Shown in pieces: positions 1-64,000 of a stretch of DNA of 64,000 nucleotides. Numbering within the stretch: position 1 is the stretch's first letter; every line of letters starts with the position of its first letter. Location of the stretch: the NCBI GenBank assembly GCA_028820935.1, contig JAPPHZ010000038.1, positions 1 to 64,000 on the forward strand, read 5' to 3'. This DNA comes from a bacterium (GTDB lineage: Bacteria > Actinomycetota > Acidimicrobiia > Spongiisociales > Spongiisociaceae). The translations under genes were made by a program, and so were the position numbers. The notes under the pieces were generated by a model. That model saw only the letters and a list, made by a program, of their open reading frames with translations. It did not search any database and had not been told where the DNA came from.

Positions 1-87
1 CCCGGGGTGGGGAACTTCGACGATCAACTCCGGGGAATCTCACTGATCGCCATCATCGAGGACCTTGCGACGGTCAAACTCTTCTAG
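1..87 (+). CDS. 3' end of an unrecognised protein (partial)
   Basis: Reading from base 1, an open frame runs to a TAG at 85-87 and encodes the last 28 residues, ending in IIEDLATVKLF. Only the C-terminus is inside the window and I do not recognise the family. The codon use is normal for the region. It could also be a chance open stretch, since it is short. Confidence 0.35.
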   Translation, partial: PGVGNFDDQLRGISLIAIIEDLATVKLF

Positions 88-388
88 ATGGGCTGACGCG
101 CCCACTGTCTCCCCTCCGGCTGGGTAGAGTGCGAGATAGCCGAGCCTAGCGCCCCACCCTTCCTTTCCGACCTGGTTCGTTTGGGTCGCACCTCCGAGGG
201 CCGGGCCTGCCGAGGGGATCAGCTAAGCTAGCTCCGGTCATGGTGACACCCAGAGTGACACTGGCCAAGGCGGAAATGTGGGCTGACCTGGGCTAATACA
301 GCTACCAGGGGTCAGGGGTTCAAATCCCCTCAGCTCCACCGTAAGGTTCCACGAAGTCGGCCGATCACGCCCTAGGAGGAGCCACCGA
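88..388. other. Non-coding stretch with tRNA/tmRNA remnant
   Basis: About 300 bases without a credible gene. The only recognisable element is the tRNA-like 3' end at 314-340. The last part, 376-385, holds the Shine-Dalgarno sequence AGGAGGAG of the following gene. A minus-strand open frame across this stretch is the well-known antisense reading of a tRNA 3' end (RGFEPLTP) and is not a gene. Confidence 0.5.
314..340 (+). other. 3' end of a tRNA or tmRNA gene, probable att-site remnant
   Basis: The bases form a perfect T arm (AGGGG, loop TTCAAAT, CCCCT) followed by the 3' acceptor strand CAGCTCC, then ACC. The matching 5' acceptor strand (GGGGCTG or GGAGCTG) is not found in the preceding 313 bases, nor is a normal anticodon arm, so this is not a complete tRNA. 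Acceptor ends of this type occur in tRNA-Ala and in tmRNA (ssrA). The 3' ends of these genes are common integration sites for phages and islands. Together with the toxin-antitoxin-like pair that follows, a remnant attachment site is the likeliest reading, but no integrase is visible. Confidence 0.55.
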
Positions 389-670
389 ATGTCCGAGGTC
401 AAGGAGCAGGTCCTGGTACGTGGGAGGTCCGAAGCCGACGTGCTGCCATGGGCCAGAGCAGCGGTGGAGCAAGCCTGCGACCTTGAGCGCATCAACGATC
501 CAGTCGGGTATATCGCAAGATTGCATAATGTGCTCGGCCCCTGGGCGTTCGGTGAGACGGCTGAGTCTGCTCGATCAGAACTCGCATCGGTCCTGATCGG
601 CTGGGCATTGCTGAAGCTGGAGGACGGTGATGGCGACATACCCGTGATGGGTGGTATCTCGCTCTACTAG
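389..670 (+). CDS. HicB-like antitoxin
   Basis: A 93-residue protein with an excellent Shine-Dalgarno (AGGAGGAG, ten bases upstream). The C-terminal half, with FGETAESARSELASVL followed by KLEDGDGDIP, resembles the HicB fold, in which a strand ending in GDTxEEA leads into a helix and then an xDGxxIP turn. Its stop (668-670) directly abuts the start of a HicA-like toxin. The usual order is hicA then hicB; here the antitoxin comes first. No C-terminal DNA-binding domain follows the HicB-like fold, so autoregulation may need another protein. The family call rests on this motif and on the partner. Confidence 0.6.
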   Translation: MSEVKEQVLVRGRSEADVLPWARAAVEQACDLERINDPVGYIARLHNVLGPWAFGETAESARSELASVLIGWALLKLEDGDGDIPVMGGISLY

Positions 671-895
671 ATGGGTCGTAGACTCGGGCCAGTTTCGAGG
701 CGCAATCTCGTCAAGAGGTTGCGCTCATTCGGGTGGGAAGGTCCAAGGTCGCGGGCGGGCCACTCGTACATGTCAAAGAACGGGCGCAAGCTGACGATTC
801 CGAACGATCACGGTACGGATATACGCCCCGCTCTGGTTGCCGAGATCCTCAGGCAGGCGGGTATTGCCAGGTCTGACTGGCTGTCGCGTAGGTAG
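671..895 (+). CDS. HicA-like mRNA interferase toxin
   Basis: A 74-residue basic protein with the HicA dsRBD-like layout: an N-terminal helix (RRNLVKRLRSFGWE), a strand with the catalytic His in AGHSYM (family motif GSHH), then KLTIPNDHG matching the conserved (V/I)P.H.G strand, and the final helix VAEILRQAGI. HicA toxins cleave mRNA and are held inactive by HicB. The gene begins on the base after the upstream stop, so the two are translationally coupled. Only one His is present in the motif, as in some active members. Confidence 0.75.
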   Translation: MGRRLGPVSRRNLVKRLRSFGWEGPRSRAGHSYMSKNGRKLTIPNDHGTDIRPALVAEILRQAGIARSDWLSRR

Positions 896-1008
896 CCGCC
901 ACCGGACGTTGCGGAATGTTCGGACAGGATCAAACTGTCCCTGGCGTTGTCCGACGTATCAGAAGTAGGAGCCACTGCCGGAAGAAGTAGCTGCTCCGCT
1001 CCCGGTTC

Positions 1009-2013
1009 CTACGAATCGAGCCACGAGAAGCGTGGCTCTGCCTGTGCGTTGATCGTGTGGTCGGGGAGCTTCCCTCGTAGTGCCTGGATCGCTGCGCCGG
1101 CCATCTTTCTGCTCAGCTCGCGGCCCGACTGCTCCGAGTACCACGCGGCGTGCGGCGTGACGACCAGGTTATCCAGCCCCAGAAGCGGGCTGCGTATGTC
1201 GAACGGTTCTGTGGCCATGACGTCGAGGGCCGCCCCGGCCAGGTGCCCGGAGTGGAGGGCCTCGTAGAGCGCTCGCTCCTCGATCAGGGCGCCGCGAGAC
1301 ACGTTGATGAGCCGGGCTCCGGGTTTCATCAGCCGGATCGAGTCAGCGTTGATCACGTTCTCCGTCTCCGGGGTCTGATGGGTGTGCAGCGACACGAAGC
1401 CCGAAGAGCCGAGAAGCTGGGCCAGGCTCTCCGCCGGTGTCACCGAGGAGTCTTCCATTTCGGAGGGGTTCACGTACGGGTCGAAAGCCATGACCGCGAG
1501 CCCGATGCCTCGTGCCTTGTCCGCGAGCCGGCGAGCGATACGGCCGAATCCGTAGAGACCGAGCCGGCATCCCCGAATGCGCGTGAGCCTGCCTCCGCCC
1601 AGATGGTCCCACTCGCCGCGGCGGCTGCTCGCATCCAGAGGGAGAAGGCCTCTGGCCAGGGCCAGAAGCAGCGCGAGGGCGTGATCAGACACCTCCTCGA
1701 CGCAGTAGTCCGGCACGTTGGCGACCGCAATGCCGCGCTCGGTGGCGAGCTCCAGATCGACGTGCTCGTGGCCGACGCCGCCGAGGATCAGAGCGCGGCA
1801 CTTCGAGGCAGCGTCCAGGGTCACCTCGGTGATCGGGCTCGTGTGGACGAGTCCGGCGTCGGCGTCGCGCAAGGCTGCGGCCGCCTCTTCCTCGCTCACG
1901 CAAACGGCTGTCAGGAGGGTGGCGCCCGCCGCCTCGAGCAGGTCGCGCTCGATCGACCAGTCCCGAGAAGGCGTTTCGGGACCATCAACGCCCACTACGA
2001 GCCAGTCCGTCAT
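1009..2013 (-). CDS. D-2-hydroxyacid dehydrogenase, CtBP-like
   Basis: NAD-dependent D-isomer 2-hydroxyacid dehydrogenase of 334 residues, acting in the cytoplasm on 2-hydroxy or 2-keto acids. The Rossmann motif GLYGFG lies at 152-157. The catalytic triad is visible as Arg240 in NVSRGALI, Glu269 in ATEPFD and His288 in TPHAAWYSEQS. The HAAWYSE ending of the last motif is typical of the CtBP-like subgroup, whose substrates are poorly known. Length is normal. It diverges from the phosphotriesterase-like operon, with 140 bases between the two starts that probably hold both promoters. Confidence 0.88.
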   Translation of the reverse strand: MTDWLVVGVDGPETPSRDWSIERDLLEAAGATLLTAVCVSEEEAAAALRDADAGLVHTSPITEVTLDAASKCRALILGGVGHEHVDLELATERGIAVANVPDYCVEEVSDHALALLLALARGLLPLDASSRRGEWDHLGGGRLTRIRGCRLGLYGFGRIARRLADKARGIGLAVMAFDPYVNPSEMEDSSVTPAESLAQLLGSSGFVSLHTHQTPETENVINADSIRLMKPGARLINVSRGALIEERALYEALHSGHLAGAALDVMATEPFDIRSPLLGLDNLVVTPHAAWYSEQSGRELSRKMAGAAIQALRGKLPDHTINAQAEPRFSWLDS

Positions 2014-2153
2014 GGCGGGCCTTCCATATCGTTCTCCTGCCCCAGAACGCGACCGAGCGAGCCCGAAACGCAGGCGTGCGGGTCCGGTTGACGCGCTGAC
2101 CCGGGGCCGTTTACTGTCGCGGTGTCAGCTAGCAACACAGTAGGGGAGGGGTC

Positions 2154-3095
2154 ATGTCGGACCCGGGAAGCGTGATGACCGTTCTGGGGCCCATACCAGC
2201 AGACCAACTCGGCTACGTGCTTCCCCATGAGCATCCCTATTGCCAGCTGCGCCAGGCGTCGTACCGCTACGACTTCCCCGACCAGTTCGACGACGACCGG
2301 GTGGTCACGGCCGAGGTGGCGGCGTTCGGAGAACTGGGCGGAACCACCCTCGTCGACCTGACTGTACCGGACATCGGCAGGTCGCCGGAGCGCCTGCGTA
2401 CGCTTTCGGAGAACACGGGCGTCCAGATCGTGATGGGCTGCGGATGGTATCGGGGCAATTACTACCGGCCCGAGGATGTCATCGAGAGACGTACCGTCGG
2501 CTCGCTCGCCGACCAGCTCATCGGAGAGATCACCGACGGAGTTGATGGGACCGGCATCAAGCCCGGAGTGATCGGCGAGATCGGTGTTGAGAAGACCTGG
2601 GTGGCTCCGGTGGAGGAGCGGGTGCTGCGAGCGGCGGCGCGGGCCCACAAGGAGACCGGACTCGCCCTGGGCGCGATCCACGCCATCGGCCCGGTTGCAC
2701 CCGACATCCTGACGATCTTCGAGGAGGAGGACGTCGACATGTCGCGGGTGGCGGTCGGCCATTGCGACTCCTATCCCCACATGGAATTCCTCGAAGGCCT
2801 CATCGCGCGAGGGGCCCTCGTCATGTTCGACAACTGCGGACAGTACGGTGCTCTGAAGACCTTCGAGGAGCACATCATGAACACCGTGAAGGAGTTGGTC
2901 GACAGGGGGCATGAGGACTACATCCTGCTCTCCCACGACACCTGCAAGTTCCCCCAGTTCAAGATCCACGGCGGTCCTGGTTTCGTATACATCTCCGAGA
3001 CGGTCATCCCGGTGCTGCGCGAGCTTGGTATCACGGAAGAGACGATCAACAAGATCATCCGGGACAACCCCCGCCGCTGGCTCGTCGGGTCGTAG
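2154..3095 (+). CDS. Phosphotriesterase-family metal-dependent hydrolase
   Basis: A 313-residue TIM-barrel hydrolase of the phosphotriesterase/PTER family. Metal ligands are visible: His25 and His27 (PHEHP), Glu142 at the bridging position (GEIG, where true phosphotriesterases have a carboxylated Lys), His176, His203 (VGHCD) and Asp262 (LSHDTC). The GEIG form is typical of members acting on lactones, esters or amides rather than organophosphates. It has a strong ribosome binding site (GGGGAGGGG) and is the first gene of an operon with two amidohydrolases and an FAD oxidoreductase, which suggests stepwise hydrolysis of one compound class. The substrate cannot be told. Confidence 0.85.
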   Translation: MSDPGSVMTVLGPIPADQLGYVLPHEHPYCQLRQASYRYDFPDQFDDDRVVTAEVAAFGELGGTTLVDLTVPDIGRSPERLRTLSENTGVQIVMGCGWYRGNYYRPEDVIERRTVGSLADQLIGEITDGVDGTGIKPGVIGEIGVEKTWVAPVEERVLRAAARAHKETGLALGAIHAIGPVAPDILTIFEEEDVDMSRVAVGHCDSYPHMEFLEGLIARGALVMFDNCGQYGALKTFEEHIMNTVKELVDRGHEDYILLSHDTCKFPQFKIHGGPGFVYISETVIPVLRELGITEETINKIIRDNPRRWLVGS

Positions 3096-3121
3096 GCGGC
3101 AGGCGGGCGGAGGGAGAGGCC

Positions 3122-4558
3122 GTGGAGCCGGAGCAGGTCGATCTCCTGCTGCGTCACGGGCACATCCTGACGATCGACCCGCAGCGACGTATCCTCACCG
3201 ACGGCTCCATCGCCATTCGCGGAGACCGGATCGTCGCAGTAGGGCCGGACCGGGATGTGGCCGCTGCCTACACGGCTCCGATCGTGAAGGATCTGCGCGG
3301 CGGGCTGGTCCATCCCGGCCTCATCGACGCACATGCTCATGCCGGCGCAATGGAGGCGATCCGCGGGTTCACTCCGAAGGACACTGCGAACTGGGAGGTC
3401 GTGGAGCACGCTCTCTGGCCCGTGCGGTCACCCGAGTCCGAATACCTGGGCACCTTGCTGGACGCCATGGAGATGGTGATCAACGGGACGACCCTCTATT
3501 CGGACACGGGGGGCTCGAAGTGGCTCGATGAGACCGTCCGGGCCCTGGAGACGGTCGGCCTCCGCGGGCTTCCGGGCTATTCGATCCTCGACGGATACCT
3601 GGCAGTGGACGAGGAGGAGCTAGCCGATCCCCGCTTCGGCTCGATGCCTCCGTCGGAGATCGAGGCGCTCTCGACCCCGACGGACGAGGCGCTGGTGCTG
3701 CTGCGTGAGCAACTCGAGGCCTACCCCTTCGCCGGCGGGGGCCGGGTGCGTTGCGCCATCACCTTGTTCGGCTCCGGGAGGATCACCGATCGGCTCTACG
3801 GCGAATGCATGGAACTGGCCGAGGAGTACCAGGTCCCGATCATCATGCACCAGTCGTGGGGCCCCGAAGAGGTCACGGGGTCACTGCGCGTCCATGGAAA
3901 GCGACCGATCGAGCACCTCGCAGACCTCGGCATGCTCGGGCCCGGCCTCACCCTGGTACACATGATTCACCTGGACGAGAAAGAGGTGGAGCTCATCATC
4001 GACTCGGGGAGCGCCGTGGTGCATTGTCCGGCGGCGTCCGTGCGCAGAGGCATGGGCGCCCTGCGAGTGGGAAAACATCCGGAAATGGTTGCCGCCGGTG
4101 TGCCGGTAGGTCTCGGCTCGGACGGATACAGCGGGAAGCGCGATGTGCTGCGCCAGGCCTACCTGGCCGCAGTCGGGTTTCGCGAGACCCGAGACGACAT
4201 TCCGGTCCTGACCGGCGAGACGGTCCTCGAGATGGCGACGATCCACGGCGCGGCGGCGCTCGGGATGAGCGACGAGGTCGGATCGATCGAGCCCGGCAAG
4301 CGTGCCGACATCGTCATTCACACGGTGGACCGGCCCGAAGCTCACCCACGGTTCCAGGACCCCGTCGACAACCTGGTCTTCTACCGGCAGTCGGCAACCG
4401 TCGACACGGTGTACATCGACGGCGAGGCCGTCCTCGAAGACGGCAGCTTCACCCGCTTCGATCCGGCCGCCGCCTATGAGTCAATCGATGCGTTCGCGGC
4501 CGAGTTCGAGGCCATGGTCGGGCCCTCTCGCTTTGCGAGCTGGCCCATCGTGACATGA
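3122..4558 (+). CDS. TRZ/ATZ-type amidohydrolase (first of tandem pair)
   Basis: A 478-residue amidohydrolase of the chlorohydrolase/cytosine deaminase group (AtzA, TrzN, SAH deaminase relatives), expected to remove amino or other groups from N-heterocycles or related amides. It starts at GTG behind GGAGGGAGAGG. Metal and catalytic residues visible are His71 and His73 (DAHAH), His243 (IMHQSW), His280 and His283 (LVHMIHLDE) and Asp334 (GLGSDG). The usual Pro-Ser-Asn after the strand is replaced by CPAASVRRGMG, shared with the next gene. The TGA stop overlaps the next ATG (ATGA). The substrate is unknown. Confidence 0.85.
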   Translation: MEPEQVDLLLRHGHILTIDPQRRILTDGSIAIRGDRIVAVGPDRDVAAAYTAPIVKDLRGGLVHPGLIDAHAHAGAMEAIRGFTPKDTANWEVVEHALWPVRSPESEYLGTLLDAMEMVINGTTLYSDTGGSKWLDETVRALETVGLRGLPGYSILDGYLAVDEEELADPRFGSMPPSEIEALSTPTDEALVLLREQLEAYPFAGGGRVRCAITLFGSGRITDRLYGECMELAEEYQVPIIMHQSWGPEEVTGSLRVHGKRPIEHLADLGMLGPGLTLVHMIHLDEKEVELIIDSGSAVVHCPAASVRRGMGALRVGKHPEMVAAGVPVGLGSDGYSGKRDVLRQAYLAAVGFRETRDDIPVLTGETVLEMATIHGAAALGMSDEVGSIEPGKRADIVIHTVDRPEAHPRFQDPVDNLVFYRQSATVDTVYIDGEAVLEDGSFTRFDPAAAYESIDAFAAEFEAMVGPSRFASWPIVT

Positions 4559-6009
4559 CCGCTGCCCGCGAGGAGCATCCGGCCACGGGTGTGGACACCG
4601 TGCTGAGGCACGGTCACATCATCACCATGGATCCCCATCGCCGCATCCTGCTGGATGGTTCGATCGCGATCGGCGACGGCCGGATCGTCGACATCGGACC
4701 GGATGATGAGGTTACGGTGCCCGATGGTGCGGCGGAACGGGACCTCAAGGGTGCCCTCGTTCACCCCGGATTCGTCGATGCCCACGTCCACGTCAACAGC
4801 CAGGAATTGATCCGCGGGTTCGCACCCAAGGACACCGCCGACTGGAGCGATCTGGAGCTGGCCCTGTGGGACGCGCAGTCACCGGAGATGGACCATTTCG
4901 GCACTCTCATCTCGTCCATGGAGATGGTCGCCAACGGCACGACCATGTTCGCCGATACCGGGAGCGCATTCTGGCTGGAAGACGAGGTGCGCGCCCTCGA
5001 GATGGTCGGTATCCGGGGCTTCCCCGGCCACTTTCTCATCGACGGCAACCTCGAGATCGATGCCGACGAGCTCCAGGACCCGCGGTTCGGCTCGATGCCG
5101 CAGTCGGAGATCGACATCCTCGGCGTGACCACAGATGTGGCGTTCGAACGACTGCAGCGCCAGATCGAGGATCACCCTTTCCACAGCGAGCGCCGGGTGA
5201 GGGGCGTCGTCAACATGTTCGGCAGCGGACGGAACACGGACGATCTGCTGGTCCGCGCCAGGGAGCTGGCGAACGAGCACCGGGTGCCCATGATCATGCA
5301 TCAGTCCTGGGGACCCGAGGAGGTCAGCGCCTCGCTCGACGAGCACGGAAAGCGGCCCCTCGAACACCTCGCCGACCTCGGAATCCTCGGACCGCGGCTC
5401 ACTCTCGTCCACATGATCCACCTCGACGAGCGCGAGCTGGAACTCACGATCGAGTCGGGTACCCACGTGGTCCACTGCCCCACGGCCTCGGTGCGCCGGG
5501 GTATGGGAGCCCTGCGGATGGGCCGTTTCCCGGAGATGGTGCGCGCCGGTCTGACGGTCGCACTCGGGTCCGATGGAGTGAGCGCACGGCGCGACGTAGG
5601 GCGGCAGATGTATCTCGCCGCGGTCGGATTCCGCGAGGTCCGGAACGAGATCCCGGTGTTCACGGGGGAAACGATCCTCGAGATGGCAACACTGCACGGT
5701 GCGGCGGCTGTGGGCATGGCGGACGAGATCGGGTCGCTGGAAGTCGGCAAGCGCGCCGACATCGTGATCCACTCCCTGGATCGGCCCGAGGCGCACCCCA
5801 GATTCCAGGATCCCGTCGACAGCCTGGTGTTTTACCGGCAATCCCGCACGGTGGACACGGTCATCATCGACGGGGAAGCCGTCTACGACGGGGGTCGCTT
5901 CACCCGCTTCGACGCGGCGGAGGCGTATCGCCGGATCGATGCAGTCGCTTCCCGCTTCGAGAACGAAGTGGGTCCGGGGAGCTTCACCACCTGGCCGATC
6001 GTCGGCTGA
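4555..6009 (+). CDS. TRZ/ATZ-type amidohydrolase (second of tandem pair)
   Basis: A 484-residue paralogue of the gene before it, with matching blocks throughout, for example IRGFAPKDTA near the start, HQSWGPEEV, HLDERELEL and RPEAHPRFQDPVDSLVFYRQ near the end. The HxH, His, His and Asp metal-site residues are all kept (DAHVHV, IMHQSW, LVHMIHLDE, LGSDG). The two genes overlap by four bases and are clearly a tandem duplication that has diverged. Keeping both in one operon suggests related but distinct substrates, or a heteromeric enzyme. Confidence 0.85.
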   Translation: MTAAREEHPATGVDTVLRHGHIITMDPHRRILLDGSIAIGDGRIVDIGPDDEVTVPDGAAERDLKGALVHPGFVDAHVHVNSQELIRGFAPKDTADWSDLELALWDAQSPEMDHFGTLISSMEMVANGTTMFADTGSAFWLEDEVRALEMVGIRGFPGHFLIDGNLEIDADELQDPRFGSMPQSEIDILGVTTDVAFERLQRQIEDHPFHSERRVRGVVNMFGSGRNTDDLLVRARELANEHRVPMIMHQSWGPEEVSASLDEHGKRPLEHLADLGILGPRLTLVHMIHLDERELELTIESGTHVVHCPTASVRRGMGALRMGRFPEMVRAGLTVALGSDGVSARRDVGRQMYLAAVGFREVRNEIPVFTGETILEMATLHGAAAVGMADEIGSLEVGKRADIVIHSLDRPEAHPRFQDPVDSLVFYRQSRTVDTVIIDGEAVYDGGRFTRFDAAEAYRRIDAVASRFENEVGPGSFTTWPIVG

Positions 6010-6014
6010 CGCCC

Positions 6015-7562
6015 GTGAGGGGCTCGACGAGGACCGGCACCGATGTCGTCATCGTGGGTGCCGGGCACAACGGGTTGGTGGCGGCGTTCTACCTGGCCCG
6101 TGCCGGACTCCGGGTGCGGGTTCTCGAAGCGCGCAGCCTGGTGGGCGGCGCCGTGGCCACGGAAGAACTCATTGACGGGTTTCGCTTCTCCACGTGCGCG
6201 TTCCGGCTGTGGGGCCTGCAACGACCGGTGATCCGGGACATGTGCCTCGCCGGACGTGTCACCGTCCGCAAGCCGGAGCCGGCCGTGCTGCGGCTCTATC
6301 CCGACGGCCGCGCCCTCAAGCAGTGGAGCGACCAGCGCCGCACCGCCGCCGAACTCGAGTCCTTCTCGCCCGGGTCGTCGGCTCGCCTGGCGGACTGGTC
6401 GGCATTGTGGGAGTTGGCGGGTGCGCTCTACGAGCCGTTCGTGTTGCGTGAACCTCCATCCGAATCGGAGTTGCGTGCTCGATCCGTCCTTCTGGGCCAT
6501 CCCGACCTGTACGACACCCTCCGGACGGCGGACATGGCATCGCTGGTGCGGGGTCACTTTGCCGACGAGGCCGTGCAGGGGGCCTACATCGCGGCGCCTG
6601 CCGATCCGCGGCAGCCGGGGTCACCCCTCGAGATCGCTTGGGCCTCGGTTCCACTGGAGCCGGATTGGGCGGGGCTTCCGGTCGGCGGCATGGGCGCCCT
6701 CGCTTCGGCGATGGCCGAGGCGGCAGCCGGGGCAGGCGCGGAGATCACGACCGATACCCCGGTGAGACGTGTCCTGGTGGGCGATCAGGGAGCGGCCGGG
6801 GTCGAGTTGGGGGACGGGAGCCGTCTCGATGCCGGCATCGTGGTGTCCAACCTGAGTCCGCGGGCGACCTACACGCGGCTCGTCGACCCCGGTGTGTTGC
6901 ACCCGTCGTTTCTCAGCAGGGTGGAGGGGATCTCGAGCACGATCGGCTACCTCAAGCTGCATGCGGCCCTTCGGGAGCCGATGGACCTCTCACGCTACCT
7001 GGGTCCCGACCATGATCCGGCGGCGGGGTCCTACATGAGGATCACCCGGTCGATCGACCACTACATCTCGGCATGGGAGGACTGCGCCGCCGGCCGGCCG
7101 GCGAGGGACCCCGTCATCCAATTGGGAACGCACACCGTGCTCGACCCGGCCAGCGCGCCGCCGGGGGGCCACGCGGTATCGGCCCTCGTCCTGTACGCAC
7201 CACCGGTTCCCGAGAACGGAACGTGGAGCGATCTCCGCACCTCCGTCGCGGAAGACCTGATCGACCGGATCACCGAGTACGTGCCCAACTTCCGCAGGGC
7301 GCTCGTGGACTACGTCCTCTTCACGCCGGCCGACCTGGAGCAGAGGCTGGGCATGCCGGACGGGGACATCCATCACGGTGATCATCTCCCCGGCCAGTTC
7401 TTCACCGGACGACCGTTCCCGGACTCGGGTGGATGGCGGAGTCCGATCGCCGGGCTGTACCTGTGCGGCGCCGGTACGCATCCCGGCGGCGAGGTGACCG
7501 GGGCGCCCGGCTACAACTGCGCGGCGGCGATCCTGGCCGATCGGAACGAAGGGGCTCGCTAG
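6015..7562 (+). CDS. FAD-dependent oxidoreductase, phytoene desaturase/PYROXD2-like
   Basis: A 515-residue flavoprotein. The dinucleotide-binding motif VIVGAGHNGLVAAFYLARAG comes about 12 residues after a GTG start at 6015, five bases past the previous stop. Typical family features are the ARSLVGGAV motif after the first strand, GLPVGGMGALASAMA in the middle, and the C-terminal FAD-contact block YLCGAGTHPGGEVTGAPGYN. It belongs to the crtI-type/PYROXD2 group that oxidises C-C bonds of varied substrates, not necessarily carotenoids. No other carotenoid gene is nearby. The frame stays open far upstream in the amidohydrolase, but that part is a shadow. Its stop overlaps the convergent gene by four bases. 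Confidence 0.82.
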   Translation: MRGSTRTGTDVVIVGAGHNGLVAAFYLARAGLRVRVLEARSLVGGAVATEELIDGFRFSTCAFRLWGLQRPVIRDMCLAGRVTVRKPEPAVLRLYPDGRALKQWSDQRRTAAELESFSPGSSARLADWSALWELAGALYEPFVLREPPSESELRARSVLLGHPDLYDTLRTADMASLVRGHFADEAVQGAYIAAPADPRQPGSPLEIAWASVPLEPDWAGLPVGGMGALASAMAEAAAGAGAEITTDTPVRRVLVGDQGAAGVELGDGSRLDAGIVVSNLSPRATYTRLVDPGVLHPSFLSRVEGISSTIGYLKLHAALREPMDLSRYLGPDHDPAAGSYMRITRSIDHYISAWEDCAAGRPARDPVIQLGTHTVLDPASAPPGGHAVSALVLYAPPVPENGTWSDLRTSVAEDLIDRITEYVPNFRRALVDYVLFTPADLEQRLGMPDGDIHHGDHLPGQFFTGRPFPDSGGWRSPIAGLYLCGAGTHPGGEVTGAPGYNCAAAILADRNEGAR

Positions 7563-9106
7563 CCGGCCCCGTCCTTGGTCCATCGCCACGATCCCGGGAT
7601 AGTCCCGGGCAGCCACGACATGCCCAGTTCGGTGAAGTCTCCGCCGACGCCCTCGTCCAGGGCCAGGACCCGGTTCTCGTGCCACAGCGCCGCCCACGGC
7701 AGATCGTGGGTCAGCACCTCGGCATAGCGGTGATATACGGCGGCTCGCTCCTCAGGATCGGCGGCCGCCCGGCCGCGTAGCAGCAGCTCGTCGGCTTCCG
7801 CGCTGACATAGCGCGCGCCGTTGGATCCCTTCGGCGGCATCGACGACGAGTGGAAGTAGATCGCGGTGAAGTCCGGATCGGGACCGGAGGCGCCGCAGCA
7901 GGTATACACGTCGAACCGGGAGTTCTCGTAGTCGCCGACGTACTCCACTATCGGCTTGATGTTGAGCACGAGGTCTATGCCGATGTCGGCGAGGTACCGC
8001 TGGACCTCCCCGAGGAATGGGGCATTGTGACGAGCCGGGATGGCGCCCGGGCCCGTGACCAGATCGACTCTGAAACCATCGGCGAACCCGGCTTCGGCGA
8101 GCAGTGCCCTGGCGCCCTCCGGGTCGTACGGGTATTGCGAGTCAAGGCGGTGGTTCACCGCCCACTCGGGCATGATGAGCGGCGAGCCGATCACCTCGCC
8201 CATTCCCTTGTACACGTCGCGGACGATGGCCTCGCGGTCGATGGCGCGGACCACCGCCTCGCGCACCCTCCGGTCGCCCAGCGCCGGATGGCTGTGGTTG
8301 AAGATGATCGTCCGCCATTCGCATGTCCGGAACGCCTCGACCCTGGCGCCTGGACGCTCTCTCACACGGTCGGCATCGAGCGCGTCGATGAACATGACGT
8401 CGATGTCCCCGGCGGCGAACGCCACGAGTGCCTCCTCGTCGTCGAGCCTCCGGAGCACGAGGCCGTCGAGATTCGGACTCCCGCCCCAGTAAGCATCGTT
8501 GGCGACGAATACGGCATCCCCCCCGGGCTCGAACGAGGAGATCCGGAAGGGCCCGGTTCCGACGGGTGACCGGAGCGACCACTCCGTGTCCTCGACCCGT
8601 TCGTCCGTTGCTACGTCCTCGAGGATGTGCTTCGGGACGATCGGGAATGCCATCGTCGCGAGGAAACCGAAGTGCGGTTCGGCGAGTTCCATGACGACCG
8701 TATAGTCGTCGACCACGCTGATGCCCTCGACCGTCGCGGCGTCTCCCGCGGCGTACGCCTCGGCGCCCTTGATCGGGAGCGCCAAGGACTGGTACCTGCT
8801 CGTCGATCTGGGATCGACGAGCATCGTGTACGTGAAAGCGACGTCCTCCGCGCTGAAGGGTGCGCCGTCGTGCCAGGTCACATCCCGGCGAAGGTGAAAG
8901 GTGTACCGGCGCCCGTCGGCCGACACTTCCCAGCTCTCGGCGAGCTGGGGACCGACGTGAGCTTCTCCGTCGAGGTTGACAAGCTGGTCGAAGATGAACC
9001 AGATGGGGAACCAGCTCGGCATCGACAGGTTGGAGAAGGGGTTGAAGGACGGCGGACTACCGGGCCAGTGGAGCACCAACTCGGAGCGGGGGCCATTGGT
9101 GGGCAT
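7559..9106 (-). CDS. Peptide/nickel-type ABC substrate-binding protein, no signal peptide
   Basis: A 515-residue protein of SBP family 5 (DppA/OppA type). Characteristic stretches are PQLAESWEVSADGRRYTFHL, VTWHDGAPFSAEDVAFTY, GTGPFRI and the central DREAIVRDVYKG. These proteins normally sit outside the membrane, but here the protein begins directly with the mature fold (SELVLHWPGSPPSFNPFSN) and shows no signal peptide or lipobox. The bases upstream of the ATG give no obvious exporting extension; the inverted-repeat element at 9154-9258 lies just upstream. Insertion of that element may have separated the gene from its original 5' end. No permease is adjacent. Confidence 0.85.
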   Translation of the reverse strand: MPTNGPRSELVLHWPGSPPSFNPFSNLSMPSWFPIWFIFDQLVNLDGEAHVGPQLAESWEVSADGRRYTFHLRRDVTWHDGAPFSAEDVAFTYTMLVDPRSTSRYQSLALPIKGAEAYAAGDAATVEGISVVDDYTVVMELAEPHFGFLATMAFPIVPKHILEDVATDERVEDTEWSLRSPVGTGPFRISSFEPGGDAVFVANDAYWGGSPNLDGLVLRRLDDEEALVAFAAGDIDVMFIDALDADRVRERPGARVEAFRTCEWRTIIFNHSHPALGDRRVREAVVRAIDREAIVRDVYKGMGEVIGSPLIMPEWAVNHRLDSQYPYDPEGARALLAEAGFADGFRVDLVTGPGAIPARHNAPFLGEVQRYLADIGIDLVLNIKPIVEYVGDYENSRFDVYTCCGASGPDPDFTAIYFHSSSMPPKGSNGARYVSAEADELLLRGRAAADPEERAAVYHRYAEVLTHDLPWAALWHENRVLALDEGVGGDFTELGMSWLPGTIPGSWRWTKDGAG

Positions 9107-9153
9107 GGATTCTCTCTTTCTGGCGTGAGGGCGGTTTTCGGGTCGTGGTCAGC

Positions 9154-9258
9154 TAGGAGGGTACTGAAAAATGTCCCGTTGGCCCGATAGCCGGAAACGA
9201 AACCCCAGGTCAAGACGGCGCGGGCCAACCTGTCCCCGTCTTTTTCAGCACGCTCCTA
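9154..9258. mobile_element. MITE-like inverted-repeat element, copy 1
   Basis: A 105-bp element with terminal inverted repeats. The left end is TAGGAGGGTACTGAAAAA and the right end, read inward, is TAGGAGCGTGCTGAAAAA, with a second inverted pair TTGGCCCG further in. It is flanked by TA, as expected for IS630/Tc1-type transposition. It matches two other elements at 50532 and 52833 over its full length, in the opposite orientation. It encodes nothing and must depend on a transposase elsewhere. Its right-hand TA forms part of the stop codon of the decarboxylase gene at 9256. Confidence 0.85.
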
Positions 9259-10647
9259 GGCGGGCGAGGCCGGCACGGGCATCAGCCGGGCAGGCAGGCG
9301 GAACCGCCTCGTGACGTCCTGGAGCACCTCTCGCTCGGTGATGAGCTCGGTCTTGGAGCCCGAGACCAGCACGGTTGCCGGGCGGGGCATCGAGTTGAAC
9401 TGCAGGCTCTTGCTCTCGCAGTAGGCGCCGGTGTCCAGGAACGCCACTACATCGCCACGCTCCACGTGGGGAAGCTGGACGTTGAGGGCCAGGTTGCCGA
9501 ACCAGCACAGCGGATCCCCCAGGTTGACCGTCTCGGTGGGTGTCTCGTTGACCCGATCCGTCACGACCGGGTGGTAGTAGAAGCCGCCCGACAGGATGTT
9601 GAGCAGGTGGTTCTCGCTCGCATCGAGTCCGATCCAGGTCTGGCCCACGTCGGAGAACGACTTCCTCATGCCGACACGGGAAACGAGGATGCCTATGTCG
9701 GACGAGATCCCGCGTCCGGGCTCGACCATCAGCCGGGGCTCACCGAGATCATGGGCGTCGAGCCCCTCGCGGAAGTGCGTCGTCATCACCTCGGCGAACT
9801 CCTCTGCGGTCGGAGAGCCGCGGTCGAATCCCATAGGCCCGTGACCTTCCGGCCTCCCCCACGCGAAGCCGCCGCCGAAATCGAAGTACTCGGGCACCCA
9901 TCCGAACCGGTCCTTGAGCCCTCCGGCGGCCTCCATCTGGTCCTTGACGACCGCCTCGTGGACCCGCAGGTCGGGCGCCCAGCGACCGACGTGGTGATGG
10001 AACCCGACAAGCTCGACTTCGGGGGCACAGAGAGCTTGCTCGCACACCGTCTCGAGATCGTCGAGGGCGATCCCGAACTTGTTGATCTCGCGAACCCCCG
10101 GCCCGATCTTGATCCCGGGCGGCCAGTCCGCCTCCATGTCGTCGAGGTCGTGCAACAACAACCTCGTCCGCATCCCGATGCGCGCTCTCATCCCGACGTC
10201 GTGAGCCACCCGGATCACGTCATCGAGCTCGTCGGGGGCATCGAGATGGATGGCGGCGCCGGCCTCGACGGCCATCCGGATTTCCTGATCCTGCTTGTTG
10301 AAGCCGTTGAGAACGACTTGATCGGGATCGGTACCGGCGAGCAGCGTCAGGTACAACTCACCGGGGCCGAAAGCGTCTCCTCCCGCTCCGGCCAGGGTGA
10401 AGATGCGCCTCACGGTGAGGTTGTTGTTGGCCTTGGTGGCGAAGAGGATCTCGGACCGGGGATACCGCGACGCGAACGCATCGTGCCACTTCTTGACGTT
10501 GGCGTGGATCTGGTTCTCCGAGATGACGTAGAGGGGGGTTCCAAACCTGTCGGCGAGTTCGGTGGCGTCCACGTCCTCGACCTGGAGCCGGCCCGATGTG
10601 TTGACCCCTATGTTCTCGTTGAAGGAACGAACGAAATCCCGAGCCAT
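9256..10647 (-). CDS. PLP-dependent decarboxylase, DAP/Orn/Arg decarboxylase family 2
   Basis: A 463-residue protein of the LysA/ornithine decarboxylase fold-III family. The N-terminal barrel has FATKANNN, with the Lys that binds PLP, and later GGGFAWGRPEGHG; the C-terminal domain has VEPGRGIS and FLDTGAYCESKSLQFN, the latter matching the family's GAY block. The insert length and the KANNN motif differ from a plain LysA, so it may act on another amino acid, or be a racemase or ligase-associated enzyme. The start follows GGAGGAGGGG. The TAG stop is built from the end of a MITE-like element, so the last residues (PVPASPA) may not be the original C-terminus. Confidence 0.82.
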   Translation of the reverse strand: MARDFVRSFNENIGVNTSGRLQVEDVDATELADRFGTPLYVISENQIHANVKKWHDAFASRYPRSEILFATKANNNLTVRRIFTLAGAGGDAFGPGELYLTLLAGTDPDQVVLNGFNKQDQEIRMAVEAGAAIHLDAPDELDDVIRVAHDVGMRARIGMRTRLLLHDLDDMEADWPPGIKIGPGVREINKFGIALDDLETVCEQALCAPEVELVGFHHHVGRWAPDLRVHEAVVKDQMEAAGGLKDRFGWVPEYFDFGGGFAWGRPEGHGPMGFDRGSPTAEEFAEVMTTHFREGLDAHDLGEPRLMVEPGRGISSDIGILVSRVGMRKSFSDVGQTWIGLDASENHLLNILSGGFYYHPVVTDRVNETPTETVNLGDPLCWFGNLALNVQLPHVERGDVVAFLDTGAYCESKSLQFNSMPRPATVLVSGSKTELITEREVLQDVTRRFRLPARLMPVPASPA

Positions 10648-10677
10648 CGGTCCCCTCCTCCTCTCAGCCGTGCCGAC

Positions 10678-11604
10678 TCACGAGCGTAGTCGGGCACCTG
10701 GAAGGACGTCCCGGGCTATGAGCTCGAGCTGGGCGATCAACTCCTCGCGGGTGTGAGCCACCACGTGGATGACGAAATGCGTCACGAACTCGGCAAGCCC
10801 CCGAAGCTCGGCAACGATCTGCTCCGGCGATCCCGCCACCATCCGCGCTCCCAGCCAGGTCTCCTCGGGATCGGGTGGCGTCTCCGTGACGAGAACGGGG
10901 ATCCCCAGCGCAATCTCAGGCTTCCCCCGACGTCCCGCCCCCTGCCAACTCGTCTGCAAATGGTCGACGAGGGCGACGAGCTCAGCCTCGGAGAGAACCG
11001 TCGTGGGGTGCCAGCCCTGTCCCAATTCGACCGCCCGCCGGATGGCGCGGCGGCTGTTACCGCCGATGAGGATGGGCGGATGGGGATCCTGGACCGGCGT
11101 CGGCGCGAAGCGAATCTCCCCGAACCTTGCCGAACGGCCCTCGTCGCGGCGCGTCCACAGGCTGACAAAGGTGTCCAGTGCCTCATCCGTTACCGCACCG
11201 CGGGATGCAAAATCGGCGCCGAGCGTGTGGAATTCCTCCTCGAGCCACCCCGACCCCACTCCGAGGATCAGCCGCCCGCCTGACAACGCATCGATGGTGG
11301 CGAGCATCTTGGCCGCGACGACGGGGTTGCGGTAGGGCACCACCATGACGGTCGTGCCCAGCCGGACCCTCTCGGTAACCGCTGCCAGGTGGGCGAGTAC
11401 CACCAACTGCTCGTAGACGTCTTCGCCGAACACGTAGACGCCCGAGGCGGGGATGACGATGTGGTCGATCGCCCAGATCGAATCGAACCCGACCTCGTCC
11501 GCCAGCCGGGCAACGGCGACTATGGATTCCGGTTGGGCGAGGGCCCCGCTGGACGGCACCACGACCCCGAAACGAGGTGCCTGAGATGCCGGTCGATCAT
11601 CCAT
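10678..11604 (-). CDS. LLM-class flavin/F420-dependent oxidoreductase
   Basis: A 308-residue luciferase-like TIM-barrel oxidoreductase. Family blocks visible are FDSIWAIDHIVIP, VRLGTTVMVVPYRNPVVAAK, ATIDALSGGRLILGVGSGW and PPILIGGNSRRAIRRAVELG. These match the F420-dependent subgroup common in actinobacteria. I chose the ATG at 11604 (MDDRPASQ) because the open frame above it lacks homology and lies over the AAC(2') gene. It sits in a run of minus-strand genes with short spacers (30 bases to the decarboxylase). The substrate is unknown. Confidence 0.85.
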   Translation of the reverse strand: MDDRPASQAPRFGVVVPSSGALAQPESIVAVARLADEVGFDSIWAIDHIVIPASGVYVFGEDVYEQLVVLAHLAAVTERVRLGTTVMVVPYRNPVVAAKMLATIDALSGGRLILGVGSGWLEEEFHTLGADFASRGAVTDEALDTFVSLWTRRDEGRSARFGEIRFAPTPVQDPHPPILIGGNSRRAIRRAVELGQGWHPTTVLSEAELVALVDHLQTSWQGAGRRGKPEIALGIPVLVTETPPDPEETWLGARMVAGSPEQIVAELRGLAEFVTHFVIHVVAHTREELIAQLELIARDVLPGARLRS

Positions 11605-11641
11605 CGGTTCGAACCCTAGCCCCGGTGGCTCCCGGGCTCTG

Positions 11642-12175
11642 TTACCAGACGAAGCCCGGACGCCACTCGCAGCTGATCGGATCATCGAGGTCGACAGCGA
11701 CCCCGGCCGCGACGCGCCAGATGTGGATGCACCCGTCGTCGGTTCGAGTCCTCCTCGGACCAGAACCCGTCCGCACGAAGGTGGGGCCGCGCCAGCGCTC
11801 CCACCCGAGGTGCTCGTAGAAGGTGGGCAGCTCCGAATGTAGGGCTCCGAGCTCGTACGTGTCCTCGATGTGACGCTGGGCCGCGGTGAGAACGCTCCGG
11901 GCCAGGCCCTTGCGCCGATCGCGATACCGCGTGCCGACCGCTTCGACGTACCCGGTGCTGATCTCACGGTCCCGAACCGCAAGGAGGCGAGGAACGACCG
12001 AGGCATGGGAGATTGGGACGCCGTCTTCCTCAATGAAGAAGTGCACTCCTCCGATTGCCTGGCCCCAGAGCGCATCCGTGAACCTGCCCTCGAATGCCCC
12101 GTCGAGGAGCTTCCTGATCCTGGTCGCTTCCGACCGGGTCAGTTCCTCAGTGCTTCTCGAGTTCACGGCGCGCAC
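11642..12175 (-). CDS. GNAT acetyltransferase, AAC(2')-I aminoglycoside acetyltransferase-like
   Basis: A 177-residue GNAT protein that follows the AAC(2')-I pattern along most of its length: SHASVVPRLLAV, then GYVEAVGTRYRDRRKGLARS (acetyl-CoA loop), YELGALHSELPTFYEHLGWE, WRGPTFVRTGSGPRRTRTDD, and the ending CEWRPGFVW, which resembles CDWRAGDVW of mycobacterial AAC(2')-Ic. That family acetylates the 2'-amino group of aminoglycosides, and chromosomal actinobacterial members may have cell-wall or other roles. Resistance is possible but not shown. The start could also be the GTG at 12166. Confidence 0.8.
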   Translation of the reverse strand: MRAVNSRSTEELTRSEATRIRKLLDGAFEGRFTDALWGQAIGGVHFFIEEDGVPISHASVVPRLLAVRDREISTGYVEAVGTRYRDRRKGLARSVLTAAQRHIEDTYELGALHSELPTFYEHLGWERWRGPTFVRTGSGPRRTRTDDGCIHIWRVAAGVAVDLDDPISCEWRPGFVW

Positions 12176-12193
12176 GCCAGTCCTTCCGCGGAT

Positions 12194-13417
12194 TCAGGCG
12201 CGCCGGTGTGGCCGGAAGGGCAGGCGGACGACCTCGGCGGCGATCTCAACCGTCTGACCGGCAGCCGACCACAGCACGGTGTGCTGCGCTCCCAGGCTTG
12301 CCGATTCCCTGTCGATGTGGCCGAGACCGATGAGCATCCCGACTGTCGGTCCCCAGGTGACGCTGGTGGCGTATCCCACCCGCCGGCCCGAGTCGATCAC
12401 GGGGAGGGGCATGTCGTGCACCCGGGGAAACATCTGCACGAACTCGCCCCGCTCGAGCTGGTACTCCAGCATCGCCCGCCAGTCGATACTGAGCCCCACC
12501 ATCCGTCGAGGCGCGCCCCCGGCGGCCTGCTCGTCCAGAAGGGCTTGCCGTCCTACGAAGTCCGGTTTGTCGAAGTCGATGAACCGACCCAATCGAAGCT
12601 CGAACGGGGAGCATTCGCGCATCTGGGTAGGGTCGTCGACAGGCGGGGTCGGATCGGGACCGGCCCCCATGTAGTCGGCCCCGATGATCAGCAGGCCGGC
12701 CTCCACCCGAGCGATGTCGATCGCGTACTCCCCGGCGGGGCGGAGGCCGTATTCCTCCCCTGCCTCGACCAGGGCGTCCCACATCGGGCAGGCGCCCTCC
12801 GGCGACACCCATAGCTCGTAGCCGACCTCGCCCGTGAAGCCCTGCCGGCTCACATCGACGCTCGCTCCGCCTATTTCGGTCTTCGCCATCCGGGAGAACC
12901 CCAGGGAGGACCAGTCCTGGCCGGTTGCACGCTCCAGAACCTTGGTCGACTCGGGTCCCTGTAAGGCGAGGATGCCGATCGACGGGCTGATGTCCTCGAC
13001 CTCGACGTCGAGCCCCGCGGCGTTCATCGTGAACCATTGTTCTTGGGGCCCGGCTACGAACACGTAGTCCTCTTCGCCGAAGCGGAAGACGAGGCCATCC
13101 GCCACCATCTTCCCTTCATCGTTGCACCACGGCGAGTAGAGGACCTGGCCCACCTTCTGCGCGACGGCGTTCCTGGGGAGGATCCGGTCCGCCACCCGGG
13201 GAGCATCGGGGCCGCTGATGCGGGTCTTCGACAGGGGAGACATCTCGTTGAGGGTGGCGGCCGTTCGCATCGCCGCCAGCTCCTCCCTGAAGTCGGTATA
13301 GATGTCGGGCACGATGTACGGGGGCCAGGGGAACCAGGAAGATGGCTCGACGGCTGCTGCCGTCCGCTTGTGGAATGGCGTCCCGACGAACCCCTCGACA
13401 CCCAGATCTTCCAACAT
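12194..13417 (-). CDS. GcvT/DmdA-like folate-dependent aminomethyltransferase
   Basis: A 407-residue protein of the glycine-cleavage T-protein fold, which moves one-carbon units from a substrate to tetrahydrofolate. Visible blocks are LNEMSPLSKTRISGPDA, GILALQGPES, DVSRQGFTGEVGYELWV with the folate-binding Glu region, and the C-terminal barrel with DKPDFVGRQALL and VGYATSVTWGPTVG. I start it at MLEDLGVEGF (13417); the open frame above shows no homology. It may be a T-protein, a DMSP demethylase relative or an enzyme for another N- or S-methyl compound. No H- or P-protein gene is near, which argues against glycine cleavage. Confidence 0.82.
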   Translation of the reverse strand: MLEDLGVEGFVGTPFHKRTAAAVEPSSWFPWPPYIVPDIYTDFREELAAMRTAATLNEMSPLSKTRISGPDAPRVADRILPRNAVAQKVGQVLYSPWCNDEGKMVADGLVFRFGEEDYVFVAGPQEQWFTMNAAGLDVEVEDISPSIGILALQGPESTKVLERATGQDWSSLGFSRMAKTEIGGASVDVSRQGFTGEVGYELWVSPEGACPMWDALVEAGEEYGLRPAGEYAIDIARVEAGLLIIGADYMGAGPDPTPPVDDPTQMRECSPFELRLGRFIDFDKPDFVGRQALLDEQAAGGAPRRMVGLSIDWRAMLEYQLERGEFVQMFPRVHDMPLPVIDSGRRVGYATSVTWGPTVGMLIGLGHIDRESASLGAQHTVLWSAAGQTVEIAAEVVRLPFRPHRRA

Positions 13418-13916
13418 GCGGTCTGCTCCCCGGTGCGATGGCGGCGAGTGTACAACCGGCCGGGCGTATTCCTCGTGCCCTGAATCCTGGACCCGGTCTT
13501 GCTGACCAGGCGCCACCGGACCCCCTACCGGTACGAGGGTTCCCGGTACCGCCGGCTGAACGCCCGTGCGTACAAGGGGGTTGAACATGTCACACACCCG
13601 CCGCATACTGTCCGGCAGTCACAAGCACTACCGGTTTCTTACTCTTCGACGTCGAGGGAACCGGAACGGATCAATTCGGAAGCGGACCCGTCGGGGGATG
13701 GCGGAACGCGCCCGGACCGAAGGAGGTGGTGGCTGGGGGATGGGCCCGCCGGGTAGGCCGCGTGTTCGCGATTTTCGCGTTCTTGCGGCTCGGGGACACT
13801 AGCTGGGCTGCTGATAGTGTGAGGAACATCGAATAGCCGCCTGTCCTGCATGTACCGCGGGCCGCTTCATCTGCTCCCGTAGACATGCCAAGCATCGTGG
13901 TAAGGCGGGTCTCACG
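13418..13916. other. 499-bp gap between divergent genes with a dispersed repeat
   Basis: No convincing gene is seen on either strand. Small open frames have no homology and no good start. The stretch contains one copy of a 66-bp dispersed repeat (13719-13784) and presumably the promoters of the GcvT-like gene and the crotonase. A candidate ribosome binding site, TAAGGCGG, lies at 13901-13908 ahead of the crotonase ATG. Confidence 0.5.
13719..13784 (+). repeat. 66-bp dispersed repeat, copy A
   Basis: This stretch matches the reverse complement of 28498-28563 over about 66 bases with scattered substitutions. The best-conserved part is CGCGATTTTCGCGTTCTT, which holds a small hairpin (CGCGA, loop TTT, TCGCG); AGGTGGTGGC and GGGCCC blocks are also shared. 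Both copies lie between genes. It may be a REP-like element or the remains of a mobile element. Confidence 0.65.
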
Positions 13917-14786
13917 ATGGAGGGCGCCGAGTTGGATTACGAGTTCGTCAGGTTCAGCCGGGACGATGCAGTGGCCACGATCACCCTGGACCGTCCGGAT
14001 GCGATGAACGCGCTTTCGCACGGGCTCGAGCGGGAACTCCATCACGCGCTCGACGAGGCCGAGGCCGACCCGGCCACGAGGGCGATCGTCCTGACCGGAG
14101 CCGGACGGGCGTTCTCCGCAGGCTATGACTTCGACGAGGATGTTTCGGGCGGCGACGCCACCACTGCCGCCACGTTGCGCCGATGGCTCGATACCAACCA
14201 GAGAAGCGTCGAGGGCTTCATGCATGTGATGGAACTCTCGACGCCGGTGATCGCCGCGGTAAACGGATGGTGCCTGGGCGGAGGTTTCTGGTACGCGTTG
14301 TGCTCGGACATCACGATCGCCTCCGAGGACGCGACGTTCGGCCAGCCGGAGGTCCGGGGGATTTCTAGTTCGTCCATCCTGTTCGCCGTGCTGGCCGGCT
14401 GGAAGAACGCCCACCGCTACACGCTCACCGGCGACCACTTCGACGCCGCGGAGGCGCTGCGGATGGGGGTGGTGAACGAGGTGGTGCCGGCTGACCGGCT
14501 GCTGGAGCGGTCCCACGCCCTGGCCGCCAGGATCGCCACGGTGCCGCGCGACTCGGTGCGCCTCAACAAGGCGATCACCACCTATGGGTTGGAGGCGATG
14601 GGACTGCGGAACGCCCACAACGTGATGGCGTTCCTGGCGACCATTGCCCACGCTTCCGGCGATTCGCCCGAGGTCCGGCACCTCAACGAGGCATATCGCC
14701 GGGGTGGGATCAGGGCGTTCCTCGACGCTCGCGACGGTCCGTTCCAACCCGAACCCGGCGGGCCGCGGTCTCGCAGAGACGGGTGA
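13917..14786 (+). CDS. Enoyl-CoA hydratase/isomerase (crotonase) family protein
   Basis: A 289-residue crotonase-fold enzyme acting on acyl-CoA thioesters. Visible are ATITLDRPDAMNALS near the N-terminus, the first oxyanion-hole segment GAGRAFSAGYDF, and the second, AVNGWCLGGGFWYALCSD. The acidic catalytic positions after it (FGQPEVRGIS, with Glu in the usual place) fit a hydratase. The C-terminal helices are of normal length. It is 64 bases ahead of a VOC-family gene and may be co-transcribed with it and with the amidohydrolase after that. The exact acyl-CoA substrate is not evident. Confidence 0.85.
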   Translation: MEGAELDYEFVRFSRDDAVATITLDRPDAMNALSHGLERELHHALDEAEADPATRAIVLTGAGRAFSAGYDFDEDVSGGDATTAATLRRWLDTNQRSVEGFMHVMELSTPVIAAVNGWCLGGGFWYALCSDITIASEDATFGQPEVRGISSSSILFAVLAGWKNAHRYTLTGDHFDAAEALRMGVVNEVVPADRLLERSHALAARIATVPRDSVRLNKAITTYGLEAMGLRNAHNVMAFLATIAHASGDSPEVRHLNEAYRRGGIRAFLDARDGPFQPEPGGPRSRRDG

Positions 14787-14849
14787 TCCGGTCACCCTGT
14801 CCACCCGCGGTCTAGCATCACGTGCGTCACCACGATCGAAGGGCGCGCC

Positions 14850-15287
14850 GTGATCACCAGCTTCAACCACTCGGGCATCGTGGTCCGGGATCTCGACGAG
14901 ATGTTGCGGTTCTACACGGAGGATCTCGGTCTCACCGTCCTCGAACGCTACGAGATGGAGGCAGGACCCGAAGGTGATCACGCCGGAATACCGGGAGCGC
15001 GCCGTACGGAGGTCTTCCTCGGTCTCGGGGATGACGGCCACATGCTCGAACTCATCGAGTACCTGGAACCTCTCTCGAGCGACGGCCACGTCGAGCTGAA
15101 CAAGCTGGGAGCGACCCACGTCTGTTTCCTGGTGGACGACCTGGACAGGGCCCACGAGGAACTGGTGGGCAAAGGCGTCACCTTCGTTACGAAGCCGATC
15201 TTCTCGAAGACCCCGGATGGCGACGATTGGGGCGTGGTCTACTTCCAGGATCCGGAGGGCAACTGGCTCGAGTTCATCCAGCTCTAG
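14850..15287 (+). CDS. VOC-family (glyoxalase/dioxygenase-like) protein
   Basis: A 145-residue protein with the paired beta-alpha-beta-beta-beta modules of the vicinal-oxygen-chelate fold. Likely metal ligands are His at FNHSGIVVRDL, Glu at HMLELIEY, His at GATHVCFLVDDL and Glu at EGNWLEFIQL, which is the full set of four. The length and the ATHVCFLV and PEGNWLE motifs are close to methylmalonyl-CoA epimerase and lactoylglutathione lyase. It starts at GTG. With a crotonase just upstream, a role in CoA-ester or aromatic breakdown is possible. Confidence 0.82.
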   Translation: MITSFNHSGIVVRDLDEMLRFYTEDLGLTVLERYEMEAGPEGDHAGIPGARRTEVFLGLGDDGHMLELIEYLEPLSSDGHVELNKLGATHVCFLVDDLDRAHEELVGKGVTFVTKPIFSKTPDGDDWGVVYFQDPEGNWLEFIQL

Positions 15288-15354
15288 GCGAGTCCACTCG
15301 GGTTCCAGAGGTAGATTGATCGGCGGACCGGCCGGAGGCACAGGAGAGGGATAG

Positions 15355-16257
15355 ATGGTCACGGTTGACTGCCACCTTCATTTGACGGAGACGCCCAGCC
15401 AGGTGCCCGACTGGTGGATGACCGAGATGTACCGCCCCTACGGGGGCGTCTTCGGCTCGACCGACGGGGCCTGGATGGTCGATCTGCTGGATCGATCCGG
15501 TGTCGACGTGGGTCTGGTGCAGGGCGCCGACATCCGCCGCACGACCTGGCACCCGGACTTTCCTGAGGAACATGAGGTGTTCGTTCCCAACGACTACACC
15601 GCCGAGCAGGTGGCAATGTTCCCGGATCGGCTCAAGGGGGTCGTCTGCGTGGATCCGATCCGCGATGTCGGGGCTGCGCTGGAGGAGATCGACCGTTGTG
15701 TCCTGGAACTGGACTTCCGCGCCGTCAAGCTCGTGGCGGCCTACCAGCACTACTCGCCCAACGACCGCCGGCTCGACCCCGTCTACGAGCGATGCATCGA
15801 ACTGGATGTCCCGGTGCACATCTTCACGGGTTGGACGCCGACCATCACCGCCAAGCTGGAACACGCCGATCCGGTGCTCATCGACGAGGTCGGCCGCCGC
15901 TACCGGGATCTGAAACTCATCGTGGCCCTCGGTGTGCCGTGGATAGATCAGTGCATGCTCATGGTCGCGAAACATCCGAACTTCTACGCCGATATGTACC
16001 ACTATTCGGAAATGGGACCGGAACCCCTCTACGGGGCGCTGGAGACGTTCCGGTCGCTGTCCGCCCTCGACCGGGTGTTGTACGGGTCCAACAACAGCGA
16101 CAAGGTGCGCGTGGGTCGGGAGGAGTCAACCGTCCCGGACGTGTACCGGAGCGTCAACGAGGTGGCCCAACGACGGGGCGCCGCTCCGTTCTCGGACGAG
16201 GAGATGGCGGCGATCCTGGGTGGTTCGGCCGCCGGCATCTACAAGATCGGCGTCTAG
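15355..16257 (+). CDS. Amidohydrolase-2 family protein, paralogue 1 (metal site altered)
   Basis: A 300-residue TIM-barrel protein of the amidohydrolase-2/ACMSD group, and the first of five paralogues in this window. It keeps the N-terminal HxH (DCHLH, His7 and His9). Other usual metal ligands are missing: the His of iHTG is Phe157 (HIFTGW), the His of AHLG is absent through a one-residue deletion (IVALGVPW), and the Asp of GSD is Asn246 (YGSNNSDK). The IRRTTxHPDxP and VPNDYTAEQ blocks are shared by all paralogues. It may use another chemistry or be non-catalytic. It follows the VOC gene by 67 bases with GAGAGGG before ATG. Confidence 0.82.
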   Translation: MVTVDCHLHLTETPSQVPDWWMTEMYRPYGGVFGSTDGAWMVDLLDRSGVDVGLVQGADIRRTTWHPDFPEEHEVFVPNDYTAEQVAMFPDRLKGVVCVDPIRDVGAALEEIDRCVLELDFRAVKLVAAYQHYSPNDRRLDPVYERCIELDVPVHIFTGWTPTITAKLEHADPVLIDEVGRRYRDLKLIVALGVPWIDQCMLMVAKHPNFYADMYHYSEMGPEPLYGALETFRSLSALDRVLYGSNNSDKVRVGREESTVPDVYRSVNEVAQRRGAAPFSDEEMAAILGGSAAGIYKIGV

Positions 16258-16332
16258 ACCGTTCGACAGCGACGGCCTGTACCTTCCTGCCGCCCCTGCC
16301 AACCGGACGCCGCGGTTCGCGCCTGTGTGGTC

Positions 16333-17646
16333 CTAGGACACTGCCGGGACGTCGAAGACGGTGGGCTCCGAGACCTCGGCCTCGAGGGCCGAGATGGCGG
16401 TCTCCACGACCCGGCGGCGATACTCCATCTCGTCGGCCGCGTCCAGCTCCGGATCGCCGAAGGGATGGGTGACTGCCTTGCCCTGGACGATCCGGAGAAC
16501 GCCCACGGACTCGGCCAAGGGGACCAGCGCCGTGACCAGCGCCGCTGGAACGCCCTGGTTCTCGATCGACTTGGCGAGCGTAGACCCGCTACGCGTCCCC
16601 GTCCCTCAGGTCGAACCCACGATCGCGGCCTGAACCCCGTCCGCGATCAGGGCGCGTCCCATCTCGGCGCCGATGCGGGTCATGTCGCGCAGGGTGCCCA
16701 TGTTGCCCGTGGTGCTCAGTAGCTCGGGATGGAGGCTGAGCCGGCCCGCCTGCTCCATGAACCGGGCGGCGTCGAGCGGTACCTGGCGGTCGGGGTCCTG
16801 GTTGGCGAAGCTCGTGTCGATACCGCCATGCACCGATTCGAACTCGCCCTCGGCGAAGCCTTCCCGGTCCTGGATCGGGTATCTCATCCAGTCGGTCGCC
16901 CATCCCGACGGCAGCCGGTCGGGGTTGCCAGCCGGAACAATCCCTGCCTCGGTCACCAGCGCCAACCGGAAGGGGGCGCCGCTCGCGATCGGCTCGGAGG
17001 CTTCCGCGGGCTCGTAACTGGGAAGCGGCCACTCCGTTACGAAGGGCTCCCCGCGCATCTTCGTGAGCAGCATGTCGATCGCCCGGGTAGAACCCCGCAC
17101 GTCTTCGAACTTGTTGCGGCGGAGCCCCTTGGTAAGGACGCCCTCGTCCGCGGCGCTGCCGAGTGCTTCACCCCGTCCCAGCCTGGACGCCAGTTGCGCG
17201 AGGCGTTCGAGGGCGGTGGTCATGCCGGCGGCTGTCTCGGCGGTGGCGAGGATCGGGACCCATGCGCGGTACTCGGCGGCGCCCGGGCTCTCAGGATGGA
17301 GTCCGGTAAGCGCCGGCACGCCGAGGTGTTCGATCACCGCCGAACAAACCGCGCCGCAGGCCAGGCCGTACCGCCCGGATCCGAACGCCGGTCCGGCCAC
17401 CACGACATCGGGATCGAACCCGGAGATCAACCCGATCACCTCGTCCACCGCGCCACTCCCGCCTTGCGCCATGTAGTTGTCGCCGCCGATGACGGTCCCG
17501 ACGATCCGGTCCTCGCCTTCCAGGAAGCGGGTCAGACCCCGGCCGCTTCCCACCGGACCCGGTTCGGAGACCGGTCCCATGCCCGCCTGGTCCTCGCCGC
17601 CCAGCCCCCCGAAGAACTGGTTGAGATAGTGGACGATTCTCGCCAT
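16333..17646 (-). CDS. GrdB/GrdF-like reductase component B subunit with in-frame UGA (probable selenoprotein)
   Basis: A 437-residue protein if the TGA at 16606-16608 is read as selenocysteine (Sec347). The part before it matches the substrate-specific component B of glycine, sarcosine and betaine reductases (DVVVAGPAFGSGRYG, GNMGTLRDMTRIG). After the TGA the same frame continues as GTGTRSGSTLAKSIENQG and ends with KAVTHPFGDPEL and EVSEPTVFDVPAVS, matching the known C-terminus, where clostridial proteins have U-G-T-C-T-R-C-G. Total length equals the family's (about 436). A SECIS-like hairpin follows the TGA. These enzymes cleave C-N bonds reductively. The partner GrdE-like gene lies ten bases upstream. 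Components A and C are not in the window. Confidence 0.85.
16578..16594 (-). promoter_or_regulatory. Candidate bacterial SECIS hairpin for the GrdB-like UGA
   Basis: On the coding strand a perfect 6-bp stem GCGTAG/CTACGC closes a five-base loop CGGGT. The loop begins 18 bases after the UGA. Bacterial SECIS elements lie directly after the UGA inside the coding sequence, with a G-containing apical loop about 16 to 37 bases downstream, so position and shape fit. This is read by eye, without an energy calculation. Confidence 0.6.
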
Positions 17647-17656
17647 CGGTTACCTC

Positions 17657-18991
17657 TCAGTACTCCTCGCCGCGGATACGTGTCCCACCGAACTGGTGGG
17701 TGCTGGCCATGACGATGGCCAGCGGCGCCTCGAACGCGCCGGACGGGTCTTCTTCGATCCGGATCAGTGCGTCACCGCCGATCACCCGCTCCACGGGCTC
17801 GAAGCGAACGGCCTCCTCGTAGTTTCCGGTGCTCACGATGGCATCGGCTTCCGGTACGAAGTGGACGAAGCCGGACTCGCCCGGGTTGGCCGCCATCTCC
17901 ATCGACAGCATCGTCGTGGTCACTCCCCGCCGCTCCAGGTTCCTGCATATCATCATGGCGTCGACGGCGGGATGCCCGCCGCCGGCGTAGTTGATCAATG
18001 CCCCTTCGGCTCCCATCATGATCGCCAGGTTGGCCGCATGGTTGGCGAGGCGCTCCTTGGCGGCGCGGGTGTCTCCGTTGGTGAAGAGGACCACCCCCCG
18101 GAAATCGATGTCCTTGCCGTGGCGGCCGTAGAGGTCCTCGATGATGGCGTGGTTCTGCACGGTGTAGGTGAGTTCCCGCATGCAGGCGATGGCGTTCCAG
18201 CCGCACACCAGCGCCCCGTCGAGCAGCTCGTTCGGATGGATCGGCGTGGGCAGGTGGGCGGCGCCGCCGATGGCCCCGGCCCCGGGAGCGATCTCGCCAT
18301 GCAGGAACGGGATGGCCAGCTGGTACAGGTACACGACCGCCGGTAGCCCGTTGACCGGCGAGGGGGCCAGGTCGTAGGTGTCCACCCGGTCGGGTCTCTT
18401 CCCGAGGGTTGTCTCGGCCAGGTACCGGGCCGCCTTGAGGCCAGCGAGTCGGACCGCCTTGTTGTATTCGACCGCCTCCGGCGTTCCCTCGAAGACGTTG
18501 GTGGGACGGTCCTCGCTCTCGAGCAGTGCGGCGGTCGGCTCACAGGAGACCACCACGTTGATCAGTTCCGAGAGGGGCGAGTATCCGGCTGTGGATCCGG
18601 CCATGTCGAAGACGGCTTCCCGCCAGTAGCGCGGTTCGCCCGGTACCGGAAGGGCGGTCTCCACGACCGCCACCCCTTTCAGGGCGTGGGCGGTTCCCGT
18701 GCCGACCAGCCGCGGCACGGTCAGGAGACCCGAGAAGTCCGTGCCGGGAGGGTCCACCTTGATCCTCGGCTCCACCGCGTCGATCGCGTTGATCACCCTG
18801 ACCGATTCCCCGGGCCGGATGATCTCCACCGAAACGGCGGCAAGATCGGGATCCGCGGACAGCTGCTCTTCCAACTCTCCGATGTTGATGGTGAGGATGC
18901 CGTCGGAGAAAGTGGTCTCAGCGCCGGCCCGGACATCGGACACGTCGAATGACCCGACGTCCAGGATCTGGCGGCGCGGGCCGGAACTCAT
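17657..18991 (-). CDS. GrdE-like reductase component B proprotein subunit
   Basis: A 444-residue protein resembling GrdE/GrdG/GrdI, the second subunit of component B of glycine/sarcosine/betaine reductase. Blocks shared with that family include the PRxxDVGSFDVSDVRAG-like N-terminus, TYTVQNHAIIEDLYGRHGKD, NLERRGVTTTMLS and EADAIVSTGN. In clostridia this subunit is a proprotein cleaved at a Cys to make a pyruvoyl group; Cys in VVSCEPT or LVCGWNAIAC are candidates, but I cannot fix the site. It precedes the selenoprotein-type partner by ten bases, as in grd operons. It may act with a downstream electron donor other than clostridial GrdA. Confidence 0.82.
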   Translation of the reverse strand: MSSGPRRQILDVGSFDVSDVRAGAETTFSDGILTINIGELEEQLSADPDLAAVSVEIIRPGESVRVINAIDAVEPRIKVDPPGTDFSGLLTVPRLVGTGTAHALKGVAVVETALPVPGEPRYWREAVFDMAGSTAGYSPLSELINVVVSCEPTAALLESEDRPTNVFEGTPEAVEYNKAVRLAGLKAARYLAETTLGKRPDRVDTYDLAPSPVNGLPAVVYLYQLAIPFLHGEIAPGAGAIGGAAHLPTPIHPNELLDGALVCGWNAIACMRELTYTVQNHAIIEDLYGRHGKDIDFRGVVLFTNGDTRAAKERLANHAANLAIMMGAEGALINYAGGGHPAVDAMMICRNLERRGVTTTMLSMEMAANPGESGFVHFVPEADAIVSTGNYEEAVRFEPVERVIGGDALIRIEEDPSGAFEAPLAIVMASTHQFGGTRIRGEEY

Positions 18992-19049
18992 GCCGGCGTC
19001 CTCCCGCGCCTCGCGGCGGGCTCGGGACGCTCCCGCCGAGGTCCGGGCT

Positions 19050-20015
19050 TCATGCGACCTGCGGGAGGCCCAGCATCCGGCGGGCCTGGGCGGGGGTGGC
19101 GATCTCGCGGTTCATGTCTTCGGCGATCCTGCGAATACGGCTCACCAGTTGAGCGTTGCCGGTGGCCTTCTCGCCCCGCCGGTAGTAGATGTTGTCCTCG
19201 AGACCAACCCGCACATGGCCTCCGAGCAGGATTCCCAGGACGTTCATCGGGATCTGGAACGGCCCGGTACCGATCACCGAGTAGAGCGCTCCGGCCGGGA
19301 GTTCGTTGATGAGCGACATGAGGTTGGCGGGGGTCGGGAACGACGCGGTCTGGGCGCCCAGGACGAACTGCACCATGTAGGGGGGTGTCACGTTCTCGTT
19401 GTAGATCAGATCGCGCAGCACCCAGTACTGCCCGGGGTCGTAGATCTCCAACTCCGGCTTCATCCCGCGCTCGGCGATTACCGACGCATAGTGGTTCAGC
19501 TCACCGTAGGTCGTGCCGCTGCACATGTCGTACTCGACCGGCCCGCGGGGATGCGGAAGGTGGGGAGGCCGCTCCGGCATGGTGAATTGCGACACGAACG
19601 GGCCCAGGTTGAGGGTGGCCACGTCCGGGGCCGGGTCGGCGTACAGCGGCGAGTACCGTTCCTCCGTGGTCAGGGTGGGCCCGCCGCCGGTGCTGTTGTT
19701 GATGATCACATCCGGGCATAGCTCCCGGATCATCCCGTTCACCTTCCCGTAGTCGGCGGGGTTGCCGGTGCACTGGCTCCAGTCGTCGGGATCCCGCACG
19801 TGCACGTGTATCTGTGACGCGCCGGCTTCGTATGCCCTCCGGGCTTCCTCCGCCTGCTCCTCCGGAGTCTCCGGAAGAGCCGGATTCGACTCCTTGCCAT
19901 GGCCGCCGCCGCTGATGGCCGCGGTGATGATCAGGGGCGGCAGCGCACTCCTAGCCGTCTTCTGCATCCAGAGGTACGGGTCGCGAAAGTCCCAAGTCGC
20001 TTCGATTTCGCCCAT
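19050..20015 (-). CDS. Beta-keto acid cleavage enzyme (BKACE, DUF849)
   Basis: A 321-residue TIM-barrel protein of the BKACE family, which condenses a beta-keto acid with acetyl-CoA to give acetoacetate and a CoA ester (Kce of lysine fermentation is the type). Visible are PLIITAAISGGGHGKE, the zinc-binding IHVHVRDP, NNSTGGGPTLT and RVGLEDNIYYRRGEKA near the end. I start it at MGEIEATW (20015), seven bases after AAAGGA. It has an insert with TMPERPPHLPHP not usual in Kce. It is probably in one operon with the GrdE/GrdB-like genes, 58 bases downstream. Confidence 0.88.
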   Translation of the reverse strand: MGEIEATWDFRDPYLWMQKTARSALPPLIITAAISGGGHGKESNPALPETPEEQAEEARRAYEAGASQIHVHVRDPDDWSQCTGNPADYGKVNGMIRELCPDVIINNSTGGGPTLTTEERYSPLYADPAPDVATLNLGPFVSQFTMPERPPHLPHPRGPVEYDMCSGTTYGELNHYASVIAERGMKPELEIYDPGQYWVLRDLIYNENVTPPYMVQFVLGAQTASFPTPANLMSLINELPAGALYSVIGTGPFQIPMNVLGILLGGHVRVGLEDNIYYRRGEKATGNAQLVSRIRRIAEDMNREIATPAQARRMLGLPQVA

Positions 20016-20162
20016 CGGTGTTCCTTTCGAGACGGTTATCACCCCCAGGCGGCGCCTCGTCGTGGTACCGAGGAATCACCGTACGCGGCCCGGATCACAT
20101 AGAACATAACGGTTCCGGCCGATCGGGCGTAGCCCGTCTCCCGGAGTGCCGGATCCCGGGAG

Positions 20163-21593
20163 TCAAGCCCCGCCTTGCGGCGCCGCCGTTCGCCACGGTT
20201 CGAGCAGCGGGGTGAGCCCGGCACGGGCTACGAGATCCGCGGCTCGAGCGTTCGCTTCCTCGACGACGGCCGCTTCGTCCACCATCGTGCAGCTGCCGTT
20301 CTCGAAGATGACATCGCCGCCGACGATCGTGTGGGTCACGTCGGCGGGGCCGGTCGAGTAGACGACGGAAGCCACCGTGCGGTGGAGCGGTGAGTGGTGG
20401 GGAGCGGACTGATCCACGATCACCAGGTCCGCGAGCTTGCCCGGCGCGATGACACCGGCATCGATGCCCATGTACTCGGCGCCGGCGCGGGTGGCGAGTT
20501 CGATCGCTTCCTCACCGTTCGACTCCGTGGGGTTCTGGGAATGGACGCGCTGGAGGAGGACCGCCTGCTTCATGCAGGCGAACATGTCCAGCCGGTGCCC
20601 GCTGCCCCCGTCCAGACCGAGAGCAACGGTTGTGCCGGCGCCGCGCAGGTCGCGGAGACGCATCACTCCCAGGGCGATGTACTGATGGGAGATCGGGCAG
20701 TAGGCGATACCGGTTCGTGAGTCCCCGACGAGTTCGACCTCGCGGTCGTCGAGGAAGATCCCGTGGGCCAGGGTGGCGCCCCGGCCCAAGAGCCCCCGCT
20801 CAGCCAGCCACAGCACCGGCCTGCGGTCGTACTCCTCGAGATAGAAGACCGGGTCGTTCGCCGCCTCCGAGCAGTGCGAGTGCCAGCCGATCCCTTTCTC
20901 GTGTGCCAGACCGACCGCATCGACCACGAGATCCTGGCTGACGTAGATGATGTTGAGGGGCGCCGGCCAGACGCCCACCCGGGCGCCGGCCGGGCGGGCC
21001 TCGATACAGGCCCGGGTGATGTCGATCTCCTCCTGGTTGGAGTAGCGGAACAACTCGCCCGCCAGGCCGTGTTTGGCCGCCATCCCGGTCAGCTCGCCGG
21101 TCATGCCCCTGGCGACCGCCCCTCGCAGCCCGACCGCCTCGATGGCGTCCGCCACGGCGAGGGTGGATGCGAAGTCGGTGGGGGCGTAATGGTTGTCGAG
21201 CACAGTGGTGACACCGGAGCGAGCGGCCTCCACCGCTCCGAGCTGAGCGCCGATCCTGGCCTCATCGATGGAGATGGCGGTGGTGACCGGCCACATGAAG
21301 TCCGACAGCCACGGCCACAGTTCCAGGCCTTCTCCGAGACCCCGCGTCAGGTACTGGAACAGGTGCTGGTGAGTGTCCACGAGCCCGGGCAGGACCGCCC
21401 CGCCCGTGGTGTCGATGACCCGGCTCGCCTGGTAGTGGCTCAGGTCACGGGCGGTGCCCACCGCTACGATCCGGTCCCCGGTTATGGCCACCGCTCCCGG
21501 GTCGATCAACCGGCGCCGGTCGTCCACGGTGACCACCGCCCCTCCGGTGACCAGCAGGTCGCAGGTGACGTGCTCCGAGGTCGGATCCCCCAT
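20163..21593 (-). CDS. Amidohydrolase, TRZ/ATZ or cytosine-deaminase type
   Basis: A 476-residue amidohydrolase of the group that deaminates or dechlorinates N-heterocycles. Metal ligands are His of VDTHQHLFQY (HxH), His of GWHSHCSE, His of TLAHGIFLDD and Asp of ALGLDGGSG. The ending with APGKLADLVIVD is typical. The ATG at 21593 follows GGAAG; a GTG at 21620 that would overlap the previous gene by seven bases is the alternative. It differs from the pair at 3.1-6.0 kb in the HQYIALGVMRL region, so it likely has a different substrate. Confidence 0.85.
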   Translation of the reverse strand: MGDPTSEHVTCDLLVTGGAVVTVDDRRRLIDPGAVAITGDRIVAVGTARDLSHYQASRVIDTTGGAVLPGLVDTHQHLFQYLTRGLGEGLELWPWLSDFMWPVTTAISIDEARIGAQLGAVEAARSGVTTVLDNHYAPTDFASTLAVADAIEAVGLRGAVARGMTGELTGMAAKHGLAGELFRYSNQEEIDITRACIEARPAGARVGVWPAPLNIIYVSQDLVVDAVGLAHEKGIGWHSHCSEAANDPVFYLEEYDRRPVLWLAERGLLGRGATLAHGIFLDDREVELVGDSRTGIAYCPISHQYIALGVMRLRDLRGAGTTVALGLDGGSGHRLDMFACMKQAVLLQRVHSQNPTESNGEEAIELATRAGAEYMGIDAGVIAPGKLADLVIVDQSAPHHSPLHRTVASVVYSTGPADVTHTIVGGDVIFENGSCTMVDEAAVVEEANARAADLVARAGLTPLLEPWRTAAPQGGA

Positions 21594-21613
21594 GGAGCTT
21601 CCGGCGGGTGGGC

Positions 21614-22276
21614 TCACCACCCGGTGTCCGGTGGCCAGATGTTCGGTCCGGAGATGGGCCGAGGCGCTCCGTCCGAGTAGTACCCGCCGTATCGATCGAG
21701 ATGGGCAGCCGTGTAGGGCGCGGCCGCGTGGTCGCCCGCCGCGGCGCCATCGGTGTGGACCCGATAGAGCCAGAACTCGGTGGCGATGTCGAGATTCTGG
21801 TTGATGTCGAAACGGAGCAGCCCCTGTTCCGCTGCTGCGGCTGCACGGGCCTGCTCCGTCACCGATCCGATGAAGCCGTCGGTGTCCTCGGGTCGCACGG
21901 AGATGCGCGCCTGGTAGACCACCATCCCCCCGGTGGATGGAGGATCTTCGGATCGCTCCCCGGTCGCGTCACGGCGCGCCTTGGCGGTGCTGTCGAGGCT
22001 GCGGCACGTTGCCCAGACCAGTTGATCCGCCATTCCATCGGTAGCCGCAAACCAGGCTGCGAAGTGCGCCGACTCGCCGTGGGCTTCGACCGCGCCGTCA
22101 TCGTCGTAGATCTCGTTGAATCCCACCCTGGCCGGGTCCGTATCGTCACCGAAGATGTCGAAACGGCGGCACCCTGGCTCGGTCGCCACAGACGCACGGG
22201 CGTTGGCGATCGACGCCGTCAGGAACCTTTCCAGGTGATCCTGGCGGATGGTGGCCTGAACAGTGATGGTTCTCAT
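21614..22276 (-). CDS. Protein with two tandem ABM (dimeric alpha-beta barrel) domains
   Basis: A 220-residue protein made of two copies of the antibiotic-biosynthesis-monooxygenase/LsrG-like ferredoxin fold. The first (1-105) has ARASVATEPGCRRFDIFGDD and FNEIYDDDGAVEAHGES; the second (about 120-220) has AAAAEQGLLRFDINQN and EFWLYRVHTDGAAAGDHAA. Such domains act as cofactor-free monooxygenases or as isomerases. Fusing two in one chain makes a single-chain version of the usual dimer. It is the first gene of the minus-strand series leading to the GrdE/GrdB-like pair. Confidence 0.78.
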   Translation of the reverse strand: MRTITVQATIRQDHLERFLTASIANARASVATEPGCRRFDIFGDDTDPARVGFNEIYDDDGAVEAHGESAHFAAWFAATDGMADQLVWATCRSLDSTAKARRDATGERSEDPPSTGGMVVYQARISVRPEDTDGFIGSVTEQARAAAAAEQGLLRFDINQNLDIATEFWLYRVHTDGAAAGDHAAAPYTAAHLDRYGGYYSDGAPRPISGPNIWPPDTGW

Positions 22277-22432
22277 GTCGTTCCCGTCGGGTGCGTTACA
22301 ACGCTAGCGGTCTACCCCTTCCCGCATCGTTGGATTCGGCCGTTCGGCGGCCAGGACCGGCGGGTAAGATTTTTCGAGATGGTATGCCTCCGCAGGCAGA
22401 CCACTGGCCGGCTCCCGAAGGGACGATGGAAT

Positions 22433-24028
22433 ATGGCAACCGGAGGGGCTATCTCCGCAAGGGGAGTATCCGGTTGGCGATCGGCCGCCCTCGGGGTTGC
22501 AGGCGTGGGAGTCCTCCTCGCGGGATGGGAGTTGGTCGGCCAATTCGAGGTGTTCGGTAGGGGTTGGCCGCCTTTCACGGATGTTCTCGAGTCTCTCTCC
22601 AAGGACAGGGAAATCCTGCGTCGGGCCGCCGCAGGCACGATCCGGGACGCGGTGCGGGGATTCGCCGCCGGGATGGCACTGGGAATCTCTCTGGCCATCA
22701 TCGGGCTGGTCATCATCCCGCTCCGCCGGGGCATCGGGCGCCTGGCCACCGTTGTCAATTCCATCCCCTGGATCGCCCTGGGCCCGCTCATCGTCATGGT
22801 GGTGTCATCGTCGGCGACTCCGGTGGTCTTCGCGAGCCTGGCCGTGTTCTTCTCGAGCTTCATCGCGGTGAGTTCCGGTTTCAACCTCGTGAGCGCATCC
22901 CATCAGGACGTGTTCACCGTTCTGGGGGCGTCCAGGACCAGCCGCTTCTGGAGGCTGGAGATACCGGCGGTGCTGCCTTCGATCGTGTACGCGGCCAAGC
23001 TCGGCGCTCCCGCCGCCATGTTCGGCGTGGTCTTCGGCGAGTGGTTCGGCACGACCGAGCCAGGATTGGGCCTGGTGATGGTCGTGGCCCTCCAGCAGTT
23101 CTTCACCGCCCGGCTCTGGGCCGCCGCAGGGCTGACGGCCTTCATAGCGATCGTGGCTTTCGGCCTCTTCGCCCTGGTGGAAGAACTGGTCCGGCGTCGC
23201 GACTTCTCCGTCCGCCAGGACGTGCGGGAACTGGCCGATGCCGGCCGATCGAAGGAGGGGGAGAGGGAGCCCGCTTCCTGGCGCGGCCGGCTGGTGGACA
23301 TTGCTCTCACGGTGTGGCCCTTCGTCTTGGTCATCGGCTTCTGGCAGTTCGCGGTCACGATCTGGGACGTCAGTCCCATCGTGGCCCCCACCCCCGAATC
23401 GGTGGTGAGCGACATCGCCGGAGATCCCGGTACCTACCTCTCGTACACGTTCAACACGCTGCAGATGGCTGCGGTGGGTCTGCTGGTCGGCAGCCTCATC
23501 GGGCTGGTGGCGGCACTGGCGAGCTGGCTGTCTCCGGTGCTGAGGGGCATGCTCACCACACCCATGATCATCATGTACTCCGTTCCGCTGGTAGCGACCG
23601 TCCCGATCATGGCGAGGGTGATCGGTTACACGCGGACCACGGTTGTGGCGGTTGCCGCCCTGGTCTCGATGTTCCCGACCTTCGTGCTGGTCAGTTCCGG
23701 TTTTCGTTCCACACCCCCCGGCGCCGACGATGTGTTCTCCGTCATGGGAGCACGGCGCCGCGCCAGATTGCGTCACCTGGCGTTGCCTTCAGCAGTACCC
23801 GACTTCCTCACCGCGCTCCGGCTGAACGGGGCCCTGGCGATCGTCGCCGCGATCTTGGGGGAGTACCTCACCGGCCGCGACGGCCTCGGGTGGCTCTTCG
23901 CTCTCTCGTACGGCGGTCTCGAAATGGCTCGGGCCTGGGGCTCCGCGGTGGTAATAGTCGTCCTGTCGGTGGTCGTATACGTCGGCGCCAGCCGGCTCGA
24001 GGAGCGCGGGCAGCAGCGGATGCTCTAG
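22433..24028 (+). CDS. Fused double permease of an NMT1/SsuC-type ABC transporter
   Basis: A 531-residue membrane protein containing two complete MetI-type permease domains in tandem, joined by a charged linker (DVRELADAGRSKEGEREPAS, about 260-280). Each half has its own coupling loop: LGASRTSRFWRLEIPAVLPS in the first and MGARRRARLRHLALPSAVPD in the second. The first half resembles the separate protein at 38070-38837 and the second resembles 37228-38070, so it is a fusion of a normally two-gene arrangement. The next gene is the binding protein. I start at the ATG at 22433; an ATG at 22380 is possible. Confidence 0.85.
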   Translation: MATGGAISARGVSGWRSAALGVAGVGVLLAGWELVGQFEVFGRGWPPFTDVLESLSKDREILRRAAAGTIRDAVRGFAAGMALGISLAIIGLVIIPLRRGIGRLATVVNSIPWIALGPLIVMVVSSSATPVVFASLAVFFSSFIAVSSGFNLVSASHQDVFTVLGASRTSRFWRLEIPAVLPSIVYAAKLGAPAAMFGVVFGEWFGTTEPGLGLVMVVALQQFFTARLWAAAGLTAFIAIVAFGLFALVEELVRRRDFSVRQDVRELADAGRSKEGEREPASWRGRLVDIALTVWPFVLVIGFWQFAVTIWDVSPIVAPTPESVVSDIAGDPGTYLSYTFNTLQMAAVGLLVGSLIGLVAALASWLSPVLRGMLTTPMIIMYSVPLVATVPIMARVIGYTRTTVVAVAALVSMFPTFVLVSSGFRSTPPGADDVFSVMGARRRARLRHLALPSAVPDFLTALRLNGALAIVAAILGEYLTGRDGLGWLFALSYGGLEMARAWGSAVVIVVLSVVVYVGASRLEERGQQRML

Positions 24029-24130
24029 GCCGTACCGGCCTCCTGCCGTACTCGGCGCGGACAAAACCAGGTGCATTCCCCGACCAGGGGTGGCAGACTG
24101 AAGCACCCGAGGCGAAGTAGGAGGAGACCT

Positions 24131-25309
24131 TTGCGGTACTCACGTAGATCACGACTAGGCGGGATGATTCTCGTATTGGCCTTGCTGGCGGCCGCGTGCG
24201 GAGATGACGAGCCTGCCGCCACGACGGCTGCCCCCGCCACGACCGCCGCGCCCGCAACCACGGTCGCGCCGGATACCACGGCCGCGCCGGATACCACGGC
24301 CGCGCCCACCACAACGGCGGCGCCCACCACAACGGCGGCGCCGACCACCGAAGCTCCCATGGAACCGACGGTTATCCGTGTCCGGCTGAACTGGACGGCG
24401 GATCCCGGATTCCTCGGGCTGTACATGGCGGACGAATTGGGGTTCTTCACCGAGGAGAACGTGGTGGCCGAGTTCGAGTACGGCGGCCCGAACGTGCCGC
24501 ATCCCGTCCAGATCCTGGCCGGGGGAGCTGCGGACATCGGCTTCGGCGGTCTGGCCATCATTGCCGATGCAGTGTCACAAGGCGATGAATTCGTGATCTT
24601 CGGGACAAGGCTTCAAGAGGGCATCCTGGGGATCAGTTCGCTGGCCTCGGACCCGATCCTGACTGCGAGCGACATATGCGGCAGCAAGATCGGGGCCACC
24701 CCCGGTGACATAGTCCAACTCGATGCGCTGCTGACCCTCAACGGGCTGGAGGCCGGGTGTTACGACATGGTCCCGGTTGGTTACGACCCGTCACCGGTCG
24801 CTGAAGGCTTGGTGCGTGGCCAGATCAACTACATGAACAGCCACCCCGTCATTCTCGACTTCATGGGCATCGACAACGTGGCCGTGTCCTATGCCGACCT
24901 GGGCATGCAGATGTATCACGACCTGGCGTTCGTCAACCGAAGCTTCCTGGACGCCAACCGCGATGCGGTGGTGGGATTCCTGCGGGCGATGATCAAGGGC
25001 TGGGAGGCGGCCTTCGCCGATCCGGATGCCGCCATCGACCTCATGATGAACAAGTGGGGAGGGGCCGAGATCGGCATGGACATCTCGTTCCAGCGGCCCG
25101 TCCATGACGCTCAGGTACCTCTGATGACGAGCAGCCTCACCGATGAGAAGGGTCTGTTCCAGATGGACTTCGATCTCATGGCGTCCACTATGTGGGACGT
25201 CTTGGCCCTGACGGGTATCGAGAACCTTCCCAGTGCCGAGTCGATGATCGACACCAGCCTGCTCGATGATGCGTTCGCCGGCTGCGGAGCCTCGCTCCTG
25301 GCCTGCTGA
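24131..25309 (+). CDS. NMT1/THI5-like substrate-binding lipoprotein
   Basis: A 392-residue lipoprotein that binds the substrate for the transporter just upstream. It starts at TTG six bases after AGGAGGAG. After a short basic segment the lipobox LALLAAAC is followed by GDDE, then a Thr/Ala/Pro linker of about 45 residues encoded by short DNA repeats. The binding domain has RLNWTADPGFLGLYMADELG and GGAADIGFGGLA, typical of the SsuA/NMT1 family. It ends GCGASLLAC, a Cys pair shared with the paralogue at 35826. The ligand is unknown. Confidence 0.88.
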   Translation: MRYSRRSRLGGMILVLALLAAACGDDEPAATTAAPATTAAPATTVAPDTTAAPDTTAAPTTTAAPTTTAAPTTEAPMEPTVIRVRLNWTADPGFLGLYMADELGFFTEENVVAEFEYGGPNVPHPVQILAGGAADIGFGGLAIIADAVSQGDEFVIFGTRLQEGILGISSLASDPILTASDICGSKIGATPGDIVQLDALLTLNGLEAGCYDMVPVGYDPSPVAEGLVRGQINYMNSHPVILDFMGIDNVAVSYADLGMQMYHDLAFVNRSFLDANRDAVVGFLRAMIKGWEAAFADPDAAIDLMMNKWGGAEIGMDISFQRPVHDAQVPLMTSSLTDEKGLFQMDFDLMASTMWDVLALTGIENLPSAESMIDTSLLDDAFAGCGASLLAC

Positions 25310-25331
25310 TCGCTCCTGTTTCCGGTTCTAC

Positions 25332-25372
25332 GGAAGTGGCGCTCCCCGACCAAGGGGGCGCCACTTCCTTTT
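25332..25372 (+). terminator. Rho-independent terminator
   Basis: A long stem GGAAGTGGCGC ... GGCGCCACTTCC is followed by TTTT on the plus strand, 23 bases past the binding-protein stop. It ends the plus-strand ABC operon before the convergent ATPase gene. Confidence 0.85.
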
Positions 25373-25432
25373 GTGGATTATGCGCGGGTGCGACGGATCC
25401 GAGGTCTCGGCCTGTCGGTGGGAAGAGAGCCC

Positions 25433-26251
25433 TCAGGCTCCAGTCGAGTCCAGGGCCAGGGTGAGTTCGTCGGCTATGGCGTGGAACTCCGGTGTGGTTG
25501 CCAACTCTCGTGTCCGAGGCCTCTCGAACTCCACTTCCTGCACCAGTTTCACCCGCCCTGGACGCTCGGTCAGAACGATGACCCGGTCGGCGAGGAACAG
25601 AGCCTCGTCTACCGAGTGGGTCACCAGAATCGTGGTGTGCTGCTGAGCGGACCAGATCCGCTGCAGTTCCATGTTCATTTGCCGGCGGGTCACTGCATCG
25701 AGGGCTCCGAACGGCTCGTCAAGGAGTAGGACTTCGGGGTTCAGGGCGAGGGCGCGGGCGATGGCGACGCGCTGGCGCATCCCGCCGGAGAGCTGTTTCG
25801 GCCTCGCCTTCTCGAACCCCGCCATACCGACGAGCGAGATGAGATCGGAGATGCGCTCGCGGTCCGGCTTCATCCCGGCCACGTGGAACGGCAGCGCGAT
25901 GTTGTCCCACGAACTGAGCCAGGGAAGCAGAGCGTGATCTTGGAAGGCCACGCCTAGGCGATGCGCGGCCGCCAACTCGGCAGGCTGTCGCCCGTTCACG
26001 ACCACGGTGCCGCCGGAAGGCACTTCCAGCGATCCGACCAGCCGTAGCAAGGTCGACTTACCGCACCCGGAAGGCCCGATGAGCGCAACGAACTCGCCGG
26101 CCGCCACGTGGAAGCTGACGTCGGAGACAGCCAGCAACGACTCGCCCCTCCGAAGCTTGAACTCCTTGCTCACATCCCGCAGCGATATGACCGGTGACCC
26201 GTCCGCGACCTCTCCGCCCGCGTCACCATCGGCGAAGCTGCGGTCAGTCAA
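25433..26251 (-). CDS. NitT/TauT-type ABC transporter ATPase
   Basis: A 272-residue ATPase of the SsuB/TauB group. Walker A is GPSGCGKST, the Q-loop AFQDHALLPWLS, the signature LSGGMRQRVAIARAL, Walker B VLLLDEPFGALD and the switch His in LVTHSVDEA. It lies convergent to the fused-permease/binding-protein operon. It is the only ATPase of this class in the window, so it may serve both NMT1-type transporters (22.4-25.3 kb and 35.8-38.8 kb), and possibly the third permease pair at 44-46 kb. Confidence 0.9.
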   Translation of the reverse strand: MTDRSFADGDAGGEVADGSPVISLRDVSKEFKLRRGESLLAVSDVSFHVAAGEFVALIGPSGCGKSTLLRLVGSLEVPSGGTVVVNGRQPAELAAAHRLGVAFQDHALLPWLSSWDNIALPFHVAGMKPDRERISDLISLVGMAGFEKARPKQLSGGMRQRVAIARALALNPEVLLLDEPFGALDAVTRRQMNMELQRIWSAQQHTTILVTHSVDEALFLADRVIVLTERPGRVKLVQEVEFERPRTRELATTPEFHAIADELTLALDSTGA

Positions 26252-26362
26252 TGGCGCCTCCTTACGGGGTTCCGCGGAAACGGAGACTAGTGGAGGGCCG
26301 GCTGCGGTGGCACGCCGGTAACGCAGCCAGGTATCGCACTGCGCCTAGAGGCCGGTATCGGA

Positions 26363-26791
26363 TCATAGGGTTCCCCAGAACTCCGGCGGATCGCCCACCA
26401 ACTCCTGGACGGTGGCTTCCATCGCGAACACCATGGTTCCGGGGTTGATATGGCCCCCGATGGTCCGGCCGGTCGAGTCGGCGAACACGGCGTGTATGTG
26501 GACCAGCGGTTGACCCTCATACAGGGAGATGTTTCCCGTTCCGCCCGCAACCTCCAGCTGCTCCTCCCGCACGAAGGTGCGATAGTCGCCGGTGTCGGGG
26601 TCGTACCAGGACAGGTCGGCGCGGCTCACCGAGCCGAGAAAGGTGATCGTCGCACCCAGGACGCCGTTGGACCGGGCGAATTCTGTCAACGAGTCCACCA
26701 AATCATCCCCCTGGCTCAGGCTCACCAGGTGGACCCTGCCCGGATCGAATTCGAATACCTTCACACCGGCGGGCTCCCATCGGGTGGGCAA
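26363..26791 (-). CDS. PPC/DUF296 domain protein
   Basis: A 142-residue protein with the PPC (DUF296) fold, found alone in bacteria and fused to AT-hooks in plants. Visible are FARSNGVLGATITFLGSVSRA, VSLSQGDDLVDSL, and the conserved HIHAVFADSTGRTIGGHI with a cluster of His residues. Bacterial members form trimers and may bind metal or ligand; their role is unknown. The start is taken as the GTG/ATG at 26791; no strong ribosome binding site is seen. Confidence 0.8.
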   Translation of the reverse strand: MPTRWEPAGVKVFEFDPGRVHLVSLSQGDDLVDSLTEFARSNGVLGATITFLGSVSRADLSWYDPDTGDYRTFVREEQLEVAGGTGNISLYEGQPLVHIHAVFADSTGRTIGGHINPGTMVFAMEATVQELVGDPPEFWGTL

Positions 26792-26909
26792 GCTGGCAAC
26801 AACCGCACCCGCCGGAGTCTATAGGGAGGTGCCCCACGGCAGCGCGTCGCGGAATGACCAACCACCGGATTGATAGACTTTCGACCCTGCCAGGCGATTG
26901 GAGACCTCG

Positions 26910-27275
26910 TTGGCGGAGACGACCGAGTTCTTGATAGTGGCGCCGATACTCCCCGGGAAAAGGGAGGCTTGGCGCCGGATGATGCGAGAGGTCACCGGTC
27001 CCCGGTACGAGGAGTGGGCCGACCATCACCGGCGGATGGGCGTGGCGCGCGAGGTGGTCTGGGAGCAGCGTCTTCCCGGGATGGATCTGGCCATCGTGGC
27101 CATCGACGGCGTCGATCCACAGGACATCCTCGACAAGATGACCGCGTCCGACCACCCCTTCGACATCTGGTTCAGGGACACGATCGTCAGCGTCACCGGT
27201 TACTTGGAGAACGCACCGGACGAGATTCCCGCTCCCACCCTCGTGGGCAAGTTCGAGGCCCGGACACAGCAATGA
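26910..27275 (+). CDS. Small conserved protein, possible ABM-like fold
   Basis: A 121-residue protein that starts at TTG behind GGAGA and comes 31 bases before the enolase-superfamily gene. The order of strands and helices (FLIVAPILPGKREAWRRMMRE, then EVVWEQRLPGMDLAIVAIDG) looks like a single ferredoxin-like ABM domain. I do not recognise a specific family. The close spacing suggests joint expression with the following enzyme. Confidence 0.6.
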   Translation: MAETTEFLIVAPILPGKREAWRRMMREVTGPRYEEWADHHRRMGVAREVVWEQRLPGMDLAIVAIDGVDPQDILDKMTASDHPFDIWFRDTIVSVTGYLENAPDEIPAPTLVGKFEARTQQ

Positions 27276-27306
27276 TGCTCCGGCCCGGCCTCTGGGCGGT
27301 GACCGC

Positions 27307-28470
27307 ATGAAGATATCCCGGATCACGGCCTTCTCGGCCGGCTACATGAAGGTCGATCCGGAGATGCATCGCAGCTTCTCGCTGGTCAAGATCGACACGG
27401 ACGCGGGGCACGTCGGATGGGGCGAGGCGAGCTCGTCCTACGGGCACTCGTACCCCACGGTCGTGGAGACCATCGTCAATGATGTTCTCGCCGACGTACT
27501 CGTCGGCAAGAACCCGCTGGCCATCAGGGCCCGCCTTGCCGAGATGCACCTGTGGCTGGACGGCTACCTCGGATGGGACGGGATCTCGGCCCAGGTCATC
27601 GGCGCCATCGAGATAGCTCTCTGGGACATCTTCGGTCAGGAGCACGGTGTCTCCCTCGCGGCAATACTCGGCGCCGGCGTGGACAGTCTGCCCCTGTACG
27701 CCACCGGGACGACATCGTTCGAGGTGGACCTCGGCTGGCACGAGACGTACTTCGATGATGTCCTCGAGGTCGGGATCAAAGCCATCAAGGTGCGGCTGGG
27801 CAACGACCCGGATCGGGATCTCGAGTTGATCGCCCGGACCAGGAGCGTCATCGGTGACGATTGCCTCCTGATGGCTGACGGCTACTGGACGTACACCCTC
27901 CGCGAGGCGATCCGCCTGGCCCGGAGGATGGAACCGTACGACGTGAGCTTCTACGAGGAACCCATTCCCCAGTACATGATCGAGGCGCTCGCCGAGCTCC
28001 GGGCCGAGTCACCGGTCCGCATCGCGGTCGGTGAGCGGGTTTTCTCCCTGGCCGGATTCAGGAACGTGGTGCATCATCGCGCCGCGGATGTTCTCCAGCC
28101 GGACCCGACGGTTTGCGGCGGCATACTCGCCTGCATGGAGGTGGCGGCCCTGGCGAAGGCACACGATCTCGCCGTGGTCCCCCACATCGGAGGCCTGACC
28201 GCTGTAGGAGTGGCGGCGGGTCTTCACCTTGCGGCCGCCATCGAACCCGAGGTGCTCGAGTACGACCCCGATCCCTACCAGCCGCTACGGGACGGTCTGC
28301 TGGTCGACCCCATCTTCGGCATGGATCGCGTCGAGAACGGCCGCATGGCGGTCCCCACCGGGCCCGGGCTGGGGATCGAGATCGACGAGGACGTCCTGGC
28401 TGCCTACCCATACGAGCGGGGGAGGCTCTATCAAGAGTTGTACCCCGAGCACGGCGCCGGCCGCCTGTAG
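27307..28470 (+). CDS. Enolase-superfamily enzyme, mandelate racemase/galactonate dehydratase-like
   Basis: A 387-residue protein of the mandelate racemase/muconate lactonising group, which abstracts a proton next to a carboxylate and needs Mg2+. The KxxK acid/base motif is at 158-161 (KAIKVR), metal ligands are Asp191 (LMADGYW), Glu217 or Glu218 (FYEEPIP) and Glu243 (VGER), and a His in VPHIGG is the probable second base. This arrangement fits dehydratases for sugar acids or racemases. Substrate specificity cannot be read from the sequence. Confidence 0.88.
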   Translation: MKISRITAFSAGYMKVDPEMHRSFSLVKIDTDAGHVGWGEASSSYGHSYPTVVETIVNDVLADVLVGKNPLAIRARLAEMHLWLDGYLGWDGISAQVIGAIEIALWDIFGQEHGVSLAAILGAGVDSLPLYATGTTSFEVDLGWHETYFDDVLEVGIKAIKVRLGNDPDRDLELIARTRSVIGDDCLLMADGYWTYTLREAIRLARRMEPYDVSFYEEPIPQYMIEALAELRAESPVRIAVGERVFSLAGFRNVVHHRAADVLQPDPTVCGGILACMEVAALAKAHDLAVVPHIGGLTAVGVAAGLHLAAAIEPEVLEYDPDPYQPLRDGLLVDPIFGMDRVENGRMAVPTGPGLGIEIDEDVLAAYPYERGRLYQELYPEHGAGRL

Positions 28471-28497
28471 CCGGGAGCTGGTTCTCGAGTCGCCAAG

Positions 28498-28563
28498 AAG
28501 AACGCGAAAATCGCGACGGCTCGGCCCCACCCGCTGGGCCCTCCCCCTCCGCCACCACCTTGG
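28498..28563 (-). repeat. 66-bp dispersed repeat, copy B
   Basis: Reverse-complement copy of 13719-13784. The core AAGAACGCGAAAATCGCG is identical to the core of the other copy; the remainder shows scattered differences and small indels. It begins 28 bases after the stop of the enolase-superfamily gene, so it may also be transcribed and fold in that mRNA. Confidence 0.65.
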
Positions 28564-28659
28564 TGTCGAGCGCGTCCGCTCCTGCCCCGGGTGGGGGCCG
28601 CTCGACTAGATGTTCCCTCGCACGGCCCGGTCGACGTCAAAGATGGGCCGCAGGTGCTT

Positions 28660-28772
28660 TTAACCCGGATTCTTAATTGACACGGGCCGGCTGGCCGACG
28701 GCCACCTCAGAGAGAGCCCTTCTCTATCAGCCTCGAGGAAGCGGCCGTCCGAGCATGAAGAATCGGGGTTAA
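28660..28772. repeat. Inverted-repeat element of about 113 bp
   Basis: The arm TTAACCCGGATTCTT (28660-28674) is repeated inverted with one mismatch as AAGAATCGGGGTTAA (28758-28772). Weaker pairing continues inward (GACACGGGCCGG against CCGTCCGAGC). The size and the long inverted ends suggest a small non-autonomous transposable element or an IS remnant, different from the TA-flanked elements. No target duplication is clear. Confidence 0.5.
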
Positions 28773-28929
28773 CGGTTATCGAACACCATATAGCGAGGGT
28801 GTGACAAGAACAACCACCTTGGTCGGGGTGCGAGTCCGGTGGGAGCCGGCGACACGGGAATTCCTCACACCGGCAACGGACACCGGCGGAGTTTCGGCAA
28901 CAAGGCCGAACTCAGGGTTCGGCACTGTC

Positions 28930-29880
28930 CTACAGCGGTGAGAAGGCGTCTGCCTCCTCCAGAGCGTCCAGTACGGCCAGGTAGGCCAAGTCCCGCTTGC
29001 GCACCACATCTCGCTCGGAGCGGCCGCCGTAGTCGTAGAAGCCCCGGCCCGTCTTCGGTCCGTAGAAACCCTGGTCGACGACCTCTTTGAGGTAGGGGGG
29101 CACTTCGAGTCCCATCTCCTCCGTGCCTTCCGCGATCAGGTCGAGTCCGTTGAAGTCCAGGCTCTGGAAGATGCCCACCAGCCCCAGCCGCACGCCGACG
29201 CTGGTCTTCATCACGAAGTCGATGTCCTCCAGGGTCGCGGCGCCGTCGTCCATCAGTTCTTCCGCCGCGGCTCCCATCGCCATCATGATCTTGTTGGCGA
29301 TGAAGCCGATTGCGAACCGCTTCATCACGAGCGGCTGCTTCCCGATCCGCCGGAGCAGGCCGGCGGTCCACTCGAGCGAGCGTCCGGACGAGTCGGGCCC
29401 GCCGGCGACCTCCACCAGAGGGACGATGTACGGGGGCATGAACCAGTGGGCACAGACGAACCGCTCGGGTCTGGCGGCCGTCACCTGAGCGAACAGGTCC
29501 AGAGCCGAGGTGTTGCTGGCCAGTACCACGTCTGGCGCGGCCGCATCTTCGAACGCGTTGACGACGGCTTGCTTGGCGGCGATGTTCTCGCTGACCACCT
29601 CCATCGCGAACTCGGCCCGGGCCGCCGCGTCGGCGAGCGAAGTGGTGGGATGGAGGCGCCCGAGGACTGCAGAAATCTCCGCGGCGTTCAGACGGCCTCC
29701 GTCGACCAGCACGCGCAGGTTGGCCTCCACCAACCGGGGGGCACGCGCCAGCGCTGTCTCGTCGAGATCCACCAGGTCCACATCGATCCCGGCCTGGGCG
29801 AAGACCTGGGCGATCGAGTGCCCCATCGTCCCGGCGCCCACCACGGTGATTCGCTGTACTTCGTCCGGGCTAGGTCGCAT
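28930..29880 (-). CDS. 3-hydroxyacyl-CoA dehydrogenase
   Basis: A 316-residue NAD-dependent dehydrogenase of the FadB/PaaH type. The Rossmann motif VVGAGTMGHSIAQVFAQAG starts near residue 13; the catalytic region ASNTSALDL and HWFMPPYIVPLVEV carries the conserved His, and the C-terminal helical domain has GFIANKIMMAMGAAAEEL and GFYGPKTGRGFYDY. The start is uncertain: ATGATG at 29883-29878 lies very close to AGGAGG, and an ATG at 29910 is also in frame. It probably acts on a hydroxyacyl-CoA or related hydroxy acid. Confidence 0.88.
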   Translation of the reverse strand: MRPSPDEVQRITVVGAGTMGHSIAQVFAQAGIDVDLVDLDETALARAPRLVEANLRVLVDGGRLNAAEISAVLGRLHPTTSLADAAARAEFAMEVVSENIAAKQAVVNAFEDAAAPDVVLASNTSALDLFAQVTAARPERFVCAHWFMPPYIVPLVEVAGGPDSSGRSLEWTAGLLRRIGKQPLVMKRFAIGFIANKIMMAMGAAAEELMDDGAATLEDIDFVMKTSVGVRLGLVGIFQSLDFNGLDLIAEGTEEMGLEVPPYLKEVVDQGFYGPKTGRGFYDYGGRSERDVVRKRDLAYLAVLDALEEADAFSPL

Positions 29881-29953
29881 CATCCTCCTAGTGATCTGGC
29901 GCGCCACCATAGTTGGGGGCGCAGAATCGCTGCTGGCCCAGGCTGGGCCAGCG

Positions 29954-30730
29954 TTAGCCGACCAGGGTCTCGAGGTGGCCGTCGATGGGGATGACCGCTC
30001 CCGTGATACCGCCGCTCAGAGGGGAGCACAGGTACAGGACCAGATTCGCGATCTCGTCAGGCTCGATGAAGGTCCGCAGGGAGGCTTGCATCTTCCACTC
30101 GTCGGACACCTCCTGGAATGGAACGCCCCGCTCGTCGGCCAGATCCTGCATGACCCGGTCGAGCCGGGGACCGGCCACGCCTCCCGGACAGACCGCGTTC
30201 ACCCGGATGCCGTACGGGCCGAGTTCGGCGGCCCAGGTCTTCGTCAGGCCGAGCAATGCCCACTTGGCCGCCGCGTACGGGCTTCGCAACGGGGAGCCGA
30301 AGAGTCCCGAGACCGACGACATGTTGACGATGGCCCCGGTCCCGGCCTCCTTGAGGTGGGGCGCCGCGGCCCGCGTGCTGAGGAAGGCACCATCGAGGTT
30401 TCCGCTGATGCAGGCGCGCCAGTCCTGGTAGGTGAGTTCGTCGACCGGGACCGTAGGGCCGCTCGGTCCGGCGTTGTTCACCAAAACGTCAAGGCCTCCG
30501 AGTCGCCCGACCGCGTCGTCGAACAGCCTTTCGATGTCTCGTTCCGATCCGACATCGGCCAAGGTGGCCGAGATGCCGGGCACTTCCTCCCGGGCTGCCG
30601 CCAACCCGCCGGCATCGATGTCGCAGATGTGCACTCCGGCGCCGGCCTCGACGAACCTCTCGGCCACGGTGCGACCGATCCCGGTAGCCGCGCCGGTAAT
30701 GACAACCCTCGAGCCCGACAACCCCATCAT
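29954..30730 (-). CDS. SDR-family oxidoreductase
   Basis: A 258-residue classical short-chain dehydrogenase. The cofactor motif is VITGAATGIGRTVAERF, followed by NNAG, then the catalytic Ser (NMSSVSG) and YAAAK with Tyr and Lys. The Asp in CDID after the second strand suggests NAD preference. It starts at ATGATG seven bases after AGGAGG, so the longer open frame above it is a shadow of the amidohydrolase on the other strand. It runs in the same direction as the hydroxyacyl-CoA dehydrogenase 73 bases on, and may share its mRNA. Confidence 0.88.
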   Translation of the reverse strand: MMGLSGSRVVITGAATGIGRTVAERFVEAGAGVHICDIDAGGLAAAREEVPGISATLADVGSERDIERLFDDAVGRLGGLDVLVNNAGPSGPTVPVDELTYQDWRACISGNLDGAFLSTRAAAPHLKEAGTGAIVNMSSVSGLFGSPLRSPYAAAKWALLGLTKTWAAELGPYGIRVNAVCPGGVAGPRLDRVMQDLADERGVPFQEVSDEWKMQASLRTFIEPDEIANLVLYLCSPLSGGITGAVIPIDGHLETLVG

Positions 30731-30895
30731 TCCAAGTCCTCCTGTATGGCGCGGGAGACAGAGGATGCCCGAGAACTTCCCGTGAGATCCAGCCGGCGCC
30801 AGCCTACATCCGGGGCGATGGGCGGGCACGCCGGGGCCGCCCTGTACAATGACCCGCCGACCGCCGGATCGAACTATCCACGATGGGAGGCCCAG

Positions 30896-31801
30896 TTGGT
30901 CAGCGTCGACTGTCATCTGCACCTCGGCGTGGTCCCGGACCACATACCCGAGTGGTGGTTGACCGAGATGTACCGACCGTACGGGGGTGGAGCTCTCGCC
31001 AACTATGACGGGCAGTGGATCGTCGACCTCCTGGATCGTTCCGGAGTCGATGTCGGTCTGGTCCAGGGTGGAGACATGCGGCGCACGACCTACCATCCGG
31101 AACATCCCACCGAACACGAAGTCTTCGTTCCCAACGACTACACGGCGGAGCAGGTTGCCCTCTTCCCGGACCGGTTGAAGGGAGTGGCCGTCATCGACCC
31201 GATCCGGGACATGGGCGCAGCCCTGGAGGAACTGGACCGGTGCGTCAACGAGTTGGACTTCCGCGCCCTCAAGCTGCTCGGTTCCTACCTTCACTTCTCG
31301 CCCAACGACCCGAGCCTGGATCCGATCTACGAGAAGTGCATCGAGTTGGGTATACCCGCCCACTTCTTCACCGGATGGACGCCGATCATCATGGCCAGGC
31401 TCGAAAACGCCGATCCGGTGCAACTCGACGAGGTCGGTCGTCGCTTCCGCGACCTCAAAGTGATCATCTCGATGGCCGATCCCTGGATCGACCAGTGCAT
31501 CCTGCTGGTGGCGAAACACCCCAACTTCCACGGCGACATGTATCACTACGCCGAACTCGGGCCCGAGCCTCTGTTCGAGACCCTGGACCGGTTCCGGTCG
31601 CTGTCGGCGCTCGACCGGGTGCTGTACGGATCCAATAACAGCGACAAGGTGCGGGTCGGCCGGGAGGAAGCCACGGTGCCTGACGTGTATCGCAGCGTGA
31701 ACCGGGTTGCCCGGGAGAGGGGGGCCGAGCCGTTCACGGACGAGGAGATGGCGGCGATTCTCGGCGGTAACGCAGCGCGCCTGTACGGATTGGGGGACTG
31801 A
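30896..31801 (+). CDS. Amidohydrolase-2 family protein, paralogue 2 (metal site altered)
   Basis: A 301-residue protein starting at TTG six bases after GGGAGG. It is closest to paralogue 1 (both have LYGSNNSDKVRVGREE and TVPDVYRSVN). DCHLH is kept, but HFFTGW has Phe for the ligand His, ISMADPW lacks the His of AHLG, and Asn replaces Asp in GSN. It ends three bases before paralogue 3, so a canonical-site and an altered-site homologue are encoded side by side and likely made together, possibly as partners. Confidence 0.82.
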   Translation: MVSVDCHLHLGVVPDHIPEWWLTEMYRPYGGGALANYDGQWIVDLLDRSGVDVGLVQGGDMRRTTYHPEHPTEHEVFVPNDYTAEQVALFPDRLKGVAVIDPIRDMGAALEELDRCVNELDFRALKLLGSYLHFSPNDPSLDPIYEKCIELGIPAHFFTGWTPIIMARLENADPVQLDEVGRRFRDLKVIISMADPWIDQCILLVAKHPNFHGDMYHYAELGPEPLFETLDRFRSLSALDRVLYGSNNSDKVRVGREEATVPDVYRSVNRVARERGAEPFTDEEMAAILGGNAARLYGLGD

Positions 31802-31804
31802 CCA

Positions 31805-32677
31805 ATGGTAACGATCGATTGTCACCTGCATGTGACCGAGGTGCCCGAGCATGCTCCCGAGTGGTGGGTACGGGAGATGTACGCGCCATGGGGATGGGAC
31901 GTCGGTTCCGTAGACGGTTCAGACATCGTCGAACACCTGGATGCCACCGGATTCGATATCGGCATGATCCAGGGTGGAGATATCCGCCGCACGACCTACC
32001 ACCCCGATCATCCTGCCGACCACCGCGTCTTCGTTCCCAACGACTACGTCGCTCACCAGGTCGCCCGGTCCGGGGGCCGACTCTATGGCGTCGCGGCGAT
32101 GGATCCGCTCCGGGACATCCCGGCGGCGGTGCTCGAGCTGGAGAGATGCGTCAAGGAACTGGATTTCCGGCTGCTCAAGCTCGTCCCGACCTATCACCAC
32201 TACGCCCCGAATGACCGGCGGCTGGACCCGCTCTACGAGAAGTGTCTCGAGTTGGACATACCGGTGATGATCCACACCGGATGGACGGCCACCATCAACT
32301 CGGCGATGGAGTTCCAGGACCCGATCCAGTTGGACGACGTCGGGCGTCGCTACCGGGATCTGAAGGTCATCGTGGCGCATCTCGGTTACCCGTGGGTGGA
32401 CGAAGGGGTGGCGGTGGTCGCCAAACACCCCAACTTCTACGCCGAGATGGCGGGATGGACCGCCTGGGGACCCGAGGTCCTGGCCGGCGCGCTTGTGAAG
32501 CTCAAGGAACTCGGCGCTATCGACCGGGTCGTCTTCGGATCCGACAACACCGACGCCAGGGATCTCTACCGCGACGCTCGCCGGATCGCACGCGAACAGG
32601 GCACCGAGATCACCGATGAGGAGATGGCCGGGATCATGGGCGGTACGGCGGCGGAACTGTTCCGGATCACCGCGTAG
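31805..32677 (+). CDS. Amidohydrolase-2 family protein, paralogue 3 (canonical metal site)
   Basis: A 290-residue amidohydrolase-2 protein. It is the only one of the five paralogues with the full classical set: HxH in DCHLH, His in MIHTGW, His in VAHLGYPW and Asp in FGSDN. It lacks the ten or so residues (KVRVGREE and so on) after GSD that the other four share. It is therefore the best candidate for a working metal-dependent hydrolase or decarboxylase, and a reference for the altered ones. Substrate unknown. Confidence 0.87.
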   Translation: MVTIDCHLHVTEVPEHAPEWWVREMYAPWGWDVGSVDGSDIVEHLDATGFDIGMIQGGDIRRTTYHPDHPADHRVFVPNDYVAHQVARSGGRLYGVAAMDPLRDIPAAVLELERCVKELDFRLLKLVPTYHHYAPNDRRLDPLYEKCLELDIPVMIHTGWTATINSAMEFQDPIQLDDVGRRYRDLKVIVAHLGYPWVDEGVAVVAKHPNFYAEMAGWTAWGPEVLAGALVKLKELGAIDRVVFGSDNTDARDLYRDARRIAREQGTEITDEEMAGIMGGTAAELFRITA

Positions 32678-32720
32678 CGGCGTTCTCTGGCTCGCGCCGG
32701 ATCCGGCCAAGGAAGTGGAT

Positions 32721-33530
32721 GTGGCCATCGCGGACATGAGCGACCGGACGATCGGAGATCTCGTCTCTCTCCGTGGGCGCACCGCGGTGGTCACGGGAGC
32801 AGGTCGGGGCATCGGTTACGCGATCGCTCGGCGGTTCGTCGAGGCCGGAGCCCGGGTGATCGTCGCCGACATCGACCGGGAACGCGCCTCGGAGGCGGTC
32901 AAGAGCCTCGATACCGATAGTGCCGTCGCAGCCGGCGTTGACGTCACCGACCGGCGGTCGATCGCCGCCCTGGCTGATCTCGCCGTCGCCCGGACGGGCG
33001 GGATCGACGTGTGGGTCAACAACGCGGGCATCTACCCGGATGATGCCCTGTTCGACATCGATGATGACCAGTGGGATCGCGTCCTCGACGTCAACCTGCC
33101 GGGTACCTACCTGGGCGCCCGGGAGGCGGCCACCCGGATGATCGCCCGGCGGATGGGCGGCGTCATCATCAACATCTCGACGGCGCCCGCGTACGTCAGG
33201 GAAGGCGCTCCGCACTATGTCGCCTCCAAACTGGGTGTGGTGGCCCTCACTAGGAGGATGGCGGCGGGACTGGGTGCGCACGGGATCCGGGTGCTGGCGC
33301 TGGCCCCCACCGTGATCCTCACCCCGGGCATGGAGGAGTCAGCGGAGCAGGGGGGCTGGGAACTCGGGGACCTGGCCGAGCAGATGAGTCTGGAGTTGCC
33401 GCTCGGCCGCGCCGGCGTTCCCGACGATGTTGCCCGGGTTGCGTTGTTCTGCGCTTCCGACTTGGCGGCGTTCATGACCGGCTGCGAGGTCCGTGTCGAC
33501 GGTGGCGACAAGTACGGCGGGCAGACCTAG
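32721..33530 (+). CDS. SDR-family oxidoreductase
   Basis: A 269-residue short-chain dehydrogenase starting at GTG seven bases after AAGGA. It has VVTGAGRGIGYAIARRF, an Asp after the second strand (VADID) suggesting NAD, NNAGIYPDD, INISTAPAYV at the Ser position with Ser or Thr available, and YVASK with the catalytic Tyr and Lys. In the Ser region ISTAPA replaces the common SSxSG, so the exact Ser is uncertain. It follows paralogue 3 by 43 bases and may oxidise or reduce its product. Confidence 0.87.
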   Translation: MAIADMSDRTIGDLVSLRGRTAVVTGAGRGIGYAIARRFVEAGARVIVADIDRERASEAVKSLDTDSAVAAGVDVTDRRSIAALADLAVARTGGIDVWVNNAGIYPDDALFDIDDDQWDRVLDVNLPGTYLGAREAATRMIARRMGGVIINISTAPAYVREGAPHYVASKLGVVALTRRMAAGLGAHGIRVLALAPTVILTPGMEESAEQGGWELGDLAEQMSLELPLGRAGVPDDVARVALFCASDLAAFMTGCEVRVDGGDKYGGQT

Positions 33531-33628
33531 CGAGGTTCCGGAAAGAGGTGGGATCGGGGGCTAGCCGTCAGTGGGGGTCATGTAACGTTGGTTCCGCGGG
33601 GTGCCGGTAAGCCCAATGGGAGGATCAG

Positions 33629-34288
33629 TTGACGAGCCCTAGAGTCTCCAGGAATAGGTGGGTATTTGGGATAAGTTTGACAGGCGGACTTGTCCAGCTC
33701 GGTCTGGGCGTATCGGTGATCCTCGACGTAAGCAGAGCTACGAACGAGTTGCGTAGTAGGTGGTTCAGCGGCGAAGCCTTTCAGACGGAGGACGCGTCGC
33801 TGTATCTCTCCGGAAATCGAGATGCGATTCTAGACGGCTGTTTCTGGTGTCCCTATAAGGAAATTTATCTGTGGGGCGTATGGCTTGTAGTGATGGGTTT
33901 GTGGCTCGCAATTCAACGCAATACTTGGGACTGGTGGATAGCCGCATGGGGGCTGTTTCTAGGATTTGACAGCATGAGCGACACGTTAAGCGGCCTTTTG
34001 CTTATATGGGTCTTTCGAGTTGACTTGTTTGATTATGGTTCTCTTAGGACGATTTCCAACTTTCTATTTACCACATCGTTTTCTAACATCATCAGCTTGA
34101 TTGCTTCAGGTCTATTAGGGGTTGGAGTGTGGCTGATAGCTCGACGCTTCTTTTTGGTCAAGGGATCGCCGCCTGCGGACGCTGACACGACCGTACCTGA
34201 CTTACAATCGCCGCCGGCGCCGGAGGGTGCTCCGGTCCCCAGCGGCGAGCCGATGAACCCGGCCCCGGTTTCTCCAGAGGATGGCTGA
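33629..34288 (+). CDS. Low-GC four-helix membrane protein, unknown function
   Basis: A 219-residue protein starting at TTG behind GGGAGGATCAG. Hydrophobic helices lie at about 11-32, 76-95, 100-127 and 145-171, followed by a Pro-rich tail (PPAPEGAPVPSGEPMNPAPV). I recognise no family. Its codons use far more A and T than all neighbours (for example AAGGAAATTTATCTG near 33858), so it was probably acquired separately. The Trp and Cys-rich loop GCFWCPYKEIYLW between helices 1 and 2 is distinctive. Confidence 0.6.
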   Translation: MTSPRVSRNRWVFGISLTGGLVQLGLGVSVILDVSRATNELRSRWFSGEAFQTEDASLYLSGNRDAILDGCFWCPYKEIYLWGVWLVVMGLWLAIQRNTWDWWIAAWGLFLGFDSMSDTLSGLLLIWVFRVDLFDYGSLRTISNFLFTTSFSNIISLIASGLLGVGVWLIARRFFLVKGSPPADADTTVPDLQSPPAPEGAPVPSGEPMNPAPVSPEDG

Positions 34289-34297
34289 GAACCGGCT

Positions 34298-34714
34298 TCA
34301 GTGATGCTCGTCAGCGAAGTCCCATGCGCGCAGTGCGCCGGGTTCGAGCCGGACAAGAACGCCCGGGGGTAGTCCGGCCAGGTAGTCGTCTACTTCCGCT
34401 GCGGCGACGTAGCGCTCGACGATCCGGCGGTCGACTTCGGGACTCTGGTGCAACAGCCGAGCGGAACCGCGTATCTCCAGGCCCCGCATGGGCGGTTCGG
34501 CCTCCGCCACCACGACCGACGCCCGCGGGTCACGCCTCAGGTGCCTCGCCTTCACGTCGTTGCGGCCGATAGCGATGTTGAACCCGCCGTGCCGCCACTC
34601 GAACCACACGGGCGACAGCAGGACCAGACCGTCCCGGCGGTAGGTCGCGAGCGTCGCCAGGAGCGGGCGATCGAGCATGTCACCCAAGTCCTCGGCGGCA
34701 AGACCGGTTCGCAT
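34298..34714 (-). CDS. PPOX-fold (pyridoxamine-phosphate-oxidase-like) protein
   Basis: A 138-residue split-barrel protein, of the small flavin- or F420-binding kind common in actinobacteria. It has LATLATYRRDGLVLLSPVWFEW, NDVKARHLRRDPRASVVVAE and RGLEIRGSARL in the usual order. The member could use F420, FMN or heme; the sequence does not decide it. Convergent with the low-GC membrane protein, with nine bases between stops. Confidence 0.82.
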   Translation of the reverse strand: MRTGLAAEDLGDMLDRPLLATLATYRRDGLVLLSPVWFEWRHGGFNIAIGRNDVKARHLRRDPRASVVVAEAEPPMRGLEIRGSARLLHQSPEVDRRIVERYVAAAEVDDYLAGLPPGVLVRLEPGALRAWDFADEHH

Positions 34715-34832
34715 GGCCGGATTCTATGCCACGCGCCGGCCAGGCCTGATCTATGCCGGTCGGCCTCTCTAGTACTGTGCCGGATCAAGCCACCCAGCGC
34801 GGAGGGCAGGCAACCGACTACTAGGAGCGACC

Positions 34833-35735
34833 ATGGTTACCGTCGACTGCCATCACTACATCGGATTGACGCCGAGCCAGGTTCCGAAGTGGTGGATGGA
34901 GGAGATGTACCTGCCATACGGAGGCACGGGCGTCTCCCGGTATGGTCAGGACATCGTGGACATGATCGACGATGCCGGAATCGACATCGCGATCGTGCAG
35001 GGCGGCGATATCCGGCGTACCACCTCGCATCCGGATCATCCCGGCGACCACGGGGTGTACATCCCGAACGAGTGGATCGCCGAAGAGGTGGCGAAGCACC
35101 CGGGCCGGCTCCTCGGCCAAGTTGCGGTCGATCCGTTGCGCGATCCGCAGGACGCCTTGGCCGAAACCGAGTACTTCATCAAGGAGCACGGGTTCGTGGC
35201 CCTCGCGCTCAAGACCGCCTACCACGACCACGCCATCAACGACCGCCGGGTGTATCCCTTCTATGAGAAGTGCATAGAGCTCGACGTTCCCGTGGACCTT
35301 TTCACGGGGTGGACGCCGATCATCAACGCTCCGATGAAGTACTCGAATCCAATCCTCCTCGACGACGTGGGCAGGGAGCTCCGCGACCTGAAGGTCGTCT
35401 TCTACCTGGCCTTTCCATGGATCGATGAGGGAATCGCCGTTGCTGCCCGCCATCCGAACTTCTACATGGACCTAGCGTGGTTCGGAGGGGGGAGCGCCGA
35501 GCAACTCTACGACGCGCTGCTGAAGATCAAGGACTTCGGCTGCATCGACCGGGCCTTGTACGGATCGGACGGGAACGACAAGATCAGGATCGGTAAGAAC
35601 GTGGCGACCGTTCCCGAGCTGTTCTACGCCGTGAACGAGGTCGCCGCGAGGCGGGGCACGGCCGAAATCTCAGACGACGAGATGGAAGCCATCATGGGGG
35701 GCACCGCCAACCGACTCTACAAGCTCGGACTCTAG
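34833..35735 (+). CDS. Amidohydrolase-2 family protein, paralogue 4 (metal site most altered)
   Basis: A 300-residue member of the paralogue set and the most altered: the N-terminal HxH is lost (DCHHYIG, so one His remains in register), DLFTGW has Phe for the His, and FYLAFPW lacks the AHLG His. GSDGNDK keeps the Asp. The shared blocks IRRTTSHPDHPGDH and NDRRVYPFYEKCIELD are intact, so the fold is clearly conserved. A metal centre of the normal type seems impossible. Confidence 0.82.
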   Translation: MVTVDCHHYIGLTPSQVPKWWMEEMYLPYGGTGVSRYGQDIVDMIDDAGIDIAIVQGGDIRRTTSHPDHPGDHGVYIPNEWIAEEVAKHPGRLLGQVAVDPLRDPQDALAETEYFIKEHGFVALALKTAYHDHAINDRRVYPFYEKCIELDVPVDLFTGWTPIINAPMKYSNPILLDDVGRELRDLKVVFYLAFPWIDEGIAVAARHPNFYMDLAWFGGGSAEQLYDALLKIKDFGCIDRALYGSDGNDKIRIGKNVATVPELFYAVNEVAARRGTAEISDDEMEAIMGGTANRLYKLGL

Positions 35736-35766
35736 ATCCGACCCAGCCGGGCGCTGGCAGGTGCCG

Positions 35767-35806
35767 AAAAGAGGCGCTGCCCCTCCTCTCGGAGAGGCAG
35801 CGCTCT
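35767..35806 (-). terminator. Rho-independent terminator
   Basis: On the minus strand the stem AGAGCGCTGCC ... GGCAGCGCCTC is followed by TTTT, 20 bases after the stop of the second NMT1-type binding protein. The opposite strand has no T-run, so it mainly serves the minus-strand operon. Confidence 0.8.
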
Positions 35807-35825
35807 ATCCGGCGAGGATTCGCTT

Positions 35826-37007
35826 CTAACAGTCCAGCAGCGAGGATCCGCAGCCCTCGTAGGCGGACTCGAGAATCGAGATGTCGTAGACGTCGGCGGC
35901 GTCCGGTACGGATTCGAGCCCGGTAGCCGTCAGCACGTAACCGTTCTGGATGTTCTGGATCTGGTCGAGATCGAACCAGAACAGGCCCTTCTCATCGGTG
36001 AGGGGGCTGGTCATCAGGGGTATCTGTGCTTCATGGATCGGGAACTGGTCCTCGAGAACCAGGCCGAGATCGACCCCGCCCCACGTGTTCATAACCAGGT
36101 CTATGGCGTGGGCAGGATCGTTGAAGGCGTACTCCCAGCCCCTGATGTTGGCCCGGAGGAAGCCCACGATCGCTTCGCGATTGTTGTCCATGAACTCTGT
36201 CGTCGTGAAGAACAGGTCCTGGTAGGCGGGCAGACCCATCTCGCTGAACGTCCAGCTGACGTTGCAGATCCCCTGCGCGTTCAGCGGGAGGGGATGGCTG
36301 TTGACCCAGATCAGCATGCCGTCGACCGTTCCGTCGACCACCGGCGACATGTCCCAGCCGGCCGGAATCAGCTCGTAGGTGCCGGGCTCCAGCCCGTTGG
36401 CGGTCAGCAACGCATCGATCAGGAATCCGTCGGTGGTGCCGCCTGCGATCTTCTTTCCGGCGATGTCGGCCGGCGAGTTGATCGGGTTGTCGCAGAGCGA
36501 GCCGATGCCGGTCGGGTCGGACTGCATCCTGACGCCGAACACGACGAAGTCCGCTCCCTCGGACATGGCCAGAGCGAGCGAGAACGGATCGGTGACGCCG
36601 ATATCGGCAGCTCCACCCGCAACCACCTGGGTCGAGTTGGGCACGTTCGGGCCACCGTGCTCGATCGTAACGTGGATGTTCTCGTCGTCGAAGAATCCTT
36701 GCTCCACGGCCTCGTAGAGCCCCATGAAGCCGGGATCGGCGATCCAGCTCAGCCGCAGTCTTATGTCGGTCGGCTCGGCAGGAGCGGGTGCCGCGGTGGT
36801 CGTCGGGGCGGCCGTGGTGGTCGTAGCTGCCGCAGTGGTCTCGGTCATCTCGGCCTCGGTCGTGGTCGGCGCGGCCGTAGTGGTCGGCGCGGCCGTGGCC
36901 TGCGTTGCCTGCGTCTCGGCAGGCTCGTCGTCTCCGCAGGCGACCGCCAAGAGCGCGAGGAGCGCCACTACCGATATCCATTTGACCCGCTTCCTCTGGA
37001 TGATCAT
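35826..37007 (-). CDS. NMT1/THI5-like substrate-binding lipoprotein
   Basis: A 393-residue lipoprotein, paralogue of the one at 24131. After the ATG (preceded by AGGAGGAGGACGC) the lipobox LLAVAC is followed by GDDE and a Thr/Ala/Pro linker of about 50 residues. The binding domain has RLSWIADPGFMGLYEAVEQG and GGAADIGVTDPFSLA, and the end GCGSSLLDC has the same Cys pair as the paralogue. It is the last gene of an operon with two separate permeases, separated from them by a 220-base leader with a hairpin. Ligand unknown. Confidence 0.88.
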   Translation of the reverse strand: MIIQRKRVKWISVVALLALLAVACGDDEPAETQATQATAAPTTTAAPTTTEAEMTETTAAATTTTAAPTTTAAPAPAEPTDIRLRLSWIADPGFMGLYEAVEQGFFDDENIHVTIEHGGPNVPNSTQVVAGGAADIGVTDPFSLALAMSEGADFVVFGVRMQSDPTGIGSLCDNPINSPADIAGKKIAGGTTDGFLIDALLTANGLEPGTYELIPAGWDMSPVVDGTVDGMLIWVNSHPLPLNAQGICNVSWTFSEMGLPAYQDLFFTTTEFMDNNREAIVGFLRANIRGWEYAFNDPAHAIDLVMNTWGGVDLGLVLEDQFPIHEAQIPLMTSPLTDEKGLFWFDLDQIQNIQNGYVLTATGLESVPDAADVYDISILESAYEGCGSSLLDC

Positions 37008-37059
37008 GCGTCCTCCTCCTGGTAGTCGCACTCCGACTTTTCGCTAGCTCATTCCGTGC

Positions 37060-37085
37060 GCGGATCGGGGCGAACCGATCCGCGG
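37060..37085 (-). promoter_or_regulatory. Stem-loop between permease and binding-protein genes
   Basis: A perfect 10-bp stem CGCGGATCGG / CCGATCCGCG with a six-base loop lies in the 220-base leader ahead of the binding-protein gene. No T-run follows. Such hairpins between permease and binding-protein genes can stabilise the downstream mRNA and raise binding-protein level, or act as a weak terminator. Function is inferred. Confidence 0.5.
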
Positions 37086-37227
37086 CCCGGATAAGCATAC
37101 CGATGCAGGCTGACCGCTAACCGAGAGGGCCTGCCCCACGACATGATCGGGCGCCCGGTGACCGCTTCCGGCGTATCCGCCGTCTCCGAACGGTCGCGGG
37201 TCCCGATCGACGCCGACCCGCGCTCGC

Positions 37228-38070
37228 TCACGTCCAGCGTTCGATGCCCCGTTCCTCGACCCGGCTGGCGAGTGCGTAGGAGAGAATGGACAGAGCGATT
37301 ATGACCATCGCCGCACCCCAGGCCCGGTCGACATCGAACCGGCTGAACGAGAGCGCGAAGAGCCAGCCCAGGCCCCGGACGCCGGTCAGGTACTCGCCGA
37401 TGACCGCCGCAATGAACGCGACTGCCGCGTTGAGCCGGAATGCGACCAGGAAGTTCGGCATCGCGGCAGGCAATGCGAGTCTCATCAGTTCCACCGTTCG
37501 CGGCGCCCCGAGGCTCCGGAAGACATCCACCGAACCCGCCGGCAAATCCAGAAGACCGGAGTTGACGAGGACGAAGGTGGGGAACATCGACACGATGGCC
37601 GCAATGGCCAGAACCGTGGTGGCGGAGTAGCCCAGCACCTTCGCCATGATCGGAATCGTGGCCACGATGGGAGCGGAGTAGAGCAGGATCATGGAGGTCG
37701 TCAGCAGACCGCGTAACACCCGCGAAAACCAAACTGCGATCGCGGCGGCCACGCCGATGGCGGTCCCGATCGCCAGACCGGCGGCGGCTTCCAGGACGGT
37801 CCGCCAACCGTAGGACCAGTACTCGCCCGGGGCCGACCAGATATCGAAAGCCACCGCGCCCGGTTCCGGGATCACGAGCCGGTGTACACCCCCGAGGGTC
37901 ACCCACGCCTGCCATGCGCCGATGACGAGGACGTAGGGCCAGATGGCGACCAGGAAGCGGCGCGCCAGGGACCGAACGGTCCGCAGCCGGGAGTCACCTG
38001 AATCACCCTCGAGGCCCCTTCGGCTCGATGGATCCTTGACGGTGGCCGGCCTCCCATGGGTAGGTGGCAT
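37228..38070 (-). CDS. NMT1/SsuC-type ABC permease (second domain type)
   Basis: A 280-residue permease with an N-terminal charged segment and about six membrane helices. The coupling loop is LGAPRTVELMRLALPAAMPN. It resembles the C-terminal half of the fused permease at 22433-24028 (both have TTSMI or TTPMI, SAPIVATIPIMAKV or SVPLVATVPIMARV, and VIGEYLTGVRGLGWLFALS-like blocks). Its ATG shares one base with the upstream permease stop (TGATG), so the two are coupled. Confidence 0.87.
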   Translation of the reverse strand: MPPTHGRPATVKDPSSRRGLEGDSGDSRLRTVRSLARRFLVAIWPYVLVIGAWQAWVTLGGVHRLVIPEPGAVAFDIWSAPGEYWSYGWRTVLEAAAGLAIGTAIGVAAAIAVWFSRVLRGLLTTSMILLYSAPIVATIPIMAKVLGYSATTVLAIAAIVSMFPTFVLVNSGLLDLPAGSVDVFRSLGAPRTVELMRLALPAAMPNFLVAFRLNAAVAFIAAVIGEYLTGVRGLGWLFALSFSRFDVDRAWGAAMVIIALSILSYALASRVEERGIERWT

Positions 38071-38837
38071 CAGCGGAACCTGTTGAGCGCGGCCCGCTCG
38101 AGGGCGGCGAACACGGCGAATACCGCGATGGCGATCAGGGATGTGAGAGCGGCCGCCGCCCAAAGGCGGTCAGCGCGGAGACTCCGCATCGAGGTGACGA
38201 TCAGGGCGCCCAGTCCGGGGCGTGATGAGCCGAACCACTCCCCGAAGACCACGCCGAACATGGCCGCCGGGGCGCCGAGCTTGGCGGCGTAGATCAACGA
38301 TGGCACCGCGACCGGCAGCTGCAAGCGCCGGAATCTGGTCCAGCGAGACGATCCCAGGCTGGAGAGGAGGTCATGGTGAGACTGGCGGGCGAGGTAGAAA
38401 CCCGAGGTGATGGCGATGAAGCTGGCGAAGAAGACAGCCAGTAGCGCGAACGTGAACGGCACGGTCTCCTGCGACACGATCATCACCAGGACAGGCCCGA
38501 GCGCGATCCACGGTATCGAGTTGATCAGGGTCGCCATCCTGCCGATGCCCCGGTTCAATGCCGGTGCGAGAAGTCCCAGCACCGCGAGTGCCAGCCCCAG
38601 CAGGATCCCGGCGACGAATCCCTTACCGGCGTCGATGATGGTGGCCCTGGTGGCTCTGGCGAAGACAGGAAGGTTCTCCAGGAACGCCCGGACCACGGCC
38701 GAGAGGGGTTGCCAGTTGCGTCCCAGGAGTTCGAGCCTGCCCACCAGTTCCCAGGCGCCCATCATGAGCAGGACACCGACGGCGCCGAGCACGACCATGG
38801 AGGCTTGCGAGGAGTCCCTGGTCGCGTCCGCGGACAT
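38070..38837 (-). CDS. NMT1/SsuC-type ABC permease (first domain type)
   Basis: A 255-residue permease with six predicted helices. Its coupling loop is LGSSRWTRFRRLQLPVAVPS. It matches the N-terminal half of the fused permease (RGIGRMATLINSIPWIALGP and YAAKLGAPAAMFGVVFGEWFG are nearly identical). It is the first gene of the minus-strand operon of two permeases and a binding protein. No ATPase follows. Confidence 0.87.
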   Translation of the reverse strand: MSADATRDSSQASMVVLGAVGVLLMMGAWELVGRLELLGRNWQPLSAVVRAFLENLPVFARATRATIIDAGKGFVAGILLGLALAVLGLLAPALNRGIGRMATLINSIPWIALGPVLVMIVSQETVPFTFALLAVFFASFIAITSGFYLARQSHHDLLSSLGSSRWTRFRRLQLPVAVPSLIYAAKLGAPAAMFGVVFGEWFGSSRPGLGALIVTSMRSLRADRLWAAAALTSLIAIAVFAVFAALERAALNRFR

Positions 38838-39087
38838 CAGCCGACCGAGGCTCGAATGCCTGCGACGCCGGCCTCGAGAAGCAGCGTCGCCGGAGTCCGA
38901 CCCTTCGTCTGCGGCACGACAAGTCTCCTCACGCCTCGGCTGCCCGCCGACCGTCGAGTGTATCCGGCCCTCATGGCCTGCGCCACAGGGCGCTACGTAC
39001 CCGGTCGTCGCGCCGTCGTTCGGCCTCTGTCTATTCTCCTACCGGTAGCGGCCGCTTCCGGTCCCGCCCAACGCCTGCAGGAGAACC

Positions 39088-39987
39088 ATGGTCACCGTAG
39101 ATTGCCATCTACACCTCACCGAGGTACCGGAGCAGGTCCCCCATTGGTGGATGCAGGAGTTGTACAGGCCGTACGGCGTCGAGTACGGCACCACCGACGG
39201 GGAGTGGATGGTCAATCTGCTCGATCGGTCGGGAATCGACATCGGGATGGTCCAGGGGAGCGACATCCGCCGCACCACCTTCCATCCCGACCATCCCGAC
39301 GAATACGAGGTGTACGTTCCGAACGACTACACGGCCGACCAGGTCGCCAAGTACCCGGACCGGCTGAAGGGCGTCGCGTGCATCGATCCGATGCGGGGTA
39401 TTCCGTGGGCGGTCGAGGAGCTGGAACGGTGCGTGAAGGAGTTGGACTTCCGGGCCCTCAAGCTTGTTCCCAGCTACCAGCTCTACTCCCCGAACGACCG
39501 CAGCCTGGACCCGTTGTACGAAAAGGCCATCGAGCTGGACATCCCGGTGCATTTCTTCACGGGATGGACCCCCATCATCAACGCGTCGCTGGAGTTGGGG
39601 GATCCGTTCCTGCTGGACGGTGTGGGACGACGCTTCCGCGACATGAAGGTCATCGTCGTTATCAACTGGCCCTGGGTGGCCAAGGGGATACTGATGGTGG
39701 CGAAGCATCCCAACTTCCATGCCGATCTCTGTCACTTCGCCGGCGGAGCGCCCGAGCCCCTCCACGATGCGCTGGCCATGCTCAGGTCGTATGTGGCTAC
39801 CGACCGAGCCATGTACGGCTCGGACAACAGCGACAAGATCCGCATCGGTAGAGACTTCGCCGCGGTGCCGGAGCTCTACCGGAGGGTCAACGATGTCGCC
39901 GAGCGGCAGGGCTCGGAAGCGTTCACGGACGAGGAACTGGCCGCGATCATGGGAGGCACCGCCGCTCGCCTCTACAAGCTGAGGTAG
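39088..39987 (+). CDS. Amidohydrolase-2 family protein, paralogue 5 (metal site altered)
   Basis: A 299-residue paralogue. It keeps DCHLH and GSD, but has HFFTGW (Phe for His) and VVINWPW (no AHLG His). It starts at ATG after CAGGAGAACC. It stands four bases before a PhyH-type dioxygenase, which gives the only clear operon partner that is an oxygenase for this paralogue set. It shares the KIRIG motif after GSDNSD with paralogue 4. Confidence 0.83.
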   Translation: MVTVDCHLHLTEVPEQVPHWWMQELYRPYGVEYGTTDGEWMVNLLDRSGIDIGMVQGSDIRRTTFHPDHPDEYEVYVPNDYTADQVAKYPDRLKGVACIDPMRGIPWAVEELERCVKELDFRALKLVPSYQLYSPNDRSLDPLYEKAIELDIPVHFFTGWTPIINASLELGDPFLLDGVGRRFRDMKVIVVINWPWVAKGILMVAKHPNFHADLCHFAGGAPEPLHDALAMLRSYVATDRAMYGSDNSDKIRIGRDFAAVPELYRRVNDVAERQGSEAFTDEELAAIMGGTAARLYKLR

Positions 39988-39991
39988 CAAC

Positions 39992-40864
39992 ATGTTGTCC
40001 CGGGAGCAGATCGACTCCTACAACGAGCACGGCTACGTCGTGGTGAGGGATGTCCTGTCATCCTTCGAGGTCAGCGAGCTGCGACGGGTCACCGATGAGC
40101 TGGTAGAGAGCGCCCGGTTCATGACCGGGAGCGATGAGAGGTTTGATCTGGAGCCCGGTCACACGGCCGATGACGTCCGGGTGCGCCGCATCAAACGTCC
40201 TTCGCTGCACCACGACCTGTACATGTCGATGCTGCATCACCACGCCATCCTCGACATGGTCGCGCAGCTCATCGGCCCGTCCATCCGGTTCACGGGCGAG
40301 AAGCTGAACATGAAGTCCGCGGAGTTCGGCAGCGTGGTGGAGTGGCATCAGGACTGGGGCTTCATGCCGCACACCAACGACGACCTTCTGGCCGTGGGCA
40401 TCGCCATCGACGACACGACCACGGAGAACGGCGCCCTGCTCGTGATCCCCGGCTCCCACCGCCACCCGGTCTACAACCACCACGAGGACGGATACTTCGT
40501 CGGCGCGGTCGGCCGCGAGCACTTCGACCCGGCGGACGCGATTCCCGTAGAGGTCCCGGCCGGCGGGATATCCATCCATCACATCCGCATGTTGCACGGG
40601 TCCCCGCCCAACACGTCCGATCGCCCGCGGCGCGTGTTGTTCCTCGAACTGGCGGCCGCGGACGCCTGGCCGTTGTTCGGCCTCGGCAATTGGGACACCT
40701 GGAGTACATGGGACGAGTACAACGCGTGCCTGCTGAGGGGAGAACCTGTCGTGGAGCCGCGGATAGCGGACGTCCCGGTGAGGCTGCCCCATCCGTCCCG
40801 GCCCTGGCCGGGTTCGATATACGCCCTCCAGGAGAACCTGTCGTCCTCCGCATTCTCCGAGTAG
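39992..40864 (+). CDS. Phytanoyl-CoA dioxygenase (PhyH) family protein
   Basis: A 290-residue non-heme iron, 2-oxoglutarate-dependent dioxygenase. The facial triad is His119 and Asp121 (EWHQDW) with His202 (MLHGSPPN), and Arg211 or Arg213 can hold 2-oxoglutarate. The N-terminal block EQIDSYNEHGYVVVRDVLS is typical. The family hydroxylates varied small molecules. It comes four bases after paralogue 5, and 87 bases before the acyl-CoA synthetase, with which it may share a pathway. Confidence 0.87.
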   Translation: MLSREQIDSYNEHGYVVVRDVLSSFEVSELRRVTDELVESARFMTGSDERFDLEPGHTADDVRVRRIKRPSLHHDLYMSMLHHHAILDMVAQLIGPSIRFTGEKLNMKSAEFGSVVEWHQDWGFMPHTNDDLLAVGIAIDDTTTENGALLVIPGSHRHPVYNHHEDGYFVGAVGREHFDPADAIPVEVPAGGISIHHIRMLHGSPPNTSDRPRRVLFLELAAADAWPLFGLGNWDTWSTWDEYNACLLRGEPVVEPRIADVPVRLPHPSRPWPGSIYALQENLSSSAFSE

Positions 40865-40951
40865 GACGGCCTGTGGCCGGGTCGTGCCAACGCCCACCAT
40901 GTCCGTACCCATGCCAGTCCGCCGACTCTCGATCCACTAGGAGCTAGGGAC

Positions 40952-42388
40952 ATGCAAGGCTCGCCCGGGCTCGACGCGATGCTCAAACCCGAGTCGATAG
41001 CGGTCGTCGGCGCCTCCCGTGACAAACCGGGTGCGAGCTGGGTGGACATGTTCGGCCAACTGGTCGACTTCGGCTATCGCGGCCGCCTCTACCCGATCAA
41101 CCCGAAGGCCGACGTCATCCGAGGCCACAAGGCCTATGCCGGCCTCACCGACCTTCCGGAGCCGGTGGATCTCGTGATAATCGGCCTCTCAGCCCGCATC
41201 GTCCCCTGGATTCTCCGCGACTGCGTTGCCACCGGGAACCGCAACGTTCACATCTTCTCGGCCGGTTTCGGCGAGACGGGTGAGGAGCAGGGGAAAGCTC
41301 TCCATGACGAGATCACGCAGATCGCGGTCGACGGTGGTCTACGGGTGATCGGTCCCAACAGCATGGGTGTCTTCTCGCCGAGACTCCGGTTGGTCACCTG
41401 GGCCGGGGCGCCGGAGGCGGTCGGATCGGTCGGGATTCTCACCCAGAGCGGCGGCTTCGCCGACGGGATCATCGGGTACGGCTCCCAGATCGGGCTCTCG
41501 TTCAGCACCGTCGTCAACTACGGAACGGGCCTGACGGTCGATGCATCGGATCTGGTGGAGTACCTCTCGGACGATCCGGAGACGGACGCCATCGGGGTGT
41601 ATCTGGAAGGAGTCGCCGACGGCCGCCGGCTCCTCGAGGCCGTCGCCCGGACGACCCCGGACAAACCGGTCGTCATGGTGAAGCCGGGCGCCAGCCGGGC
41701 CGCCCGCCGGACCGCTGCCTCCCACACGGGCTCCCTGGCGGGCGACGACCGCATCTGGCAGGGGTTCTTCGCGCAGAGCGGAGCGATCCGGGTCGATACG
41801 GTCCAGGACATGGCGCACACGATCGACGCCCTGAAACGGCTCCCGCGGCCGGCCGGGCACGGAGTCGCCATCGTGGGCACGGGAGGGGGGAGCAGCGTGG
41901 TGGCGGCCGACGCATGCAGCCGAGCCGGCCTTGAGGTTCCGCCGCTGTCCGCCGAGGCCCGGGCCGAGCTTCGTGTGACCATTCCTGCGGCCGGCAACAT
42001 CATCACGAATCCGGTAGACGCGCACGATGTCATGACCGACCCGGCGCAGATGCCTCCCGTGCTGGAGGTGCTCAGCTCGCAGGACTATCTCGACATGGTG
42101 GTCGTGTACTTCCACGTCGACTGGATGTACGACGTGGCGCCCGACCGCATAGCCGCGCTGGCCACCTTCCTCGCCAAGTCGGGCTCCGCGCACATGAACG
42201 GCAAGCCGCTGGTAGCAACATGGCGCTCCTACCGTTCGGGACCCGAGTACCGCACGGTCATCCGGGAGATGCGGCAAATACTTCTCGACGGAGGCATCCC
42301 GGCGTTCCCGGACATCGACTCCACGGCCCGAACCCTGGCCCGGCTGGCCGACTACTCAGGTTTCGTGACCGCGGCGAAGGCAACATGA
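40952..42388 (+). CDS. NDP-forming acyl-CoA synthetase, alpha-type subunit
   Basis: A 478-residue protein with a CoA-binding domain (SIAVVGASRDKPGASWVDMF), a succinyl-CoA-ligase-like domain (IGPNSMGVFS, LTQSGGFADGIIGYGSQIG) and the phospho-His in AASHTGSLAG. Together with the next gene it forms an ADP- or GDP-forming acyl-CoA synthetase that makes a CoA thioester or, in reverse, ATP from one. It has a good ribosome binding site (AGGAG) and overlaps the next ATG by four bases. Confidence 0.88.
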   Translation: MQGSPGLDAMLKPESIAVVGASRDKPGASWVDMFGQLVDFGYRGRLYPINPKADVIRGHKAYAGLTDLPEPVDLVIIGLSARIVPWILRDCVATGNRNVHIFSAGFGETGEEQGKALHDEITQIAVDGGLRVIGPNSMGVFSPRLRLVTWAGAPEAVGSVGILTQSGGFADGIIGYGSQIGLSFSTVVNYGTGLTVDASDLVEYLSDDPETDAIGVYLEGVADGRRLLEAVARTTPDKPVVMVKPGASRAARRTAASHTGSLAGDDRIWQGFFAQSGAIRVDTVQDMAHTIDALKRLPRPAGHGVAIVGTGGGSSVVAADACSRAGLEVPPLSAEARAELRVTIPAAGNIITNPVDAHDVMTDPAQMPPVLEVLSSQDYLDMVVVYFHVDWMYDVAPDRIAALATFLAKSGSAHMNGKPLVATWRSYRSGPEYRTVIREMRQILLDGGIPAFPDIDSTARTLARLADYSGFVTAAKAT

Positions 42389-43068
42389 TGGAGACCGGGG
42401 CCGATCTGTCGGGTCGAGCGGGCGACACGCGGTCATTGTCGGAGTTCGAGAGCCGCAAGATCCTCGTCAGCTATGGCATTCCCGTGGTGGCGACGACCCT
42501 CGTCACCACGCAGCAAGAGGCTGTGGACGCGGCCACCGGCACCGGATACCCCGTGGTGTTGAAGGGATGCGGCGCCGGTCTGACCCACAAGTCGGAGGCC
42601 GGAGTCGTCAAGCTGAACCTCAACACAGGCGCCGAAGTCGCATCGGCGTTCACAGCCATCGAGACCGCCGCAGCCGGAGCGCTGGACGGCATCCTGGTGC
42701 AGCCCCAGATCAAAGGAACCCGTGAGTTGGTGGCCGGCATGATCCGGGACCCCCAGTTCGGCCCCTGTGTGATGTTCGGCCTGGGCGGCATCTTCACCGA
42801 GGTCCTGGACGACGCCTGCTTCCGGATAGCCCCGTTAGAGGAACGCGACGCACTGGCGATGATGGACAGCACCCGAGGCTCGGCAATCCTCGGCCCCGTC
42901 CGCGGCACCGCTCCCGCAGACCGCTCCGCCCTGTCAAGAGTCCTGATATCCCTAGGCCGCATCGGCCTGGAGCACGACCAGGTCGAAGCGATCGACGTCA
43001 ACCCCCTCCTACTCCAGGAGAACGGCGCCCCCGTGGCAGTAGATGCCGCCATCTGGCTAACTCTGTAG
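42385..43068 (+). CDS. NDP-forming acyl-CoA synthetase, beta-type (ATP-grasp) subunit
   Basis: A 227-residue ATP-grasp protein. It starts at the ATG of an ATGA overlap. It has LSEFESRKILVSYGIPV, GYPVVLKGCGAGLTHKSEAG (nucleotide binding), VQPQIKGTRELVAGM, and IDVNPLLLQENGAPVAVDA at the end. In many organisms this subunit is fused to the alpha subunit; here they are separate. The last bases use T-rich, rare-codon-like synonyms compared with the start, but the frame is intact. Confidence 0.88.
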   Translation: MMETGADLSGRAGDTRSLSEFESRKILVSYGIPVVATTLVTTQQEAVDAATGTGYPVVLKGCGAGLTHKSEAGVVKLNLNTGAEVASAFTAIETAAAGALDGILVQPQIKGTRELVAGMIRDPQFGPCVMFGLGGIFTEVLDDACFRIAPLEERDALAMMDSTRGSAILGPVRGTAPADRSALSRVLISLGRIGLEHDQVEAIDVNPLLLQENGAPVAVDAAIWLTL

Positions 43069-43100
43069 GGCTATGCCGAATGGCGAGCCACATGCTGGTG

Positions 43101-43409
43101 TCAGTGTGGCTGAGCCAGGTTGACCGTGATCGTCATATTGAGGGCTGCTGCGGCTCGGTGGAGGGTCGTGAGCGTGGCCCTCGTGCCGCCGGATTCGAGG
43201 CGGGCAACCGCGGCTTGGCTCGTCGACATACGAGCGGCAAGGTCGCGCTGTGTCAGCCCCGCGGCTTCTCGCGCGTCGCGGACCTTCTCACCCACCTCCA
43301 GAGCTAGACGAGCCGCGGTGAGGGCCTCGTCGAACTCGACGCGTTCGTCGGCGCTCATCGTGTTGAGCCGTCTGTCTCGCAGTTCCTCAATCGTTGGACG
43401 CGCCATCAC
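43101..43409 (-). CDS. XRE-family antitoxin (HigA-like)
   Basis: A 102-residue HTH protein: helix-turn-helix VRDAREAAGLTQRDLAARMSTSQAAVARLES at about 44-75, followed by LHRAAAALNMTITVNL. The stop and start arrangement with the toxin gene overlaps by four bases. The order toxin then antitoxin is that of higBA. It very likely represses its own operon at the TGATATCA repeats upstream of the toxin gene. Confidence 0.85.
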   Translation of the reverse strand: MMARPTIEELRDRRLNTMSADERVEFDEALTAARLALEVGEKVRDAREAAGLTQRDLAARMSTSQAAVARLESGGTRATLTTLHRAAAALNMTITVNLAQPH

Positions 43410-43744
43410 TCCTCCTCGGCTGCATGTCCTTCAGCAAGACACCGTCGCATCGCCCGGCGAGCCCGCCGGACTTCGGCCCGCTCATTCTGCCGCTGCTTGC
43501 GGAACGTAGTCAATAGAACGATCCGCCGGTTCTCCGCGAAGCAGAACGTGATCCGCCGCGCGACTCGGTCGAGGCTGATCCGAAGCTCGAAGAGCCCGTC
43601 GCCTAGCGCACGCGAGGCCGGGAACCGCAGACGGTTGCCATCCTCGGCGAGTCGTTCCACGGCCGCCACCACCTTCGCGAAGTCTTTCACAGAGAGCGAC
43701 TCGATCCATCGCTCGACTTCCGGCTCGACCTCTACCGACCATAT
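43406..43744 (-). CDS. HigB/Gp49-like toxin with a non-standard start
   Basis: A RelE-superfamily toxin, which would cleave ribosome-bound mRNA. The block ALGDGLFELRISLDRVARRITFCF is typical (KELR and fF in the family). The expected N-terminus (WSVEVEPEVERWIESLS) is encoded in frame upstream of the first GTG (43690), but the only initiation codon there is ATA at 43744, and an ATG one base away is in the wrong frame. Starting at GTG 43690 would give 94 residues and drop the first strand. So either it uses ATA, or the toxin is broken. The gene lies directly beside its operator. Confidence 0.72.
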   Translation of the reverse strand: MWSVEVEPEVERWIESLSVKDFAKVVAAVERLAEDGNRLRFPASRALGDGLFELRISLDRVARRITFCFAENRRIVLLTTFRKQRQNERAEVRRARRAMRRCLAEGHAAEEE

Positions 43745-43763
43745 GATATCACTAATGATATCA
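43744..43763. promoter_or_regulatory. Putative operator of the HigBA-like operon
   Basis: Two perfect copies of the palindrome TGATATCA separated by four bases (CTAA) lie immediately upstream of the toxin reading frame. Such paired half-sites are where XRE antitoxins bind and repress. The spacing of twelve bases between palindrome centres puts two sites almost one helical turn apart. The site overlaps the candidate start codon. Confidence 0.65.
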
Positions 43764-43963
43764 AACCACTACGACACGGTGCTGCGGCCCCGTGGAGGGT
43801 CGTGATCGTGGCGCCGGGCTCGGGCATGTCAGGGAGCCAGGCGGCGGTTGCCGCCGCGAAGCCGGTGTTCGGGTAGCGTGTGCCTCGTAAGCAAGCAGAA
43901 GCGCGCCGAGCGCGTTCCCTCCTGTGGGCGAGTCCCAAGACCACGGGGACGGCGAGAGGTACC

Positions 43964-44914
43964 GTGACCACGACCAGCACCGATGTTCTCAATGTAAGAG
44001 CGACAGCGCGCCGGAATAGGCGGCGCCGCCGGGTCTCCTACGTTTTCTATTCGGTCCTGGGGATGTTGCTGTTCCTGCTGTACTGGCAGCTGCTGGCCGC
44101 GCCCTTCTCGCCCCTCTCCTCCCTCATCCCGACGCCGATCGAGGCCTCCACCCACTTCCGGGACAACCTGATGTTCAGCGAGCCGATGAAGGAGAACTTT
44201 GTTCACGCCTGTCCGGACCTATCGGCAGATCTGGAGTTCAAGAGGGGTCGGCTGGACAGCCTTCCCGATCGCTGTTTCGGGTACCTTCCCCATCTGCTGC
44301 ACACCACCCGCAACATCCTGATCGCAGTCGCGCTGGGGACCGTCATCGGCTTGGCGGTCGGGCTGAGTAGTCTGCTCATGCCGTGGATAGCCGATGTGGT
44401 CACGCCGGTGACCGGTTTCTTCGGGACGACCCCCATCTTCATCGTGGCGCCTTTCTTCGTGATCTGGTTCGGGATCGATTACCCCCTGTTGACCACCATC
44501 GGGGTGGTCGCCTTCTACACCACCCTTCTGATGTATTTCTTCACCCGGCGGGCGGCCGAGAACATACCGGTGGGGATCATCGAATCAGCCCTCACGCTGG
44601 GAGGGGACCGCCGCACGATCTTCCGTTGGGTCTATCTGCGGGGAACGATTCCGGAGATCGCGGGGGGCTTCCGGATCACGCTGGGAGGCGCTTGGGGTCT
44701 GGGGACGCTGGTGGAGGTGCTCGGACCACAGATGGGAGGAGGGTTCCTGATCCGCATGTGGAGCTACGTGATGGGCCACGCTGGTGGGCCGACCGCGGTG
44801 GTCGCTCTGATCCTCTTCTTCGGCGTGCTGGCTGCGGCGGTCGACGGGATCCTGGTACTGGCAATACGCTCCCTCACCAGATGGTCTGAGGGCGGCCGCC
44901 AACTGGCCTTGTAG
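43964..44914 (+). CDS. ABC transporter permease (SsuC-type), first of third pair
   Basis: A 316-residue permease starting at GTG behind GAGAGG. It has a large loop between the first and second helices (about 45-100, with HACPDLSADLEFKRGRLDSL), and the coupling loop LGGDRRTIFRWVYLRGTIPE. Two helices after that are typical. The insert loop holds a pair of Cys residues. The next gene, 22 bases on, is its partner. No binding protein or ATPase is adjacent. Confidence 0.83.
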   Translation: MTTTSTDVLNVRATARRNRRRRRVSYVFYSVLGMLLFLLYWQLLAAPFSPLSSLIPTPIEASTHFRDNLMFSEPMKENFVHACPDLSADLEFKRGRLDSLPDRCFGYLPHLLHTTRNILIAVALGTVIGLAVGLSSLLMPWIADVVTPVTGFFGTTPIFIVAPFFVIWFGIDYPLLTTIGVVAFYTTLLMYFFTRRAAENIPVGIIESALTLGGDRRTIFRWVYLRGTIPEIAGGFRITLGGAWGLGTLVEVLGPQMGGGFLIRMWSYVMGHAGGPTAVVALILFFGVLAAAVDGILVLAIRSLTRWSEGGRQLAL

Positions 44915-44936
44915 GCAAGGGGAAGGCGACGACGGT

Positions 44937-46130
44937 TTGAATCAGCAGCCTGTGCTCCTCCGAGCCCTCTTCTGGATTGGATGGCTGATCTGGGCTGTCC
45001 TGACCCCGTGGTTGCTCGTTCAGCTGCCTGACAGCCTTCCCTTCGTCACCTGGACACATGGCGAGGGCGTGATCACCGTCACGTGGTCTTACCTCGTTTC
45101 CGGGTCGGTGCTGTTCTTGGCCTGGCCGGTTGCGTTCCGCACGACCCGGGTCAAGGACATTCTGATCAGGGCGGGACGGGGAATAGCGGCGTGGCCGGAC
45201 ATGCTGTGGGCCGGCATGCGCCGCAGTCCCCTCTTCTTCCTCTCTTGGGTGTTGTTGATGCTGGCGTGGCAGGTGGCGTCTTACATCGTGCCTCACGGGA
45301 CTCTCGAGCATCCCCTGGTTCCCGGATGGGAGTACGTGTTCGGTGACACCCTCTTCGGAATGTCCAAGTACTGGACCGTCCGCGGGATTGACCTCGGCTC
45401 CGTCAGCTTTAACGTCGAGGGACTGGCGCCCCTTCCCATCCTCCGTGGCGAGGCGACCTGGTTGGGTGCGTTCCTCGCCATCGCCTATCACTCCGGTGTG
45501 ACGCTCCTCAGGCTGCTGTGCGGCCTGGTACTCGGCATGACGCTCGGCCTCCTGACCGGTCTGCTCCTTCCCTACTGGCCGGCTGTGCGCAAGACCGCGT
45601 GGGCGCCCATGAACTTCCTGCGGATGATCCCCCTCCTGGTGGCGGCTCCGTGGTTGCAGCTTGTCCTGGGCCGCCGCTTCCTGGGCATCACCATCTACAT
45701 CGCCTTCGGGGTGTGGATAATCCTGGTGGTGGCCACCATGAATGCGGTATCCAACGTGCCCGACCGGTACATCGAGAGCGCCCGTACCCTGGGCGCCTCC
45801 CGGCTGCGCACCTACTACAGAGTGATAGTGCCCGGGTCGATTCCGGAACTGCGCACCGCCCTCCTGCTCGCCATGGGAGGGAGCTGGTCACTGGCGATCG
45901 TCGCCGAGTTCCTGGGCTTCGGTTCCGGGCTGGGGCACCTGGCTGACGCGGCGGTGCAAGGAACCAACACCGCCCAGCTGTTGGTGGTGACGTTCATCGT
46001 GGCCCTCTATGCCCTCACGACTTTCTTCCTCCTCAACGAGGGATTCAAGAAGCTGATCAGCTGGGTGCCCCAACGCACCACCGGCAAGACGGACATCAGA
46101 AAGGTAGCCGGAGCGGCAACAGGGATGTGA
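44937..46130 (+). CDS. ABC transporter permease (SsuC-type), second of third pair
   Basis: A 397-residue permease starting at TTG behind AAGGGGAAGG. It is longer than the others because of an N-terminal extension with two to three helices and a soluble loop before the permease domain (WVLLMLAWQVASYIVPHGTL ...). The coupling loop is LGASRLRTYYRVIVPGSIPE. With the upstream gene it forms the membrane part of an NMT1/SsuC-type transporter without its own ATPase here. Confidence 0.83.
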   Translation: MNQQPVLLRALFWIGWLIWAVLTPWLLVQLPDSLPFVTWTHGEGVITVTWSYLVSGSVLFLAWPVAFRTTRVKDILIRAGRGIAAWPDMLWAGMRRSPLFFLSWVLLMLAWQVASYIVPHGTLEHPLVPGWEYVFGDTLFGMSKYWTVRGIDLGSVSFNVEGLAPLPILRGEATWLGAFLAIAYHSGVTLLRLLCGLVLGMTLGLLTGLLLPYWPAVRKTAWAPMNFLRMIPLLVAAPWLQLVLGRRFLGITIYIAFGVWIILVVATMNAVSNVPDRYIESARTLGASRLRTYYRVIVPGSIPELRTALLLAMGGSWSLAIVAEFLGFGSGLGHLADAAVQGTNTAQLLVVTFIVALYALTTFFLLNEGFKKLISWVPQRTTGKTDIRKVAGAATGM

Positions 46131-46296
46131 TAGCCGAGCCCACCGCGCCGGCAAGGTCTCGGCCGCTGAGTCTGTCGAAACTGCGAGGTAACAAGGGAGA
46201 GGGCGCAGCCAGACTGCCGGCGACTGCCACGCATTGAGGCTTTCGGCTTGGTCGTACGGCTGATCGGGATTGACACCCCGCTTGCTCTGTGGACTG

Positions 46297-46827
46297 TTAC
46301 AACGCCTCGTGCATCTGGCGGGTGATCGACCACATTTCTATGTCGTGAAACCGGCCATCGAGGAACGCCAGTGAGCGCATCACACCCTCCTGGGTGTAGC
46401 CGCACTTCTCTGCCACCCGCCGCGATGCGAGATTGTCCGGATGGATACTGAGCTGGAGTCGGTCCATCAGCTTGGTCGAGAACAAGTACTCCGTGAGCAG
46501 CCCTAGGGCCTCGGTTGCATAGCCTTTCCCGGAATACTGCTCGCCGAACACCTGGTAGTTGATCTCGTAGCCGTAGAAGTAGTAGGTGATGGGAATGAAG
46601 CCGACCCACCCGACAATGTCGGCGGCCGCATCGATCATGAGCAGCACTCCGGAGTCGTCGGACCAGTAGCCGTCCCGCTCGAACCGGCTGCGGATGTCCG
46701 TTTCGGACTTGAGAACGTGGCCGAGAGCACCGCGCATGTCGAGGTCGTTCAGTAGCTCGATCAAGCCGTCGATGTCGGAACTGCGCACGAGGCGAAGGCT
46801 GATCAGATCTCCTCGCAAGGGCGGCAC
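46297..46827 (-). CDS. RimJ/RimL-type GNAT acetyltransferase
   Basis: A 176-residue protein that follows the RimJ/L pattern: LRLVRSSDIDGLIELLND at the start, VGWVGFIPITYYFYGYEINY in the middle, GKGYATEALGLLTEYLF as the acetyl-CoA loop, and LASRRVAEKCGYTQEGVMR near the end. It probably acetylates an N-terminus or a small amine. It is not obviously linked to its neighbours. Confidence 0.85.
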   Translation of the reverse strand: MPPLRGDLISLRLVRSSDIDGLIELLNDLDMRGALGHVLKSETDIRSRFERDGYWSDDSGVLLMIDAAADIVGWVGFIPITYYFYGYEINYQVFGEQYSGKGYATEALGLLTEYLFSTKLMDRLQLSIHPDNLASRRVAEKCGYTQEGVMRSLAFLDGRFHDIEMWSITRQMHEAL

Positions 46828-47051
46828 CTAATCCTCCCGGTCGGGTCGATTCCCACCACGCTTCTTCGTGGGCCAGTGCATCGTTCGCCAGGGTGTGCCG
46901 GCTGTTCCCACCAGGCTCGGAATCGTGACGGAGATCCTGACCGCACCGGCTCGGCTCTGACCCCTCCGCAGGGTAGCCGCCGTTGTTGTGGCTATAGCTC
47001 CATGGGATTGTTCCGATGGCCGTGAGAGCGGGGCTGGAGGGTCGTCCGGGT

Positions 47052-47525
47052 CTATTCGATGGTGAGGCTTGAGAGGATTGAGTTCGCCTCCTGGGTAAGG
47101 GGGTGGCGGTGGTGGTAGGAGCCGATCGCGGCGTGGAGGCAGAAGGCCCGACCGGCCGAGTGGAAGAATCGTTGGAGGCCGGCCTGTTCTCGCATGGGCC
47201 GCCGGAGTGCGTTGGGATCGAAGTCGTCGGGTTGTAGTTCGGCGGGGACGCCGTGGTGCTCGAACAGCATGGAGCCGACTGCGCCGGGATCGAACTCCAC
47301 GAGTGCGATGAAGACGCCTGCCGGTCCCATGGCCTCTAACGCCTCGGAGCCGTAGTCGTCACGCTCGTTCGGTAGCCAGGAGTTGGCCGCGTGCAGAACG
47401 ATCAAGCCGTCGCCAGGCGGCGCCGGGCCGGCGTCGGTCTTGTCGGCGTCCTGCTGCAGGGACAGTTCGGCTTCCCAGCCGGTCGGCACGGCCAGACCAA
47501 TCCCGTATGCGGAGAGGCGGTGCAT
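47052..47525 (-). CDS. Hypothetical protein downstream of the mau-like membrane protein
   Basis: A 157-residue soluble protein without signal peptide; I recognise no family. It has AYGIGLAVPTGWEAELSLQ at the start and YHHRHPLTQEANSILSSLTI at the end, typical of a small beta-rich domain. It begins four bases after the stop of the membrane protein and is the last gene of that set, so it is probably co-transcribed with the MauD/MauF-like genes. Confidence 0.7.
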   Translation of the reverse strand: MHRLSAYGIGLAVPTGWEAELSLQQDADKTDAGPAPPGDGLIVLHAANSWLPNERDDYGSEALEAMGPAGVFIALVEFDPGAVGSMLFEHHGVPAELQPDDFDPNALRRPMREQAGLQRFFHSAGRAFCLHAAIGSYHHRHPLTQEANSILSSLTIE

Positions 47526-47529
47526 GCTG

Positions 47530-48195
47530 TCAGGTCACCAGGGCGACCGCGGACAGGGCTGCCAGCAGGGCGGAAGCGAGAGCGCCGAGGCGCCTGGCCC
47601 TCTGCGCGAGGTTGTCGAGCCGGTGATGCAGCCTGGCGAGGTCCGCAGCGTTCCTGACCCGGCCATTCAGTGTCACGGTGAGCCCCCGTATCGCGCCGAA
47701 GGCCGCGCCTACCAACAGTCCACTCATCGGGTCACGGGTCAGCAGGGCGGCCAGCATGAACATGGGAACGAGGGCCGTGTTGACCGCTGTGACGACCGCG
47801 GCACCCAGTTGGAGCCCGTAGCCCCAGCCGTATACCCACGGCCGGAAGGCCGAGAGCCAGTCCTCGTTGACCTGGCGACGGATGGGGAACCGGCGTACCT
47901 TCAGATCCCACACCGCGGCAACCACTCCGGCCAGGGCTAGCGCGGACAGGCGCCAGGTCTCGTCGAGGGTGACGGGTAGGGCTCGCCTGGCTGCGCCTAG
48001 GACGGCGCCCAGAGATGCTCCGCCGACCAGCGTCCCGGCCACCAGCCACGTCACGGTCAGTGGCCAGCGGTTGCCCCGGGCCCGCTCGCCGAGCGGGCTG
48101 ATGCTCGTGAGCATCGAAAGGCCTCAGGGCGACCAGGTGGAGCGGAATCCGGCAACGACCGCGGCGGCGACGCCTACCGCGAAAGAAGTGATCAC
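47530..48195 (-). CDS. Membrane protein of the mau-like cluster with in-frame UGA at a redox position (probable Sec24)
   Basis: Read through the TGA at 48124-48126, this is a 221-residue membrane protein with about six helices. The GTG start overlaps the MauD-like stop (GTGA). The first part is FAVGVAAAVVAGFRSTWSP, then the TGA, then GLSMLTSISPLGERARG, all in one frame. From family memory, actinobacterial homologues read STWSPCGLSML at this point, so the TGA replaces Cys, in a segment like the SPC of CcdA/MauF thiol carriers. No other Cys is present. Without read-through, translation from the ATG at 48114 would lack the first helix. It may alternatively be a nonsense mutation. Confidence 0.75.
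48080..48098 (-). promoter_or_regulatory. Candidate SECIS hairpin after the UGA
   Basis: On the coding strand GCCCGCTC and GAGCGGGC form a perfect 8-bp stem around loop GGC, whose loop lies 34-36 bases after the UGA, inside the window reported for bacterial SECIS loops. A second 6-bp hairpin (GATGCT/AGCATC, loop CACG) sits closer, at 9-24 bases. High GC content makes chance hairpins common, so this is weak support. Confidence 0.4.
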
Positions 48196-48950
48196 TGTTC
48201 GGGGGGCAGGTTGCGACGGGTGTCCGTGTCGCCGGTGCCGGGTTCGGGGTTGACGCTCGGATGGTCCCGACCGATGCCGGCCGCCGCGAGAGCCTCATCG
48301 GCGCGCCTTGCCCGGTCCCGGCCCGAGGTCGTGCCGCGTTCCGGGTCGATCTCACGGAGGTAGTCGCCCAGGGCCGTCCGGAGCATGTTCCGCATCTGGT
48401 CCCAGTTGGCGGCGGTGCCTGAACCCACCATCCGGTTGTTCGTACCGTCGACCAGCGCGAAGTACGGTGATCCGGGAACGTCATAGTCCTGCCACGCCGC
48501 GCTGGACAGCACCGTCTTGACACCCGGCGGTGCCAGGGCGGCAAAGGCGGTCTCCGACTCGAGGGGCGGATCCTGACCGACGATGACGAGCCGGGTCCTG
48601 GCGTCCGAGAGGTCGAGGTCGGCTTCGGCGAAGGCCGTCCAGAACGTCTCGCACGTCCGGCAACCCGACGAGAGAAACGCCAGAAGTGTCAGGCCGCGAG
48701 CGTCGGTGACGCTGATCTTGATGGGGTTCCCACCGGGAGATGTGCCGACGATGTCGTGCGCGGCCCCGTCCGGTGGGGGGCGCAACTCCACGGGCGCATC
48801 GGGTCGTCCAGCATGCCCGCCGCTCTCCTCGAGAGGGATTCCCGCACGGTGGAGAGCTCGGATTATCTCGGCGTGCGACCTCAGCAGGCCGAACACCAGC
48901 AGGGCGAGGACCGCCACCGCGCAACTGAGCAGGACGAGAGCGAGGGCCAC
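48192..48950 (-). CDS. MauD/TlpA-like thiol-disulfide protein
   Basis: A 252-residue protein with an N-terminal membrane helix (LALVLLSCAVAVLALLVFGLL) and a periplasm- or exterior-facing thioredoxin-like domain. The redox motif is CRTC at 97-100 (FLSSGCRTCETFW), followed by IVGQDPPLESE and a cis-Pro region (DVPGSPYFALV). This resembles MauD, which helps form disulfides in methylamine dehydrogenase light chain. Its TGA stop overlaps the next GTG. The neighbours MauE-like and Cys-rich protein are 1.8-2.4 kb away on the other strand. Confidence 0.8.
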   Translation of the reverse strand: MALALVLLSCAVAVLALLVFGLLRSHAEIIRALHRAGIPLEESGGHAGRPDAPVELRPPPDGAAHDIVGTSPGGNPIKISVTDARGLTLLAFLSSGCRTCETFWTAFAEADLDLSDARTRLVIVGQDPPLESETAFAALAPPGVKTVLSSAAWQDYDVPGSPYFALVDGTNNRMVGSGTAANWDQMRNMLRTALGDYLREIDPERGTTSGRDRARRADEALAAAGIGRDHPSVNPEPGTGDTDTRRNLPPEQ

Positions 48951-49014
48951 CTCGCCAGATTATCAGGCGGAGGGTGCCGGTTAGCAGGACGGACGGGCGC
49001 CATGGTGGGACTTA

Positions 49015-50517
49015 CTACGGCGTCCGGCAGCTATCGGCGAGGAGCGCGTTCGACGTGTTGGCCCGGCCTTCCAGCGCCTGGGATACGGCGGCCCGTACCT
49101 GGGCGATGGGAGCATCGCCGGGCTGGAACTCGGGAGGGATGAAGTTGACGGTGACGATCCTCGACGTGTCGAGGCGGTCCGCCATGCCCATGAGGTCGCT
49201 GAGGCGGCCGATCGGGATGTCGGTGCTGACATGGCTGGCGATGATGTCGGTCAGGTCCGCGTACCGGTACACCAGCTCCATGCGCGGCACCTGGTCCAGC
49301 AGGGCCTCGACCACGCATCGTTGGCGGGTCATCCGGTGCCAGTCTGTGGTGCCGGTCCTGGCACGCACGTAGCCGAGGGCGGTGAGGCCGTCGAAGTGGT
49401 GGTATCCGGGTTCGGTGGCGATGAGGACGGGTGGGCCGTCCGCCACGATGGGCTTGATCCGCTCGTCGATCGTCTCGCTCACGTACAGGTCGATGCCGCC
49501 GAACAGGTCGATGACCTTTACGAAACCCACCATGTCGAGCAGCACGTAGTACTGGATGGGCAAGCCGGTCAGCTGGGCGAGCGCGGACTTGATGGCGTGT
49601 CCGGCCGGATCGTCGACCTGCGGGAAGGCTTCGGGGTGTCTCAATCCGAGGCCGTAGATCTCGTTGACGATCTCCGGATACCCGTCCGGCCACAGTGCCG
49701 CGGCGGCTGTTCCGTCCGGGAAGGTGACGTGACGCCAGTTTCGCGGCACGCTGAACGCGGCTGCATCGCCGGTGGCGACATCGATCGAGACCACGATGAT
49801 CGTATCGGTTCGGACCCCGACCCGGTCGAACCCGGCGTCGCTACCCAATAGCGCAATGGTGAGGCGGCTCGCGCCGTCCCATGTCAGTTGTGGTTGCGCG
49901 GCCGGGGCTAGGGCCGTGGCCGTGGTGGATGTGGTAGGCGCCGGGGTCGTCGCCTGTGTGAGCGGAACGATGGGTCCCGATGGGTCGGCCTCGCCGGCCT
50001 CCGGCAGGGAGGTCGTCGGGGAGGTGGTGGGAAGCGGGGTCGGAGCCGCGGTAAGCGTGTTGGTGGCGACGAAGACGTCCGACAGCAGGGCCAGCTGCAC
50101 CGAGGCGAGCCGGATGACCACCACGTGGGGAGCGGCGATGAGAGCGGCCACCAGGGTGAGCGTGACGGCTGTCCCGACCCGCCGCCTCGGCTTGTGGCGC
50201 CATCGCCAGTAACGGCGGTCCGCAGTTCTGAACGCGTCCACCGCAACCGCAGACCGAAAGGCCAGAACCACCAGGCTGCCCACCATCAGGATCCGGAGAG
50301 CGGAGACGTTCACGGTCCAGAGGAGCAGGGTCCTCGTACCGGTCGCCACCACGTAGCCGAGCGCGAAGACGTAGGCCATCAGGGTCCCGTTGGCGAACAG
50401 CAGCGCACGGCGGGTTCTGTGGCCGAAATGGCCCAGGCCGGGCCAGATCGCGGAGAGCGCCGCGGCCACCAGCGGGTCCGGTCCCCGGCGCCGCAGATCC
50501 ATCCATGCTCCGCTCAA
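49015..50517 (-). CDS. LytR-CpsA-Psr (LCP) family protein
   Basis: A 500-residue membrane protein that would attach glycopolymers to the cell wall. It has several N-terminal helices (about 35-90 and 115-150), a Thr/Pro/Ala-rich linker, and an LCP catalytic domain with DTIIVVSIDVATGDAAAFSV PRNW-like start, LDMVGFVKVIDLFGGIDLYV, and YVRARTGTTDWHRMTRQR, where Arg residues contact the lipid pyrophosphate. The multi-helix N-terminus is unusual for LCP proteins. It is next to a MITE-like element. Confidence 0.85.
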   Translation of the reverse strand: MSGAWMDLRRRGPDPLVAAALSAIWPGLGHFGHRTRRALLFANGTLMAYVFALGYVVATGTRTLLLWTVNVSALRILMVGSLVVLAFRSAVAVDAFRTADRRYWRWRHKPRRRVGTAVTLTLVAALIAAPHVVVIRLASVQLALLSDVFVATNTLTAAPTPLPTTSPTTSLPEAGEADPSGPIVPLTQATTPAPTTSTTATALAPAAQPQLTWDGASRLTIALLGSDAGFDRVGVRTDTIIVVSIDVATGDAAAFSVPRNWRHVTFPDGTAAAALWPDGYPEIVNEIYGLGLRHPEAFPQVDDPAGHAIKSALAQLTGLPIQYYVLLDMVGFVKVIDLFGGIDLYVSETIDERIKPIVADGPPVLIATEPGYHHFDGLTALGYVRARTGTTDWHRMTRQRCVVEALLDQVPRMELVYRYADLTDIIASHVSTDIPIGRLSDLMGMADRLDTSRIVTVNFIPPEFQPGDAPIAQVRAAVSQALEGRANTSNALLADSCRTP

Positions 50518-50531
50518 AGCGCGACCTCGTT

Positions 50532-50637
50532 TAGGAGGGTGCTGAAAAAGACGGGGATGGGTTGGCCCGCGATGGCTCCAACTTGGGGTTTCGCTGCTCG
50601 CTATCGGGCCAACTGGACATTTTTCAGTACCCTCCTA
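50532..50637. mobile_element. MITE-like inverted-repeat element, copy 2
   Basis: A 106-bp element: TAGGAGGGTGCTGAAAAA at one end and its near-perfect inverse TTTTTCAGTACCCTCCTA at the other, with the inner GTTGGCCCGC / CGGGCCAAC pair. TA at both ends is the likely target duplication. Orientation equals copy 3 and is opposite to copy 1. It lies between the LCP gene start and the MauE-like gene, so it may carry or disrupt promoter signals for both. Confidence 0.85.
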
Positions 50638-50747
50638 GGGGCCGAGCTTGCGCATCAAGTCTGCCATGCCGCAGTGCTCGGATCGGGTTTATCCCCGACC
50701 CCACGAGTACGACCGGTCCAGGATGTCGGCGGTAGCCTTGACGCTGG

Positions 50748-51326
50748 ATGACCCTCCTAGACCTCACCATGGCGTTCTACGCGGCCGGCTCGCTGTTGCT
50801 CGTCTTCGCCGGGGTAGCGAAGTTGCTCTACCCCCGGCCTGCGGCCGACCTCATGGGCGCCATCGGTTTCCCTGCCCGGGTGTGGTTCGCCCGTGCGGCC
50901 GGTGGCGCGGAGTTGGTACTCGGAGCGACCGCCCTTGCGGCTATCGGGTCCGGGCCGGCGCTCGTCGCGGCCGGCGTTTACTCCCTGTTAGCGATGGTTG
51001 CGCTGCTGGCGGTCAACAGACGTCTCTCTTCTTGCGGATGCTTCGGGCAGGTGGATTCACCACCCTCGTGGATACATGTGATCGGCAACCTCTTCTTCGC
51101 AGCCGTGTGCGTACTGGTGGCAGGAGCGGGCAGTTCGCCACGTGTCTGGATCGGATCCGCGACAGATCATCTGGCTGGCGCAGTTGCGCTGGCTCTCGCT
51201 GTGTGCGTGCTGGCCGGGATGGTCCTCGTGAGCTTCACAGCGGTGCCGGAGTGGCTGCAGGCCAGATCGGCGGGAGGTAGGAGTCCGGAGACGTTCCGGA
51301 TCGAAGCCGCCGGTCTCCGGCGGTAA
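50748..51326 (+). CDS. MauE/DoxX-like membrane protein
   Basis: A 192-residue membrane protein with four or five helices. The Cys96-Gly-Cys98 motif (SSCGCFGQVDSP) in a short loop is the hallmark of MauE-type proteins, which work with MauD in disulfide formation. The N-terminal helix pair (VFAGVAKLLYPRPAADLM) is typical for the DoxX-like superfamily. It is 23 bases ahead of the Cys-rich exported protein and most likely helps fold it. Confidence 0.83.
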   Translation: MTLLDLTMAFYAAGSLLLVFAGVAKLLYPRPAADLMGAIGFPARVWFARAAGGAELVLGATALAAIGSGPALVAAGVYSLLAMVALLAVNRRLSSCGCFGQVDSPPSWIHVIGNLFFAAVCVLVAGAGSSPRVWIGSATDHLAGAVALALAVCVLAGMVLVSFTAVPEWLQARSAGGRSPETFRIEAAGLRR

Positions 51327-51349
51327 TCCACCGGCCAAGGGCAGCAGCT

Positions 51350-52588
51350 ATGAGTCGCAAACTCGTCATGAGGGTATCGAGCCTGGTGGACCGCCACACG
51401 TCGCGGCGCGGGTTCCTCCGATCAGTGGTGATGTCCGCGACAGCCATCGCCTTCGCCCCTGCCTACCTCATCCGGCCCATAGCAGCGGAGGCCGCCATCA
51501 TCACATGCCTGGGGCTGCGGTGTTCCTCCGGGTCGGCGTGCTGCGACGGATGGACGGAGTTCTGCTGCAGGCTGACGGGCGAGAACACTTGCCCGCCCGG
51601 GACGGTGGTGGGTGGCTGGTGGAAGGTCAACAATTCTTCGTTCTGCTCCTATGACAAGCCACGACCCCGCTACTACATCGACTGCAACGTCGCGTGCCTG
51701 CCGACTCGCCGGTGCTGGCCGGGAGGCCTCTGCGCGCGTTCGGCGACCGCCGCCTGGTGCCGGTGCCCGGACGGGTGCGACACAAGGAAAGTCGACTGTG
51801 TCCAGTTCCGTTACGGCCAGTGCAACCAGGACACCTGCGTCGGTCCGATCCGCTGCCGGGTCGTCACCTGCGTGCCGCCGTGGCAGTGGGATCCGGCATG
51901 CAGTCGCTGGCCGGCGCTGACCAGCGAGGCGACCCGTCACCACGACCGACCCTGCTTGCACGACTGGTTCAATGACGTGCCCCCTGACGCCTTCTACGCC
52001 GGAGCGGTGCGGTGGATGAGCGACCGGGGCATCGCCGCCGGCCTGACGAACGACCTCTTCGGGCCCGACGAGCCCATGCTTTGGAGGCACTTCGCAACGC
52101 TGCTGTGGTCGTACGCCGTCGGTGCCGCCAAGGGGGCTCCGAGCCCGCTCGACGATCCCAACCCGCGCACGGACTACGAAAAGGCCAGGGACTGGATGGC
52201 CCAACATGGGATCGCGCCGGGGCGGACGGTGCGGTACGTGGGTCCTGCCGGCCGGATCACCCGCGCGGAGGCCATTGTCCTCCTGCACCGGCTGGCTGCG
52301 GTCTCGAATACAAGGTCCCTAGGGGAACCGACCCCCGATGATCTGTATCCCGAAAGGGAGTTGATCACAGAACGACCGCCGTTCCCCGACGTGGCGGACG
52401 GCGCCTGGTACGGAGATGCGTTGGACTGGGCGGCCCGGCGTGGGATCGTTTGGTGGTCGCCTCCCGAGCCGTTCCATCCCGACCGGTTCGTCACCCGATC
52501 CGAGGCAGCCGTCTACCTGCACCGGTTCCACGACCCCTCGACTCCCACCCCCACGTCCCAGCCGGAACCCTCCCAACCATGGCTGTAG
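51350..52588 (+). CDS. Tat-exported Cys-rich protein, MauA-like, with S-layer-homology repeats
   Basis: A 412-residue exported protein. It starts with a Tat signal (HTSRRGFLRSVV then a hydrophobic stretch). Residues 53-202 hold 22 Cys, with ACCDGWTEFCCRLTGENTCP, then GTVVGGWWKV and RYYIDCNVAC, resembling the methylamine dehydrogenase light chain (CPPGT, Trp, YxxDC pattern). From about 207 come three S-layer-homology-like repeats (FNDVPPDAFYAGAVRWM; AQHGIAPGRTVRYVGP; FPDVADGAWYGDALDWA), which would anchor it at the surface. Trp90, Trp91 and others could form a tryptophan-derived cofactor, but this is not shown. No heavy chain or MauG is present. Confidence 0.75.
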   Translation: MSRKLVMRVSSLVDRHTSRRGFLRSVVMSATAIAFAPAYLIRPIAAEAAIITCLGLRCSSGSACCDGWTEFCCRLTGENTCPPGTVVGGWWKVNNSSFCSYDKPRPRYYIDCNVACLPTRRCWPGGLCARSATAAWCRCPDGCDTRKVDCVQFRYGQCNQDTCVGPIRCRVVTCVPPWQWDPACSRWPALTSEATRHHDRPCLHDWFNDVPPDAFYAGAVRWMSDRGIAAGLTNDLFGPDEPMLWRHFATLLWSYAVGAAKGAPSPLDDPNPRTDYEKARDWMAQHGIAPGRTVRYVGPAGRITRAEAIVLLHRLAAVSNTRSLGEPTPDDLYPERELITERPPFPDVADGAWYGDALDWAARRGIVWWSPPEPFHPDRFVTRSEAAVYLHRFHDPSTPTPTSQPEPSQPWL

Positions 52589-52633
52589 TCGACCGATTAC
52601 CCGACGGGTGGGCTGGCCCTGAGGAGATCCGGG

Positions 52634-52810
52634 TTAGTCGGCTAGGAAGAGAGCTGCCATGGATGCGCCGAAACCCATCGTGGAGATGGCGACCACGATA
52701 AACCATCGGATGAGACGGTTGATGGCCTTCTCTACATTCGCTTCAGCGGTAGCGATGGCCTCTGCGGCCTTGGCGCCTGCGTATCCTGCGGTGGCAGCGG
52801 GCATCCCCAT
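52634..52810 (-). CDS. Small 58-residue membrane peptide
   Basis: ATG at 52810 follows GAGAGGGG and leads to a TAA at 52634-52636. The first 30 residues are an Ala-rich amphipathic helix (AGAKAAEAIATAEANVEKAI); the rest is a membrane helix (LIRWFIVVAISTMGFGASMA). It resembles in layout small XhlA-like or coiled-coil membrane peptides, without a specific match. It lies between the Cys-rich protein and MITE copy 3. Codon use is normal and the RBS is good, so it is likely real. Confidence 0.6.
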   Translation of the reverse strand: MGMPAATAGYAGAKAAEAIATAEANVEKAINRLIRWFIVVAISTMGFGASMAALFLAD

Positions 52811-52832
52811 CCCCTCTCGTGCTCTTCAACTA

Positions 52833-52933
52833 TAGGAGGGTGCTGAGAAAGACGAGATTGGTTGGCCCGCGACACTTCTCGCGCGCTCTTTTCCGGCAAT
52901 CGGGCCAACGGGACATTTCTCAGTACCCTCCTA
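52833..52933. mobile_element. MITE-like inverted-repeat element, copy 3
   Basis: A 101-bp element: TAGGAGGGTGCTGAGAAA at one end and TTTCTCAGTACCCTCCTA at the other, a perfect inverse but for GT/TA. The inner pair GTTGGCCCGC / CGGGCCAAC is also kept. TA flanks both ends. It matches copy 2 in orientation. Confidence 0.85.
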
Positions 52934-53002
52934 GCGTACGATGGTTAGGGTATATGGGGATAAAGGAATATAGAAGCCCTATGACAACCTGGAGGATTGG
53001 CT

Positions 53003-53317
53003 GTGAGTGTCGTCAAGATCAACGCCATCACCGTGCCGGATGGAAGAGGTGCGGAGCTGGAGGCGCGGTTTGCGGCGCGGGCTCGTGAGGTGGACGGCGT
53101 GGAGGGCTTCGAGGGGTTCGAGTTGCTGAGGCCGGTGGACGGCGAGACCCGCTACTTCGTGTACACCAGGTGGAGGTCGGAGGAGGACTTCCAGCGGTGG
53201 GTCAGCAGCCGGGAGTTCCGGCGGGGCCACAAGGCGCCGGACGCGGGTTCCGACAGCCGGCCGGTCGGAGTAGCGTCAGAGTTGCTGTCGTTCGAGGTGG
53301 TCGAGCCCGCTACCTGA
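53003..53317 (+). CDS. mhuD: MhuD-like heme-degrading monooxygenase
   Basis: A 104-residue ABM-fold protein that follows mycobacterial MhuD closely (VVKINAITVPDGRGAELEAR; GFEGFELLRPVDGETRYFVY; TRWRSEEDFQRWV). The Asn in KINA, a Trp (TRW or FQRW) and a His in RRGHK correspond to its catalytic and heme-ligand positions. The enzyme opens heme to release iron. The GTG start at 53003 is six bases after GGAGGA; the nearer TTG would leave no spacing. No heme transport genes are adjacent. Confidence 0.82.
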   Translation: MSVVKINAITVPDGRGAELEARFAARAREVDGVEGFEGFELLRPVDGETRYFVYTRWRSEEDFQRWVSSREFRRGHKAPDAGSDSRPVGVASELLSFEVVEPAT

Positions 53318-53332
53318 GGGTGCGACGGGTTC

Positions 53333-54472
53333 TCAGTAGATCCAGGGGTAGATCCGGTACTTCACCCGTGCCTTGTACTCGGCCCACATCTCCGGGCCGT
53401 ACTTCTCTTCACAGAACTTGTTGTCGTAGCGTTCACGAGTGGTGAACATGATGACCACGAAGATGAAGTAGGTCCAGGCCCACAGGTTGGTGAAGTGGCC
53501 GAACGCCAGGGCCATCCCCAGCGAGATGAACCCCTCACCCCCGTAGTTCATGTGGCGGGACAGGCCCCAGAAACCGCTGACCAGGAGCTTGCGGTCGCCG
53601 GCCTCGATGTACTCCGGCTCGATGAGGCCGAGGAACTTGCGGTCGGGCCAGCGCTTGAACGTGTACTTCTGCATGGCGGCGCCACGGGACATGCCCCACC
53701 CGAAGAGGAAGCTCACCGACGCCCCGATCAGCCAGACATACCTGCCCGGTCCGGAGAATCCGGGGTCCGGGTGGACGGCCATCCCCCACAGCGGGATGGT
53801 GAACATCCAACCGTAGATCAGGAGCCCGCCCCAGAACATCTTGAATCCCATCCGCTCATGGATAAGATCGTATGTATACAACTGGACGCGCTCGAATATG
53901 AAGTAATCCACGATATACCATGTGAAGAACGCGGTATACAGGACAACACCGGGGTTGGCGTCCTCGCCGAAGCGGTCGTAGTGGTAAGCCACCGCGGACC
54001 AGCCGTTGAGCACCAGCATCGTCCCGCCCACCACATAGAAGTACATCTTGATATCGATGCGCTGGTTGAAGAAGGACAGCTCCTGGGCCCGTCCGATCCA
54101 CAAGGCCAGTAACGGGTTCTTTTCCTCACCCGGTGGCTGGCTGTAGACGGCGATGATGGCGAGGATCAGGGTGACCACCGTTCCGCCGGCCACGGCGTAG
54201 AGGGTGGACCGGTAGAACCAGTCGCGCGGCATCCCGGTGAGCTCGAAATACCACACGATCAGCACGATTGCGAAAACCAGGAGACCGTTCAGCCGGTATT
54301 TGCGAGGTTCGCCGGTCTCCGGATTGATGACGTAGCCGGGGACCCAACGTCCCGGCACCACGAGCTGTAGCACGAAGAAGCCGGCGAATGCGACCAGCGG
54401 GGTCAGGAATCCCCAGATCGCTTCCGACCCCGAAAGCTCGACAAGGTGGCCGATACCAAGCCATTCGAACAT
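53333..54472 (-). CDS. ERG4/ERG24-type sterol reductase
   Basis: A 379-residue membrane protein with eight or more helices, of the sterol C14/C7-reductase family. The C-terminal signature is clear: SGFWGLSRHMNYGGE, then FTTRERYDNKFCEEKYG and WAEYKARVKYRIYPWIY (RHxNY, YG, and RVxYRIxPxIY in eukaryotic proteins). These bind NADPH and reduce a sterol double bond. The start MFEWLGIGH follows GGAAGGG. Such genes are rare in bacteria, and no other sterol gene is near, so it may act on host or environmental steroids, or another polyene. Confidence 0.85.
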   Translation of the reverse strand: MFEWLGIGHLVELSGSEAIWGFLTPLVAFAGFFVLQLVVPGRWVPGYVINPETGEPRKYRLNGLLVFAIVLIVWYFELTGMPRDWFYRSTLYAVAGGTVVTLILAIIAVYSQPPGEEKNPLLALWIGRAQELSFFNQRIDIKMYFYVVGGTMLVLNGWSAVAYHYDRFGEDANPGVVLYTAFFTWYIVDYFIFERVQLYTYDLIHERMGFKMFWGGLLIYGWMFTIPLWGMAVHPDPGFSGPGRYVWLIGASVSFLFGWGMSRGAAMQKYTFKRWPDRKFLGLIEPEYIEAGDRKLLVSGFWGLSRHMNYGGEGFISLGMALAFGHFTNLWAWTYFIFVVIMFTTRERYDNKFCEEKYGPEMWAEYKARVKYRIYPWIY

Positions 54473-54544
54473 GACCGAAATCCCTTCCCCCAGCGATGTC
54501 GTGATTGACGATAGCCTCAATCAGTCACCGGTCGCGGATCGGTA

Positions 54545-55699
54545 TCAGGCGCCCCACTCCTTGATGGCCGTGGCCAGGCGGGTTACGCCTTCCAGGAGGG
54601 GTTCGGTGGCGGTGGCCAGTGACAGGCGCACGTAGGCGGTGCTCCCGGGGCCGAACGTGTCGCCGGGGACCACCGCCACGCCCCGTTCCAGCACCAGGCG
54701 GCGGGCGAATTCCAGCCCGCTCAGGCCGCTTCCGCTGACGTCGGCCATGAGGTAGAAGGCGCCGGTGGGGCGGACGTGGGGGATACCTTCGCGCTCGAGT
54801 AGGTCCACGACCCGGTCGCGGCGCCGCCGGTAGGCGTTCCGCATGACGGGCACCATGTCCTGGGGACCGGTGATGGCGGCCACGGCTGCCTTCTGGGCGG
54901 GGGCGTTGACACAGGACGAGATCGGTTCCTGGGTCTTGATCACGTTCTCGGTCAGGTCGGGCGGGGTGACCAGGTAGCCGACGCGCCAGCCGGTCATCGC
55001 GTAGGTCTTGGAGAAGCTGAAGAAGGTCACCACCCGGCCGTCCGGGTCGAGGGGGCCGGCGGAAACGTGCGGGTCATCGAACCAGATCTCGTCATACACC
55101 TCGTCCGACAGCACCCACAGGTCATGGGCCCGGGCGAGCTCAAGCAGCTCCATCAGTGCCTCCCGGGTGGTGGTGGCGCCGGACGGGTTGCCGGGCGAGT
55201 TCAGCAGCAACACCTTGGTGCGGTCGGTGATGTAGGGCTCGATCCGGGCGGCGTTCGGGATGAAGTCGTCCTCCGCCGACAGCGGGAACAGGCGGGGAGT
55301 GATCCCTTGCAAGGCCATCATCAGGTGGTAGTTGGGCCAGCTGGGATCGCTCAGCAGCACCTCGGCGCCTGGATCGGTAACCGCGGCCAGGGTGCTGTAG
55401 AGGCCGACCACCGCGCCGGGCGTCACCACGATCTGGTCGGCCGTGGTTTCGATGCCGTTACGGTCCCGTACCTTCCCGGCCAGCACCTCCCTCAGTTCCG
55501 GGATCCCGGCGTTCGGCGTGTACCGGGTGAATCCGTCCACGGCTGCTCGATGGGCGGCCTCCACGACGTGGTCGGGGGTGGCGAAGTTGGGCTCGCCGAC
55601 CTCCAAGTGGACGACCTCCTCGACCGTCCAGGCCAACTCCATGATCTCCCGGATGCCTGACCGGCTCATCGACTCCACGGCTACGGACGGCTTGGCCAT
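54545..55699 (-). CDS. Class I/II PLP aminotransferase
   Basis: A 384-residue fold-type-I aminotransferase, aspartate-aminotransferase-like. Visible are LEVGEPNFATPDHV, TPGAVVGLYSTLAAV, NSPGNPSGATTTREALMEL, SDEVYDEIWFDD and the PLP Lys in FSFSKTYAMTGWRVGYL. The start is after GGAGG. It overlaps the acetamidase by 19 bases and so is translationally coupled. Donor and acceptor are not evident. Confidence 0.88.
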   Translation of the reverse strand: MAKPSVAVESMSRSGIREIMELAWTVEEVVHLEVGEPNFATPDHVVEAAHRAAVDGFTRYTPNAGIPELREVLAGKVRDRNGIETTADQIVVTPGAVVGLYSTLAAVTDPGAEVLLSDPSWPNYHLMMALQGITPRLFPLSAEDDFIPNAARIEPYITDRTKVLLLNSPGNPSGATTTREALMELLELARAHDLWVLSDEVYDEIWFDDPHVSAGPLDPDGRVVTFFSFSKTYAMTGWRVGYLVTPPDLTENVIKTQEPISSCVNAPAQKAAVAAITGPQDMVPVMRNAYRRRRDRVVDLLEREGIPHVRPTGAFYLMADVSGSGLSGLEFARRLVLERGVAVVPGDTFGPGSTAYVRLSLATATEPLLEGVTRLATAIKEWGA

Positions 55700-56661
55700 G
55701 GGGCAACCTCCTCCACGTAGCGACGTTCGATCTTTGCCAGGGCAGAGTAGACCGGCGGTACCACCTGGCCCACCCGAACGGTACCGGCCGCACCCAGCAG
55801 GCGGTAGGCCTCGGCCAGTGAAAAACGGCCCGTATGGCGCATCCGGCGGGCAAGATCGTCGTAGGCCGCCCGGACCAGATCCTCCAGATGGCCGGGTCCG
55901 GGGGCCACACTGGCCCATTCGGTAGCGGTATTCACCTGGGGCAGGCCGCAGAACCCCGCCCGGGCCGGATCGCTGCGCCCGAAGCGGAGCGTGACGTCGG
56001 CCTGGCATTCGATGGCCGAGCGGTGGATCTCAGCGTCTCCCTGCGCGAGATGGGCGTCTCCCAGGGACACCATGCCGCCGTCCACCCCCGCCCTCAGGAC
56101 AACGGTGGCGCCTGCCATCACCTCCGGCAGGTCGACGTTGCCCAGGAACTCCGCGCCCTGCCGGAATGACAGGACCGGGTCACCGGCGGGCGCCACCCCC
56201 AGCGTGCCGACGAAGGGCCGGTACGGAACGGTCACCGGTCCCCGAGCGGTCGGGATCTCCACCCGGTCGCCGATGCGGTGGCAGATGACGGTCTCCGCGG
56301 TGAGGGACGGGTGGAGGGTGGGCGTGGTCGTCATGTACCCGAAGCCGGTGACGGGGGCGCCTGCGACGTGTTCGATGTGCACCTCCACGCAATCCCCGGC
56401 GCGCACGCCTTCGATGGCGATCGGTCCGGTCACCGGGTTGGCGCCGCCGATGCGGTCCATCACGTCTTCGAGCGTCTCGTAGACCACCTCGGGCCCGGTG
56501 ATGGTTCCGCTGTGGGCGTCCTCGGTCTCGACCAGGATCGATTCGCCCTGCGCCACCGTGATGGCGGGCGCGAGCGAGGCATCGAACTCGAAATGGGTCC
56601 GATCACGGGCGACCCGCCGGAGACCGGCGCTCCGAAGCCCCGTCGCGGCCGGACCGCTCAG
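55681..56661 (-). CDS. Acetamidase/formamidase family protein, possible CTG start
   Basis: An FmdA/AmdA-type amidase that hydrolyses short amides to ammonia and an acid. Visible are [39 protein letters not shown] and [14 protein letters not shown], with His and Asp residues typical of the family. Homology begins upstream of the first ATG/GTG/TTG (GTG at 56556): [17 protein letters not shown] is in frame. The only start candidate there is CTG at 56661, which overlaps the upstream ATPase stop in a CTGA arrangement. That gives 326 residues; starting at 56556 gives 291 and drops a conserved strand. Confidence 0.8.
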
Positions 56662-57716
56662 ATGATGGCCTTGGCTTCGGCGAAGTGGCAGGCCACCAGG
56701 TGGCCGGGCGCCTCCTCCTTCAGGGCCGGCTCCTCCGCCCGGCAGATCTCCTTATCCCTCCCGATCGGGCATCGGGTGTGGAACCGGCACCCGGGCGGTG
56801 GGTTGAGCGGGCTGGGTACATCACCCTCCAGCAGGATCCTGGAGCGTTGCCGCTGGACCTTCGGGTTGGGCGTGGGCACTGCCGACAGGAGCGCCTGGGT
56901 GTAGGGGTGCATGGGCGCCGTGAACAGGCGGTCGGTGCTGGTCTGCTCCACGATCTTGCCCAGGTACATGACCGCGGTGTCGTCGCAGATGTGACGAACC
57001 ACCGCCAGGTCGTGGGCGATGAAGAGGTAGGTCAACCCCAGCCGGTCCTGCAGTTCCTCGAGGAGGTTGAGGACCTGAGCCTGGATGGAGACGTCCAGGG
57101 CCGAGACCGGCTCGTCCAGGATCAGGAAGCCCGGATTGAGCGCCAGGGCCCGGGCCACGCCGATCCGCTGCCGCTGCCCGCCCGAGAACTCGTGGGGGTA
57201 GCGGTCGGCGACGTTGGGGTTCATCCCCACCAGCGAGAGCAGCTCGCCCACCCGGTCGCCCCGCTCCTTCCTGGTGAGAGAGGTGTGGACATGGAGCAAC
57301 TCACCGATCGCTGTCCCCACCGACATGCGGGGATTGAGCGACGCGAATGGGTCCTGGAAGACGATCTGCATGTGGCGGCGCAGTTCCCGCAACTGCCTGC
57401 GGTCCGCCGCGATGACGTCTATCCGCTCGCTGCCTCCCCCGTCGAGCGGACGGGTGAGAACCACCTCACCCGACGTGGGCTCGATGAGGCGCAGGATGCT
57501 ACGGGCGGTTGTCGACTTGCCGCATCCCGACTCGCCGACCAGACCGAGGGTCCGCCCGGCGCCGATCTCGAAGGAGACGCCGGCCACCGCCGACACTTCT
57601 CCCTTCTCGCCACCGAAGACGCCGCCTCCCACTAGGAATGTCTTGACCAGATCCCGGACCGCAAGAGCTACCTCGTGGCTGCCGTTGGCGGCGGCGGGCG
57701 GGGAGACGGAAGGCAT
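56658..57716 (-). CDS. OppF/DppF-type ABC transporter ATPase
   Basis: A 352-residue ATPase with Walker A (GESGCGKST), signature ([15 protein letters not shown]), Walker B ([11 protein letters not shown]) and the oligopeptide/dipeptide C-terminal domain ([21 protein letters not shown]). It would drive peptide- or nickel-type import. No OppD, permease or binding protein is adjacent; the nearest family-5 binding protein is at 7.6-9.1 kb. The stop overlaps the CTG of the acetamidase. Confidence 0.88.
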
Positions 57717-57858
57717 TGGCGGCCAGTTTACATTGTCGCCACCTGAGCGCCCGAGGAGCGGCGCTCTCTATGCCGGTCAGCCCACGCGGATAGTATGGAG
57801 GCTCATGGTCGATGGGAGCGATGCCACCGACTGCCGGCGAACAGAAAGGCGACACGGA

Positions 57859-58398
57859 ATGGCCGAGGATTTTCGGGGGAAACTGGGGGGACTGGAAGGC
57901 GAGGAGTTCGATGCCTTTCTGGAGGGTAGCTACCTGGCCCGGGTGGCCTGCCTGACGCCCGATGGCGCCCCGTACGTCATTCCCCTCTGGTACCAGTGGG
58001 ACGGCGAGGCGATGTGGTTCGTGGGTCGCCAGCGGGCGGTGTGGTGCGAGTACATGAAGGCCGACCCGCGGGTCTCCGTAGTGGTGGATGCCCCCCACAG
58101 CGAGCCGGACGAGATGGGCCGGAGCGTCGAGATTCCCAAGGTGATCATGCAGGGCATGGCCGAGATCGTCGAGGAACCCAATGTCGGTGGCCACTGGGTG
58201 GAGGTCGCCAAGGAGATGTCCTACCGGTACCTTGGCCCCAACGGTCCGGAATACCTGACCGGCACCATCAACCAGCCCCGCTGGCTGATCAAGGTGGTGC
58301 CCAGCGAGGTCACGAGCTGGCAGGGAGTGGGCTGGGCCCGCCGCTACTGGGTCGAGGGCACGGGCGGCGCCAGCTACGACGAGGCCCACGGCAGGTAA
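57859..58398 (+). CDS. PPOX-fold (F420- or flavin-dependent) protein
   Basis: A 179-residue split-barrel protein starting at ATG after GAAAGG. It has FLEGSYLARVACLTPDGAPYVIPLWYQWDGEAMWFV at the start, with RAVWCEYMKADPRVSVVVDA, and a C-terminal RYWVEGTGGA. It resembles the actinobacterial F420-binding PPOX proteins. An upstream GTG would add 18 residues; the ATG is preferred on position. Confidence 0.83.
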   Translation: MAEDFRGKLGGLEGEEFDAFLEGSYLARVACLTPDGAPYVIPLWYQWDGEAMWFVGRQRAVWCEYMKADPRVSVVVDAPHSEPDEMGRSVEIPKVIMQGMAEIVEEPNVGGHWVEVAKEMSYRYLGPNGPEYLTGTINQPRWLIKVVPSEVTSWQGVGWARRYWVEGTGGASYDEAHGR

Positions 58399-58471
58399 CT
58401 CCTCCCGGCCTCATGGCCCGGGTGGCATTACCGCGGCGCGCCGCACGGGCTGAAGGTTGCGGGCAGGGCCG

Positions 58472-59290
58472 TCAGCCGAGGCGCTTCAACCAACCGAGAG
58501 TGAATTCGTTCCACTCGTCGGCCATCTCGTAGAAGGCGATATGGCTCGACGCGGGGCCGGTGAACACATGCATGGTCGAGCCTGGGATCCGCCTCTGGAC
58601 CTCTAGCCCGTAGCGGGTGGGTACCTGCCAGTCCACCTCGCCCGAGGTGATCAGGGTGGGTACCCGGATCAGGTGCAGCCGGTCGAGCGTGTCGTGGGTC
58701 TTGTCGGCGTGGAAGTGCCCCAGCATCCCGTCGCGGCTGGGCGGATGGGGGTTCTCGAAGATGAACCCCCGCTCGAAGGCGGCCACGTCGTCGGGGCGCT
58801 CGTTGATGAAGTGAGGGCTGGCCACCCACAGCAGCGCCGTACGGATGTACATGGCGTAGTCCTCGTGGAGCACGGGGAGTTCGTTGGTGTCGATCATCCT
58901 GATGAACCACTCGTCCGAATAGCCCCACGTGCAATGGAGCTGCACCGAAGCCACCTTGGACGGATGGTTGATGGTCAGTTCCTGGGCGGTGGCGCTCCCC
59001 AGCGAGAGCCCCGATACGTGGGCCCGCTCGATACCGAGGTGGTCCAGCAGGGCGGCCGCGTCATCGCCCAGTACCCGCATCGAGTAGGTGGTGGGATCCG
59101 CGGGCCGGGTGGTCTGGCCGGTGCCTCTGGCGTCATAGGTGATCACCGTGTAGTCGTCGCGGTATGCCGCCACCTGCCCCGCCCAGGTTGAGTGGTCGGC
59201 GGCGGTGCCCATGATGAGCAGCAACGGGTCGCCGGTTCCCTCCACCTCGTAGTACATGTCGATTCCGGTCGGTAACGATGCGAACGGCAC
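58472..59290 (-). CDS. Alpha/beta-hydrolase
   Basis: A 272-residue alpha/beta-hydrolase. It has LLIMGTAADHSTW near the start, the nucleophile elbow GLSLGS (Ser), an Asp in SGEVDWQVP and a His in SSHIAFYEM completing the triad. It starts at GTG behind GGAGGG. It is the last gene of the amidase/RidA operon, 15 bases after the alcohol dehydrogenase. The substrate is unknown. Confidence 0.85.
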   Translation of the reverse strand: MPFASLPTGIDMYYEVEGTGDPLLLIMGTAADHSTWAGQVAAYRDDYTVITYDARGTGQTTRPADPTTYSMRVLGDDAAALLDHLGIERAHVSGLSLGSATAQELTINHPSKVASVQLHCTWGYSDEWFIRMIDTNELPVLHEDYAMYIRTALLWVASPHFINERPDDVAAFERGFIFENPHPPSRDGMLGHFHADKTHDTLDRLHLIRVPTLITSGEVDWQVPTRYGLEVQRRIPGSTMHVFTGPASSHIAFYEMADEWNEFTLGWLKRLG

Positions 59291-59305
59291 GGGTTCGCCC
59301 TCCTT

Positions 59306-60328
59306 CTATACGTCGGTGGGTGGGCCGAGGCCTGTGGACATCATGATCTTGGCATCGGTACGAGCTCCCGTGGCCAGGTCCTCGAAGGCGCGGGCGGTGT
59401 CCTCGAAGCTCTCCTCGCTCCCGATCAGCCGGTCGAGATCCAAGCGCCCGGCGGCGAGGTGGCCGGCGGCCTCCTCGAACACGGCGTCCGGATAGCAGAA
59501 GCTGCCCACGACCATCCGCTCGCTGACCACCACGTCGAAGAGCGGGATGCTCACCTCGGGAAGCCCCAGCCCCACGAAGCAGGCCACTGCCGCCTTTGGG
59601 ATGTTCTGGATGGCGGCGTAGGCGGTGGCGGTGATCCCCACCGCGTCGAAGGAGACATCGAACGGGCCGGCCTCGTCGACCTGGCCGGGTTCGAGATCCC
59701 TGAAGCCTCCGGCCCGGGCCAGCGTCCGCCGGGAGGGCATGGGATCCGACACGCTCACCGAGGCGGCTCCTTCCAGGCGGCAGGTCTGGGCGATGGACTG
59801 GCCGATCATCCCTCCTCCGACCACGAGAACGTCCTGGCCGGGCCGGACACCCGCCCGGCGGGTGGCCTGGAGGGCCACCGCCATGGGCTCCACGCCCGCG
59901 CCCCACAGCATGCTCAGCTCGCCCAGCGGCACCACCCGGGCGGCGGGGACCACGATCGCATCGGCGAAGGCGCCCTGGATGTCGGGCGTCACGCCGATCA
60001 CCCTCAGGGCCGCGCAGTGGTTCTCGAGCACGTGTCCGCAGGCCCCGTCGCATGGCAGGCTGGGGTTGAACGTGACCGGCGTGCCGACCTCCGGACCGTC
60101 GACCCCCGGGCCCCGAGCCTCGACCCAACCGCTCGCCTCGTGACCCATGATCATGCCGGGAAGCCGCCGTCCCGATTCGCCGGTGTAGCCGTGCAGGTCG
60201 GATCCGCAGATACCCACGTGGGCCATCCGGAGCCGGACCTCGCCTGGTCCGGGAACCGGGCGAGGCCGGGTCTCGATGTGGAACCGATGGGGTCCGTCGA
60301 ACACCAGGACCCGCATGTCGCTTGGCAC
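59306..60328 (-). CDS. Zinc-dependent medium-chain alcohol dehydrogenase
   Basis: A 340-residue MDR protein. Catalytic zinc ligands Cys (VGICGSD), His and Glu (MGHEASGW) are present. The structural zinc loop is reduced: only part of the four-Cys set (LPCDGACGHVLENHC) is seen. The NAD motif is VVGGGMIGQSIAQTC. The start GTG overlaps the previous stop by one base. It oxidises an alcohol, sugar or threonine-like substrate. Confidence 0.86.
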   Translation of the reverse strand: MPSDMRVLVFDGPHRFHIETRPRPVPGPGEVRLRMAHVGICGSDLHGYTGESGRRLPGMIMGHEASGWVEARGPGVDGPEVGTPVTFNPSLPCDGACGHVLENHCAALRVIGVTPDIQGAFADAIVVPAARVVPLGELSMLWGAGVEPMAVALQATRRAGVRPGQDVLVVGGGMIGQSIAQTCRLEGAASVSVSDPMPSRRTLARAGGFRDLEPGQVDEAGPFDVSFDAVGITATAYAAIQNIPKAAVACFVGLGLPEVSIPLFDVVVSERMVVGSFCYPDAVFEEAAGHLAAGRLDLDRLIGSEESFEDTARAFEDLATGARTDAKIMMSTGLGPPTDV

Positions 60329-61743
60329 TAGCCGTCTACCCGGACCGGCGGCCGGTGGTCCGACCAGGTCGTGGTCGCCTCGTAGGCGGCGCCGATCCGA
60401 AGGACCATGACCTCATCGAAAGGACGCCCGGCGATCTGGAGGCCGATCGGTAGGCCGTCCCGATCGAACCCGCACGGGACGGTGAGCGCAGGCTGGCCGC
60501 TCAGGTTGAAGGGGGCGGTCGTACGCACGTAAGAAGTGATCACGCCCTCCTCCATCTCCCCGTAGTCGATCATCTCCTGGTCGGCAAGGGCGGCCGTAGC
60601 GGGCAGGGTGGGGGTTATCGCTGCGTCCAGCCGGTCCCGGGCGAACGCCCGCCGCAGGGCTTCACGGATGACCCGGCGGGCGCCGAGGCCCCTGAGGTAG
60701 TGGGTCGACGGCAGGATCGTGCCGATGGTGAACAGCTCGCGGATGTCCGGAGAGATCAGTTCCGGCGACTCCCGGAGCAGCCGACGGTGGTAGGCGGCGG
60801 CCTCGGGTCCGACGATGGAGAACTCGGTGTCAAGGGTGAAGACCAGTTCCGGGACGTCGACGGGAACCACGTCGGCCCCGAGCCCTTCCAGGTGCTCGAC
60901 CGCATCGCGGAACGCCCGCTCCACGTCTTCCTGCATCGGGGTGAAGGGCGGCGTCGCCATGATGCCGAGCCGCAGCCCGTCCACCCCACGGCCCAGCTCC
61001 GCGGAGTAGTCGGGTGGGGGAGTGGGCTCGGTCGGAGGATCGGCCGGATCGTGGCCCGCCAGGATCTGGAGCGTGGTGGCGCAGTCCTCCACGGTGGCGG
61101 CCAGCGGTCCGATGTGGTCCAGGGACCAGGCCAGGGTCTCGACTCCGGCGCGGGACACCCTCCCGAAGGTCGGCTTCAGGCCGGCGATCCCGCAGACCGA
61201 CGCGGGAATCCTGATCGATCCGCCCGTGTCGCTTCCGAGCGCCATCGGCACTACTCCGGCGGCCACGGCCGCGCCGGATCCACCGCTGGACCCGCCCGGC
61301 AGGCGGGCGGTGTCCCAGGGATTGGTGGCCGGAGGGCTGGAGACGCCGCAGGCCAACTCATGGGTGGTCGTCTTGCCGACCATCACCGCGCCCGCCTCGC
61401 GCAGCCTGCCGACGACGGCCGCGTCGTGGTCGCGGGGCGTGTCGGGATAGGCAGGCGATCCGCATCGGGTGGGAAGGCCCCTCATGTGGATGATGTCCTT
61501 GATGGCGACCGGGACTCCGGTCAGCGGCCCGGCCCCCTTTCCCGAATTCAGGACCCGGTCGGCCTGCTCGGCGGCCCGCATCGCTCCCTCCCGGTCCACG
61601 AGCACGAACGCGTTGAGCCGGTCGTTGATCTGATCGATGGCATCGAGCGTGCGCCCGGTGATCTCCACGGAGGTGGTGGCGCCCTCCCGGAGTTGCCGTG
61701 CGATCCGTGCTATGGCGCGGGGTCTCACGGGTCCGGTCACCAC
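60328..61743 (-). CDS. Amidase-signature family hydrolase
   Basis: A 471-residue amidase. The catalytic Lys82 (VPVAIKD), the GGSSGGS loop (151-156) and nucleophile Ser176 (SDTGGSIRIP) form the Ser-cisSer-Lys triad. The substrate could be an amide, urea derivative, or another small compound. A small GatC/AtzG-like protein is encoded just upstream and overlaps its GTG start by seven bases, which suggests a two-subunit enzyme. Confidence 0.88.
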   Translation of the reverse strand: MVTGPVRPRAIARIARQLREGATTSVEITGRTLDAIDQINDRLNAFVLVDREGAMRAAEQADRVLNSGKGAGPLTGVPVAIKDIIHMRGLPTRCGSPAYPDTPRDHDAAVVGRLREAGAVMVGKTTTHELACGVSSPPATNPWDTARLPGGSSGGSGAAVAAGVVPMALGSDTGGSIRIPASVCGIAGLKPTFGRVSRAGVETLAWSLDHIGPLAATVEDCATTLQILAGHDPADPPTEPTPPPDYSAELGRGVDGLRLGIMATPPFTPMQEDVERAFRDAVEHLEGLGADVVPVDVPELVFTLDTEFSIVGPEAAAYHRRLLRESPELISPDIRELFTIGTILPSTHYLRGLGARRVIREALRRAFARDRLDAAITPTLPATAALADQEMIDYGEMEEGVITSYVRTTAPFNLSGQPALTVPCGFDRDGLPIGLQIAGRPFDEVMVLRIGAAYEATTTWSDHRPPVRVDG

Positions 61744-61934
61744 TTCGGGGAGAAGGAGGTCGGATTTGCGGCCGGAGCATCCACCTCGTGCTTTGACAGC
61801 AACCGGCCCAGGGCCCGCGCCGCCTCGTCCCAGCCGGCGAACGTCTCGGCGACCGCCACCGGGTCGAACGCCGGTCCGGTCAGTCCCTGCCGGGCAAGGG
61901 CTTCGGCAACGGCCTCGGGAGTCGGGTCAGTCAT
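61737..61934 (-). CDS. AtzG/GatC-like small amidase partner
   Basis: A 65-residue protein beginning ATG at 61934. It has two amphipathic helices (PEAVAEALARQG; DPVAVAETFAGWDEAARALG) and an extended tail (APAANPTSFSPKW), matching the layout of AtzG (DUF4089), the small partner of cyanuric-acid-pathway amidase AtzE. It overlaps both its neighbours by seven or eight bases. The identification rests on length, layout and context. Confidence 0.65.
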   Translation of the reverse strand: MTDPTPEAVAEALARQGLTGPAFDPVAVAETFAGWDEAARALGRLLSKHEVDAPAANPTSFSPKW

Positions 61935-62319
61935 CGGACACCACCGCGATCACGTCCACCTCCATCTTGAGGCCGGGCAGTCCTAGCGCCGCGGCCTGCA
62001 TGGCGGTCACCGCCGGGAAGGGCCTCCCTGCGAACACTTCCTCGCGGACGGGAAACTCTTCGGCGATCTCGCGGATGTCCTGCATGATGTAGGTGACCTT
62101 GACCACGTCGGCGACCGAACTACCCGCCGCCTCGAGCACGTCCGCGATGTTGCGCCACACCTGCCGGGCCTGCTGTTCCACGGTGTCGCCCACGATCTCC
62201 CCGTCCCGGTCGAACGCCACCTGACCGGCCAGGTAGATGGTGTCACCGGCCCGGATGGCGTGGGAATAGGGCTCCGGAGGATCGCTTAGCGCCGCTACGT
62301 CGACCGCTTCGATCCCCAA
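61927..62319 (-). CDS. RidA/YjgF-family protein
   Basis: A 130-residue RidA-fold trimer subunit, which hydrolyses enamine/imine intermediates or related compounds. Visible are PYSHAIRAGDTIYLAGQV, VWRNIADVLEAAGSSVADVVKVTYIM, and FPAVTAMQAAALGLPGLKMEVDV, with Arg replaced or shifted in the usual R.A region. The TTG start is six bases after GGGAGG. First gene of the amidase operon, diverging from the FAH-type gene by 67 bases. Confidence 0.85.
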   Translation of the reverse strand: MGIEAVDVAALSDPPEPYSHAIRAGDTIYLAGQVAFDRDGEIVGDTVEQQARQVWRNIADVLEAAGSSVADVVKVTYIMQDIREIAEEFPVREEVFAGRPFPAVTAMQAAALGLPGLKMEVDVIAVVSDD

Positions 62320-62386
62320 TGGCCACCTCCCTGACGCCTCTTCGGATGATATACAATGCCGCCCGACGCTACCGGGAAGGGAGTGA

Positions 62387-63220
62387 ATGCGGATAGCTCG
62401 ATTCAACGCCGGAGGTTCGGAAGGTTGGGGGTTCGTCTGCGGCGAGCAGGTCTGTCCGGTGACGGACGGAACCGACCTGATGGACGTGCTCGGTGACCGG
62501 GAGGCACTGGCCGGCCTATGCGATGCGGCCACTCCCGAGCATTCCCTCTCGGACGTGCGGCTGCTGGCGCCTATTGCCAATCCTCCCCAGTTCCTGGGCA
62601 TCGGCCTCAACTACCGGCTCCATGCCGCGGAGACGGGCGCTGCCATCCCCGAGTCTCCGATCTCCTTCCCCTTCTTCAACTCCTCGATCATCAACCCGGG
62701 CGACGCCATCCGGCTGCCTCCCTTCACCGATCAGGTGGACTGGGAGGTGGAATTGGCAGTGGTGATCGGCAAGGCAGCATGCTGCGTATCCGAGGAGGAT
62801 GCCGTCGACTACATAGCCGGCTACACCATCGTCAACGACGTATCGGCCCGCGATACGCAGATCAAGGACGGACAGTGGAGCCGGGCCAAGTCGTTCGACA
62901 CCTTCAAGCCGATGGGACCCTGGATCGTCACGGCCGACGAGTTGGGCGCCGCCGACGACCTCGACGTGAAGCTGTGGGTGAACGGTGAGATCAAGCAGGA
63001 CGGCGAGACGTCCGACCTGATATTCAACGTGCCCCGGCTGGTTTCCCACATGTCCCAGCACCTCACCCTCGGGGTGGGGGCTGTCATCTCGACCGGAACG
63101 CCCAGCGGGGTGGGCATGGCTCGCAAGCCTCCCGAGTACCTGCGGCCCGGTGATGAGGTCACCCTGGAAATCGAGGGCATCGGTCGCCTCACCAACCCGG
63201 TGGAGGCGGCCTGCTGCTAG
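62387..63220 (+). CDS. Fumarylacetoacetate hydrolase family protein
   Basis: A 277-residue FAH-fold protein that would hydrolyse or decarboxylate a beta-diketone acid. Metal ligands are Glu and Glu in VDWEVELAVVIG, Asp in IVNDVSARD, and GMARKPPEYLRPGD later. GLNYRLHAAE and TPSGVG are typical. It starts at ATG (62387) after GGGAAGGGAG. It may process a product of the divergent amidase operon. Confidence 0.88.
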   Translation: MRIARFNAGGSEGWGFVCGEQVCPVTDGTDLMDVLGDREALAGLCDAATPEHSLSDVRLLAPIANPPQFLGIGLNYRLHAAETGAAIPESPISFPFFNSSIINPGDAIRLPPFTDQVDWEVELAVVIGKAACCVSEEDAVDYIAGYTIVNDVSARDTQIKDGQWSRAKSFDTFKPMGPWIVTADELGAADDLDVKLWVNGEIKQDGETSDLIFNVPRLVSHMSQHLTLGVGAVISTGTPSGVGMARKPPEYLRPGDEVTLEIEGIGRLTNPVEAACC

Positions 63221-63285
63221 ACGCCGCAGGCCCGGTCTCGCCGACGTAGAGTTAGCCGGGCACGGCGCGCGAGGGAGGTGGTCGG

Positions 63286-64000
63286 ATGGCGACGGTAAGG
63301 GTCAACGGAGTCGATCTCTGGTACAAGTTCTCGGGCACGGGCGAGACCGTGGTCCAGATCGGCGGGGCGGTGAGCGGCCACGAGGGGTATGCAACCATCA
63401 CCCCCGGCGTCTCCGAGCACTACCGGGTGCTCGACTACGACCATCGTGGCTACGGCCTCAGCAGCCGCCCCAAGCAGCGCTACACGCTCGAAACCTGGAG
63501 CGCCGACCTGGCCGCCCTCATGGACGCCCTGGAGATCGAGAGAGCCCACATCCACGGCGGATCGATGGGGAGCTTCATCGCCCTGGACTTCGCGGCCCGG
63601 TATCCGGAGAAGACCGACAAGCTGCTGATGGGGGCGGGTGCGGTTGCCAAGTGCGACGCCATGGGCATCCACATGTTCCGCGTCTGGCAGGACATCGCCT
63701 CCGCCTACGGCGCCGTGTCCGAGCAACTGGCCAGAGAGTTGCTCACCAAGGCCTTCGGGAGAGGGCTCCTGGACGAGATGGGCGACGACATCCTCCGGGA
63801 GACCCTGGCGGTGCTGGAGCGCAACACGGATACGGACGTGTTCATCGACGCATGCCAGGCGATGATCGACACCGACGTCCGGGACGTGGTTCCCAACGTG
63901 ACCGCGCCCGCCCTGGTGATGTGCGGTCGCCATGACATCCTGACGCCCCTGGACGCCGGGCCGGGAGGCGCCGGGGCCCGGTGGGTGGCGGAGAACCTCC
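63286..64000 (+). CDS. Alpha/beta-hydrolase (cut by window end)
   Basis: The gene starts at ATG 63286 after GGGAGG and stays open to base 64000, giving 238 residues without the end. The nucleophile Ser is in HGGSMGSF, the oxyanion strand is QIGGAVSGHEGY, and the Asp in CGRHDILTP. The His is in the missing part or close to it (VAENL is the last). It resembles hydrolases of the meta-cleavage or pyrethroid esterase groups. Confidence 0.8.
   Translation, partial: MATVRVNGVDLWYKFSGTGETVVQIGGAVSGHEGYATITPGVSEHYRVLDYDHRGYGLSSRPKQRYTLETWSADLAALMDALEIERAHIHGGSMGSFIALDFAARYPEKTDKLLMGAGAVAKCDAMGIHMFRVWQDIASAYGAVSEQLARELLTKAFGRGLLDEMGDDILRETLAVLERNTDTDVFIDACQAMIDTDVRDVVPNVTAPALVMCGRHDILTPLDAGPGGAGARWVAENL

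Follow-up and report, generated by a model that had tools for sequence, protein, structure and literature searches.

Genes at the locus

The window, a 64,000-nt stretch of an Acidimicrobiia contig (GenBank JAPPHZ010000038.1), carries on its minus strand a coding sequence (47530–48195) for a DsbD/MauF-like membrane protein that starts with GTG, ends with TGA and contains an internal TGA predicted to encode selenocysteine (Sec, U). The GTG (48195–48193) lies inside the GTGA that ends the ORF of a membrane-anchored thioredoxin-like (MauD-like) protein (48950–48192, minus strand), an arrangement that translationally couples the two genes. From this start the frame reads VITSFAVGVAAAVVAGFRSTWSP, closing on ...RSTWSP directly before the TGA at codon 24 (48126–48124, minus strand), and then continues as GLSMLTSISPLGERARG... 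for 197 codons up to the terminator at 47532–47530, which makes 221 codons with the internal TGA counted. Read as Sec24, the internal TGA falls in a W-S-P-U-G motif, and no Cys codon occurs elsewhere in the read-through chain. A preliminary description of this DNA had proposed the same frame, from the GTG within GTGA through 23 residues and a TGA into a continued membrane protein without other Cys; the translated sequence agrees on each of these points and supplies the strand, minus, which had been left unstated.

The neighboring genes form a conserved cassette. MauE, a Cys-rich exported protein, the thioredoxin-like protein, the Sec/Cys membrane protein and a small unknown protein of 157 aa (orf157; 47052–47525, minus strand) recur together in lineages with the TGA form and in lineages with the Cys form, in varying order. 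The fifth gene, orf157, stands near the Sec/Cys gene in many cassettes and its product has no match in Pfam or NCBIfam. The MauE family membrane protein (50748–51326, plus strand; Pfam PF07291, 5.5e-12) has a CGCFG motif that reads CGCFG, CGCLG or CGCFS among relatives, and its CGC is conserved, as is the CxxC of the thioredoxin-like protein, the Pfam matches of which are otherwise weak (Thioredoxin_2, best 0.0086 among relatives). The Cys-rich protein (51350–52588, plus strand) has a Tat signal and three SLH repeats (SLH, 7.2e-16), and 14 of its Cys are invariant in 33 relatives. The fusion to three SLH repeats is seen in the window’s genus and the Cys-rich part is common to relatives, several of which appear to carry other C-terminal parts. 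The conserved cassette suggests that the exported Cys-rich protein is subject to disulphide chemistry and is likely the client of these redox proteins.

This set of genes resembles a mau cluster in that it contains MauE, a thioredoxin-like protein with CxxC where a mau cluster has MauD, and an exported Cys-rich protein, the nearest PDB folds of which are the light chains of methylamine and aromatic amine dehydrogenases. This last similarity comes from a low-confidence model (pLDDT 61) at a non-significant E of ~1, and we regard it only as a lead. The cassette differs from a mau cluster in that the Cys-rich protein matches no amine dehydrogenase light chain by sequence in Pfam, NCBIfam or the PDB, and in that one adjacent Trp-Trp pair is its only invariant Trp feature, whereas a TTQ cofactor would require another invariant Trp at a distance from the pair. 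We considered the protein as a methylamine dehydrogenase light chain and found this assignment unsupported by sequence, with nothing beyond the fold hint in its favor.

TGA and Cys codons alternate at a single site

When one genome per species (GTDB 220) was scanned, 66 relatives of the membrane protein were obtained, with the site readable in 65. The four nearest, at 87–91% identity and from separate assemblies, have TGA, and the other 61 have TGC or TGT, with no third state. Within the window’s order, where 39 of 138 genomes gave a match, 27 main-family genes have TGA, at identities down to 35%, versus 9 with Cys at the same site. The class holds 27 further main-family genomes with TGA and 24 with Cys, and in a sample of the phylum outside the class another 20 genomes were verified as TGA. 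Altogether the TGA form is present in 74 sampled Actinomycetota genomes, at identities down to 35–40%, and among main-family homologues with a readable site we found nothing besides TGA, TGC or TGT. The Trp-Ser-Pro 5′ of the site is invariant in 73 sequences. The motif STWSPCGLSML, which the preliminary description had named, is real among homologues, and the TGA indeed stands in the place of their Cys; two outcomes that would have refuted this, homologues with neither Cys nor Sec at the site and random stops in close relatives, were looked for and did not appear, the TGA always falling at the same codon.

A tree of 159 rows requires three changes between the TGA and Cys states: a single supported group unites 80 Cys rows, and 3 further Cys rows lie among TGA rows, with the Sec state occupying about half of the sampled tree. 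Sec is likely ancestral in the sampled main family, which remains unproven because the root is a midpoint root only. In one genome (G389) the gene is present twice, once in the TGA form and once in the Cys form (L194 and L205). Cultured bacteria with the Cys form exist, Nakamurella among them. The gene is absent from five genomes of the window’s own genus (G016, G017, G018, G022 and G024).

A sequencing error at the TGA was rejected, as the same TGA recurs in independent assemblies; this holds at the level of assemblies, since reads were not consulted, and makes a base error very unlikely. Genome-wide recoding of TGA was also rejected, as the Sec gene itself and most of its relatives terminate with TGA. 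The in-frame TGA is more than a chance occurrence, because it is shared by the four nearest relatives, is exchanged only with Cys and recurs through the order, class and phylum. Were the gene nevertheless decayed or split, with the TGA a true stop, the locus would give a 23-residue peptide, a shorter protein from an internal start, or both, and an ATG at codon 28 does open a 194-aa ORF that gene finders would call. Such decay is at odds with the retention of TGA at this codon in 74 genomes, with the invariance of the upstream WSP and with the presence of all sel genes in the genome (see below). Differences between congeners, moreover, fall mostly at third codon positions upstream and downstream of the TGA alike, and a third-position bias on both sides argues that both are translated in one frame. 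We consider a pseudogene extremely unlikely.

Conserved hairpins follow the UGA

Two hairpins make up the putative SECIS region. Hairpin 1 (48100–48115, minus strand; GAUGCU CACG AGCAUC) covers nt 9–24 after the UGA, and hairpin 2 (48081–48097, minus strand; CCCGCUC GGC GAGCGGG) presents its apical loop, GGC, at nt 34–36. In the family these take the forms GAUGCU-4 nt-AGCAUC (nt 9–24) and (C)CCGCUC-GGN-GAGCGG(G) (nt 27–43, loop 34–36). Across 25 distinct sequences 98.2% of hairpin cells are paired, versus 30–45% in slid-partner controls, and the covariation score exceeds that of all 500 shuffles, although it is carried by two pairs and most pairs are invariant. The compensatory changes lie in hairpin 2, where C-G becomes U-A at two pairs; hairpin 1 is paired in 100% of cells in the 25 distinct sequences and is nearly invariant, so that it offers little covariation. 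The 54-nt hairpin region of the window folds at −25.9 kcal/mol, only 1.5 SD below shuffled sequences (z −1.5).

The published model of a bacterial SECIS element specifies a loop of 3–9 nt, a stem of 4–16 bp, a G in the first two loop positions, a distance of 16–37 nt from the UGA and an MFE of at most −7.5 (PMC13188914). Hairpin 2 meets this model with 7 bp, a GGC loop and 33 nt between UGA and loop. The selD gene of the same genome is itself interrupted by an in-frame TGA, and the hairpin downstream of it, whose GGUCU loop lies at nt 33–37 (positions counted by eye), shares the register of hairpin 2. A second subclade of TGA forms, elsewhere in the phylum, has a GGUC apical loop.

The hairpins force synonymous codon choices that are not common to the Cys homologues. 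For Ser31, AGC is used in 54 of 54 TGA forms, versus 5 of 24 Ser codons among the Cys forms; for Leu35, CTC is used in 49 of 50 cases versus 13 of 45, with the caveat that some Cys rows in this comparison are near-duplicates. Five congeners show 0 differences in the 45 nt from the TGA on and 55–73 in the next 477 nt. Conservation of the invariant hairpin pairs could be partly at the protein level; such a contribution is disfavored by the synonymous codon choices, which are independent evidence for the hairpins.

Selenocysteine machinery accompanies the TGA form

The window’s genome (3.3 Mb, 97% complete) encodes a complete Sec machinery, with selA and selB adjoining, a selD in which the in-frame TGA lies at GGG[TGA]ASKL (L082, G000:C36:58143-59072), and a tRNA-Sec(UCA) that scores 76.6 bits (cut-off 47) and is called SeC, anticodon tca, by ARAGORN. 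The window itself contains no tRNA or Rfam match, and the tRNA-Sec is located elsewhere in the genome. The preliminary description had proposed a check for selA, selB, selC and selD, and all four are in this one assembly.

Among 87 genomes selA occurs in 51 of 54 with the TGA form versus 11 of 33 with the Cys form (Fisher p 1e-9; fragments counted as present, no correction for relatedness). The three TGA-form genomes without a selA match are G030 (68% complete), G289 (79%) and G372 (92%), and two others (G014 and G130) have selA fragments only. Cys-form genomes without selA in the window’s order are G141, G142 and G145. In one genome a single contig bears both selA and the TGA-form membrane gene, ~2.6 kb apart (G213:C12:195313-196677 and 199246-199932, L196). 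Four of the five same-genus genomes that lack the Sec gene still have selA, so the cassette cannot be the sole reason to keep the Sec machinery.

Near-cognate tRNAs can read through UGA in bacteria, and the codon might on that general ground be read as an ordinary residue (Trp, Cys or Arg) in place of Sec. Ordinary read-through does not sit well with the Cys of homologues at this site, with the co-occurrence of the TGA form and selA, or with tRNA-Sec(UCA) and selA, selB and selD in the genome; nor does it fit hairpins with GGN or GGUC loops at the SECIS position and a hairpin codon bias that is lost in Cys forms. We judge it highly improbable. The conserved UGA, its replacement by Cys, the hairpins and the machinery are all computational observations, and together the Cys/TGA pairing, the sel genes, the recurrent TGA and the hairpins strongly support the selenocysteine reading that the preliminary description had put forward. 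We are confident, without experimental proof, that the window gene encodes a selenoprotein in which the UGA at codon 24 specifies Sec.

A membrane protein with one redox residue

AlphaFold2 predicts the read-through protein to be helical with high confidence (pLDDT 94, pTM 0.90); a break in the helix falls at residue 22, shortly ahead of Sec24. Foldseek found no significant PDB match to this model. In profile searches 16 of 73 members match DsbD_2 (PF13386; best 6.6e-7), and relatives also match DsbD_TM (PF02683; best 1.3e-4); the window protein itself falls below the cut-off for DsbD_2 (0.039). Judged from these sequence profiles, a kinship to DsbD/CcdA appears weak but real. Like CcdA and DsbD, the window protein is a small polytopic membrane protein with a thioredoxin-like partner, a Pro-Cys (here Pro-Sec) at the break of the first membrane helix and profile matches that are weak but repeated in its family. 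The family is unlike them in its single conserved redox residue, in the occurrence of Sec at that residue in about half of its sampled tree and in the lack of a significant PDB fold match for the window model. The alignment of 73 sequences has one invariant Cys/Sec column and no second conserved redox Cys, and 34 of 58 TGA forms lack Cys elsewhere in the chain. CcdA and DsbD work with two Cys. The window protein thus resembles a membrane thiol transporter and fails one defining feature of CcdA/DsbD, and because it has a single redox residue the two-Cys mechanism of CcdA is impossible for it. The label MauF/CcdA-like in the preliminary description finds only partial support, from the weak DsbD profile matches and in the absence of the second redox Cys of CcdA/DsbD; no MauF model appeared in Pfam and NCBIfam scans of the family, and a search of plasmid records for MauF or MauE gave no match.

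From fold family, motif and gene company we infer that the Sec protein is a thiol carrier, a role that we regard as reasonably probable. A different role for Sec24, as a ligand or catalytic residue, for example in cofactor or metal handling during maturation of the Cys-rich protein, is an alternative at the level of function alone and does not conflict with the presence of Sec. It would account for the single redox residue without a second conserved Cys, for the absence of a significant structural match to CcdA/DsbD and for the nearest (non-significant) folds of the Cys-rich protein, since amine dehydrogenase light chains bear a protein-derived cofactor. Several observations speak against such a role: relatives match DsbD_2 and DsbD_TM, a thioredoxin-like protein with CxxC and a MauE with CGC are constantly encoded alongside, and Sec and Cys interchange at this position as they do in other redox proteins that work through thiols. 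We hold it to be possible and on balance unlikely.

Discussion

For the thiol-carrier reading we propose the following mechanism. The ribosome would decode the UGA at codon 24 as Sec by means of SelB, tRNA-Sec(UCA) and the stem-loop ~34 nt downstream. The product would be a DsbD/CcdA-like multi-helix membrane protein, with Sec24 as its single redox residue at the Trp-Ser-Pro break of the first membrane helix. By inference, Sec24 most likely relays electrons or disulphides between the CGC of MauE and the CxxC of the extramembrane thioredoxin-like protein, in a direction that we leave unassigned, and this partner would in turn make or correct the disulphide bonds of the Tat-exported Cys-rich protein.

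A 2026 catalogue and review lists 119 prokaryotic selenoprotein families (PMC13188914, Table 1), none of which, as described, is a membrane protein of the DsbD/MauF-like type bearing WSPUG. Among them is TsoB, a rhodanese/DsbD fusion-like selenoprotein with two Sec in UxxxxU (PMC13188914), which shares with the window protein the UGA-coded Sec, a SECIS element and a DsbD-like part, and differs from it by its second Sec and its rhodanese domain. The family is not mentioned in the open-access texts of the selenoprotein surveys of 2006, 2016 and 2025, a search of the open-access literature on MauF, CcdA or Acidimicrobiia in connection with selenocysteine found nothing relevant, and not one of 73 members scores above the cut-off of an NCBIfam model.

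Beyond the main family, an in-frame TGA also occurs in distant Actinomycetota homologues, at the aligned position or close to it and in other contexts: FGP, YGP, YSP or WGP[TGA]G (L237-L246, L256), LWSP[TGA]GLSxxET (L198-L200, L247, L248, L255), SNP[TGA]G (L129) and STG[TGA]G (L249). In several of them, comparable hairpins follow the TGA and a gene for a thioredoxin-like protein is close by. These Sec motifs (FGPUG, LWSPUGLSVTET, NPUG and others) suggest a larger Sec superfamily. In three remote matches (L207, L208 and L250) a TGA lies upstream of the matched stretch, as SLSGS[T/V]-TGA-..NSAG or TLP-TGA-GPNA, in an upstream frame that is unverified; these are possibly another Sec family. As the broadest interpretation we favor, with some reserve, an unrecognised Actinomycetota superfamily of single-Sec DsbD-like membrane proteins (WSPUG, FGPUG, NPUG and others) with thioredoxin-like partners, in which Sec is ancestral in the sampled main family and Cys derived, so that exported Cys-rich proteins owe their maturation to selenium chemistry within the membrane.

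Annotation is probably missing a widespread selenoprotein family, present in dozens of related genomes, most of which have the genes for making Sec. Standard annotation would truncate or drop such genes, so that a selenoprotein family reaching well beyond one Actinomycetota class would stay invisible. If our reading is true, the Sec gene would be a reason for the retention of Sec machinery in many TGA-form genomes. The contribution of selenium to thiol transport could then be studied in a simple setting, a redox protein of the membrane in which a single Sec stands without any Cys, and the comparison would be direct, since the five-gene cassette occurs in nature both with Sec and with Cys.
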